From an uncultured Nocardioidaceae bacterium (GTDB taxonomy: Bacteria > Actinomycetota > Actinomycetes > Propionibacteriales > Nocardioidaceae): DNA of 43,708 nt. The position numbers and the translations under genes are program-made. Shown piece by piece: positions 1 through 43,708 of this stretch; within the stretch, counting starts at the first letter, position 1; each line of letters starts with the position of its first letter. The notes below the pieces were generated by a model. The model had not been told where the DNA came from and ran no database searches. It worked only from the letters and a program-made list of their open reading frames with translations. The stretch spans positions 1 to 43,708 of the forward strand of contig CADCUK010000108.1 in NCBI GenBank assembly GCA_902805865.1. Direction: 5' to 3'.

Positions 1-623
1 AGCGCGGCGTACTGCGCACCGAGCGCGAACGGGGCGAACTCGGCGTTGGTCAACCCGTACACCTTCTGCAGCCCCTCGAGGCCCAGGTAGAGCGACTCGA
101 ACTCGTCCCGCCCGCCGAGGACGAAGCTGTCGAGCCGCCGGAGGTCCTCGATCGTCGTCAGGTCGTTCTCGGCGGCAAAGGCGCTCGTGGTCGCGAGCGC
201 ATCCTTGTTCTGGTACGGCGTCATCTCGCTGATCGCCATGTCCTGGTCTGCGTAGTACTGCTCCGCCGCGGCGTAGGTCTCGTCGGGATCGAGCCCGGAG
301 ACCTCCTCGCCGGCGACGATCGACAGCACGGTGCCGGTGTAGGCGACGTACCCGTCGATCTCCCCGTCCCGCAAGGCCTGGTCGAGGTCCTCGGCAGGGC
401 CGACGTCCTTCTTCAGGTTGACCGTGTACCCGTTCACGGCGAGCGCCTCGCGCCACAGCTCGCCCAGGATGCGCCCCTCGGGGAACTCCTGGGTGCCGAG
501 CGTGATCCGCAGCGAGGCGCCCTGCGGCTGCTGCGAGGCGTTGCTCTCCGAGCTGCTGTCCCCGCACGCCGCGGCGAGCAGTGCGAGCAGCGCGAGTCCG
601 ACCATCGCGACGGTCCTTCTCAC
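1..623 (-). CDS. Glycine betaine/osmoprotectant ABC transporter substrate-binding lipoprotein (OpuAC-like), 3' part outside window
   Basis: Reverse-strand reading from GTG at 623: MRRTVAMVGLALLALLAAACGDSSSESNASQQ...ITLGTQEFPEGRILGELWREALAVNGYTVNLKKDVGPAEDLDQALRDGEIDGYVAYTGTVLSIV; lipobox before Cys; no stop before the window edge. Confidence 0.85.
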   Translation of the reverse strand, partial: MRRTVAMVGLALLALLAAACGDSSSESNASQQPQGASLRITLGTQEFPEGRILGELWREALAVNGYTVNLKKDVGPAEDLDQALRDGEIDGYVAYTGTVLSIVAGEEVSGLDPDETYAAAEQYYADQDMAISEMTPYQNKDALATTSAFAAENDLTTIEDLRRLDSFVLGGRDEFESLYLGLEGLQKVYGLTNAEFAPFALGAQYAA

Positions 624-2191
624 GACGGCCTCCCGGCTGCGGTCGCGCCGCGCGACGGCGGCCGGGTCACCGGCGGAGCCGGCGGACCGGTCGGTTCCCG
701 GGTCTCCTCGCGGAGCGCCTTGATCCAGCACCAGGCAACCCCGACGAGGACGAACGTGAACGGCACCGACCCGAGGACGGCCGCCTGTTGGAGCGCGGTG
801 AGCCCGCCCACCAGGAGCATGGCGCAGGCGATGCCCGCCATCAGCACGCCGAGCACCACGACCACGAGCCTCGGCGGGTGGAGCGTCCCCCGCGAGGCCA
901 TGGTCGCCATCACGACCGAGGCGGCGTCGGCGCCGCTGATGAAGAACAGCGCGATGAGCACGATGCACAGCGCCGAGCTGATCACCGGGAACGGCAGCAC
1001 GTCGAGCGCGGTGAAGAGCGAGAGCTCCGGGGTGGCAAGGGCATCGACGATGTCGGCCTTGCCGCTGCGCTGCAGCTCGATGCCGGTGCCGCCCACGACC
1101 GCGAACCAGAGGAAGCCGAACCCGGTGGGGGCTGCGACGACGCCCAGCACGAACTCACGGATCGTGCGTCCGCGCGAGATGCGGGCGACGAACATGCCCA
1201 CGAAGGGTGCCCAGCTGAGCCACCAGGCCCAGTAGAAGATCGTCCAGCCAGCCATCCACTGCTCGTCGCCCACGCCGGTCTGCAGCGACATCGGCAGCAC
1301 CTGGATGATGTAGGTGCCGATCGACTCGATCCCCTGCGAGATCACCAGCACCGTCGAACCACCGACCACCAGGAAGAACGCGAAGAGCAGGATCGTCGCA
1401 AGCGATCCGAGGTTCGCGAGGTAGTTGATCCCCTTGTCGACCCCGGACGTCGCGGACAGCAGGAACAGCCCGGTGACCACGAGGATGATGACCACCGCGA
1501 CGGCGTTGGACTTCTCGACGCCGAAGAGATACTCCAGGCCGCTGTTGAGCTGCAACCCGTTGAGCCCCAGGGCGGTGGCGGTGCCGAAGAGCGTGGCGAC
1601 GATCGCCAGCGCGTCGATGAGCCGGCCCAGCGGTCGCTCCGACGCGTTCGGCCCGAGGACGGGCGTGAAGGTCGCGCTCACCAAGGTCGGCAGCCCCTTG
1701 CGGAAGCTGAAGTACGCCATCGCGCCGCCCATCACGGCGTACATCGCCCAGCCGTTGAACCCCCAGTGGAAGTAGGTGTACCGCAGCGCGACCTGCGCGG
1801 CCTCGTCCGTGCGTGGCTCGGCCAGGCCGTGCGGCGGGGCTGTCCAGTGCGACACCGGCTCCGCGATCCCGTAGAAGAGCAACCCGGCGCCGAGCCCGGC
1901 GGCGAACATCATCGACACCCAGGAGAACGTCGAGAACTCGGGCCGCGAGTCGTCGGGCCCGAGGCGGATGGATCCCCAGTGGCTGAGCACGAGGAAGATG
2001 CAGAGCGCCAGGACGGCGAAGGCGATGAGCACGAACGCCCAGCCGAAGTTGCCGATCACCCAGCCGAGCGTGGCCGCCATCACCGATCCCAGGCTGTCCG
2101 GCGCGAAGATCCCCCAGCCCACGAAGGCCGCGATGAGGACGGCCGAACCGAGGAAGATCACCGGGTCGACACCCTTGACGAAGCGGTTCAT
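620..2191 (-). CDS. BCCT family betaine/carnitine/choline transporter
   Basis: 523 aa ORF, multi-TM, with BCCT-like segments such as MMFAAGLGAGLLFYGIAEPVSHW and HWGFNGWAMYAVMGGAMAYFSFRKG. Confidence 0.95.
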   Translation of the reverse strand: MNRFVKGVDPVIFLGSAVLIAAFVGWGIFAPDSLGSVMAATLGWVIGNFGWAFVLIAFAVLALCIFLVLSHWGSIRLGPDDSRPEFSTFSWVSMMFAAGLGAGLLFYGIAEPVSHWTAPPHGLAEPRTDEAAQVALRYTYFHWGFNGWAMYAVMGGAMAYFSFRKGLPTLVSATFTPVLGPNASERPLGRLIDALAIVATLFGTATALGLNGLQLNSGLEYLFGVEKSNAVAVVIILVVTGLFLLSATSGVDKGINYLANLGSLATILLFAFFLVVGGSTVLVISQGIESIGTYIIQVLPMSLQTGVGDEQWMAGWTIFYWAWWLSWAPFVGMFVARISRGRTIREFVLGVVAAPTGFGFLWFAVVGGTGIELQRSGKADIVDALATPELSLFTALDVLPFPVISSALCIVLIALFFISGADAASVVMATMASRGTLHPPRLVVVVLGVLMAGIACAMLLVGGLTALQQAAVLGSVPFTFVLVGVAWCWIKALREETREPTGPPAPPVTRPPSRGATAAGRPS

Positions 2192-2299
2192 GCGGTCCCC
2201 TGTCGGTGGAGCGGAGCCGGCACGAACCGGTCCGGAGTCACCGGCGCGGCTCCCCCCGCCCAGTCTTGACGCCCGACTGACTACCCATCTTCTGTCCGA

Positions 2300-2833
2300 C
2301 TATTCCTTCGAACGTGCGCGATAGGCCGCGACGGCGTTGCGGTTGCCGCACGTGGTCGAGCAGTAGCGCCTGGACCGGTTGCGGGACAGATCCAGCACGA
2401 GGGCTGCGCACCCGCCGTCCGCACACACCGAGAGCCGGGACGTCTCGTCGGCGCGGATGACGTCGGACATCGCCATCGCCGTCTCCACCATGATGCGGGT
2501 CGCGAAGGACGCGTCCGGCGGTGTGGCATGGAGGTGCCAGTCGGTCGATCCGTGCCGGACGAGCTGGGGCACCGCCTGGGTCTCGGCCAGCATCTCGTTG
2601 ACGATCCCGGCGGCCCGGTCGCGCTCGGCGGTGAGCAGCTCGCGCAGCCGCGGGCGCAGGGCGCGCACCTCCTCGAGCTCGACTCGCGTGCGCTCGTGGC
2701 GACCGGTGTAGTCGAACCGGTCGTAGAAGGCGTCCAGCTCGGCGACGGTGCTGAGCGTCTCGGGTGGCTCGGCGCTGTTGACGAGACCGACGGCGGCTTG
2801 CAGCGCGAGCCCGGTGTCATGACCGAAGTCCAT
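2300..2833 (-). CDS. CGNR zinc finger domain-containing protein (ABATE-like), putative regulator
   Basis: 177 aa; C-terminal CADGGCAALVLDLSRNRSRRYCSTTCGNRNAVAAYRAR is the CGNR zinc-finger signature. Confidence 0.9.
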   Translation of the reverse strand: MDFGHDTGLALQAAVGLVNSAEPPETLSTVAELDAFYDRFDYTGRHERTRVELEEVRALRPRLRELLTAERDRAAGIVNEMLAETQAVPQLVRHGSTDWHLHATPPDASFATRIMVETAMAMSDVIRADETSRLSVCADGGCAALVLDLSRNRSRRYCSTTCGNRNAVAAYRARSKE

Positions 2834-2872
2834 GTTGACACATTACACCGAGCGGCCGTACGGTCATGAGCC

Positions 2873-3928
2873 ATGACCACGTTTGCTCATGACAACGCCG
2901 GGACGACGGTGCCGCCCGGGGCCGGGCGGATCGGGGCCGGGCAGATCGGTGCCGGCATCGGCCTCGGCGTGCTCTCCGCGGTGTCGTTCGGCCTCTCGGG
3001 CGCACTCGGCAGCGGTCTGCTCGAGACCGGCTGGAGCGCCGGGGCCGTCGTGGAGATCCGCGTCGCCATCGGCGCGCTGCTCCTCCTGCCCTTCGCCGTG
3101 CGCTCGCTCCGAGGGCGGTGGTCGGTGCTCCGCAGGAACGCCGGCCTCGTCGTCGTGTACGGCGTGGTCGCGGTGGCCGGAGCGCAGTTCTGCTACTTCT
3201 CGGCCGTCGCGCACATGGAGGTCGGGCCGGCCCTGCTCATCGAGTTCACCGCCCCGGCCGCCGTCGTGGGCTGGCTCTGGCTGAGGCACGGTCAACGGCC
3301 CGGGCGGCTGACCCTGCTGGGCGCCGCACTGGCGGCCGTCGGCCTGGTGCTGGTCCTCGACGTGCTCTCCGGGGCCGACCTCAGCACGGTGGGTGTGCTC
3401 TGGGCCCTGGCGGCGATGGTCGGTGCGGCGACGTACTTCGTCGTCTCCGCCGACGAGGCCAACGGGCTGCCGCCGATCGCGCTGGCGACCGGCGGGCTGC
3501 TCACCGGGGCCGTCGCGCTGGGAGCGCTCGGGCTCGTCGGGCTGCTGCCGATGCGTGCTGCCACCGCGGACGCGACCTACGCCGGCACCGAGCTCGCCTG
3601 GTGGGTCCCGCTGCTCGCTCTCGGGTCGGTCACCGCGGCGCTGCCCTACGCGGCAGGCGTCGCAGCCATCCGCCGGCTCGGCTCCCGGCTGGCGTCGTTC
3701 GTCGGGCTGCTCGAGGTCGTGAGCGGCGTCGTGTTCGCCTGGCTCCTGCTCGGCCAGCTGCCCGGCGCGGTCCAGCTGCTGGGGGGCGCGCTGATCCTGG
3801 CCGGGGTGGTCGCGGTGCGGCTCGGTGAGCGCACCGGCGCCCTCACCAGGTCCGCACCCACAGGCAGTGCTCGTCGTCCCGCAGCCGGTCGAGCGACCCG
3901 GGCGACAAGGGCTGCGTCGCATCGGTGA
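2873..3928 (+). CDS. EamA/DMT family transporter (RhtA-like)
   Basis: 351 aa with about 10 hydrophobic segments; GLGVLSAVSFGLSGALGSGLLETGWSAGAVVEIRVAIGALLLLPF; divergent from the CGNR gene. Confidence 0.9.
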   Translation: MTTFAHDNAGTTVPPGAGRIGAGQIGAGIGLGVLSAVSFGLSGALGSGLLETGWSAGAVVEIRVAIGALLLLPFAVRSLRGRWSVLRRNAGLVVVYGVVAVAGAQFCYFSAVAHMEVGPALLIEFTAPAAVVGWLWLRHGQRPGRLTLLGAALAAVGLVLVLDVLSGADLSTVGVLWALAAMVGAATYFVVSADEANGLPPIALATGGLLTGAVALGALGLVGLLPMRAATADATYAGTELAWWVPLLALGSVTAALPYAAGVAAIRRLGSRLASFVGLLEVVSGVVFAWLLLGQLPGAVQLLGGALILAGVVAVRLGERTGALTRSAPTGSARRPAAGRATRATRAASHR

Positions 3929-5036
3929 CGACGTAGCCGAGCCCGTCGCGGGTCGAGAGCAGCTGCCCCGTCACGTTGTCGCCCTCCTCGGCCAGGAGCG
4001 CGTTCACCTTCGCCAGCACGCCGGGGACGTTCTCGTGGAGGAAGCCGAGCCGCTGCCCCGAGGACGGGGGCGGCGCGGCCACCGTGGGCAGGTTGACCGA
4101 CAGGGCCGTGCTGCCCTCGAGGGCGAAGCCGGCGAGCTTGCCGGCCACGAACCACCCGATCTCCTCCTGCGCCTCCTGGGTGGAGCCGCCGACGTGCGGG
4201 GTGAGGATGACGTTGTCGAGGCCGCGCAGCACCGACTCGAACGGGTCTCCCTGGGCCTTTGGCTCCACGGGGAACACGTCGATCGCCGCGCCTGCGAGGT
4301 GACCGGACAGCAGGTGGTCGCGCAGGGCCACGTCGTCGACGACCATGCCGCGGGAGGCGTTGATGAACATCGCCCCCGGCTTCATCGCCTCGAACTGCTC
4401 TGCGCCGAAGAAGCCGGCGTTCCCGGGCCTGCCGTCGACGTGGAGGCTCACCACGTCGGCGACCTCGAGGAGCTCCTCGAGGGACCGCATCCGGCGGGCG
4501 TTCCCGTGCGCCGGCCGGTCGGCGGTGTCGAAGAAGACGACCCGCATGCCCATCGACTCGGCGAGGTTCGACAGCTGGGTGCCGATGTTGCCGTAGCCGA
4601 CGATGCCGAGCGTGCGGCCGCGGACCTCGTAGCTGCCGCGCGCCGACTTGTCCCAGACGCCGTCGTGCATCTTGAGGGTCTTCTCGGTCAGCCGTCGGGC
4701 CAGCGCGATGATCTCGCCGATCACGAGCTCCACGACGCTCCGGGTGTTGGAGTACGGCGCGTTGAACACGGCAACCCCACGTTCCGTCGCACCGGCCAGG
4801 TCGACCTGGTTGGTGCCTATGCAGAAGCAGCCGATCGCCTCGAGGTCGGAGGCCGCCTCCAGGGCACGCCTGGTGAGCTTGGTGTTGGAGCGGATGCCGA
4901 GCAGGTCCACGCCCGGCAGCGCCTCGACCAGCTCCGACTCCGACATCGAGGCGCTCCGGAGCTCGACCTCGAGGCCGCGGCTCTCCAGGAGCTCGACGGC
5001 GGCAGGGTGGATGTTCTCGAGCAGCAGTGCCTTCAT
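3843..5036 (-). CDS. serA: D-3-phosphoglycerate dehydrogenase
   Basis: Translation from internal ATG MKALLLENIHPAAVELL; NAD-binding GIVGYGNIGTQLSNLAESMGMRVVFFDT, INASRGMVVD, ILTPHVGGSTQEAQEEIG, ACT-like C-terminus. Confidence 0.95.
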   Translation of the reverse strand: MKALLLENIHPAAVELLESRGLEVELRSASMSESELVEALPGVDLLGIRSNTKLTRRALEAASDLEAIGCFCIGTNQVDLAGATERGVAVFNAPYSNTRSVVELVIGEIIALARRLTEKTLKMHDGVWDKSARGSYEVRGRTLGIVGYGNIGTQLSNLAESMGMRVVFFDTADRPAHGNARRMRSLEELLEVADVVSLHVDGRPGNAGFFGAEQFEAMKPGAMFINASRGMVVDDVALRDHLLSGHLAGAAIDVFPVEPKAQGDPFESVLRGLDNVILTPHVGGSTQEAQEEIGWFVAGKLAGFALEGSTALSVNLPTVAAPPPSSGQRLGFLHENVPGVLAKVNALLAEEGDNVTGQLLSTRDGLGYVVTDATQPLSPGSLDRLRDDEHCLWVRTW

Positions 5037-5202
5037 CGCCATGCGCCCATCAGACCACCGCACGTGCCGCTGCGAGCACCGCGTCCAGGTCCGGGACGCC
5101 GGTCACGCGGGAGACCAATCCGGTGCTCTCCCGGCGCCGAACTGGTGATGTCGGGCGCAAGGGGCTGCTTCCGCGTGCGCTCGGCAGGGGTGGGGGTGAT
5201 CT

Positions 5203-5283
5203 CGGGCTGCGGCCTCGTGGCCTGTTCGGTTGGGTCGCAGCCCGGGCATCGCCCGACCGCCGCAGCCCGGGCATCGCCCGACC
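5203..5283. repeat. Tandem 25-bp repeat (x2) of a short palindrome plus a 10-bp inverted repeat
   Basis: cgcagcccgggcatcgcccgacc at 5236-5258 and 5261-5283; each contains cgggc-atc-gcccg (5243-5255, 5268-5280); cgggctgcgg 5203-5212 pairs with ccgcagcccg 5260-5269. Confidence 0.8.
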
Positions 5284-5291
5284 TCCGCGGC

Positions 5292-5495
5292 TCAGCCGAG
5301 CTGGGCGCCCCTGATCCGCCCCTCCTCGAACCACTCGTTGCGGGTGTCGCCGGCGGTCAGCGAGAAGCTGACCTGCCCCGACCAGACGCCCTCGACCTTG
5401 CGGTAGCACTGCAGGAGCCCGTCGACCCAGATGCCATCGTCGAGCCGCACCTGGACGTGCTGGTGATCGTCCGGCTCGAGCTCGACGTACGTCAC
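5292..5495 (-). CDS. Small hypothetical protein (67 aa)
   Basis: GTG start at 5495, 7 nt after the stop of the upstream HATPase gene: VTYVELEPDDHQHVQVRLDDGIWVDGLLQCYRKVEGVWSGQVSFSLTAGDTRNEWFEEGRIRGAQLG. Confidence 0.7.
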   Translation of the reverse strand: MTYVELEPDDHQHVQVRLDDGIWVDGLLQCYRKVEGVWSGQVSFSLTAGDTRNEWFEEGRIRGAQLG

Positions 5496-5502
5496 GGACA
5501 GC

Positions 5503-5892
5503 TCACTCCGCGGTGCGGAGGACGAACCACACGGTCTTCCCCCGGCCGCCGTCGTGCGTGTCGACACCCCAGCGAACGGCGAGCGCCTCGAGGATCATCA
5601 TCCCGCGCCCTCGTACGTCGTTGAGGGTGACCGTCTTGACCCGCGGTTGCTCGGCGCCGTTGTCGGCGACGTCGACCCGGAGCTCGCCAGGGGTCCGCGT
5701 CACCATCATCGTGATGTCGCCGGAGCCGTGGTGCAGAGCGTTCGTGAACAGCTCGGTGGCCAGGAGCTGGGCGGTTGCCGCCGTGTCCCGTCCCAGCCCG
5801 CGACAGGACTCGGCGATCTCGCGGCGGACGCGCTCGGTCTCTGACGGCTGCCGCTGGAGCACGATCCTCGGACGGTGGTGATCGGTGTTCAA
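5503..5892 (-). CDS. ATP-binding protein, RsbW-like HATPase (anti-sigma type)
   Basis: ATELFTNALHHGSGDITMMV (N box) and VADNGAEQPRVKTVTLNDVRGRGMMILEALAVRWGV (G box); TTG start chosen after GAGGGG; the long upstream part of the 350-aa ORF is antisense to other genes. Confidence 0.8.
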   Translation of the reverse strand: MNTDHHRPRIVLQRQPSETERVRREIAESCRGLGRDTAATAQLLATELFTNALHHGSGDITMMVTRTPGELRVDVADNGAEQPRVKTVTLNDVRGRGMMILEALAVRWGVDTHDGGRGKTVWFVLRTAE

Positions 5893-5955
5893 CGGCGCCC
5901 CTCGTCTTGATTCGCCTGACCCTCCGCCTCTACCCGCCGCACTCAGCCGCCAACC

Positions 5956-6873
5956 GTGATAGGCGTTGTGGGGATGGGAGTCGTCGAAGAGGTGCGTCAC
6001 CGGCTCGCCGCGGCAGCCGACGCCGACCGTGCCCCATCCATGCGGGCCTACATGAAGTCGGCGATGCCGTTCCGCGGGGTCGGCGCCGCCGACGTCCGGC
6101 GACTCTGCCGCGCAGCACTCGACGCGCATCCCTTGGAGGACGAGGGCAGCTGGGTCGCCGCGGTCCGCGAGCTGTGGGACGGTGCGGCCTACCGCGAGGA
6201 GCGGTACGCCGCGATCGCCCTCGCCGGGCACCGGGCCCATCGCGTGCACCAGCACCCAGGGACGCTCGACCTGTACCAGCACCTCGTGGTCACCGGTGCC
6301 TGGTGGGACCTCGTGGACCCGGTCGCCACCAAGCTCGTCGGCGACATCGTCCTTGCGCACCACGACGACACAAGACAAGTCGTGCTCGGCTGGGCGGAGG
6401 GCGAGGACATGTGGCTCCGTCGTACGGCGATCCTGTGCCAGCTGCACCACAAGGGACGCACCGACGTCGAGCTGCTGGTCCCGAGCGCCTCCGGCCGCGG
6501 CAGCCCTCGTCGGACCCGACGTGACCGGACCCACAGGCGTGAGGACCCAGCGCACGTGGGTAGAGAAGGACCATGGCGAAGCAGAGCAACCTCACCGTGG
6601 CCGTCACCGGCCCGACCGGCACCTTCGGGTTCGGTCTCCTCCCCCTCCTGCAGGACGAGGAGACCGTCTCCAAGATCGTCGGGATCGCCCGCCGCCCCTT
6701 CGACCCGCTCGAGCACGGCTGGTCGAAGATGGAGTACCGCCGCGGTGACGTGCGCGACCAGGACGCGCTCACCGAGGCCTTCGCCGGCGCCGACGTCGTC
6801 GTCCACCTCGCCTTCCTCATCGTCGGCGGGGCCCCAGAGACCACCCACGCGATCAACATCGAGGGCACGCTGA
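5956..6873 (+). pseudogene. Truncated DNA alkylation repair (AlkD-like) gene; family similarity ends near 6480
   Basis: MRAYMKSAMPFRGVGAADVRRL...YREERYAAIALAG...YQHLVVTGAWWDLVDPVATKLVGDIVL...GEDMWLRRTAILCQLHHKGRTDVELL is AlkD-like, then low-complexity Arg/Ser/Pro translation overlapping the next gene in another frame. Confidence 0.65.
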
Positions 6874-7562
6874 ACGCCTTCCGCGCCGCGGCAGCCGCCG
6901 GGGCCGAGCGCTTCGTCTACGCCTCGTCGGTCGCTGCCTACGGGTTCCACGCGGACAACCCGGTCGGGATGACCGAGGAGTGGCACGTGCGGCCCGCGGA
7001 CCGGCTCTTCTACGCCCAGCAGAAGGCCGAGCTCGAGCAGCTGCTCCGCGACGAGGCCGACAAGCACCCGGAGACCGAGCTGTACCTGCTCCGCCCCCCG
7101 ATCGTGCTCGGCCCGGACGCCGCCGGCGGCAAGGTCGAGGTGCCGGCCCCGCTCGTCCCATTCGGTCGCCTGCTCCGCACGGCGGTACGCCGCCTCCCCG
7201 TCCCGGCCCTCGTCCCGGACATCGAGCTGCAGCTCATCCACCAGGACGACGTCGGACAGGCGCTGCTGCAGTGCGTCGTCGCCGCCGGACCCCCCGGGGC
7301 GTACAACATCGCCGCGGACGACGTGGTGAGCGTGGTCGACGTGGCTCGCGAGCTCGGGTTCGTGCCGGTGCCCGTGCACGGTGGAGTCGCTCGAGCGTCC
7401 GCGAGGATGATCTCCAAGATCCCGTTCCTGCCGCCGCAGCTGCAGTGGATCGAGGCCGCCAGCCATCCCGCGATCATGGACACCACACGGGCGCGGACCG
7501 AGCTCGGGTGGAAGCCCGCCTACTCGGCGATCGAGTCGCTCCGCGACACCCTGAAGGACTGA
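6573..7562 (+). CDS. NAD-dependent epimerase/dehydratase family protein
   Basis: 329 aa; VAVTGPTGTFGFGLLPLL Rossmann start, extended-SDR pattern FVYASSVAAYG...YAQQK. Confidence 0.9.
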   Translation: MAKQSNLTVAVTGPTGTFGFGLLPLLQDEETVSKIVGIARRPFDPLEHGWSKMEYRRGDVRDQDALTEAFAGADVVVHLAFLIVGGAPETTHAINIEGTLNAFRAAAAAGAERFVYASSVAAYGFHADNPVGMTEEWHVRPADRLFYAQQKAELEQLLRDEADKHPETELYLLRPPIVLGPDAAGGKVEVPAPLVPFGRLLRTAVRRLPVPALVPDIELQLIHQDDVGQALLQCVVAAGPPGAYNIAADDVVSVVDVARELGFVPVPVHGGVARASARMISKIPFLPPQLQWIEAASHPAIMDTTRARTELGWKPAYSAIESLRDTLKD

Positions 7563-7565
7563 CCG

Positions 7566-8807
7566 CTAGCGGATCTGCATCCCGGAGATCGTCCGGGCGA
7601 TCACGAGGCGCTGGATCTCCGAGGTGCCCTCGAAGATCGTGTAGATCCTGGCGTCGCGGGCCATCCGCTCGACGGGGTACTCGCGGGTGAAGCCGTTGCC
7701 GCCGAGGATCTGCATCGCGTCACCGGTCACCTTGATCGCGGTCTCACCGGCGAAGAGCTTCGACATCGAGCCCTCGGCCGCCTCGAACTTCTTGCCCTGG
7801 CTGGCCATCCATGCGGCCCGCCACACGAGCAGGCGGGCCGCGTCGATCGAGGTCTTCATGTCGGCCAGCGTGAAGGCGATCGCCTGGTTCTCGATGATCG
7901 GCCGGCCGAACTGGACCCGGTCCTTGGCGTACTCCAGCGCGTAGTCGTAGGCGGCGCGCGCGATGCCGACGGCCTGGGCACCCACGGCCGGGCGGGTGCG
8001 CTCGAACGTCGCCATCGACGGCTGGCTGCGGGTCCCGCCCCCGGTCCCCGAGGAGGAGGCGTCTCGAAGGGCGCGGGCCTTGGCGAGCCGCTCGTCCAGC
8101 TTCTCCTTGCCGCCGAGCAGGCAGCTGCCGGGGATGCGGCAGTCGTCGAGCACGACCTCGGCGGTGTGCGAGGCGCGGATGCCGTGCTTGGCGAACTTCT
8201 GTCCCTGGCTCAGCCCGCGGGTGCCCGACGGGATGACGAAGCTGGCCTGGCCGCGGGCCTTCAGCTCGGGGTCGACGACGGCGGTGATCACATGGATGTC
8301 GGCGATCCCGCCGTTGGTGGCCCAGGTCTTGGTGCCGTTGAGGACCCACTCGTCGCTCGCCTCGTCGTACGTCGCCCGCGTCCGCATCGCCCCCACGTCG
8401 GAGCCGGCGTCCGGCTCGGAGGAGCAGAACGCCGCGATCTTGAGGTCTCCGGGGCTGCCGAACATCTGCGGGACCCACTCGCCGACCTGTGACTCGGTGC
8501 CGGTCGCGGCGACGCTCGCCGCGGCGAGCGTCGTGCCGACGATCGCCAGACCGATGCCGGCGTCGCCCCAGAAGAGCTCCTCCATCGTGATCGGGATGCC
8601 CAGCCCGGTCTCGTCGAAGCTCTGCGTCGCGAAGAAGTCGACCGAGTAGAGGCCGATCTTGGCCGCCTCCTCCAGCACCGGCCAGGGGAACTCCTCCTTC
8701 TCGTCCCACTCCGCAGCCGCGGGACGGACGACGTCCACGGCGAACTGGCGGACCCACTGCTGCAGGTCGAGGTGGTCCTGGCCGAGGTCGAACGAGGGCG
8801 TCGTCAT
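7566..8807 (-). CDS. Acyl-CoA dehydrogenase family protein
   Basis: AAFCSSEPDAGSDVGAMRTRA, NGTKTWATNGGIAD, QILGGNGFTREYPVERMARDARIYTIFEGTSEIQRLVIAR. Start taken as ATG 8807 (ORF opens at 8828). Confidence 0.93.
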   Translation of the reverse strand: MTTPSFDLGQDHLDLQQWVRQFAVDVVRPAAAEWDEKEEFPWPVLEEAAKIGLYSVDFFATQSFDETGLGIPITMEELFWGDAGIGLAIVGTTLAAASVAATGTESQVGEWVPQMFGSPGDLKIAAFCSSEPDAGSDVGAMRTRATYDEASDEWVLNGTKTWATNGGIADIHVITAVVDPELKARGQASFVIPSGTRGLSQGQKFAKHGIRASHTAEVVLDDCRIPGSCLLGGKEKLDERLAKARALRDASSSGTGGGTRSQPSMATFERTRPAVGAQAVGIARAAYDYALEYAKDRVQFGRPIIENQAIAFTLADMKTSIDAARLLVWRAAWMASQGKKFEAAEGSMSKLFAGETAIKVTGDAMQILGGNGFTREYPVERMARDARIYTIFEGTSEIQRLVIARTISGMQIR

Positions 8808-8920
8808 GATCGCGAAGGGTAGCGGCAACCCGACCCTGGAGGCTGTGCGCGGTCCCGTTTCCGTCGGGTGCCGGGGGGTAACCCAGGGGTCATCCCACCC
8901 CGGCTTGAGGAGTCTCGGAC

Positions 8921-9829
8921 ATGGCCAGCGACGGCACGAGCAACGACCCGATCGAGAAGCACCCGCAGCCCGAGACAGAGGGGGAGCGGCTCCCCGGTCC
9001 CGGGAAGTCCGGGTCGCTGACCGACAACATGGGCGACGAGCCGGACCACGGTGAGGAGACCTACCGAGGCACCGGGAAGCTCACGGACATGGTCGCGATC
9101 GTGACCGGTGGGGACTCCGGCATCGGTCGGGCCGTGGCCCTCGCGTTCGCCCGGGAGGGCGCGGACGTGGTGCTGTCCTACCTGGAGGCTGAGGAGGACG
9201 ACGCCCGGCGCACCGGGGAGCTGGTGGAGGAGTCCGGTCGCAAGGCGCTGCGTGTCCCTGGCGACCTGACCTCGGAGGAGGTCTGCCGGCAGCTCGTGGA
9301 CCGCACGGTCTCCGAGCTCGGCCGGATCGACATCCTCGTCAACAACGCGGCCTACCAGATGGCCCAGCCCGGCGGGATCGCCGACATCACCTCCGAGCAG
9401 TTCGACCGGGTGATGAAGACCAACCTCTACGCGATGTTCTGGCTCTCCAAGATGTCCCTGCCGCACATGGGCAAGGGGTCCAGCATCATCAACACCTCGT
9501 CGGTCCAGGCTTCGTCGCCTTCCTCCGAGCTCCTCGACTACGCCACCACCAAGGCCGGCATCGTCAACTTCACCCGTGGCCTGGCCTCGATGGTGGCGGA
9601 GGACGGCATCCGGGTGAACTCGGTGGCACCGGGCCCGATCTGGACGCCCCTCATCCCGGCGACCATGCCGGAGGAGAAGGTCGAGTCGTTCGGGACCCAG
9701 ACGCCGATGGGTCGCGTCGGGCAGCCCGCCGAGCTCGCTCCGGCGTACGTCTTCCTGGCGTCCCAGGAGGCCAGCTACATCACCGGCGAGGTCATCGCGG
9801 TGACCGGTGGCCTGCCGGTCACGATCTGA
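8921..9829 (+). CDS. SDR family oxidoreductase (general-stress SDR type)
   Basis: 302 aa; AIVTGGDSGIGRAVALAFAREGADV, DILVNNAAYQ, YATTKAGIVNFTRGLA, charged N-terminal extension typical of this SDR subgroup. Confidence 0.93.
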   Translation: MASDGTSNDPIEKHPQPETEGERLPGPGKSGSLTDNMGDEPDHGEETYRGTGKLTDMVAIVTGGDSGIGRAVALAFAREGADVVLSYLEAEEDDARRTGELVEESGRKALRVPGDLTSEEVCRQLVDRTVSELGRIDILVNNAAYQMAQPGGIADITSEQFDRVMKTNLYAMFWLSKMSLPHMGKGSSIINTSSVQASSPSSELLDYATTKAGIVNFTRGLASMVAEDGIRVNSVAPGPIWTPLIPATMPEEKVESFGTQTPMGRVGQPAELAPAYVFLASQEASYITGEVIAVTGGLPVTI

Positions 9830-9907
9830 TCTACCGCCTTAAGGGGACTTCTCGCCGGGAATCCTGGCGCGTACGGTGCTCCTAACTTCTGGGAGAGAGA
9901 GCACACC

Positions 9908-10885
9908 ATGCGCACCAGCTCGACAACACGAATCGGAGCCGCGGCAGCCGCCATCGCGCTCAGCGCGACCGGGTTCACCGCCGCGCCCGCGGGCGCCATG
10001 CAGACGAGCGATGCAGACGCCTGCATCGAGTACCCCGGCACGATCGCGGACGCGCCCAAGGGCAGCATCCCGCGCGACGACCTGCACAAGGTCGGCAAGG
10101 ACCCGCTGCAGCAGTGGATCGCGAAGAACCCCGCCGCAGCGAAGGCAGCCGTCGCGGAGGACGGCACCGTGACGATCCCCGTGGCGTTCCACGTCATCAA
10201 CAAGGGGACGAAGAAGTCGCAGGGCAACCTGACGGACGCACAGGTGCAGAAGCAGATCGACGTCCTGAACGCTGCCTACGAAGGGACCGGCTTCCAGTTC
10301 AAGCTCCAGGCCAAGGAAGGGATCGACCGGACGACCCAGCCGCAGTGGTTCAACCTGATCCCGGCCAACGGCGCCGAGCCGCGCCTCTACCGGGGCAGCG
10401 GCAAGGAGGTGAAGATGAAGAAGGCGCTCCACGAGGGTGACTCGGAGACGCTGAACATCTACACCGCCTCCCTCGGGCAGTTCCTGCTCGGCTGGGCCTA
10501 CTTCCCGTCCGGCTTCGACGGCTCGGACGGTGCACCCCTTCCGCAGTACCTCGACGGTGTCGTCATCGACTACCGCAGCCTCCCGGACGGTGCCTTCACG
10601 AACTACGGCGAGGGCGACACGCTCACCCACGAGGTCGGCCACTGGCTCGGGCTCTACCACACGTTCCAGGGCGGGTGCACCGGCGAGGGCGACCGCGTCG
10701 ACGACACGGCACCCGAGGCGTCGCCCGCCTTCCAGTGCCCGAAGGGGCGGGACACCTGCGAGGGCGGCGGCGTGGACCCGATCCACAACTTCATGGACTA
10801 CACGTACGACAGCTGCATGTTCGAGTTCACCGCCGGCCAGGCGGAACGGATGAGGATGGTCTGGGAGGCCAACCGCGAGCAGTGA
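9908..10885 (+). CDS. Secreted zinc metalloprotease, M43 (cytophagalysin/pappalysin)-like
   Basis: Signal peptide MRTSSTTRIGAAAAAIALSATGFTAAPAGA; LTHEVGHWLGLYHTFQGGC (HExxHxxGxxH) and downstream Met-turn-like HNFMDYTYDSCMFEFTAGQAERM. Confidence 0.93.
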   Translation: MRTSSTTRIGAAAAAIALSATGFTAAPAGAMQTSDADACIEYPGTIADAPKGSIPRDDLHKVGKDPLQQWIAKNPAAAKAAVAEDGTVTIPVAFHVINKGTKKSQGNLTDAQVQKQIDVLNAAYEGTGFQFKLQAKEGIDRTTQPQWFNLIPANGAEPRLYRGSGKEVKMKKALHEGDSETLNIYTASLGQFLLGWAYFPSGFDGSDGAPLPQYLDGVVIDYRSLPDGAFTNYGEGDTLTHEVGHWLGLYHTFQGGCTGEGDRVDDTAPEASPAFQCPKGRDTCEGGGVDPIHNFMDYTYDSCMFEFTAGQAERMRMVWEANREQ

Positions 10886-10924
10886 CGTGCGGGAGCGCCG
10901 GGTGTCCCATCCGGCGCTCCGGCC

Positions 10925-13783
10925 ATGCGGTTTGATGGCCAGGTGGACGAACCAGACGGACCGACGGTGGAACCGGATCACTCGCTGCCGGAGGGGCTGG
11001 AACGCTACGACCGGCGGGCGTCCGCGTCGGTCACCGTGCCCACCGGGCCTGCGCGCACCCGCGCGCTGCTGGGAGACCTCTCCCGGCTGCCGGACTGGCT
11101 GACCATGCACGCCGCCTGGCGTGGGCCGGCGCCGTCGGGTGCTGCGACCGGGGTGACGTTCACCGAGCAGGTCACGCTGATGGGCATCCCCGCCGACATC
11201 TCGTGGGAGGTCGTCGAGGCGGGCGAGGAGCGACTCGCGCTCGCCGGCGCCGGGCCGATGGACCTCACCCTCGGCCTGTGGCTGACGGTCCGGGCGGCCG
11301 ACGACGGCTCCGTGGTGACGGTGGACGCCGGAGTCGGCGGCGACCCGGTCCAGGGCCCGCTGGGGGCCACGGTTCTCAAGAGCGTCCACGAGGCGCTCGC
11401 CGAGTCGCTGGCGTCCCTGCGCGAGCTGCTCACCGACGAGGCCGCAGCCGGGGTCGACACGACGACGGCTGCCTCGCCGGTCCGCCACCACGCCTCGGGA
11501 CAGCTCCTCGACAGCCGCACGCCGGTGATCGTCGGTGTCGGCCAGGTCGTGCAGCGGCAGCCGGACCTGGACCGGATGGTGCACCCAGCAGCGCTGGCGG
11601 CGAGGTCGATCCGTCGGGCCGCGGAGGACAGCGGCGCACCGGAGGCGTTGCTGGCGGCAGCCGACCAGGTCTTCGCGGTCGCGTCGGCGTCCTGGACCTA
11701 CCGCGACATGGCCGCGGCGGTCGCTGCCGAGCTGGGCATCGACCCGCAGGCCACCGTCGTGTCCGCACGGTACGGCGGTGACGCCGGCCAGGTCCTCATC
11801 AACGCCGCCGGCCAGGCCGTGGCCGATGGCGAGGCGTCCGTCGTACTCGTGTGCGGCGCCGAGGTGGGCGCCACCCTGGCCGCCGCGCAGAAGGCCGGTC
11901 TCGACCCGCAGTGGCCCGACCAGCCGGCCGACCTGGCCCCGGACCGGGTGGTGGGCAGCGAGCGGGAGGCCAACAACGACGCCGAGACCGCGGCGGGGCT
12001 CAGCGTGCCGGTCTACACCTACGCCCTGATGGAGTCAGCCCTGCGTGGCTCGCTGGGGGAGGACCCCGAGACCCATCGCCGCACGATCACCGAGCTGTGG
12101 GCCGGACTGTCGCGGGTCGCCGCGGACAACGAGCACGCCTGGCGGCCCGAAGCAGTCAGCGCGGAACGGCTGGCCACCCCCGACGAGGACAACCGCATGG
12201 TGTCCTCGCCGTACACCAAGCTGCTCTGCGCCAACCTGCAGGTGGACCTGGCGGCGGGAGTGATCGTCACGAGCGTGGCGGCCGCCGAGGCAGCAGGCGT
12301 CCCCCAGGAGCAGTGGGTGTTCCTTCACGCGGGCGCCGCCGCCTACGACGAGTGGTTCGTCTCCGAGCGCGCCGACCTGGCCGCCTCACCGGCGATCCGC
12401 ACGATCGGCGAGGCTGCGCTCCGGCACGCAGGGGTGACGGTCGAGGACATCGAGCACGTCGACCTGTACTCCTGCTTCCCTGCCGCGGTGCAGATCGCGG
12501 CACGGGAGCTCGGTCTGCCCCTCGACGACCCGGCGCGGCCGCTGTCGGTGACCGGTGGACTGACCTTCGCCGGCGGTCCCGGCAACAACTACGGCACCCA
12601 TGCGGTCGCCTCGCTGGTCGGCCGGCTCCGGGCGGAGCCGACGTCGTACGGGCTGTCCACGTCGCTCGGCTGGTTCGTCACCAAGCACGCGATCGGGATC
12701 TACTCCGCACGGCCACCGAGTCGCTCGTACGCCTCGCTGCACCCCGTCCTCGAACCGGGACCGAAGCGCCCGGTGCTCAACGACTACGCAGGGCCGGGTG
12801 TCGTCGAGGCCTGCACCGTCCAGCACGCGCGGGACGGGCAGCCCGAGGCGGCGATCGTCAGCGTCATCACCCCCGAGGGCGGACGCGTGCTCGTCCGGAC
12901 CGCCGAGAAGGACGTCCTCGACGTCGCGGTCCACGACGACCCGCTGGGGTGGGAGGTCGAGGTCGACTCCGGCTCCCTCACCTTCGCCGGCCGCTCACGT
13001 GTCGCGCTGCCGGCACCGCCGCCGATGACCGTGCTGGTGGAGCGGCGCGGCCCGGTCACGATCATCACGCTGAACCGTCCCGAACGGCGCAACGCGGTGG
13101 ACCTGGCAACGGCGGAGCTCCTGGAACGGGTCGTCGACCACTTCGAGGCAGACCCTGAAGCCAGGGTCGCGGTCATCACCGGCGCCGGCGGTTCGTTCTG
13201 CGCCGGCATGGACCTCAAGGCTGCGGCCGCCGGTGAGTTCGCGATGACCGAGCGGGGTGGGCCGCTGGGGATCACGGCTCGCCCGTTGAGCAAGCCGCTG
13301 ATCGCTGCCGTCGAGGGTCACGCGCTCGCCGGTGGCTGCGAGCTGGCGCTGGTCGCCGACCTGGTCGTCGCAGCGCGCGACTCGCAGTTCGGGCTGCCCG
13401 AGCCCAAGCGGGGACTGGTGGCGGCCGCCGGTGGGGTGCTGCGGTTGTCGCAGCGGCTGCCCCGCAACGTCGCGATGGAGCTGGCGCTGACCGGCAACCC
13501 CATGCCGGCGACGAGGATGGCCGAGCTCGGTCTCGTCAACCGGGTCGCGGAACCCGGTGCGGTGCTCGACGCCGCCCTGGCGCTCGCCGAGGAGATCATG
13601 CTGAACGCGCCGCTGTCGGTCCAGGTCAGCAAGCAGATCATCGAGCAGGCGCCCGACTGGTCGGTCGACGAAGCGTTCGCGCGGCAGAGCGACCTGTCGA
13701 TGACCGCGATCCTGTCCGAGGACGCGGCGGAGGGCGTCGCAGCTTTCGCGGAGAAGCGCAGCCCGGTCTGGAAGGGGCGGTGA
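10925..13783 (+). CDS. Trimodular fusion: SRPBCC domain, thiolase (SCP-x/acetyl-CoA acetyltransferase-like), crotonase (enoyl-CoA hydratase/isomerase)
   Basis: Single 952-aa frame. SRPBCC about 10985-11440; thiolase from SRTPVIVGVGQ (about 11512) with VTGGLTFAGGPGNNYGTHAVASL; crotonase from MTVLVERRGPVTIITLNRPERRNAVD (13025) with GGSFCAGMDLKA and EGHALAGGCELAL. Confidence 0.85.
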   Translation: MRFDGQVDEPDGPTVEPDHSLPEGLERYDRRASASVTVPTGPARTRALLGDLSRLPDWLTMHAAWRGPAPSGAATGVTFTEQVTLMGIPADISWEVVEAGEERLALAGAGPMDLTLGLWLTVRAADDGSVVTVDAGVGGDPVQGPLGATVLKSVHEALAESLASLRELLTDEAAAGVDTTTAASPVRHHASGQLLDSRTPVIVGVGQVVQRQPDLDRMVHPAALAARSIRRAAEDSGAPEALLAAADQVFAVASASWTYRDMAAAVAAELGIDPQATVVSARYGGDAGQVLINAAGQAVADGEASVVLVCGAEVGATLAAAQKAGLDPQWPDQPADLAPDRVVGSEREANNDAETAAGLSVPVYTYALMESALRGSLGEDPETHRRTITELWAGLSRVAADNEHAWRPEAVSAERLATPDEDNRMVSSPYTKLLCANLQVDLAAGVIVTSVAAAEAAGVPQEQWVFLHAGAAAYDEWFVSERADLAASPAIRTIGEAALRHAGVTVEDIEHVDLYSCFPAAVQIAARELGLPLDDPARPLSVTGGLTFAGGPGNNYGTHAVASLVGRLRAEPTSYGLSTSLGWFVTKHAIGIYSARPPSRSYASLHPVLEPGPKRPVLNDYAGPGVVEACTVQHARDGQPEAAIVSVITPEGGRVLVRTAEKDVLDVAVHDDPLGWEVEVDSGSLTFAGRSRVALPAPPPMTVLVERRGPVTIITLNRPERRNAVDLATAELLERVVDHFEADPEARVAVITGAGGSFCAGMDLKAAAAGEFAMTERGGPLGITARPLSKPLIAAVEGHALAGGCELALVADLVVAARDSQFGLPEPKRGLVAAAGGVLRLSQRLPRNVAMELALTGNPMPATRMAELGLVNRVAEPGAVLDAALALAEEIMLNAPLSVQVSKQIIEQAPDWSVDEAFARQSDLSMTAILSEDAAEGVAAFAEKRSPVWKGR

Positions 13784-14271
13784 CCCGCCGGGTGACGGCG
13801 CTCGAGTTCACCTCCGAGCTGCGGGCCGAGGCCGACGACGTCTGGGCAGCCGCGACCGACTTCGCGGGGATCAACGACGAGCTCTGGCCGCTCATGAGGA
13901 TGACGGCACCCAAGGACTGGCGGACGCTCTCTGCGGACCGGATCGAGCCGGGACGACGGCTCTTCCGGTCGTGGTTGCTGCTGCTCGGCTTCGTCCCGGT
14001 CGACTACGACGACCTGACGATCACCGAGCTCGGCCCCGGGCGCCGGTTCCAGGAGAGGTCGCGGATGCTGAGCGCGACCGTCTGGGAGCACGAGCGTGTC
14101 GTCGAGCCGGTCGGAGCGGGCACCTGCCGGGTCACCGACCGCGTCAGCTTCAGCCCGCGTACGGCTGTGCACGCGGCCGTGCTGAGCCGGCTCGTGCCGC
14201 GGCTGTTCGACCATCGCCACCACCGGCTGCGCCGACGGTTCGGCGGGGCTAGCCCTCCTCGGAGTCGGTGA
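13780..14271 (+). CDS. SRPBCC family protein
   Basis: 163 aa, GTG start overlapping the preceding stop (GTGA); MTRRVTALEFTSELRAEADDVWAAATDFAGINDELWPLMRMT, C-terminal FDHRHHRLRRRF. Confidence 0.75.
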   Translation: MTRRVTALEFTSELRAEADDVWAAATDFAGINDELWPLMRMTAPKDWRTLSADRIEPGRRLFRSWLLLLGFVPVDYDDLTITELGPGRRFQERSRMLSATVWEHERVVEPVGAGTCRVTDRVSFSPRTAVHAAVLSRLVPRLFDHRHHRLRRRFGGASPPRSR

Positions 14272-14758
14272 CCTCGCCGCCGACCCACGGCACGACGAGC
14301 CAGAGCCCGACGAGGACCGCTGCGGTGATCGAGCTCGAGAGGACGGCTCCGGTGCGTCCGACCACGAGGTCGAAGACCACGAACATCACCCCGGTCATCG
14401 TCACCGCCATCATCGTCAGGCCGGCCCGGGCCGCGTAGTTCGCTGCGCTGATCAGCCACTCCTTCTCGGACTGGCCGAAGAGGACCCGGTGGAAGGCCAC
14501 CGGTGCGATGAGCAGCCCCGCTGACAGGATCGCGGAGGAGACGGTGATCAGGTACGCGTTCTTCGTGGTCTGCTCCAGGTCGCCGAAGCGTTGCGAGAAC
14601 GGCACCGTGAGGAGGAAGCCGGTCAGCACCTGCACGCCGGTCTGGGCGACGCGGAGCTCCTGCAGCATCTCGTTCCACTTGCGGGTGGTCCGCTCCTTGC
14701 GGCTCTCCTCGTCGTGGGCAGCGCCTCCCACCGCTCCGTTGCCGACCGCTGACGTCAT
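14249..14758 (-). CDS. DUF6328-like membrane protein
   Basis: 169 aa from ATG 14758: RTTRKWNEMLQELRVAQTGVQVLTGFLLTVPFSQRFGDLEQTTKNAYLITVSSAILSAGLLIAPVAFHRVLF; four hydrophobic segments. Confidence 0.8.
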   Translation of the reverse strand: MTSAVGNGAVGGAAHDEESRKERTTRKWNEMLQELRVAQTGVQVLTGFLLTVPFSQRFGDLEQTTKNAYLITVSSAILSAGLLIAPVAFHRVLFGQSEKEWLISAANYAARAGLTMMAVTMTGVMFVVFDLVVGRTGAVLSSSITAAVLVGLWLVVPWVGGEVTDSEEG

Positions 14759-14921
14759 GGCCCTCCCTCCGGTTCCCTGAATTGTCGGTCCATCTTGTCC
14801 CGCGCAAACCCGTGAGTCCGCCGAACCGCAGAGTCGGGACCTTCGGACACCGCTGCGCCGTTCCGCTGGCTTGTCGGTGGTGGCAGGATGCCGCAATGGC
14901 CGAGCGGCAGGGAGGGCACGG

Positions 14922-15389
14922 GTGACGGACGGAGTCCCGGCTCTCGGCACCGCAAGCGCCGCTCTCGCCGAGCAGCTGGCGATCACGTGGCACTGTGCTG
15001 CGCTGCTCATCAGCCCTCCGCGCCAACGGTTGCTGTCGCAGCTGGACTCGGTCCACCGCGCGACGCACCTGCTGCCCGACGCGCTCGGCGGGCCGCTGCG
15101 AGCCACCATCGTCCACCTCGAACGCGCCCCGCTCGGGGAGCTGGAGGAGGAGTACCGCAGCACGCTGGACGGCTCCGGTCTGGACCCGGCAGAGATCACC
15201 GGGTTGAGCGAGACGTTGGAGGCGGCGGCGTCCGCCGACGCCGAGGCCGGGCGCGAGCTGGTCTGCGGTGAGCTGCCGAGGCTCGAGAAGCTCCGGTCCC
15301 GGTTGCTCGGCGCGGAGTCGGGCTGGGCCGGAGCGATCACCGCCGTGACCGCGTCACTGACCCAGCTGCCGCTCTCCGACGCACGATGA
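14922..15389 (+). CDS. Hypothetical protein, possibly a divergent NarJ/TorD-type chaperone-like helical protein
   Basis: 155 aa from GTG 14922 (GGGAGGG RBS); LLISPPRQRLLSQLDSVHRATHLLPDALGGPLRATIVHLERAPLGELEEEYRSTLDG resembles the N-terminal half of NarJ by eye. Confidence 0.55.
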   Translation: MTDGVPALGTASAALAEQLAITWHCAALLISPPRQRLLSQLDSVHRATHLLPDALGGPLRATIVHLERAPLGELEEEYRSTLDGSGLDPAEITGLSETLEAAASADAEAGRELVCGELPRLEKLRSRLLGAESGWAGAITAVTASLTQLPLSDAR

Positions 15390-16789
15390 CCGTCGTCGTC
15401 GTCGGCGCCGGACTGGCCGGACTGGCTGCTGCTCGCTCCTTGGTCGCCCGCGGGGTCGCGGTCACGGTGCTGGAGGCCCGGGACCGGGTCGGTGGCCGCA
15501 CCGAGGGCATGACGCTCGACGACGGCACCCCGCTGGAGCTGGGGGGCCAGTGGATCGGCGAGGGGCACACGCGGATGCACGAGCTCCTCGACGAGCTCGG
15601 CCTCGAGGCGTTCCGCACGTGGAACGACGACGGCGTCCTGGTGCTCGACCTCCTGGGCAGACGATCGACCGTCGCCCCGCGCAAGGGAGCCGTCCCGAGG
15701 GTCTCGCCGTTCGTGCTGGCGGACCTGGCGCAGGGCATGCTCCGGTTCAACCGGCTCGCGGCACGCACGGACCTCGAGCGGCCCTGGCTGACTCCCGGTG
15801 CCGAGTCGCTGGACGCCCAGACGTGGGCGACCTGGATCCGGAGGAACCTCCGGACGCGGGCCGGTCGGGCCTACTTCCACGTGGCCTGCGAGGCGGTGTG
15901 GGCGGCGCAGGCCGGCGACGTCTCGCTCCTGCACGCGTTGTTCTACACGCACTCGAACGAGGACCTCGAGACGTTGCTGGCCGTCGATCGCGGAGCGCAG
16001 CAGGACCGCGTGGTCGGTGGCTCGGTCCGCGTCGCCGAAGCCATGGCGACCGCGCTGGGGGACCGCGTCCGCCTCGGCGAGCCGGTCCGCGGGATCGCCC
16101 AGCACGAGGGCGGGGTCAGGGTGACGACGCGTGCCGGTGAGACGTACGACGCCGACGTGGCCGTGGTGACGCTGCCGCCCACGCTGGCCGGCCGCCTCGA
16201 GCACCACCCGCCCCTCCCGTCGTGGCGCGACCAGCTCACCCAGCGGATGCCGGCCGGGTCGGTGATCAAGGTCTTCGCGGTCTACCCGGAGCCGTTCTGG
16301 CGCCGCAGCGGGCTCAACGGCCAGGCTGCCTCGGACGTGGGCCCGGTGAAGGTGGTGCTCGACAACTCCCCGCCGTCCGGCTCGCCCGGCGTGCTCGTCG
16401 GCTTCTTCGAGGGGAAGGAGGCGCGGACCTGGGCGCGGCGTACCGAGAGCGAACGGCGGCAGGCCGCGGTCGACTGCTTCGTCCGGTACTTCGGCCCTGA
16501 GGCCGTCGCACCTGAGCGCTACGTCGAGCGGGACTGGATGGCCGAGGAGTTCACCCGCGGCTGCTACGGCGCGCACTTCGGCCCGGGCGTGTGGACGTCG
16601 TACGGCGAGGCCTGGCGGGCGCCGGTCGGCCGGGTGCACTGGGCGGGCGCCGAGTGCGCACCGAGATGGAACGGCTACATGGAGGGCGCGGTGCGCAGCG
16701 GCGAGGCGGTGGCCGACGACGTCGTGGCGGCCCTCGCGGAGCTGTCCGGAGCTTGGCGGCCCGGAGTTGGGGGGACCGGAGTTGGGTAG
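15386..16789 (+). CDS. FAD-dependent flavin monoamine oxidase family protein
   Basis: 467 aa; VVVVGAGLAGLAAARSLVARGVAVTVLEARDRVGGRTEG, LGGQWIGEGHTRMHELL, C-terminal VHWAGAECAPRWNGYMEGAVRSGEAVADDV; ATGA overlap with the previous gene. Confidence 0.93.
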   Translation: MTVVVVGAGLAGLAAARSLVARGVAVTVLEARDRVGGRTEGMTLDDGTPLELGGQWIGEGHTRMHELLDELGLEAFRTWNDDGVLVLDLLGRRSTVAPRKGAVPRVSPFVLADLAQGMLRFNRLAARTDLERPWLTPGAESLDAQTWATWIRRNLRTRAGRAYFHVACEAVWAAQAGDVSLLHALFYTHSNEDLETLLAVDRGAQQDRVVGGSVRVAEAMATALGDRVRLGEPVRGIAQHEGGVRVTTRAGETYDADVAVVTLPPTLAGRLEHHPPLPSWRDQLTQRMPAGSVIKVFAVYPEPFWRRSGLNGQAASDVGPVKVVLDNSPPSGSPGVLVGFFEGKEARTWARRTESERRQAAVDCFVRYFGPEAVAPERYVERDWMAEEFTRGCYGAHFGPGVWTSYGEAWRAPVGRVHWAGAECAPRWNGYMEGAVRSGEAVADDVVAALAELSGAWRPGVGGTGVG

Positions 16790-16790
16790 G
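16746..16790 (+). repeat. Three 15-bp tandem repeats at the 3' end of the amine oxidase gene
   Basis: ccggagcttggcggc / ccggagttgggggga / ccggagttgggtagg at 16746, 16761, 16776; the third copy holds the TAG stop. Confidence 0.8.
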
Positions 16791-16798
16791 ACCCACTC

Positions 16799-17086
16799 AT
16801 GAGCGAGTCGACGCCTGACACCCAGACCCAGAACACCGAGCCGGACCGCGGCGCCCCCGGGGACGAGAACCCCAAGACCGCGCCGGCTGCGGAGGGCGAG
16901 ACCGCACCGACGCAGCAGCAGCCGGGGGCCGGCGGCGACGGGTCGGCGGCGACCGGTGAGGTCACCGACGACATGCTGCCCGAGGACCTGCAGCCCACCG
17001 ACGACAACCCGCTCGCCCAGCCACCGAGCGACGACGACGACGAGGACAGCGGGATGAGCCTGGGGCCCGACGGCCCCCAGGCGTGA
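16799..17086 (+). CDS. Small acidic low-complexity hypothetical protein (95 aa)
   Basis: MSESTPDTQTQNTEPDRGAPGDENPKTAPAAEGE...DDNPLAQPPSDDDDEDSGMSLGPDGPQA; ATG shortly after the oxidase stop. Confidence 0.6.
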   Translation: MSESTPDTQTQNTEPDRGAPGDENPKTAPAAEGETAPTQQQPGAGGDGSAATGEVTDDMLPEDLQPTDDNPLAQPPSDDDDEDSGMSLGPDGPQA

Positions 17087-17332
17087 CCTCACGACCGATG
17101 CGGCTCGTCGCCGCGGTCGCGCTGACGCGGGTCGTCGGGGGCTGCGCCGCGAGCTCGCCAAGGTGGAGGCGAACGACACCGAGCTGACGCGCTACATCAA
17201 GGCCCAGCTCCGGAGGGCCGACTGCTGAGACGGTCCGCGTCCCCTCGACCGGTACGTCACCTACTTGGTCACTTGACCGCGTTCGTCCCGAACCGCCACA
17301 GTGACAAGTGAGGAGCAACGAGGAGGCCGGGC

Positions 17333-17941
17333 GTGACTCGCATGTCTGCAGCCGACCGCCGCGAGAAGCTCGTGGCAGCGGCGATCAGGGTGATGACCCG
17401 TGACGGTGTCGCCAAGGCCACGACCCGCGCCATCGCGGGGGAGGCCGGCATGCCGCTCGGGGTCTTCCACTACGCGTTCCGCTCCAAGGCCGAGCTGATG
17501 GCGGTCGTCACCCAGACGATCGCCCAGCAGTCCAAGGCCGAGATCGACGCAGTCACGTTGTCGGGCACCACCGACGATCCGTTCGACCTCGTCGTCGGCG
17601 GGCTGTGCGCCTACTTCGAGCACGTCGTCGCGCACTCCGACGAGCACCTGGTGACCTACGAGCTGACCACGACCGCCCTCCGCGACACCGAGCTCGAGCA
17701 GGTCGCGAAGCGACAGTACGACTACTACCTCGAGGAGAACGAGAAGCTCCTGAGCGCGGTGGCCGAGCTCATGGGATTCGAGTTCACCGAGCCGATCCCG
17801 GTGGTGAGCCGCTACGTCTTCTCCGTCATGGACGGGCTGGCCCTCAACTGGCTGGCTCGGGGTGACGAGGAGGAGGCCCGCAAGGTGATCGAGCTGACTG
17901 CCAGGACGATCCTCGGCCTGGTGCGGCGGCCGGCCGCATGA
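17333..17941 (+). CDS. TetR family transcriptional regulator
   Basis: 202 aa; RREKLVAAAIRVMTRDGVAKATTRAIAGEAGMPLGVFHYAFRSKAELMAVV. Confidence 0.95.
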   Translation: MTRMSAADRREKLVAAAIRVMTRDGVAKATTRAIAGEAGMPLGVFHYAFRSKAELMAVVTQTIAQQSKAEIDAVTLSGTTDDPFDLVVGGLCAYFEHVVAHSDEHLVTYELTTTALRDTELEQVAKRQYDYYLEENEKLLSAVAELMGFEFTEPIPVVSRYVFSVMDGLALNWLARGDEEEARKVIELTARTILGLVRRPAA

Positions 17942-19140
17942 GGACGTGGGTCGAGGACGCCGCCGGCTCCGGGTTCGACGTCGACCACCTGCCGTACGCC
18001 GTCTTCAGCCACGGCTCGGAGCCGCCCCGCGTCGGGGCTCGCATCGGCTCGTCGGTGGTCGACCTCGCCCCGCTCGCGGCCACGGCGTACGACGCGCACG
18101 CCGGCCTCTTCGCCGAGCCGACGCTCAACGCCTTCCTGGCCGCCGGACCGGAGGTCTGGTCGGCGACCCGGAGCTGGCTGCAGGACGTGCTGGTCGACGA
18201 GGCCGCCTCGTCGTTGGTGGGTCCCCACCTGGTGCCGGTCGCGGAGGTGGCGTTGTGGCTGCCCTTCGAGGTCGCCGACTACGTCGACTTCTACGCGTCG
18301 CTCGACCACGCCAGCAACGTCGGCAAGATCCTCCGCCCGCAGTCCGAGCCGCTGCTGCCGAACTGGCGGCACCTCCCGGTCGGCTACCACGGCCGGGCCG
18401 GCACCGTCGTGGTCTCGGGCACCGACGTGCGGCGGCCCCACGGGCAGCGCAAGGCGCCCGGCGACGACGCGCCGTCCTTCGGTCCCTCACGTCGGCTCGA
18501 CATCGAGGCCGAGCTCGGCTTCGTGGTGGGCGTCCCCACGGCGCTGGGGACGTCGGTGCCGACGACGGGGTTCGCCGACCACGTCTTCGGTGTGGTCGGG
18601 CTCAACGACTGGTCGGCGCGCGACATCCAGGGCTGGGAGTACGTCCCGCTCGGACCGTTCCTCGGCAAGTCGTTCGCCACCTCGATCTCGGCGTGGGTGA
18701 CGCCGCTGGCGGCGCTGTCCTCGGCGCGGTGCTCCTTGCCCGGCCAGGACCCTGCGCCGTTGGAGTACCTGCAGGTCGACGACCCGGCGGGGTTCGACAT
18801 CGACGTGGAGGTCGAGCTGAACGGCGAGGTCGTCGCACGGCCGCCGTACTCCTCGATGTACTGGGGACCGGCGCAGATGCTCGCGCACCTCACCGCCAAC
18901 GGTGCTTCGCTCAGGACCGGCGACCTCTTCGCGTCCGGGACGATCAGCGGCCCGGAGCAGGAGCAGCGGGGGTCGTTCCTCGAGCTCAGCTGGGCCGGTG
19001 CCGAGCCCTTCATCGCCGCCGGCAACCAGCGGGCGTTCCTCGAGGACGGTGACGAGGTGGTGCTTCGCTACAGCGCCCCCGGCGAGCTCGGCCGGATCAC
19101 GCTCGGTGAGGTCCGGGGCCGGGTCCTCCCGCCCCGCTGA
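17938..19140 (+). CDS. fahA: Fumarylacetoacetase
   Basis: 400 aa; LPYAVFSHGSEPPRVGARIGSSVVDL, DYVDFYASLDHASNVGKILRP, LPVGYHGRAGTVVVSGTDVRRPHGQ, GLNDWSARDIQGWEYVPLGPFLGKSFATSISAWV; ATGA overlap with tetR. Confidence 0.95.
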   Translation: MRTWVEDAAGSGFDVDHLPYAVFSHGSEPPRVGARIGSSVVDLAPLAATAYDAHAGLFAEPTLNAFLAAGPEVWSATRSWLQDVLVDEAASSLVGPHLVPVAEVALWLPFEVADYVDFYASLDHASNVGKILRPQSEPLLPNWRHLPVGYHGRAGTVVVSGTDVRRPHGQRKAPGDDAPSFGPSRRLDIEAELGFVVGVPTALGTSVPTTGFADHVFGVVGLNDWSARDIQGWEYVPLGPFLGKSFATSISAWVTPLAALSSARCSLPGQDPAPLEYLQVDDPAGFDIDVEVELNGEVVARPPYSSMYWGPAQMLAHLTANGASLRTGDLFASGTISGPEQEQRGSFLELSWAGAEPFIAAGNQRAFLEDGDEVVLRYSAPGELGRITLGEVRGRVLPPR

Positions 19141-19155
19141 CAACTCGGCGGAACG

Positions 19156-20763
19156 TCAGGCGAGGATGAGCTCCGCCGCCCGCTCGCCGATCATGATCGA
19201 CGGGGCGTTGGTGTTGCCGCCGGTGATGCTCGGCATGATCGCGGCGTCGGCCACCCGCAGCCCGTCGATGCCGCGGACCTTCAGCTCCGGGTCGACCACA
19301 GCGCGCTCGTCGACGCCCATCCGGCACGACCCGACCGGGTGGTACACCGAGTGCACGTAGTTCGGCAGCTCGCGGCGCATCGCGGCCTCGCTGAAGTACT
19401 TCGGGCCGGGACCGATCTCGCCCTTGTTGTCACCGGCCTCGGCCATGATCTCGCGGACCATCGCGATGCCCTCCATGAGCACGTCCGCGTCCCGCGACGA
19501 GCGCAGGTAGGCCGGGTCGATCAACGGCGAGTCGGTCGGGTCGGCCGAGCGCAGCCGCACGGTGCCGCGGCTCTCCGGGTAGATCAGCGTCGGGAAGACG
19601 CTGCAGCCCGGCTTCTTCGACGGCGGGATGATCCGCTTCTCGGTGTCGTCCTGGTTCGGCACCGGGTAGACCCAGTACAGCTGGTGCAGCTGCAGGTCGG
19701 GGATCTCGTCGGCGTACGACGTGCGCACGAACCCGACCGCCTCGAACGACGAGCCGGCAGCCCACGTGGAGCCGCGCTTGAGGCGCTCCCGTGCGAGGTT
19801 CGACAAGAAGTAGTACGGCGTCGGCTTGCGGAGCGCGGAGGCCATGCTGAACGAGATCGGCACGAAGAGGTGGTCGTGCAGGTTGTCGCCGACGGGCAGG
19901 TCGGCCTTGACGTCGATCCCGTGGGACCGGAGGTGCGAGGCGGGCCCCACGCCCGACAGCATGAGCAGGTGCGGCGAGCCGTACACGCCGGCCGACAGGA
20001 CCACCTCGCGCGAGGCCTCGATCACCTGCGGCCCGTCCGACCCGAGCATCTCCACGCCGGTCGCCCGCGAACCCTCGATGACGACCCGGGACACGTGCGC
20101 CTCGGTGATCACCGTGAGGTTCGGCAGCCCGCCGTCGTGCAGGTAGCCCTTCGACGTGGAGTAGCGGCTGCCCGCACCGACGGTCTGCTGGAAGATCGAG
20201 ACGCCTTCCTGGCTCTCGCCGTTGTAGTCGTCGATCACCGGCACGCCGAGCTTGGTGGAGGTGGCCTCCATGAACGCGTGCGCCGCCTCGGTGAGGTTGC
20301 GTTGACGGGTCACCTTGAGGGGACCGTTGGAGCCGCGCAGCTCGCTGCCGCCGTCCTCCCAGTCCTCGAGCTTGCGGAACGCCGGCAGCACGTCCTCGTA
20401 GGCCCAGCCCTTGTTGCCCTCGGCAGCCCAGTCGTCGTAGTTCTTGCGGTTCCCGCGGACGAACAGCATGCCGTTGACCGAGCTGGAGCCGCCGAGCACC
20501 TTGCCCCGGGTCTGCGGGATCGTGCGGTTCCACGCGCTCGGCTGCGGGACGGACTTGTAGCCCCAGTCGAAGACCGGCTTCAGCTGCGGCGTCGAGTGCA
20601 TCACCGACACCGCGCCGGGGATCTCGAACAGCGCCTTCGCCAGTCCCTTGTCGTCGCGCTTGCCGGCCTCGAGGAGGGCGACGCTGGCGCCGCTCTCCGC
20701 CAGCCGCCGGGCCACCGCGCACCCCGCGCTGCCCGCACCGACGACGACGTAGTCATAAGCCAT
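19156..20763 (-). CDS. GMC family oxidoreductase
   Basis: 535 aa from MAYDYVVVGAGSAGCAVARRLAESGASVALLEAG; GGSSSVNGMLFVRGNRKNYDDWA; C-terminal VYHPVGSCRMGVDERAVVDPELKVRGIDGLRVADAAIMPSITGGNTNAPSIMIGERAAELI. Confidence 0.96.
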   Translation of the reverse strand: MAYDYVVVGAGSAGCAVARRLAESGASVALLEAGKRDDKGLAKALFEIPGAVSVMHSTPQLKPVFDWGYKSVPQPSAWNRTIPQTRGKVLGGSSSVNGMLFVRGNRKNYDDWAAEGNKGWAYEDVLPAFRKLEDWEDGGSELRGSNGPLKVTRQRNLTEAAHAFMEATSTKLGVPVIDDYNGESQEGVSIFQQTVGAGSRYSTSKGYLHDGGLPNLTVITEAHVSRVVIEGSRATGVEMLGSDGPQVIEASREVVLSAGVYGSPHLLMLSGVGPASHLRSHGIDVKADLPVGDNLHDHLFVPISFSMASALRKPTPYYFLSNLARERLKRGSTWAAGSSFEAVGFVRTSYADEIPDLQLHQLYWVYPVPNQDDTEKRIIPPSKKPGCSVFPTLIYPESRGTVRLRSADPTDSPLIDPAYLRSSRDADVLMEGIAMVREIMAEAGDNKGEIGPGPKYFSEAAMRRELPNYVHSVYHPVGSCRMGVDERAVVDPELKVRGIDGLRVADAAIMPSITGGNTNAPSIMIGERAAELILA

Positions 20764-20772
20764 GGCCGGAAC

Positions 20773-20786
20773 TATAACGTGTTCTA
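20773..20786 (-). promoter_or_regulatory. KstR-like / TetR-type operator candidate
   Basis: TATAACGTGTTCTA fits TnnAACnnGTTnnA, ending 9 bp upstream of the GMC oxidoreductase start codon. Confidence 0.5.
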
Positions 20787-20850
20787 TTTTGCGTGACCAT
20801 AGCCGCGGGAAGCGGCGGGGGACCGGGTCGCCGCCACCTATCCTGAGCCG

Positions 20851-21213
20851 GTGATCCCCGGCCTGCTCGTGCTGCTCGGGTGCCAGCTCGTCGGTGAGTT
20901 CGTGGTCCGGCTGCTCGACGTCCCCGTGCCGGGGCCGGTGGTCGGGATGGTCCTGCTGCTCGCGCTGCTCCAGCTGCACGAGCCCGCGAAGGACTCCGGG
21001 CTGGTGAAGACCTGCGAGGGGCTGCTCAAGCACCTCCAGCTGCTGTTCGTCCCTGCCGGTGTCGGCGTCGTGCAGTACCTGTCGGTCATCGGCGCGTCCG
21101 CCGTACCCCTGGTCGTGGGGTTGTTCGTCTCCTGGTTCGCAGCGCTGGCGACCACGGCCGGGGTGGCGCTGCTGCTGGTCAAGGTCGTACGCCGCAGGGC
21201 GAGCCCGGCGTGA
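20851..21213 (+). CDS. CidA/LrgA family protein
   Basis: 120 aa membrane protein, IPGLLVLLGCQLVGEFVVRLLDVPVPGPVVGMVLLLALL, followed by an LrgB gene. Confidence 0.9.
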   Translation: MIPGLLVLLGCQLVGEFVVRLLDVPVPGPVVGMVLLLALLQLHEPAKDSGLVKTCEGLLKHLQLLFVPAGVGVVQYLSVIGASAVPLVVGLFVSWFAALATTAGVALLLVKVVRRRASPA

Positions 21214-21929
21214 ACATGCACCTCGACGAGGCCTGGACCTCGGTCTCCACGTCGCCGGTGCTCGGGGTCGCGCTCACGCTCGCGGCGTACCAGCTCGCGA
21301 GGTGGCTGTGGCTCCGCGCCGGCAACCACCCCGGCGTGAACCCGGTGCTCATCGCGATCGTCGTGGTCGGGTTCGCCCTGTGGGTGCTGGGGATCGACTA
21401 CGACACCTACATGGAGGGCGGGTCGGTCATCGCGCTGCTGCTGGGCCCGGCGACGGTCGCGCTGGCGTGGCCGCTGCACCTCGAGATGGCACTGGTACGG
21501 CGCGCGGTCCTCCCGATCCTGCTCGGCGTCGCGGCCGGCTCCGCCGTTGCCATCGTCGTGGCGGTCGGGTCGACACGGCTCCTGGGAGGCAGCGAGGAGC
21601 TTGCGCTGGCGATGGCGCCGAAGTCCACGACGACCCCGGTCGCTATTGCGCTGTCCCAGACGATCGGCGGGATCCCCGCGTTGACCGCGGTGCTGACGAT
21701 CCTCACCGGCATCACGGGTGCGGTGATCGGTCCCCGGGTGCTCACGTTGATGCGGGTCAGGAACAAGGTCGTCCGAGGGCTGGCCGTCGGGGTCGCCTCG
21801 CACGGCATCGGCACCGCGCAGATGATCCAGGAGAGCCGCACCGAAGGGGCGTTCAGCGGGCTGGCGATGGCGCTCACCGCGCTCGCCACCTCGGTGTGGC
21901 TGCCCCTGCTCGTGCCGCTGCTCACATGA
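21210..21929 (+). CDS. LrgB/CidB family protein
   Basis: 239 aa; LAMAPKSTTTPVAIALSQTIGGIPALTAVLTILTGITGAVIGP, SHGIGTAQMIQESRTEGAFSGLAMAL; GTGA overlap with the upstream gene. Confidence 0.95.
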   Translation: MNMHLDEAWTSVSTSPVLGVALTLAAYQLARWLWLRAGNHPGVNPVLIAIVVVGFALWVLGIDYDTYMEGGSVIALLLGPATVALAWPLHLEMALVRRAVLPILLGVAAGSAVAIVVAVGSTRLLGGSEELALAMAPKSTTTPVAIALSQTIGGIPALTAVLTILTGITGAVIGPRVLTLMRVRNKVVRGLAVGVASHGIGTAQMIQESRTEGAFSGLAMALTALATSVWLPLLVPLLT

Positions 21930-22059
21930 CAGCTGTGAGATGCAGGACGTTCACCTGCCATTTGGTGGACAGGGCCACCGGACCCCGCCAAGATCATCCG
22001 GGGAGGTCACCGAAGGCGGCGCCGTCGCGTGCGGCTGCCCTCATGAGAGGAAGTCACCC

Positions 22060-22455
22060 ATGGCCGAGCACACCGTCAGCCTTGACCACATCGACCGGTT
22101 CTCGAGTCTCAGCGACTCCCAGGTCGCCAAGATCGCCCGCGTCGGGACCTACGTGACCGTGCCCGCGGACTGGGGGCTGATGGGCGAGGGGACCTCGGCC
22201 GACAAGGCCTACCTCCTGATCAGCGGCGAGGTGTCGGTCCGCAAGGACGGCAAGGAGATCGCGACGCTCGGCCCCGGTGACATCTTCGGCGAGATGGGCA
22301 TCGTCGCCCACAAGCTGAGGAGCGCGACCGTGGTGTCGACGAGCCGCCTCGAGGCTCTGCACTTCACCCGCGCCCAGATCGAGCAGCTGGAGAACGAGAT
22401 CCCCGCGTTCAAGGAGGCCCTCGAGGCCGCCGCCAAGGAACGCTCGGGGCAGTGA
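22060..22455 (+). CDS. Cyclic nucleotide-binding domain protein (single CNB domain, no HTH)
   Basis: 131 aa from ATG 22060; AYLLISGEVSVRKDGKEIATLGPGDIFGEMGIVAHKLRSATVVSTSRLEALHFTRAQIEQL. Confidence 0.9.
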   Translation: MAEHTVSLDHIDRFSSLSDSQVAKIARVGTYVTVPADWGLMGEGTSADKAYLLISGEVSVRKDGKEIATLGPGDIFGEMGIVAHKLRSATVVSTSRLEALHFTRAQIEQLENEIPAFKEALEAAAKERSGQ

Positions 22456-23444
22456 GCAAGGCGGCCGACGACCTCGGGTTCGACCCGCAGCGGCTCTACG
22501 AGCAGCTCGAGAAGGCGATCCTCGGCCAGAGCCGCACGCTGAACCGGGTGCAGGTCGCCGAGCAGTCCGGCGTCTCGCTCGAGCGCGCGACGGCGCTGTG
22601 GAGGGCGCTCGGCTTCCCGGCCACCGACAGCGACGACGACGTGCTGTTCACCGAGGCCGACGTCGAAGCCCTCCAGATGGTCGACGAGCTGGTCGAGAGC
22701 GGGTTCATCGACCCCGAGGTCGAGCTCACGCTCGTGCGCAGCATGGGGCGGAGCTTCGCCCGGCTCGCGGAGTGGGAGATGTCCGAGCTGGCCTCAGCCG
22801 CCCTGTCCGGCTCGATGCTGACCGACCAGGCCCGCCTCGAGGGGCTCATCAAGGACCTGGTGCCGGCCGTGGAGAACGTCCAGAGGTACGTCTGGAGGCG
22901 GCACATCGCCAGCGCCGCAGGCCGGATGATGCTCTTCCCCGGCGGCGACGACGGCGTACCCATGGCGGTCGGGTTCGCCGACATCGTGGGCTTCACCCGG
23001 CGCAGCCGGGGGATGTCCACCGCTGAGCTCAGCCGGCTCGTCGAGGTCTTCGAGAGCACGTCGGCGTCGATCGTCACCCAGCACCGGGGACGGGTGATCA
23101 AGACGATCGGCGACGAGGTGCTGTTCGTCGCCGACAGCCCCGAGGAGGGCGCCCGCATCGCGGTCGATCTCGCCGATGCCCAGGAGACCGACCCCGACTT
23201 CCCCGAGGTCCGCGTCGGCATGGCGTACGGCGAGGTGATGAACCGGCTCGGTGACGTCTACGGCCCGGTGGTCAATGTCGCCTCACGGTTGACCTCGCTC
23301 GCCCGTCCGGGGCGGATCCTGGTGGACCGCGGGATGAACGCGGAGCTCCGGGAGCACGAAGAATTCCGGCTCAAGCGCAGCCGGACCGCGACCGTGCGGG
23401 GCTACAACCGTCTCGAGACCTATGCGCTGAAACGGCTTCGCTGA
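22452..23444 (+). CDS. Adenylate/guanylate cyclase domain-containing protein (class III, Rv1264-like architecture)
   Basis: 330 aa; GFADIVGFTRRSRGM, HRGRVIKTIGDEVLFVADS, VRVGMAYGEVMNRLGDVYGPVVNVASRL; helical N-terminal regulatory region; GTGA overlap with the CNB gene. Confidence 0.95.
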   Translation: MSKAADDLGFDPQRLYEQLEKAILGQSRTLNRVQVAEQSGVSLERATALWRALGFPATDSDDDVLFTEADVEALQMVDELVESGFIDPEVELTLVRSMGRSFARLAEWEMSELASAALSGSMLTDQARLEGLIKDLVPAVENVQRYVWRRHIASAAGRMMLFPGGDDGVPMAVGFADIVGFTRRSRGMSTAELSRLVEVFESTSASIVTQHRGRVIKTIGDEVLFVADSPEEGARIAVDLADAQETDPDFPEVRVGMAYGEVMNRLGDVYGPVVNVASRLTSLARPGRILVDRGMNAELREHEEFRLKRSRTATVRGYNRLETYALKRLR

Positions 23445-23462
23445 TCGGCGACTCGATCTAGC

Positions 23463-24710
23463 GTGGGGCAGATGACCGGACCCCGATCCGTCGCTCTCAG
23501 CGTCGTCGCCCTCGGCCTCGCCCTCTCGGCGCTCGCGCCGGCCTCCACGGCGGCCACGACTCCAGCGGCGTCCCCCTCTGCAGCGGACGGCTCCCACGGC
23601 CCGACCGTGCACAGCTCCGACGGTGCCGCCGGTCCGCTCGCCGAGCCGATGCCGCGCGCCCGGCTGGCCGGGGTCGTGCGGTCGAACCAGAAGTCCTACA
23701 AGGTCGTCCCCGGGGTGCGCTTCCGGCAGTTCGACCAGCGCGACGCCCGCGGCACGATCCGCGCGTACCTGCTCCGCGCCAACCTGCAGAAGCCGGGGCT
23801 CTCGCTGCAGTACGCCGGCCTGCCGCAGGTCGCCGCCCGGGACGAGCTGACCGACATCCTCGCCCGCCGCCAGGCCGTCGCCGGCGTCAACGGTGACTTC
23901 TTCGACATCAGCGACACCGGGGCGCCCCTGGGGGTCGGCATCGACGGCTCACGCGTCGTGCACGGACCCTCGCAGGGCTGGCTCAAGTCGTTCGTGCTGC
24001 CGGCCAAGGGCACTGCGGCGGTCGGCGACCTCCCGGTCGAGGCGTCGGTCCGCAGGGCGCCCGACCTCGGCATCACCAACGTCAACTCACCCCGTGTCTC
24101 CATCGACGGCATCGGCGTCTACACCGAGCAGTGGGGCAGGGCCCCCGGCTACACCGTCACCGACGGTGCCAGGAATCGGGACGTCCGTCAGGTGGTCATC
24201 AAGGACGGACGCGTCGTGTCGAACACGACGTCGGTCAGTGCAGGCACCCAGATCGACGGCCGCATCCTCATCGGTCGCGGAGAGGGGGCGGTGCGGCTCA
24301 ACCGCCAGCTCCCGCTCGGCACCCGTGCCCGGGTGGTGCTGCGGGCACCTGCCGAGCCCCAGGTCGCGATCAGCGGGAGCGCCATCCTGCTGCAGGACGG
24401 GCGGATCCGCACCGACGACGACGGCGAGCTCCACCCACGCACCGCGGTGGGCGTCGACACGGACACCGGTCGGGTCCTGCTCCTCGTCGTCGACGGGAGG
24501 CAGGACCACAGCCGGGGCTACACGTTGCTGGAGCTGGCCAGGCTGATGAAGCAGCTCGGCGCCGAGGAGGCGCTGAACCTCGACGGCGGCGGCTCGTCCA
24601 CGATGGTCACCACGCGCCCGTCGGGCCGGACCAGGGTGGCGAACTCTCCCTCCGACGGCCAGGAGCGGACGGTGCCGAACGGCCTCCAGCTGGTGTACGA
24701 CGCCCCCTGA
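23463..24710 (+). CDS. Secreted phosphodiester glycosidase family protein (NAGPA domain)
   Basis: 415 aa; signal peptide; VAGVNGDFFDISDTGAPLGVGIDGSRVVHGP, DTGRVLLLVVDGRQDHSRGYTLLELARLMKQLGAEEALNLDGGGSSTMV. ATG alternative at 23472. Confidence 0.92.
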   Translation: MGQMTGPRSVALSVVALGLALSALAPASTAATTPAASPSAADGSHGPTVHSSDGAAGPLAEPMPRARLAGVVRSNQKSYKVVPGVRFRQFDQRDARGTIRAYLLRANLQKPGLSLQYAGLPQVAARDELTDILARRQAVAGVNGDFFDISDTGAPLGVGIDGSRVVHGPSQGWLKSFVLPAKGTAAVGDLPVEASVRRAPDLGITNVNSPRVSIDGIGVYTEQWGRAPGYTVTDGARNRDVRQVVIKDGRVVSNTTSVSAGTQIDGRILIGRGEGAVRLNRQLPLGTRARVVLRAPAEPQVAISGSAILLQDGRIRTDDDGELHPRTAVGVDTDTGRVLLLVVDGRQDHSRGYTLLELARLMKQLGAEEALNLDGGGSSTMVTTRPSGRTRVANSPSDGQERTVPNGLQLVYDAP

Positions 24711-24737
24711 GCCGCAGTCGCCTGGTCACGCGGCCGG

Positions 24738-25937
24738 TCAGGCCAGGGCGATCGTCAACCGGAGCAGCCAGTCCGGGTCGGACAGCCGGTCGCCGTACAG
24801 CTCGCGGAGCTGCTGCATCCGGTAGCGGACCGTCTGCGGGTGCACGAACAGCTCCGCGGCGACCTCGTCGCGCCGACCCTGGTGCAGCAGCCAGGACCGC
24901 AGCGTCTCGGTGAGCTTCTCCACCACGGCCGGCCGCAGCTCCGCCAGGGGCTCGAGGACCTGGAGCCGGAGGTCCTCCATCGCCCGGTCGTCCGCGCCGA
25001 GGATCAGCTCGGACAGGTGCTCCTCGGTGTCGACCGGCGCCGGTGAGGTGCGCTCGAGGTCGAGGCCCACCACCCGCAGCGCGCGGTCGTACGAGGACTG
25101 GACCTGCAGCCACGGACGGGAGGGACCGACCACCGCGTCGCGGCCGGCGAGGCTGCGGATCAGGGCGGTGCGGGCGGACCCGGTCGAGCCTGGCACCAGG
25201 AGCACGGTCAGGTCCGGCCGCTCCTCGAGGCCGGGCACCTGCTCGGTCGGCTGCAACGTGTCGCTGCCGAGCTGGGCGAGCACGCCCCGCGACCGGGACT
25301 CCGGCAGGATCACGACGGTCAGCAGTCGCGGCGGCTCCCAGTCGGCGCGCTCGGCGGCCGCGACCAGCGCGTCGGGAGGTCCCCCGCGCAGCAGGTGCTG
25401 CGTGAGCCGCTCGAGGTACCGCTGCCGCACCCGGCCGGTGGTCGCCAGCTCGTCGGCGTGCCCCGCGGCGCTGGCGGCGGACAGCTCGTCGATGTAGGCG
25501 AAGACGAGCTCGGCGAAGCGAGCGATCGTCAGCGCGGGCAACCCGGTCGCCACCGCCGAGCCGCTCATGTCCCGCCAGGCGATGCGGGCGCCGACGCGGT
25601 AGGCGTTGAGCAGCGCCTCCATGGTCCGGCCGCCGCGTGCCTCACCCCTGCCCAGCGCGTACGCCGCGTCGGCGACCTGGGCGAACGAAGCACTGCCCTC
25701 CGTCTGGCCCGAGGCGATGCCGAGGAAGCCGCCCAGCGCCAGCGCGACCGCGTTCTCGATGGTCCGGCCCATCTCCCCCTTGAAGGGGTCGGCGTAGCTC
25801 GGCACCTCGGCCCGGATCGCGCCGACGACCGCCTCGGCCACCTTCGGCAGCTCGGCACGCATGGCCTCCGCGGCATCGGGGGAGAGGTCCAGCTCTGCAG
25901 GCGACAGCCCACGGTCCCAGTTGCTCGAGCGGGGCAT
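24738..25937 (-). CDS. PucR-type helix-turn-helix transcriptional regulator
   Basis: 399 aa from ATG 25937; C-terminal LTETLRSWLLHQGRRDEVAAELFVHPQTVRYRMQQLRELYGDRLSDPDWLLRLTIAL (HTH_30-like). Confidence 0.93.
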   Translation of the reverse strand: MPRSSNWDRGLSPAELDLSPDAAEAMRAELPKVAEAVVGAIRAEVPSYADPFKGEMGRTIENAVALALGGFLGIASGQTEGSASFAQVADAAYALGRGEARGGRTMEALLNAYRVGARIAWRDMSGSAVATGLPALTIARFAELVFAYIDELSAASAAGHADELATTGRVRQRYLERLTQHLLRGGPPDALVAAAERADWEPPRLLTVVILPESRSRGVLAQLGSDTLQPTEQVPGLEERPDLTVLLVPGSTGSARTALIRSLAGRDAVVGPSRPWLQVQSSYDRALRVVGLDLERTSPAPVDTEEHLSELILGADDRAMEDLRLQVLEPLAELRPAVVEKLTETLRSWLLHQGRRDEVAAELFVHPQTVRYRMQQLRELYGDRLSDPDWLLRLTIALA

Positions 25938-25947
25938 TCCGACTCCT

Positions 25948-25964
25948 TTGTTCGCTGCGAACAA
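25948..25964. promoter_or_regulatory. Perfect 17-bp palindromic operator candidate
   Basis: TTGTTCGC-T-GCGAACAA, 8-bp perfect arms, between the divergent PucR regulator and the ferredoxin reductase operon. Confidence 0.7.
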
Positions 25965-26029
25965 TACCGTGGGATCGATTCACGTCGAGGACACAGGTAT
26001 TTGTATGCCCGGCCGGACAGGCTGAGTAC

Positions 26030-27145
26030 ATGACCACGACGTACCCCTCTCCCCGCCGCGCCGCCACCCTGCGCGCGCGGGCGGTCCGGTTCGCCGAGAT
26101 GGCCACGACTCCGCTGCTGCCGGCCGACTACCTCGACCTCGTCGCTCCGCTGCGCTCCGGTGCGCCGCTGCGGGGCCGGATCGAGGAGGTCGTCGCCGAG
26201 ACAGCAGACGCCGCGACGATCGTCATCCGTCCCGGTGCGGACTGGGCGGGCCACGTGCCCGGCCAGTACGTGCGCATCGGCGTCGACGTGGACGGCGTGC
26301 GCCAGTGGCGGGCCTACTCGCTCACGCACGGGCCCCGCGCCGACGGCCGGATCTCTGTCACCGTCAAGGCCGTTCCCGACGGCAAGGTGAGCAACCACCT
26401 GGTCCACCGCGCTCGTCCCGGGACGCTCGTCCACCTCGAGCAGGCCGCCGGTGACTTCGTCTTGCCGACCGAGGGCGGCAAGTTCCTCTTCGTCACCGCA
26501 GGCTCCGGCGTCACACCGGTGATCGGCATGCTCCGCAACCTCTTCCCGGTCGCCGACTCCGGCGCTGTACGGCTGGCCCGCAGCGAGCCGTACGACATCG
26601 TCGTCGTGCACGTCGCGCCGAGCGAGCCCCACTCGATCTTCCTGGCCAACCTGCGCCAGCTCGACGGGGCCGGCCTGATCCGGCTCGTCGCGAGGTACGA
26701 CGACCAGCACGGTGTGCTGGACGTCGAGGACCTGGCCGACCTGGTCCCGGACCTGTCCGAGCGGACCACGTTCGCCTGCGGGCCGGCTGGGCTGCTCGAC
26801 GCCCTTCAGCAGCACCACGACGGGCGCGGGCTGCCGCTCCTCACCGAGCAGTTCCGGCTCACCACGCTCGTCACCGGCGAGGGCGGCACGGTCACCTTCA
26901 CGGCCGCGGACACGGTCGTCGAGGCGTCCGGTGACACCCCGCTGCTGACCGCCGGCGAGGAGGCCGGCGTGCTGATGCCGTCCGGGTGCCGGATGGGCAT
27001 CTGCTTCGGCTGCGTCGTACCCCTGCGTGAAGGCACCGTGCGCGACCTGCGCAGCGGAGACATCACCACCGCCGTCGAGGGTGACGGCGTCAACATCCAG
27101 ACCTGCATCAACGCTGCGGCCGGCGACTGCCGCATCGACCTCTGA
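26030..27145 (+). CDS. Ferredoxin reductase / FAD-NAD(P)-2Fe-2S oxidoreductase (Rv3230c-like)
   Basis: 371 aa; GQYVRIGVDVDGVRQWRAYSLTHGP, LFVTAGSGVTPVIGMLRNL, MPSGCRMGICFGCVVPLREGTVRD...INIQTCINAAAGDCRIDL 2Fe-2S motif. Confidence 0.94.
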   Translation: MTTTYPSPRRAATLRARAVRFAEMATTPLLPADYLDLVAPLRSGAPLRGRIEEVVAETADAATIVIRPGADWAGHVPGQYVRIGVDVDGVRQWRAYSLTHGPRADGRISVTVKAVPDGKVSNHLVHRARPGTLVHLEQAAGDFVLPTEGGKFLFVTAGSGVTPVIGMLRNLFPVADSGAVRLARSEPYDIVVVHVAPSEPHSIFLANLRQLDGAGLIRLVARYDDQHGVLDVEDLADLVPDLSERTTFACGPAGLLDALQQHHDGRGLPLLTEQFRLTTLVTGEGGTVTFTAADTVVEASGDTPLLTAGEEAGVLMPSGCRMGICFGCVVPLREGTVRDLRSGDITTAVEGDGVNIQTCINAAAGDCRIDL

Positions 27146-27159
27146 CCGGAAGGACCACC

Positions 27160-28347
27160 ATGACCGTCCTGCAGAAGAAGACCGAGAGCCCTGTCGCACA
27201 CCTGACCGCCGAGGACATCGAGAACCTCGGCCGCGAGCTCGACGCGATCCGCGCCGAGGTCATCGCCGACCGCGGTGAGCGCGACGCGGCGTACATCCGG
27301 CGCGTGATCGACGTGCAGCGCAAGCTCGAGCTCGGCAGCCGCGCGGTGCTGCTCGTGTCGCTGTTCCCGCCGGCGTGGATCGCCGGGACGATCGGGCTGA
27401 GCATCGCCAAGATCCTCGACAACATGGAGATCGGGCACAACATCATGCACGGCCAGTGGGACTGGATGCGTGACCCGAAGATCCACTCGACGACGTGGGA
27501 GTGGGACAACGTCTCCCCGGCGGCGCAGTGGAAGCACTCCCACAACGAGCTGCACCACACGTACACGAACGTGGTCGGCAAGGACAACGATCTCGGCTAC
27601 GGCATCATGCGCGTCGACGAGGACCAGAGGTGGCACCCGTTCTACCTCGGCCAGCCGGTGTGGAACTTCATCAACGCCTGCTTCTTCGAGTACGGCATCG
27701 CGGCGTACGACCTCGAGCTCGGCAAGAACCTGCGCAAGAGCCGTCGCAGCCGGCCGGAGTTCAAGGCGCGCTACAAGCAGGTCCTGGGCAAGATCCGCAA
27801 CCAGGTCACCAAGGACTACGTCGTGCACCCGCTGCTGTCGGGTCCGTCGTTCGCCTCCACGATGAGCGCGAACTTCACCGCGAACATCGTCCGCAACCTG
27901 TGGACGCACTCGGTGATCATGTGCGGCCACTTCCCGAACGGGGTCGAGACCTTCGAGCGCCGCTCGATCGAGGGTGAGACCCGCGGCGAGTGGTACCTGC
28001 GCCAGATGCTCGGCTCGGCCAACATCAGCGGCTCCAAGGCCATGCACCTGATGACCGGGAACCTGTCGTTCCAGATCGAGCACCACCTGTACCCGGACCT
28101 GCCGTCGAACCGGTACGCCGAGATCGCGCCGAGGATCCAGGAGATCTTCGAGCGCTACGGCCTCACCTACACCCAGGGCCCGCTGCCGAAGCAGGTCGCC
28201 TCGGCGTGGGCGAAGATCGTCCGGCTGTCCTTCCCCAACGGGTTCTTCGACCAGGTTGCCGGGGCTGGGGCGCCGGTCGTCGCGCCGGTGGTGTCGCTGG
28301 TACGCCGTACCGCGGACCGTGCCGAGCCGGCGCGTCCTGCCGCCTGA
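27160..28347 (+). CDS. Fatty acid / acyl-CoA desaturase (DesA3-like)
   Basis: 395 aa; histidine boxes GHNIMHGQWDWM, HSHNELHHTYTN, SFQIEHHLYPDLPSNRY. Confidence 0.95.
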   Translation: MTVLQKKTESPVAHLTAEDIENLGRELDAIRAEVIADRGERDAAYIRRVIDVQRKLELGSRAVLLVSLFPPAWIAGTIGLSIAKILDNMEIGHNIMHGQWDWMRDPKIHSTTWEWDNVSPAAQWKHSHNELHHTYTNVVGKDNDLGYGIMRVDEDQRWHPFYLGQPVWNFINACFFEYGIAAYDLELGKNLRKSRRSRPEFKARYKQVLGKIRNQVTKDYVVHPLLSGPSFASTMSANFTANIVRNLWTHSVIMCGHFPNGVETFERRSIEGETRGEWYLRQMLGSANISGSKAMHLMTGNLSFQIEHHLYPDLPSNRYAEIAPRIQEIFERYGLTYTQGPLPKQVASAWAKIVRLSFPNGFFDQVAGAGAPVVAPVVSLVRRTADRAEPARPAA

Positions 28348-28426
28348 GGTACGCCGAGTCGGCGCGTCCTGCCGCCAGGATGCGCCGACTCGACGGCTGA
28401 GCCACGCCAGGATGCGCCGACTCGAC
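28321..28426. terminator. Concentric palindromic repeat (A1 A2 B1 B2, period 32), probable bidirectional terminator
   Basis: gccgag(c/t)cggcgcgtcctgccgcc at 28321-28344 and 28353-28376; gccaggatgcgccgactcgac at 28374-28394 and 28406-28426; cgagtcggcgcgtcc/ggatgcgccgactcg stem 28355-28369/28378-28392. Confidence 0.75.
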
Positions 28427-30864
28427 TAGAGGGCGCGGGCGGCGACGGACCTCTCGAGGAGGTCGAGGCACTCGGTGAGCCGCCGGGCCAGGCTCTTGTC
28501 GAGCCCGTCCCGCCCGATGACCTCCCTGGCCGGCTCGAGGGCCTCGTCGAACGCCGTGAACGGGAAGAACGCCTCCGCGACGTCCGGCAGCACCCATCCC
28601 TGGTACACCGACGCGATGCCCGGCACCTCGGCGAAGTACCGCTCGACGTAAGGGCTCGTCACGCTTTCTTGTCCGCGACGCCAGAATCCGTCGCCGGTCG
28701 CCTCGAGCTCGTAGTTCGGCACCGACTCCTCCCCGGTGAACCGTCGCCAGGCCCACGCCTTGGAGTCCGCGTCGGGCAGCGAGGCGCGGGCACGGGCATG
28801 GTCGACCTTCGACTCGGCCTCGGGAGCCTCGTCGAGCTGGGCCTGCAGCTCGTCGGCGTTGATGGCCCCGAGGACCGCGAGCCTCGTGAGGACCCGCCAC
28901 CGCAGGTCGCGGTCCAGCTCGAGCCCCTCGGGCAGCGAGTCCGACGCCAGCCACCCGCGCAGCTGCTCGGCGTCGTGCGCCGTGGCGAGCGCGACCTGGA
29001 ACAGTCCCAGCTGCCGTCCGCTCCCGGCCGACGCGCCGGCCAACCCCTCCAGAGCAGCCGCCTGGACACGCGCGGCGATCGCCGCCGGGTCCGCCGCCCA
29101 GGCGACGAGCCGACGGGTGGCGAAGTAGCCGAGCTGCTGCAGTCCCGTCTCGTCCTCCTCCACGGGCAGGGCGCGCTCGACCAACGACACCGCCTCGTCG
29201 ATCGGCAGCACAGCGTTGTGGACGTTCCCACGGACCGTGTTCAGCAGCGACGCCCGCATGAGGGGGTCGTCGATCCCGGCCACCAGGTCCGGCAGGGCCG
29301 CTCGCGTGGTCTCGTCCAGGTCGAAGCGTGCCCACGTCGCCTCGGCGGGGTCCGGGACGACCGCGGCGTCCCCCAGGTCGACCGGCGTCCGCTCGGACGT
29401 CAGCCGGACCGGCGTACGTCGCCAGCCCGTCCCGTCGTGGAGCGCCAGCTCGAAGGAGTGCGTCCGGTCGGCCGGGTGCTCGGCCGGCGGGGTCCGCACC
29501 AGCGATCCGCCGGCCCGGTCGATCGTGATCGTGTCGACGCCCGCGGTGCGCAGCCACCCGGTCGTCCAGTCGGAGAGGTCGCCCCCGCCGGCGCCCTCCC
29601 AGGCTGCGAACAGGTCGTGCATGGTCGCGTTGCCGAAACGGTTGCCCTCGAAGTGCTGCCGGGCCCCGGCGAAGAACACGTCGTCGCCCATCATCGCGGC
29701 GAGCTGCTTGAGCGCCGCGGACCCCTTGGCGTAGGAGATGCCGTCGAAGTCCTGCAGGGCGCTGCTCGCGTCCTGCGCGCCGTTGCCGGCGACCGGGTGC
29801 GTGACCGGCGACTGGTCGGTGAACAGCCCCCAGGTCTTGCGCACGAACGCGGTCTGCACCCAGGCATCGCCGTACTCGGTGGCGTCGGCGGTGACCCGGT
29901 TGCCCATGTACTCCGCGAACGACTCGTTGAGCCACAGGTCGTCCCACCACTCCGGCGTCACGAGGTTGCCGAACCACTGGTGGGCCATCTCGTGCGCGAT
30001 GGTCGTCGCGCGGCTGATGTGCTGGTTCCGCGTCACCCGTGAGGTGAAGATCAGCGGGTCGCGGAAGGTCACGCAGCCGGGGTTCTCCATCGCGCCTGCA
30101 TTGAACTCCGGCACGAAGGCCTGGTGGTAGTCACCGAACGCGTAGCGGATGCCGAACAGCCGGTGCAGCTCGTCGAAGCTCTGCCGGGTCAGCGTGAGCA
30201 GCTCGTCCGCCTGCTCGTCGAGCCGTGCCGCGAGAGACGCCCTCGCCTCGAGACCCAGCCGGATCCCGTCGTGCTCGTCGGTCACCTGGTGGTACGGACC
30301 GGCGACGAGCGTGACGAAGTACGTCGACAGGGGCGGCGTGGTGGCCAGCTCCCACTGTCCCTGCGAGACCTGCTCCGCGCGGCCGTTGCCGACGACGAGC
30401 CAGTCCGGCGGCGCGGTGACGTGCAGGGTGTACGGCGCCTTCAGGTCGGGCTGGTCGAAGCACGCGAAGATGCTCGGCGCCGCGTCCATGAACGACATCC
30501 CGTAGACGTAGTGCTTCCCGTCAGCGGGGTCGACCGCGCGGTGCAGCCCTTCGCCGTCGTTGCGGAACCCCATCACCGCCTCCACGACGAGCTCGTGCTC
30601 GTCCGGCGTGGTGGACAGGGCCAGCCTGCCGCGGTCCCAGGAACCGAGGTCGAGCGGCCGCCCGTCGAGAACGGCCGACCGGAGCTCCTTCGGCTTCACG
30701 TCGACGAACGTGTCGCCGCCGCGGCTGGTGAACCGGATGACGGTGCGGGACAGGAACGTCTCGTCGCTCGTAGTCAGGTCCAGGGTGACGTCGTAGGACG
30801 TGATGTCGAGGAGCGCCCGCCGGCGGACCGCCTCCTCGCGGGTGAGGCTGTGGAACTGCGACAT
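28426..30864 (-). CDS. pepN: Aminopeptidase N (M1 family)
   Basis: 812 aa; EFNAGAMENPGCVTFRD, ATTIAHEMAHQWFGNLVTPEWWDDLWLNESFAEYMG. Confidence 0.96.
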   Translation of the reverse strand: MSQFHSLTREEAVRRRALLDITSYDVTLDLTTSDETFLSRTVIRFTSRGGDTFVDVKPKELRSAVLDGRPLDLGSWDRGRLALSTTPDEHELVVEAVMGFRNDGEGLHRAVDPADGKHYVYGMSFMDAAPSIFACFDQPDLKAPYTLHVTAPPDWLVVGNGRAEQVSQGQWELATTPPLSTYFVTLVAGPYHQVTDEHDGIRLGLEARASLAARLDEQADELLTLTRQSFDELHRLFGIRYAFGDYHQAFVPEFNAGAMENPGCVTFRDPLIFTSRVTRNQHISRATTIAHEMAHQWFGNLVTPEWWDDLWLNESFAEYMGNRVTADATEYGDAWVQTAFVRKTWGLFTDQSPVTHPVAGNGAQDASSALQDFDGISYAKGSAALKQLAAMMGDDVFFAGARQHFEGNRFGNATMHDLFAAWEGAGGGDLSDWTTGWLRTAGVDTITIDRAGGSLVRTPPAEHPADRTHSFELALHDGTGWRRTPVRLTSERTPVDLGDAAVVPDPAEATWARFDLDETTRAALPDLVAGIDDPLMRASLLNTVRGNVHNAVLPIDEAVSLVERALPVEEDETGLQQLGYFATRRLVAWAADPAAIAARVQAAALEGLAGASAGSGRQLGLFQVALATAHDAEQLRGWLASDSLPEGLELDRDLRWRVLTRLAVLGAINADELQAQLDEAPEAESKVDHARARASLPDADSKAWAWRRFTGEESVPNYELEATGDGFWRRGQESVTSPYVERYFAEVPGIASVYQGWVLPDVAEAFFPFTAFDEALEPAREVIGRDGLDKSLARRLTECLDLLERSVAARAL

Positions 30865-30873
30865 CCGCCGACC

Positions 30874-31293
30874 CTAGCCCGCGGTCGCGCCTTCCGCCGA
30901 GGGGAGGTTCTGCACCCGCAGCTGGCCGCGGGCGACCAGCCGTCCCTCGCCGTCGTGGGTCTCGATCAGCCACACCTGCTGGGACCGGCCCTGGTGCACC
31001 GGCGTGCCGACCGAGATGAGCTCGCCCTCCCGGACGGCACGGTAGAAGTCGGTGGTGTTGCTGACGCCGACGCACTTGCCCCGGTCGCCGAACCACGCCG
31101 AGGCGCCGATGCTGCCGAGGGTCTCCACGACGCTGGCGTGCACGCCGCCGTGGACGATCCCGAACGGCTGGTGGTGCTGCTCGCCGGCCGCCCAGCGGGC
31201 CTCCACGCGGTCGCCGCTCAGCGAGGTGACCTCCAGCCCGAGGTACTTCACGAACGGGCCGCTGAAGTCCCCGTTGACGACCTCGAGGTCCAT
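30874..31293 (-). CDS. PaaI/hotdog-fold family thioesterase
   Basis: 139 aa from ATG 31293; QHHQPFGIVHGGVHASVVETLGSIGASAWF, VSNTTDFYRAVREGELISVGTPVHQGRSQQVW. Confidence 0.92.
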   Translation of the reverse strand: MDLEVVNGDFSGPFVKYLGLEVTSLSGDRVEARWAAGEQHHQPFGIVHGGVHASVVETLGSIGASAWFGDRGKCVGVSNTTDFYRAVREGELISVGTPVHQGRSQQVWLIETHDGEGRLVARGQLRVQNLPSAEGATAG

Positions 31294-32054
31294 CAACGGC
31301 CCTGGTTGGCCACGGCCTTGATGGCGTCCGCAGCGGCGTCGGGGTCGAGGTACTGGCCGCCGCGCTCGAGGGGACGCATCTGCTCGTCGAGCTTGTAGAC
31401 GAGCGGGATCCCGGTCGGGATGTTGAGCCCGACGACGGCCTCCTCGGACATGTCGTCGAGGTGCTTCACCAGCGCCCGCAGGCTGTTGCCGTGGGCGGTG
31501 ACCAGGACGGTGCGGCCGGTGAGCAGGTCGGGCACGATCGCGTCGTACCAGTAGGGGAGCATCCGCTCGACGACGTCCTTGAGGCACTCGGTGCGCGGGA
31601 CGATCTCGTCCGGCAGCTCGGCGTACTGCGCGTCGCCGATCTGGGAGTACTCGTCGTCGTCGGCGATCCGCGGTGGCGGGGTGTCGTAGGAGCGACGCCA
31701 GAGCATGAACTGCTCCTCGCCGAACTCCTCCTTCGTCGCCTTCTTGTCCTTGCCCTGCAGGGCGCCGTAGTGACGCTCGTTGAGCCGCCAGGAGCGCCGC
31801 ACCGGGAGCCACAGCCGGTCACAGGTGTCGAGCGCGAGCTGGGCGGTGACGATCGCGCGACGCAGCAGCGAGGTGTGCAGCACCTCGGGCAGGAAGCCCG
31901 CGTCGGCCATCAGCTCGCCGCCGCGTGCCGCCTCGGCGCGACCCTTCTCGGTCAGCGCGACGTCGACCCAGCCGGTGAAGAGGTTCTTGGCGTTCCACTC
32001 GCTCTCGCCGTGGCGGAGCAGCACCAGCGTGTACGGCGCGGCAGCGGCTGTCAT
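31293..32054 (-). CDS. gpmA: 2,3-bisphosphoglycerate-dependent phosphoglycerate mutase
   Basis: 253 aa; [69 protein letters not shown]. Confidence 0.97.
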
Positions 32055-32059
32055 GCGGC

Positions 32060-32686
32060 TCAGCCCGTCAGCTCGGTGGGCTCGGTCGAGCCGGCGACCG
32101 GGGCCTCGGGGATCTCGATGTCGGCGTAGTCGACGCCCGGCGCCAGCACCGGCACGTTGACCTCGATCTCCTCGCCGCTCTCGAAGGTGAACGCCAGGCG
32201 GACGTACTTGCCGGGAGCCACGAGCTCGGGGTCGCCGCTGACCGCCACCACCGCGGAGCCCTCGTTGGCCAGCTGGAGCATCGAACCGGCGGGGATCGCG
32301 GTCTCACCCTCGACGATCGAGAACTGGACGCCCTCGAAGTCGTCGACGCCGCGCACGCCGGTGAGCTCGTCGTCCCCCTCGACCTCGGTCTGCGTGTCCT
32401 GGGAGTCCTGCGAGTCACCCGACTCGGCACCGACGGGAGCCCGCCCCGACGTGCCCGGGTTCGACAGTCCGGCGATCAGCCGGCCCTGCCCGGGCTCCTC
32501 GCTGACGATCAGTGCGTTCAGCACGTCGACGGTGCCCTCACGGGCGTTCTCGCCGTCGGCCGGGGTGTAGTACTGGTCGGTCTGCGCGTCGAAGTTCGTG
32601 GTGGCGCACGACGACAGCGTGGGCACGGCCAGGAGCATCGCGACGGCGGTCGAGCGGACAAGGCGCCGGGTCTTGGTGGCGTTCAC
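32060..32686 (-). CDS. Hypothetical lipoprotein
   Basis: 208 aa from GTG 32686; [76 protein letters not shown]; lipobox LSSC. Confidence 0.85.
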
Positions 32687-32724
32687 GCCGCAGAGTCTAG
32701 GGGACCGGCTCGGCCCGCCTGCGG

Positions 32725-33441
32725 CTACCGCTGCAGTCCCTGCGTGAAGCCGGCCAGGACGAGCCCGCCGACCACCAGCGCCAGGTAGACGCCGGTCACG
32801 AGGAGCAGCTTCGGGGCGCCGATCTTCAGCGCCACTCGGAGCGGGAGGCTGCGCACGCCGTTGCGGTTGTCGCCCACCAGGTCGGGGAGTGCGGTCGCGA
32901 AGTGGATGCCGATCCCGAGCAGGGCCGACAGCAGGGTCATCGCCACGGTCGGGGGGCCGCCGTGGAGCCCGCCGCCCCAGCCGCCGTACGACAGGAAGGT
33001 GGGGAGCAGGCCGAAGCTCACCGCCCACGGGAGCCAGGACAGCACCGTCACCTTGATGCGCGAGTTGTAGAGCCAGGCGGCAGCGACCGACAGCAGGTGG
33101 GCGATGCCGGCGGTGGTGCCGTTGGAGATCGACAGCGGCACCAGCAGGCAGGTCGCGCAGGCGATCGCGAACGTGACCGTGCTCGGATGCACCCAGCCCT
33201 GCGCGACCGGCTTGTCGAGCCGCTCCGCGGCGACGTCGCGCTGCCGGTCCGCGACGTCGTTCATCCAGCCGGCGGTGACCCGTCCGACGAGCACCGTGAC
33301 GACGACGAGGCCGACCTCGCGGCCCGTGCGACCGGACAGCGCGGCGGCAGCGCCGACCCCCACCGCGATGAGCGTCGACAGCAGCGGGTGCGCCGCCAGG
33401 ACCAGTGCGATCGCCGTGCCGGGGTTCCTCCGCAAGACCAT
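32725..33441 (-). CDS. UbiA family prenyltransferase
   Basis: 238 aa; [27 protein letters not shown] (NDxxDxxxD), [25 protein letters not shown] second Asp-rich motif. Confidence 0.92.
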
Positions 33442-33619
33442 CCCTGCAGTATCACCGCCCGGCGCCCGGGTGTCCCGTACCCGACCCCGATCGGCCCGGC
33501 GGAGGAGCGGTCCGTACGCCGCTGCAGCGGCCGCCCAGGCACATGGATATGGGATCTGTCAAGCCTCTGTACACCCTCTGACCTGCGGAAACGCGGAAGG
33601 AGCACCTTCGGGGCCGTGT

Positions 33620-33625
33620 TATCCT
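33620..33625 (+). promoter_or_regulatory. Candidate -10 element (TATCCT) of carD
   Basis: gtgtTATCCTggtcacctAGGAAAGGgcactgaacatATG; about 28 nt upstream of the carD start with an RBS-like AGGAAAGG between. Confidence 0.35.
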
Positions 33626-33652
33626 GGTCACCTAGGAAAGGGCACTGAACAT

Positions 33653-34138
33653 ATGACTTTCACCGTCGGCGAAACGGTTGTCTACCCGAACCACGGCGCT
33701 GCCGTGATCGAAAACATCGAGACTCGGCAGATCAAGGGGGAGGACAAGCTCTACCTCGTTCTCCGCATCGTCGCCCAGCAGGACCTCGTGGTCCGGGTGC
33801 CGGCATGCAACCTCGATCTCGTCGGTGTCCGCGACGTGGTCGACAAGGAGGGTCTCGAGCGTGTGTTCGAGGTCCTGCGGGCCTCGTTCACCGAGGAGCC
33901 GACCAACTGGTCGCGCCGCTACAAGGCCAACCTCGAGAAGCTGCACTCGGGTGACGTCATGAAGGTCGCCGAGGTCGTCCGCGACCTGTGGCGCCGCGAG
34001 CGCGACCGCGGCCTGTCCGCCGGTGAGAAGCGCATGCTGGCCAAGGCCCGTCAGATCCTGGTCTCCGAGCTGGCGCTCGCCGAGCACACCAACGAGGACA
34101 AGGCCGAGACGCTCCTCGACGAGGTCCTCGCTTCCTGA
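33653..34138 (+). CDS. carD: CarD family transcriptional regulator (RNA polymerase-binding)
   Basis: 161 aa; [63 protein letters not shown]. Start is ATG 33653, not the long upstream ORF start at 33104. Confidence 0.97.
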
Positions 34139-34156
34139 GCTGACCGCACGAGCCAC

Positions 34157-34187
34157 GACAGCCCCCCAAGCCGCTTGGGGGGCTGTC
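34157..34187 (+). terminator. Rho-independent-like terminator of carD
   Basis: Perfect 14-bp stem gacagccccccaag-ccg-cttggggggctgtc, then gccttt. Confidence 0.85.
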
Positions 34188-34221
34188 GCCTTTCCCGGGG
34201 CCGTTCGGCCGTGCGGTCGTG

Positions 34222-34296
34222 AGGTCGTGCAGGTGAGAGTGCGCCCCAGCGCACTGTGGGCTGCACGACCTGGGCCCGACGTCCTGGGCCCGACGT
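34222..34296. repeat. Second structured block between carD and ispF: nested inverted repeats plus tandem 14-mer
   Basis: aggtcgtgcag 34222-34232 / ctgcacgacct 34261-34271, inner agtgcg/cgcact; tandem cctgggcccgacgt at 34269-34282 and 34283-34296. Confidence 0.7.
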
Positions 34297-34796
34297 CAGT
34301 CCCTGTCAGCCACCGTCCAGACGATCGCCGTCGCGATGGCGGCGACGCCTTCTCCGCGACCGGTCAGGCCCAGCCCGTCCGTGGTGGTCGCCGAGACGCT
34401 CACCGGAGCCCCGACGGCCGAGCTGAGCGCGGCCTGCGCCTCGTCGCGGCGCGCGCCGAGCCGGGGACGGTTGCCGATCACCTGCACGGCGACGTTGCCG
34501 ATCTCGAACCCTGCCCGGCGGACCAGCCGGGCCGCCTCGGCAAGCAGCGCGACGCCGCTCGCGCCCTGCCACTGCGGCTCCGCGGTCCCGAAGTGGAGGC
34601 CGAGGTCGCCGATCCCGGCCGCCGAGAACAGGGCGTCGCAGGCGGCGTGCGCGGCGACGTCGGCATCGGAGTGGCCGGCCAGCCCGCGCGGCTCCTCGGG
34701 GAAGTGGAGCCCGGCCAGCCACATCGGGCGGGGCTCGGACTCCCCGGCGAAGGCATGCACGTCGGTGCCGATCCCCACCCGCGGTGCACTGGTCAT
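34296..34796 (-). CDS. ispF: 2-C-methyl-D-erythritol 2,4-cyclodiphosphate synthase
   Basis: [18 protein letters not shown]..., [61 protein letters not shown]. Confidence 0.96.
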
Positions 34797-34846
34797 GAGC
34801 AGCATCTTTGCGCACCTCGGTTGGCCCGGTGCGCCACCATGGGAGC

Positions 34847-36376
34847 GTGACCGTCCCCTCCGTGCTGCCGCGAGGACGGCTCGCCGTCGCCGGTGCGCTG
34901 ACCGGGGCGGCTGGTCTCGCCGTCAGCCTCGCCGCGGCGGCGCTGCTGCGCGAGCGGCTCACGCCACCCGACGCGGTGGCCGAGACCGTGATCGACGCGA
35001 CCCCCGGCAAGGCGGTCAGCGTGCTCGTCGACCTCTTCGGCAGGTGGGACAAGCCGCTCCTGGTCGGTGGTGTCGTCGTCGTCCTGCTGCTGCTCTCCGC
35101 ACTCGGGGGAGTGCTCGCCGGCCGGGTGCAGCTGCGCGGCCAGCTGGTGTTCCTCGCCATGGGTGCCGCCGCGGCCGCGGCGATCCTGACCCGGCCCCAG
35201 TGGTCGATGGTCTCCCTCGTCCCGGTGATCGCGGGCACGCTGACCTGGCTGGCCGTGCTGCCGTTCCTGACGAGCGCGGAGGCAACCGGCACCCGGCCGG
35301 CGGGCGGGGACGGCGACGCCTCGCGACGCAGGTTCCTGCAGCGGGCCGGGATCGTCGCGCTCGCGACGGTGGCGGTCGGCGTCGGCAGCCGCTTCCTCGG
35401 TCGTCAGCGGCGGATCGTCGAGGACGCCCGGGAGCAGCTCGCCCTGCCCGCGACCGACGGCGACGTGCCGTCAGGGGCGCAGCTCGACCTCGCCGACCTC
35501 GAGCCGTGGCGCACGCCGAACGACGACTTCTACCGGATCGACACCGCGGTCGTCGTCCCTGCGGTGGCCGCCGCGGAGTGGCGGCTCCGCATCCACGGCA
35601 TGGTCGAGAACGAGCTGGTGCTGACCTACCAGGACCTGCTCGACCGTGGGCTCACCGAGGCGTGGGTGACGCTCTGCTGCGTCTCCAACCCGGTGGGTGG
35701 CGAGCTGATCGGCAACGCCTGGTGGAGCGGCGTCCGGGTGGCCGACCTGCTGGCCGAGGCCCGCCCGCTGGCCGACGCCGACGCGGTGCTGCAGACCTCC
35801 GAGGACGGCTGGACCTGCGGCACCCCGCTCGGGGCGCTCACCGACGACCGGGACGCGCTGCTCGCGGTCGCCATGAACGGCGAGCCGCTGCCGCTCGAGC
35901 ACGGCTTCCCCGTGCGGATGGTGGTGCCGGGGCTCTACGGCTACGTCTCGGCGACCAAGTGGCTCGTCGACCTCGAGGTCACCCGCTTCGACGACTTCGA
36001 CGCCTTCTGGACCGGCAAGGGGTGGGCCGAGGAGGGGCCGGTGCGGACCCAGTCGCGGATCGACGTACCCCGGTCGAACCATCGGGTCATGGCGGGTCCG
36101 GTGCGGGTCGGCGGAGTCGCCTGGGCGCAGCACACGGGGGTCGAGAAGGTCGAGGTCCGGCTGGACGGCGGGCCCTGGACACCGGTCGAGCTGGGGCGTG
36201 TGCCGTCCACCGACACCTGGGTGCAGTGGGCAGGCACCGTGGAGGCCGATGCCGGCGTGCACACCCTGGCGGTCCGGGCCACCGACAGGTCCGGCTACGA
36301 GCAGACCGGCGTGAAGCGGGATGTCGTCCCCGACGGCGCCACCGGCTGGCACACCGTCGAGTTCACCGCCGAGTAG
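34847..36376 (+). CDS. Membrane-anchored molybdopterin-dependent oxidoreductase (sulfite oxidase-like)
   Basis: From GTG 34847; N-terminal TM region, [58 protein letters not shown]-terminal Mo-co dimerisation-like Ig fold. Confidence 0.93.
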
Positions 36377-36400
36377 TCCGTCGACGGGCTCCGGACCGTT

Positions 36401-37717
36401 TCACCAGTTGCGGTTGCCGTCGCGCTGCGGCAGCGGGTGCGCGTCGTCGTGGACGACGTACACGAGTCCGCCGGAGCCCCGCATCGACGTGCCCGACGCG
36501 TAGCGCTTGAGCCACGCGTCCTCGAACTGGCCGCGGTCGTAGACCCGGCGGACCCCCGAGCGCGACGATGCGGCGGGGTCGTTCACGACGACGTCGCCGT
36601 CGCTCTGGAAGCCGACGATCACGAGCAGGTGGCCGTTGGTGGACGAGATCGGCGCCCCCGACAGCTGGCCGGAGGAGAACGCGATCGAGGCGACCAGCGG
36701 GATGCCGGCGGCGATGAACCGCTCGGCCTCGGTCAGGCTGCGCAGCCGGGTCACGAAGGCGCCGCCGTCCCCCGACCCGACCCGTGAGCCGGCGTAGGCG
36801 GTGTTGAACGACCAGTTGCCGGTCCCGCCGAAGGCGGCGTCGTACGTCATCCGCGCGTGGTGGGCGACGACACGGTCGGGGTAGTCGCGCTTGACCCAGC
36901 GGTACCGCCGGGGAGCGGGCAGGGCGTCGTAGTAGTCGAGGACCATCGTCAGCGACGTCGGGGAACACCAGGCCTCGCCCCCGCCGTCGTACTGCGGGTA
37001 GGTGCCGCGGTGCACCATCTGGCTGTAGCTGGGCACCGAGAGCACCTTTCCGAGTGCTGCCGTGGAGCCGGCTCCGGCTCGCGACGTGCTCACCGACGAG
37101 GCGTTCGGCAGCACCGACGCCATCGCGCCGACGGCGTCGATCGACGGCCTCGCCTTGCCGCCCGTACGCCGGTGCAGGGTGACCCGGAGCTGCCAGGCGC
37201 CGGCCCCCGAGGTGAGCCACGTGTCGTAGGCGGTGCGGCCGAGGTCGTCGCCCTGGCTGTCCGAGCTGGACCGGCGGGTGTGCTCCCGGTCGTCCAGGGA
37301 CCAGTTCGCGATCGTGTCCCAGCTCGAGCGTCGGTCACCGTTGCGGCCGCGGACCTCGATCTCGACGAACGAGGCACCGGGCGTCGAGCCCTCCCAGGAC
37401 GGGACCAGCTCGGTGAAGTCGTACCCCGGTCGGACCCAGGGCGACTGCCAGGTGCCCAGCTCGTAGTCGCCGCTGGTGGCCACCGGGTCGGTCAGCTTGA
37501 GGGTGCCGTCGACGATGCGCACCCCGCGAGCCCGGCCCTCGGCCAGCTGCTCGTCGCTGTCCCACTGGGTGACCACGATGCGTCGGGCGGGGACGGCCGC
37601 CTCCGCGGTGGTGGCCAGGGACGCGGGCAGCCCGGAGGTCAGGCCGACGGTGGCGAGGGTCAGGGGCAGCAGGTGACGAGGGCGCACCGAGCCACGATAG
37701 GACGACTTGTGCCTCAT
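36401..37717 (-). CDS. Secreted C39 family peptidase
   Basis: From ATG 37717; signal peptide LLPLTLATVGLTSGLPASLATTAEA; VPSYSQMVHRGTYPQYDGGGEAWCSPTSLTMVLDYY, NGHLLVIVGFQSDGDVVVNDPAA. Confidence 0.92.
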   Translation of the reverse strand: MRHKSSYRGSVRPRHLLPLTLATVGLTSGLPASLATTAEAAVPARRIVVTQWDSDEQLAEGRARGVRIVDGTLKLTDPVATSGDYELGTWQSPWVRPGYDFTELVPSWEGSTPGASFVEIEVRGRNGDRRSSWDTIANWSLDDREHTRRSSSDSQGDDLGRTAYDTWLTSGAGAWQLRVTLHRRTGGKARPSIDAVGAMASVLPNASSVSTSRAGAGSTAALGKVLSVPSYSQMVHRGTYPQYDGGGEAWCSPTSLTMVLDYYDALPAPRRYRWVKRDYPDRVVAHHARMTYDAAFGGTGNWSFNTAYAGSRVGSGDGGAFVTRLRSLTEAERFIAAGIPLVASIAFSSGQLSGAPISSTNGHLLVIVGFQSDGDVVVNDPAASSRSGVRRVYDRGQFEDAWLKRYASGTSMRGSGGLVYVVHDDAHPLPQRDGNRNW

Positions 37718-37791
37718 TGGTCCTTTTCCGTCACATCGGTCACCGAGTCGCAACGGACGGGCGAGGGGCGCTGCGCCCGTAGGATTGCCCG

Positions 37792-39207
37792 GTGACGATC
37801 CGGCTCTACGACACCGTGACCCGCGAGGTCCGCGACTTCGTGCCCCTCCAGGAGGGGAAGGTCGGCATGTACGTCTGCGGGCTGACCGTGCAGTCCGAGC
37901 CCCATGTCGGCCACGTCCGGTCGGCGGTGAACTTCGACCTGCTGCGCCGCTGGTTCACCCATCGTGGGTACGACGTCACGTTCATCCGCAACGTCACCGA
38001 CATCGACGACAAGATCCTCGTGAAGTCGGCCGAGCAGGGCCGCCCCTGGTACAACCTGGCCTACGACATGGCGCGCGAGCTGACCCGGGCCTACGAGGCG
38101 CTCAACGTGCTGCCGCCGACGTACGAGCCACTGGCCACCGGCCACATCCCCGAGATGGTCGTGCTCATCGAGCGGCTGATCGAGCGCGGTCACGCCTACC
38201 CGGCCGCCGACGGCACGGGCGACGTCTACTTCGACGTGCAGTCGTGGCCGGCGTACGGCGAGGTGTCGGGGCAGCGGATCGACGAGATGACCCCGGCCGA
38301 GGACGCCGACCCGCGAGGCAAGCGGGACCCGCGCGACTTCGCGCTCTGGAAGGGGCGCAAGCCGTCGGAGCCGGAGAGCGCCTCGTGGCCGTCGCCGTGG
38401 GGACAGGGCCGTCCCGGCTGGCACATCGAGTGCTCGGCGATGGCGCTGAAGTACCTCGGGGACAGCTTCGACATCCACGGCGGCGGCGTCGACCTGCGCT
38501 TCCCGCACCACGAGAACGAGCAGGCCCAGTCGCGCGCCGCGGGCTGCGGCTTCGCCTCGACGTGGATGCACAACGCCTGGATCACCACCGCCGGCGAGAA
38601 GATGAGCAAGTCGCTCGGCAACAGCCTGACCATCCCGTCGGTGCTCGAGCGGACCCGCGCGATCGACCTGCGCTTCTACATCGTCGCTGCGCACTACCGC
38701 TCGCACGTGGAGTTCTCCGACCAGGCGCTCGAGGAGCACGCAGCCGGGTTCCAGCGGATCGAGAACTTCCTCGACCGTGCGGCGCAGGAGGTCGGCGAAG
38801 TCGGGATCGGTGAGATCGACCCGCGGTTCGCCGAGGCGATGGACGACGACCTCGGTGCGCCCGCGGCGGTCGCGGTGATCTACGACCTCGTCCGCGAGGG
38901 CAACAAGCTGCTGGCCGCAGGTCCCGCCGACGAGCTCCGGCGTACGGCGTCGTCGGTCCGTGCCATGCTCGACGTCATGGGGATCGACCCGTTCGACCCC
39001 CACTGGTCCGGCGGCGGGTCCGCGTCGTCCGACGAGGAGCGGCTGCGGAGCGCGGTCGACGCCCTGGTCGGCACGCTCCTCGAGCAGCGCCAGACGGCTC
39101 GTGCGAGCAAGGACTTCACCACGGCGGACGCGATCCGGGACCGCATCAAGGCCGCCGGCATCGAGGTGGAGGACACTGCCTCCGGCCCGAGCTGGTCGCT
39201 CAGCTGA
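37792..39207 (+). CDS. cysS: Cysteine--tRNA ligase
   Basis: 471 aa; [61 protein letters not shown]. Confidence 0.97.
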
Positions 39208-39236
39208 CGCTCCATCCAGCACATTAAGGAACACTC

Positions 39237-40193
39237 ATGGCAGGCAACTCGTCCCGACGCGGGGCGATCAAGAAGACCGGCAAGGGCAACCCGACCGCCG
39301 GGTCGGGTGGCCGGGTGCGCCGCGGTCTCGAGGGCCGGGGACCGACCCCGAAGGCCGTGGAACGCGAGGGTCACAAGGCCTACAAGGCGAAGACGCGCAC
39401 CGACAAGGCGGCCGCCAAGAAGCCGCAGCGGCGATCGAAGGGCGACACCGAGTGGGTCGCGGGTCGCAACTCGGTCGTCGAGGCACTGCGGGCGAAGCTG
39501 CCCCTGACCACCGTCTACGTCGCCGAGGGCGCGGAGCGTGACGGCCGGCTGCGCGAGGCGTTCCGGCTGACCGCCGACCACGGGATCGCGGTCCTCGAGG
39601 TGAGCCGCAACGAGCTGGACCGGCTCACGAACAACGCGGTGCACCAAGGGCTGGCCGCCAAGATGCCGGCGTACGAGTACGCCCACCCCGACGACCTCCT
39701 CGACCGGGCCGCCGAGCTGGCCGAGAAGCCGCTGATCGTGGCGCTCGACTCGGTGACCGACCCCCGCAACCTCGGAGCGGTCGTGCGCAGCGCCGCCGGC
39801 TTCGGGGCGCACGGCGTGCTCGTCCCCGAGCGCCGGGCAGCCGGGATGACCGCGTCGGCCTGGAAGACCTCGGCCGGGGCCGCCGCCCGGGTGCCCGTCG
39901 CCCAGGCCGTGAACCTGACCCGGCAGCTCAAGGCCTACCAGGACGCCGGCTGCATGGTCGTCGGTCTCGCCGCCGACGGCGACGTCTCGCTGCCGGAGCT
40001 CGACCTCGCTGACGGCCCCCTCGTCGTCGTCGTGGGTTCGGAGGGTGACGGCCTGTCCCGGCTGGTCGCCGAGACCTGCGACCAGCTCGTCTCGATCCCG
40101 ATGGTGAACTCGCTGGAGTCCCTCAACGCGGGCGTCGCGGCCGGCGTCGCGCTGTACGCGATCGCCGAGAAGCGCGGCACGCTGACCCGGTAG
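39237..40193 (+). CDS. rlmB: 23S rRNA (guanosine(2251)-2'-O)-methyltransferase RlmB family
   Basis: 318 aa; basic N-terminus, [104 protein letters not shown]. Confidence 0.96.
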
Positions 40194-40293
40194 TCGGTCG
40201 CACGCGCTGCACCCGATCCACTGGCTGCTGGTCCTTCCCGGGGCTGACACAATGGCCACCTACGTACTTGTCGGTAACCAGTGAGGTGTAAGC

Positions 40294-41439
40294 ATGCGGC
40301 GTTCGATCTACGACGAGGACCACGAGGCGTTCCGGTCGTCGGTCCGGGAGTTCCTGGACCGTCAGGTGAAGCCGCAGCTCGAGGAGCACGTCGCGAACAA
40401 GCAGATCCCGCGTGAGTTCTGGATCGAGGCCGGCAAGCAGGGGTTCCTCGGCCTCGAGGTCCCCGAGCAGTACGGCGGCTCCGAAGCCGGTGACTACCGG
40501 TTCAACTCGGTGCTGACCGAGGAGCTGGCCAAGGTCAACATGGCCCTCCCGTCGTGCGTCGGCATCCACGCCGACATCTGCGCGCCGTACCTGGTGCACC
40601 TCACCACCGACGAGCAGAAGCAGCGGTGGCTGCCGGGCTTCTGCAGCGGCGAGATCCTCACCGCGATCGGCATGACCGAGCCGTCCGGCGGTTCCGACCT
40701 CGCGGCGCTGAAGACGACCGCGGTCAAGGACGGCGACGACTACATTCTCAACGGGTCGAAGACGTTCATCACCAACGGATACTCCGCGGACCTCATCATC
40801 GTCGCCGCGCGCACCGCGCCGGAGAAGAAGGCCCGCGGCATCACGCTGTTCGGGGTCGAGGCGACGATGGAGGGCTTCTCCCGGGGTCGCAAGCTCGACA
40901 AGGCCGGCCAGGACGAGTCCGACACCGCCGAGCTGTTCTTCGAGGACATGCGGGTGCCGGCCGCGAACATCATCGGCGAGCTCGACAGCGGCTTCATCCA
41001 CATGATGACGTGGCTGCCGCAGGAGCGCCTCGGTGCCGCGGTGACGAACATCCAGCACGCCGCGCAGATCCTCGAGGAGACGATCCAGTACACGAAGGAC
41101 CGCAAGGCCTTCGGCCAGTCGATCGGCTCCTTCCAGCACAACAAGTTCCTGATGGCCGAGCTGGTGACGAAGGTCGAGGCGACGCAGACCTACGTCGACC
41201 AGGCGGTCCTCGCCCACACCGAGGGCAAGCTCGACCCGATCGGCGCCGCGAAGGTGAAGTGGTTCTCCTCCGAGGTGCAGAACGAGGTCATCGACCACTG
41301 CGTGCAGCTCTACGGCGGCTACGGCTACATGAACGAGTACCGCGTGACCCGTGCCTGGCGCGACGCCCGCGTGACGAAGATCTGGGCCGGCTCGAACGAG
41401 ATCATGAAGGAGCTCATCGGCCGCGACCTCGGCCTCTAG
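40294..41439 (+). CDS. Acyl-CoA dehydrogenase family protein
   Basis: 381 aa; AIGMTEPSGGSDLAALKTTA, LNGSKTFITNGYSADL, QLYGGYGYMNEYRVTRAWRDARVTKIWAGSNEIMKELIGRDL. Confidence 0.97.
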   Translation: MRRSIYDEDHEAFRSSVREFLDRQVKPQLEEHVANKQIPREFWIEAGKQGFLGLEVPEQYGGSEAGDYRFNSVLTEELAKVNMALPSCVGIHADICAPYLVHLTTDEQKQRWLPGFCSGEILTAIGMTEPSGGSDLAALKTTAVKDGDDYILNGSKTFITNGYSADLIIVAARTAPEKKARGITLFGVEATMEGFSRGRKLDKAGQDESDTAELFFEDMRVPAANIIGELDSGFIHMMTWLPQERLGAAVTNIQHAAQILEETIQYTKDRKAFGQSIGSFQHNKFLMAELVTKVEATQTYVDQAVLAHTEGKLDPIGAAKVKWFSSEVQNEVIDHCVQLYGGYGYMNEYRVTRAWRDARVTKIWAGSNEIMKELIGRDLGL

Positions 41440-41449
41440 GCCGGTTGCC

Positions 41450-41557
41450 GGTTTCCCAAGGTATGTCGGCCTGTTGTCACTGCCCACGGGTCACATCCCG
41501 TGGGCAGTGACAATTCATCGTGGGGAGTGCCAGTTTGCCGACATCCCTTGGGAAACC
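41450..41557. repeat. Nested palindromic element (outer 21-bp arms, inner 17-bp arms); REPIN/MITE-like or bidirectional terminator
   Basis: Outer ggtttcccaaggtatgtcggc 41450-41470 / gccgacatcccttgggaaacc 41537-41557 (20/21); inner ttgtcactgcccacggg 41474-41490 / cccgtgggcagtgacaa 41497-41513 (17/17), 6-nt loop tcacat. Confidence 0.85.
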
Positions 41558-41660
41558 GCACGCGCTCTCAGCGCCTCGCCGGGCCCCCGCCAGGTAAGTC
41601 GGTACCACCAAGGCCAGTGCCCACCCGCGGCGGGATCGGTTCACGTCCGCCGGGAATTCC

Positions 41661-42404
41661 TCAGAACGTCAGCTCGGCCGCCTCGAGGAGTGACGGGCCG
41701 TACAAGGTGAGCAGCCGGCCACTGACCAGTCGCGTCGCCGTCCGCGCGAAGGCTTCGGGTCCGTCCTCGGCGGTGAACACGTATGGCTCGTCCGGCAGCA
41801 GCACGAGGTCGGCGCCGCTCGCGTCGAGCACCTCGACGGTGACCTTCGGGTAGCGGTCCGCGTGGCCGGCGTACACGTTCTCGGCGCCGAGCCGGCGCAG
41901 CAGGTCGCCGGTGAACGTCGCGCGGCCCACGACCATCCACGGGTCGCGCCAGATCGGCACCGCGACCCGGGTCCGTACGGCGGGCAGGGGCCCGTCCCAC
42001 GCAGCGACCGCCTGGTCGAGCCACGGCGGCCTTCCCCATCGCAGGCCCTCGTCGAAGAGCCGGCTCATCGACTCGAGCGCCTGGGGCACGGTCTCGATGA
42101 CTGTCACCCAGACAAGAATCCCGGCCTCGCGCATCCGGCGGACGTCGAGCTCGCGGTTCTCCTCCTGGTTGACGACGACGAGGTCCGGGCGGAGCTCGAC
42201 GATCTTCTTGACGTCGGGGTTCTTGGTGCCCCGGACCCGGGCGACGTCCAGGTCGGCCGGGTGCGTGCACCAGTCGGTGGCCCCGACGATCGCCTCCGGA
42301 CGGGTGGCGACGAGGGCCTCGGTCAGCGAGGGGACCAGCGAGACCACCCGGTGGGCCGGACCGGTCACGTCGACGGCGGCGCCGAGGTCGTCGCGCAGCA
42401 CCAC
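41661..42404 (-). CDS. Helical backbone metal receptor (BtuF/periplasmic-binding fold), no signal peptide
   Basis: RVVSLVPSLTEALVATRPEAIVGATDWCTHPADLDVARVRGTKNPDVKKIVELRPDLVVVNQEENRELDVRRMREAGILVWV; start GTG 42404 or 42401. Confidence 0.9.
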   Translation of the reverse strand: MVLRDDLGAAVDVTGPAHRVVSLVPSLTEALVATRPEAIVGATDWCTHPADLDVARVRGTKNPDVKKIVELRPDLVVVNQEENRELDVRRMREAGILVWVTVIETVPQALESMSRLFDEGLRWGRPPWLDQAVAAWDGPLPAVRTRVAVPIWRDPWMVVGRATFTGDLLRRLGAENVYAGHADRYPKVTVEVLDASGADLVLLPDEPYVFTAEDGPEAFARTATRLVSGRLLTLYGPSLLEAAELTF

Positions 42405-42408
42405 GGCC

Positions 42409-43708
42409 TCAGCTCCGTCCCGACAGGGGCAGGACCAGCCGTGCATCCCCGTCGTCGGTGACCCGCACCGGGACACCCCAGTCCTGCTGGTGCAGGTGGC
42501 AAGCGGCTCCCTCCCCGCCCTCGGCATCGCAGGACGCCGCGCGCGCAGCGACGTGGAGCACGCCGTCGCCGACCGCAGGGTCGATCGTCACGGTCCGCAC
42601 CAGCGACGTGCCGCGGCCCTCGCCCGAGGCGAGCAGTGCCTGGGGGGTCGCGGAGACGAGCAGCTGCGACGGCGGTCCGAAGCGGTCGTCGACCTTCTGC
42701 CCCGGCGGCGGAGTGAAGTCGATGACGATCTCGACCTCACCGCCACGGAGCTCGGTCGGTGGTCGCTGGGTCCGGTGCGCGAAGCCGTCGACCCGGGCGG
42801 CAGCTCCGAGCGGCACCCGAGTGAGGCGGTGGGCTGCGGACTCGACGACGAGCAGGTGGTCACCGTCGACGACCGCGCCGCTGGGCTCGGCGAGCCCGGT
42901 CGCCAGCGTCGTGACCTCACCCCCGGCCACCCGGCGCACCGCGCCGTTGTAGGTGTCGCAGACCGCGACCGACCCGTCGGGCAGCACGGTGACGCCGAGC
43001 GGGTGCTGCATCAGCGCCTGCTCGGCGGGTCCGTCGCGGAAGCCGAAGTCGAAGAGCCCGGTGCCGACGAGGGACCGGACCGCTCCGTCCGCCACCACCC
43101 GCACGCTCGAGGTCTCGCTGTCCGCCAGCCACAGCCGCTCACCGTCGGCAGCCAAGCCGGAGGTCTGCGCGAACCACGCTTCCCGCAGCGGTCCGTCGAC
43201 GATCCCCTCGTTCGTCGTCCCGGCGGTGACCTCGGCCGCTCCGGAGCTCGGGTCGAACGTCCACAGCTGGTGGATGCCGGCCATCGCCACCCAGACACGG
43301 TCCTGCCACCACGCCACGTCCCACGGACTGGAGAGCGTCCCTTCCGACCCCGGCGTGCCGGGGAAGAGCTGACGGCCGTCGCCGGCGAGCGTGCGCACCG
43401 ACCCGTCGGAGAGCCGCACCCCGCGCAGCGCGTGGTTCACGGTGTCGGCGACCACGACGTCGTAGCCGACGGTCGCCGCGACGTCAGGAGGCAGCAGGCA
43501 CAGGCCGTTGGGCTCGGCGAACCTCGCGACCCCGGCCGCCCCGTCGACCAGGCCGCGGTCGCCCGAGCCGACGCGCCGCACGACGGTCTCGGCGTCCGCA
43601 GCGAGCTCGACGAGGCTGTGGTGGCCCGCGTCGGCCACCAGGAAGCCACCGCCGGGAAGGGCCACGAGCTTGGCCGGGAAGCGGAGGTCGCCCTCCATGA
43701 CCGCCGGC
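42409..43708 (-). CDS. NHL repeat protein, probably the C-terminal part of a thioredoxin-like/NHL protein (5' end outside window)
   Basis: LRFPAKLVALPGGGFLVADAGHHSLVELAADAETVVRRVGSGDRGLVDGAAGVARFAEPNGL and further NHL blades; frame open to within 10 nt of the window edge, first ATG (43698) may be internal. Confidence 0.88.
   Translation of the reverse strand, partial: PAVMEGDLRFPAKLVALPGGGFLVADAGHHSLVELAADAETVVRRVGSGDRGLVDGAAGVARFAEPNGLCLLPPDVAATVGYDVVVADTVNHALRGVRLSDGSVRTLAGDGRQLFPGTPGSEGTLSSPWDVAWWQDRVWVAMAGIHQLWTFDPSSGAAEVTAGTTNEGIVDGPLREAWFAQTSGLAADGERLWLADSETSSVRVVADGAVRSLVGTGLFDFGFRDGPAEQALMQHPLGVTVLPDGSVAVCDTYNGAVRRVAGGEVTTLATGLAEPSGAVVDGDHLLVVESAAHRLTRVPLGAAARVDGFAHRTQRPPTELRGGEVEIVIDFTPPPGQKVDDRFGPPSQLLVSATPQALLASGEGRGTSLVRTVTIDPAVGDGVLHVAARAASCDAEGGEGAACHLHQQDWGVPVRVTDDGDARLVLPLSGRS

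Follow-up and report, generated by a model that had tools for sequence, protein, structure and literature searches.

The 108-bp nested palindrome at positions 41450–41557 of the window (the whole stretch of 43,708 nucleotides analyzed here, from an uncultured Nocardioidaceae bacterium) is probably a solo, non-autonomous copy of a small REPIN-like palindromic element that a nuclease partner would mobilize, a reading to which we give a probability of about 75%.

Sequence inspection and an inverted-repeat search gave this gene-less element, to which no strand is assigned, the layout A-B-loop-b-b′-a. The outer arm A (GGTTTCCCAAGGTATGTCGGC; 41450–41470, + strand) is a terminal arm of the genus type, as judged by the comparison of copies, and is followed by the inner arms B (41474–41490, +) and b (41497–41513, −), 17 bp each and 100% complementary, which form the central hairpin around a 6-nt loop (41491–41496). 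Then come a degenerate third inner half-arm, b′ (CGTGGGGAGTGCCAGTTT; 41519–41536, −), and the outer arm a (GCCGACATCCCTTGGGAAACC; 41537–41557, −), complementary to A at 20 of 21 positions. The 21-bp outer arms, the perfect 17-bp inner hairpin and the 6-nt loop described in a first-pass annotation of this DNA were all recovered, as was the position of the element between convergent genes and directly after an acyl-CoA dehydrogenase gene (40294–41439, +; stop TAG at 41437–41439). It starts 10 nt past this stop, and the convergent ORF on its 3′ side (41661–42527, −) encodes 288 aa, putatively a BtuF-type periplasmic binding protein-like product by eye, with 72.95% identity to the neighbor at the locus in G003, a closed 4.19-Mb genome from the same genus. 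Within the search distance used, the window has no longer inverted repeat than this element, whose predicted fold reaches −81.4 kcal/mol; shuffled sequences average −45.5 (z = −9.35, 0/200 shuffles). A T-tract or U-tract after the stem-loop was looked for and is absent, as had been reported, and an Rfam search with the element gave no match near any gathering score.

The palindrome is not single-copy. The window's own genome (G000), a MAG of 3.09 Mb in 215 contigs that is 82% complete, holds at least six copies, and G003 holds about 24, full or partial; its complete copies are mostly exactly 88 bp long, with one of 81 bp. A covariance model (CM) trained on the copies of these two genomes found matches in 60 of the 150 family genomes, which spread over 12 of 26 genera; it is tuned to one arm type, and CM-negative genomes may still carry elements. 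An independent pattern allowing 73–103 bp matched 32 genomes, nearly always at 88 bp and in a few cases at 86 or 87 bp, while its reversed control gave no matches. Named matches came from Aeromicrobium, Marmoricola, Nocardioides, Mumia, Microlunatus and related MAGs, which places the family in Nocardioidaceae and extends the element to other Propionibacteriales. Unrelated taxa accounted for a minority of the 67 matching stretches. Besides the 88-bp standard, larger classes of 107–110 and 119–120 bp carry an extra half-arm like the window copy, and shortened A-B-b-b′ copies were also found. A helical phasing of these size classes was considered and dropped, as their spread is too wide.

A standard copy consists of A (1–16), a spacer, B (28–40), an 8-nt loop, b (49–61), a second spacer and a (73–88). 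In a gap-free alignment of copies from 20 genomes, the long-stem pairs (n = 29) were formed in 93.8% of cases and 25 of the 29 showed two-sided changes (0/500 shuffles), so that the covariation of arms for which the first-pass annotation had proposed a check is present. The outer arm is a hairpin by itself in several species (GGTTTACCACGGTCCCGTGGTAAACC), and a three-hairpin fold was also supported (76.5% paired, 0/500). An ambiguity between hairpin and clover folding has been described for REPINs (PMC3116915).

Outer arms are 93–98% conserved among the copies of each of three genomes (G120, G002 and G063), spacers and loops less so, and 80% conserved in G003 with its truncated copies included. 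Between species, the arm sequences differ strongly. Some loci are nevertheless occupied in several genera, or across Aeromicrobium species with different arms, and the 3′ end of the acyl-CoA dehydrogenase gene bears an element in three species of one genus (G000, G002 and G003). Arm identity within a genome combined with change between species at shared loci calls for a trans-acting, sequence-specific factor or for gene conversion; selection on structure would not be sufficient.

The copies are almost all intergenic, as anticipated in the first-pass annotation. Among 110 copies from ten genomes, whose gene context was called with a home-made gene finder, 52 lay between convergent genes, 52 between tandem genes, five between divergent genes and one inside a gene, usually at 1–30 bp from a stop codon. 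The corresponding numbers for comparison gaps without an element, which stem from an earlier and cruder gene calling, were 31 convergent, 109 tandem and 64 divergent. Empty sites were found in close relatives: the copies at G109:838165 and G109:2626622 have empty counterparts in G112, the copy at G112:2359429 has one in G109, and that of Marmoricola Leaf446 (G092:C1:1024877) has one in G074, while a fifth compared locus is occupied in both relatives. Presence or absence between close relatives is compatible with both gain and loss; for G109:2626622, which is filled in the more distant G063, loss in G112 is favored. The junctions are imprecise at the four loci, and the intergenic flanks have diverged too far for a target-site duplication to be called. 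The elements are apparently mobile. Many loci are old and common to several genera, which runs counter to a mobile reading.

Comparison of the neighbors of the copies revealed one gene lying between two elements in two genera. Its product is about 310 aa long, with an AbiEi_4 winged helix in 28 of 30 homologs, an invariant D-x10-E-F-D-G-x2-K motif and a nearly invariant E-K-x-R-E-D motif. The C-terminus of the clade members had no Pfam match, and distant paralogs, reached via the family profile, match DUF559 (3e-6) and REase_MTES_1575 (5e-6) near the C-terminus. Through its linkage to these paralogs, the bracketed protein is likely a PD-(D/E)XK-type nuclease. A single-sequence AlphaFold model of one homolog had a pLDDT of 33, a PDB profile search of the family returned only the Bax1 endonuclease (E 0.7), and no relatives were found in the viral contigs searched.

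The bracketing recurs throughout this family, in the order A-B-b-b′ ... gene ... b′-B-b-a. In a first set, all 31 inspected nuclease genes were flanked by inverted palindromic repeats (three pairs being weak, with scores of 13–16), and the gene's own left and right repeats ranked as the best pair of 31 in 30 cases. The same held for 16 of 17 clade members in a second set, which has one gene in common with the first, and for 22 of 24 in a third, including 8 of 10 from another actinobacterial family. Of the complete ORFs in the loci retrieved, 23 of 29 in the nuclease family and 1 of 360 others had a bracketing score of at least 18. The 'degraded direct copy of the inner motif' noticed in the first-pass annotation is indeed a degenerate third half-arm, but not the product of random decay: b′ is the module that normally adjoins the nuclease gene in full-length elements, and it recurs in many 107–120-bp copies of other species.

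Solo copies resemble the repeats of the nuclease genes in the same genome. In 20 of 25 genomes, the repeats of the genome's own nuclease were the best match of 39 for the solo arms, and in two more they came just behind those of a sister species; in G054, G031 and G117, the solo arms did not fit the single nuclease sampled. G063 harbors two nucleases, and each of its two solo types matches one of them. In G003, the solo copies match a frameshifted nuclease gene (3805390–3806315), and the intact one at 999692 bears repeats of the G002 solo type. Protein similarity and repeat similarity were correlated (rho 0.27, 0/2000, Mantel test), and a clade member was present in 55 of 60 CM-positive versus 52 of 90 CM-negative genomes (p = 3e-6). 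The best match for the genus-type arms of the window copy was to the repeats of the frameshifted G003 nuclease, and the window's own assembly, at 82% completeness, contained a partial distant paralog (E 1e-16) but no clade member. The copies of this genome may hence be orphans, or their gene may be part of the 18% that the assembly lacks.

We propose that a full-length element consists of a single gene, encoding an AbiEi-type winged helix and a DUF559/MTES_1575-type restriction-endonuclease-like domain, between inverted terminal repeats, each comprising an outer arm, a central hairpin and a half-arm. Solo copies would arise when the stretch between both palindromic ends is deleted or when only the ends transpose, and would be either of the 88-bp A-B-b-a form or of a 107–120-bp form that keeps b′, such as the window copy. 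The winged helix of the nuclease would most likely recognize in trans those arms that belong to its own family, and the nuclease would cut or copy hairpin DNA, with the arms staying identical within a genome and drifting between species together with the nuclease. Copies would be moved to, or replaced in, the short spaces past stop codons, where they would do the least harm, and could double there as transcript-end hairpins in both directions. The bidirectional termination suggested in the first-pass annotation would fit this placement, which is often between convergent genes, but the U-tract of an intrinsic terminator is missing.

A simpler view holds that the copies are nothing more than bidirectional Rho-independent-like terminators or mRNA 3′-end stabilizers, their structure selected locus by locus with no mobile history. 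The very stable hairpin, the strong covariation, the occupation of some loci across genera and the position 1–30 bp past stops, often filling the entire gap between convergent genes, all agree with it. Yet the 16-nt arms are nearly identical at 10–24 loci per genome while spacers and loops vary, the same repeats bracket one gene family, empty sites exist and a U-tract is absent, which makes this view distinctly improbable; a structured RNA or terminator as the sole explanation was rejected on the within-genome arm identity. Sequence invariance within a genome would be explained if the arms, with their 26-bp dyads, were chromosomal binding sites of the nuclease-family protein, which would act as a regulator, a nucleoid organizer or a part of a defense or toxin–antitoxin system, the repeats then being an immobile regulon or self-tag. 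The AbiEi winged helix of the protein and the concerted change at conserved loci point the same way. We consider this rather unlikely, since the sites lie at 3′ ends and not at promoters, their inverted bracketing on both sides of the gene, at many gene locations, resembles the ends of an element, and they are present or absent between close relatives.

Among mobile alternatives, a true REPIN moved by a RAYT (HUH/Y1) transposase would account for the paired inverted hairpins, the extragenic position and the alternative hairpin and clover folds, as in REPINs (PMC3116915). It is extremely improbable, as a RAYT/Y1 search (PF01797) of the 150 family genomes found Y1_Tnp in three only (G007, G014 and G147), none of which has CM-detected elements. 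The TIR-like ends, the absence of a gene and the length of about 100 bp would also suit an ordinary MITE that shares its terminal repeats with a DDE-type insertion sequence, and the nuclease gene would then be an unrelated passenger. This is very unlikely, given that the bracketed gene belongs to the same family in more than 30 genomes and that no other gene type is bracketed save one chance case (1/360).

ERIC and NEMIS, of enterobacteria and neisseriae, are likewise imperfect palindromes of roughly 100 bp in transcribed intergenic space, and we know of no partner gene for ERIC. The assignment to a REPIN/MITE-type element in the first-pass annotation stands in its broad sense: copies are dispersed, terminal palindromes surround a putative mobility gene and close relatives have empty sites. 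As in REPINs, two inverted palindromes form a hairpin and are scattered extragenically, and as in MITEs, a short non-coding element has terminal inverted repeats; a REPIN in the strict sense does not apply, RAYT/Y1 being absent from every examined genome with the element. The likeness to REPIN/REPtron-RAYT (TnpA-REP) systems (PMC3116915, PMC3733652, PMC8266576) covers the short, inverted extragenic palindromes scattered through a genome, the cognate enzyme gene with these repeats on its flanks, species-specific repeat sequences, several enzymes per genome each with its own repeat type, and the choice between hairpin and clover folding. However, the partner here is an AbiEi winged-helix and DUF559/REase-like protein instead of an HUH/Y1 transposase, the ends of the aligned copies lack a GTAG tag, the nested architecture with its central hairpin is fixed at 88–120 bp, and copies number in the tens, not hundreds. 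TIRtrons also have a single gene between terminal inverted repeats that form a dispersed repeat family, but their enzyme, TIRYT, is an IS200/IS605-type tyrosine transposase (PMC3733652).

The domains of the bracketed gene family are those of AbiEi proteins and, probably, of DUF559/REase_MTES_1575 proteins. In the literature searched, with subscription literature and preprints outside its scope, we found no work linking DUF559/AbiEi proteins to palindromic repeats and none on REPs of Nocardioides. With the chances evenly balanced, the elements may represent a class of mobile element that is new among prokaryotes and widespread in Actinomycetia, in which one winged-helix PD-(D/E)XK-type nuclease gene with nested palindromic ends would seed and homogenize gene-less repeats at transcript ends, playing the part of REPIN/RAYT without being homologous to it. 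REP-type repeats have been described mainly in RAYT-bearing bacteria, and families that lack a partner enzyme, such as CGTC REPs and ERIC, are unexplained. That another enzyme family, unrelated to RAYT, is consistently bracketed by palindromic repeats of its own suggests that such a partnership arose more than once. The pairing would also provide a candidate function for the abundant unannotated AbiEi/DUF559 genes of actinobacteria, and the spread and uniformity of the repeats become testable questions.

Several loci deserve separate mention. Two nuclease genes are frame-split, L053 (G003:C1:3805390-3806315) and L395 (G126:C1:3223976-3224883), and are either pseudogenes or sequencing errors. 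Distant AbiEi/DUF559-type paralogs (L396, L398, L399, L400 and L401) are bracketed by inverted repeats of their own, different from those described above, and the pairing of repeat and nuclease may extend to the whole protein family. Homologs from another actinobacterial family (f21; L442-L452) have long AATGATCACGTTCACCAC-type terminal repeats common to several species, which indicates a repeat family outside Nocardioidaceae. The sole non-nuclease case among the 360 other ORFs is a gene of Aeromicrobium sp. Leaf350 (L161, 616-1540), MutM/Fpg-like by its look, with elements on both sides.

The window holds two further palindromes. A second palindromic repeat at 28352–28424 (CGCCGAGTCGGCGCGTCCTG/CAGGATGCGCCGACTCGACG plus a third copy), with convergent ORFs on either side, apparently belongs to another repeat family; a GAGTCGGCGC hairpin similar to it lies 3′ of the same acyl-CoA dehydrogenase gene in genome G032. 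At 34156–34188, CGACAGCCCCCCAAGC and GCTTGGGGGGCTGTCG form a perfect 16-bp hairpin with a 1-nt loop.
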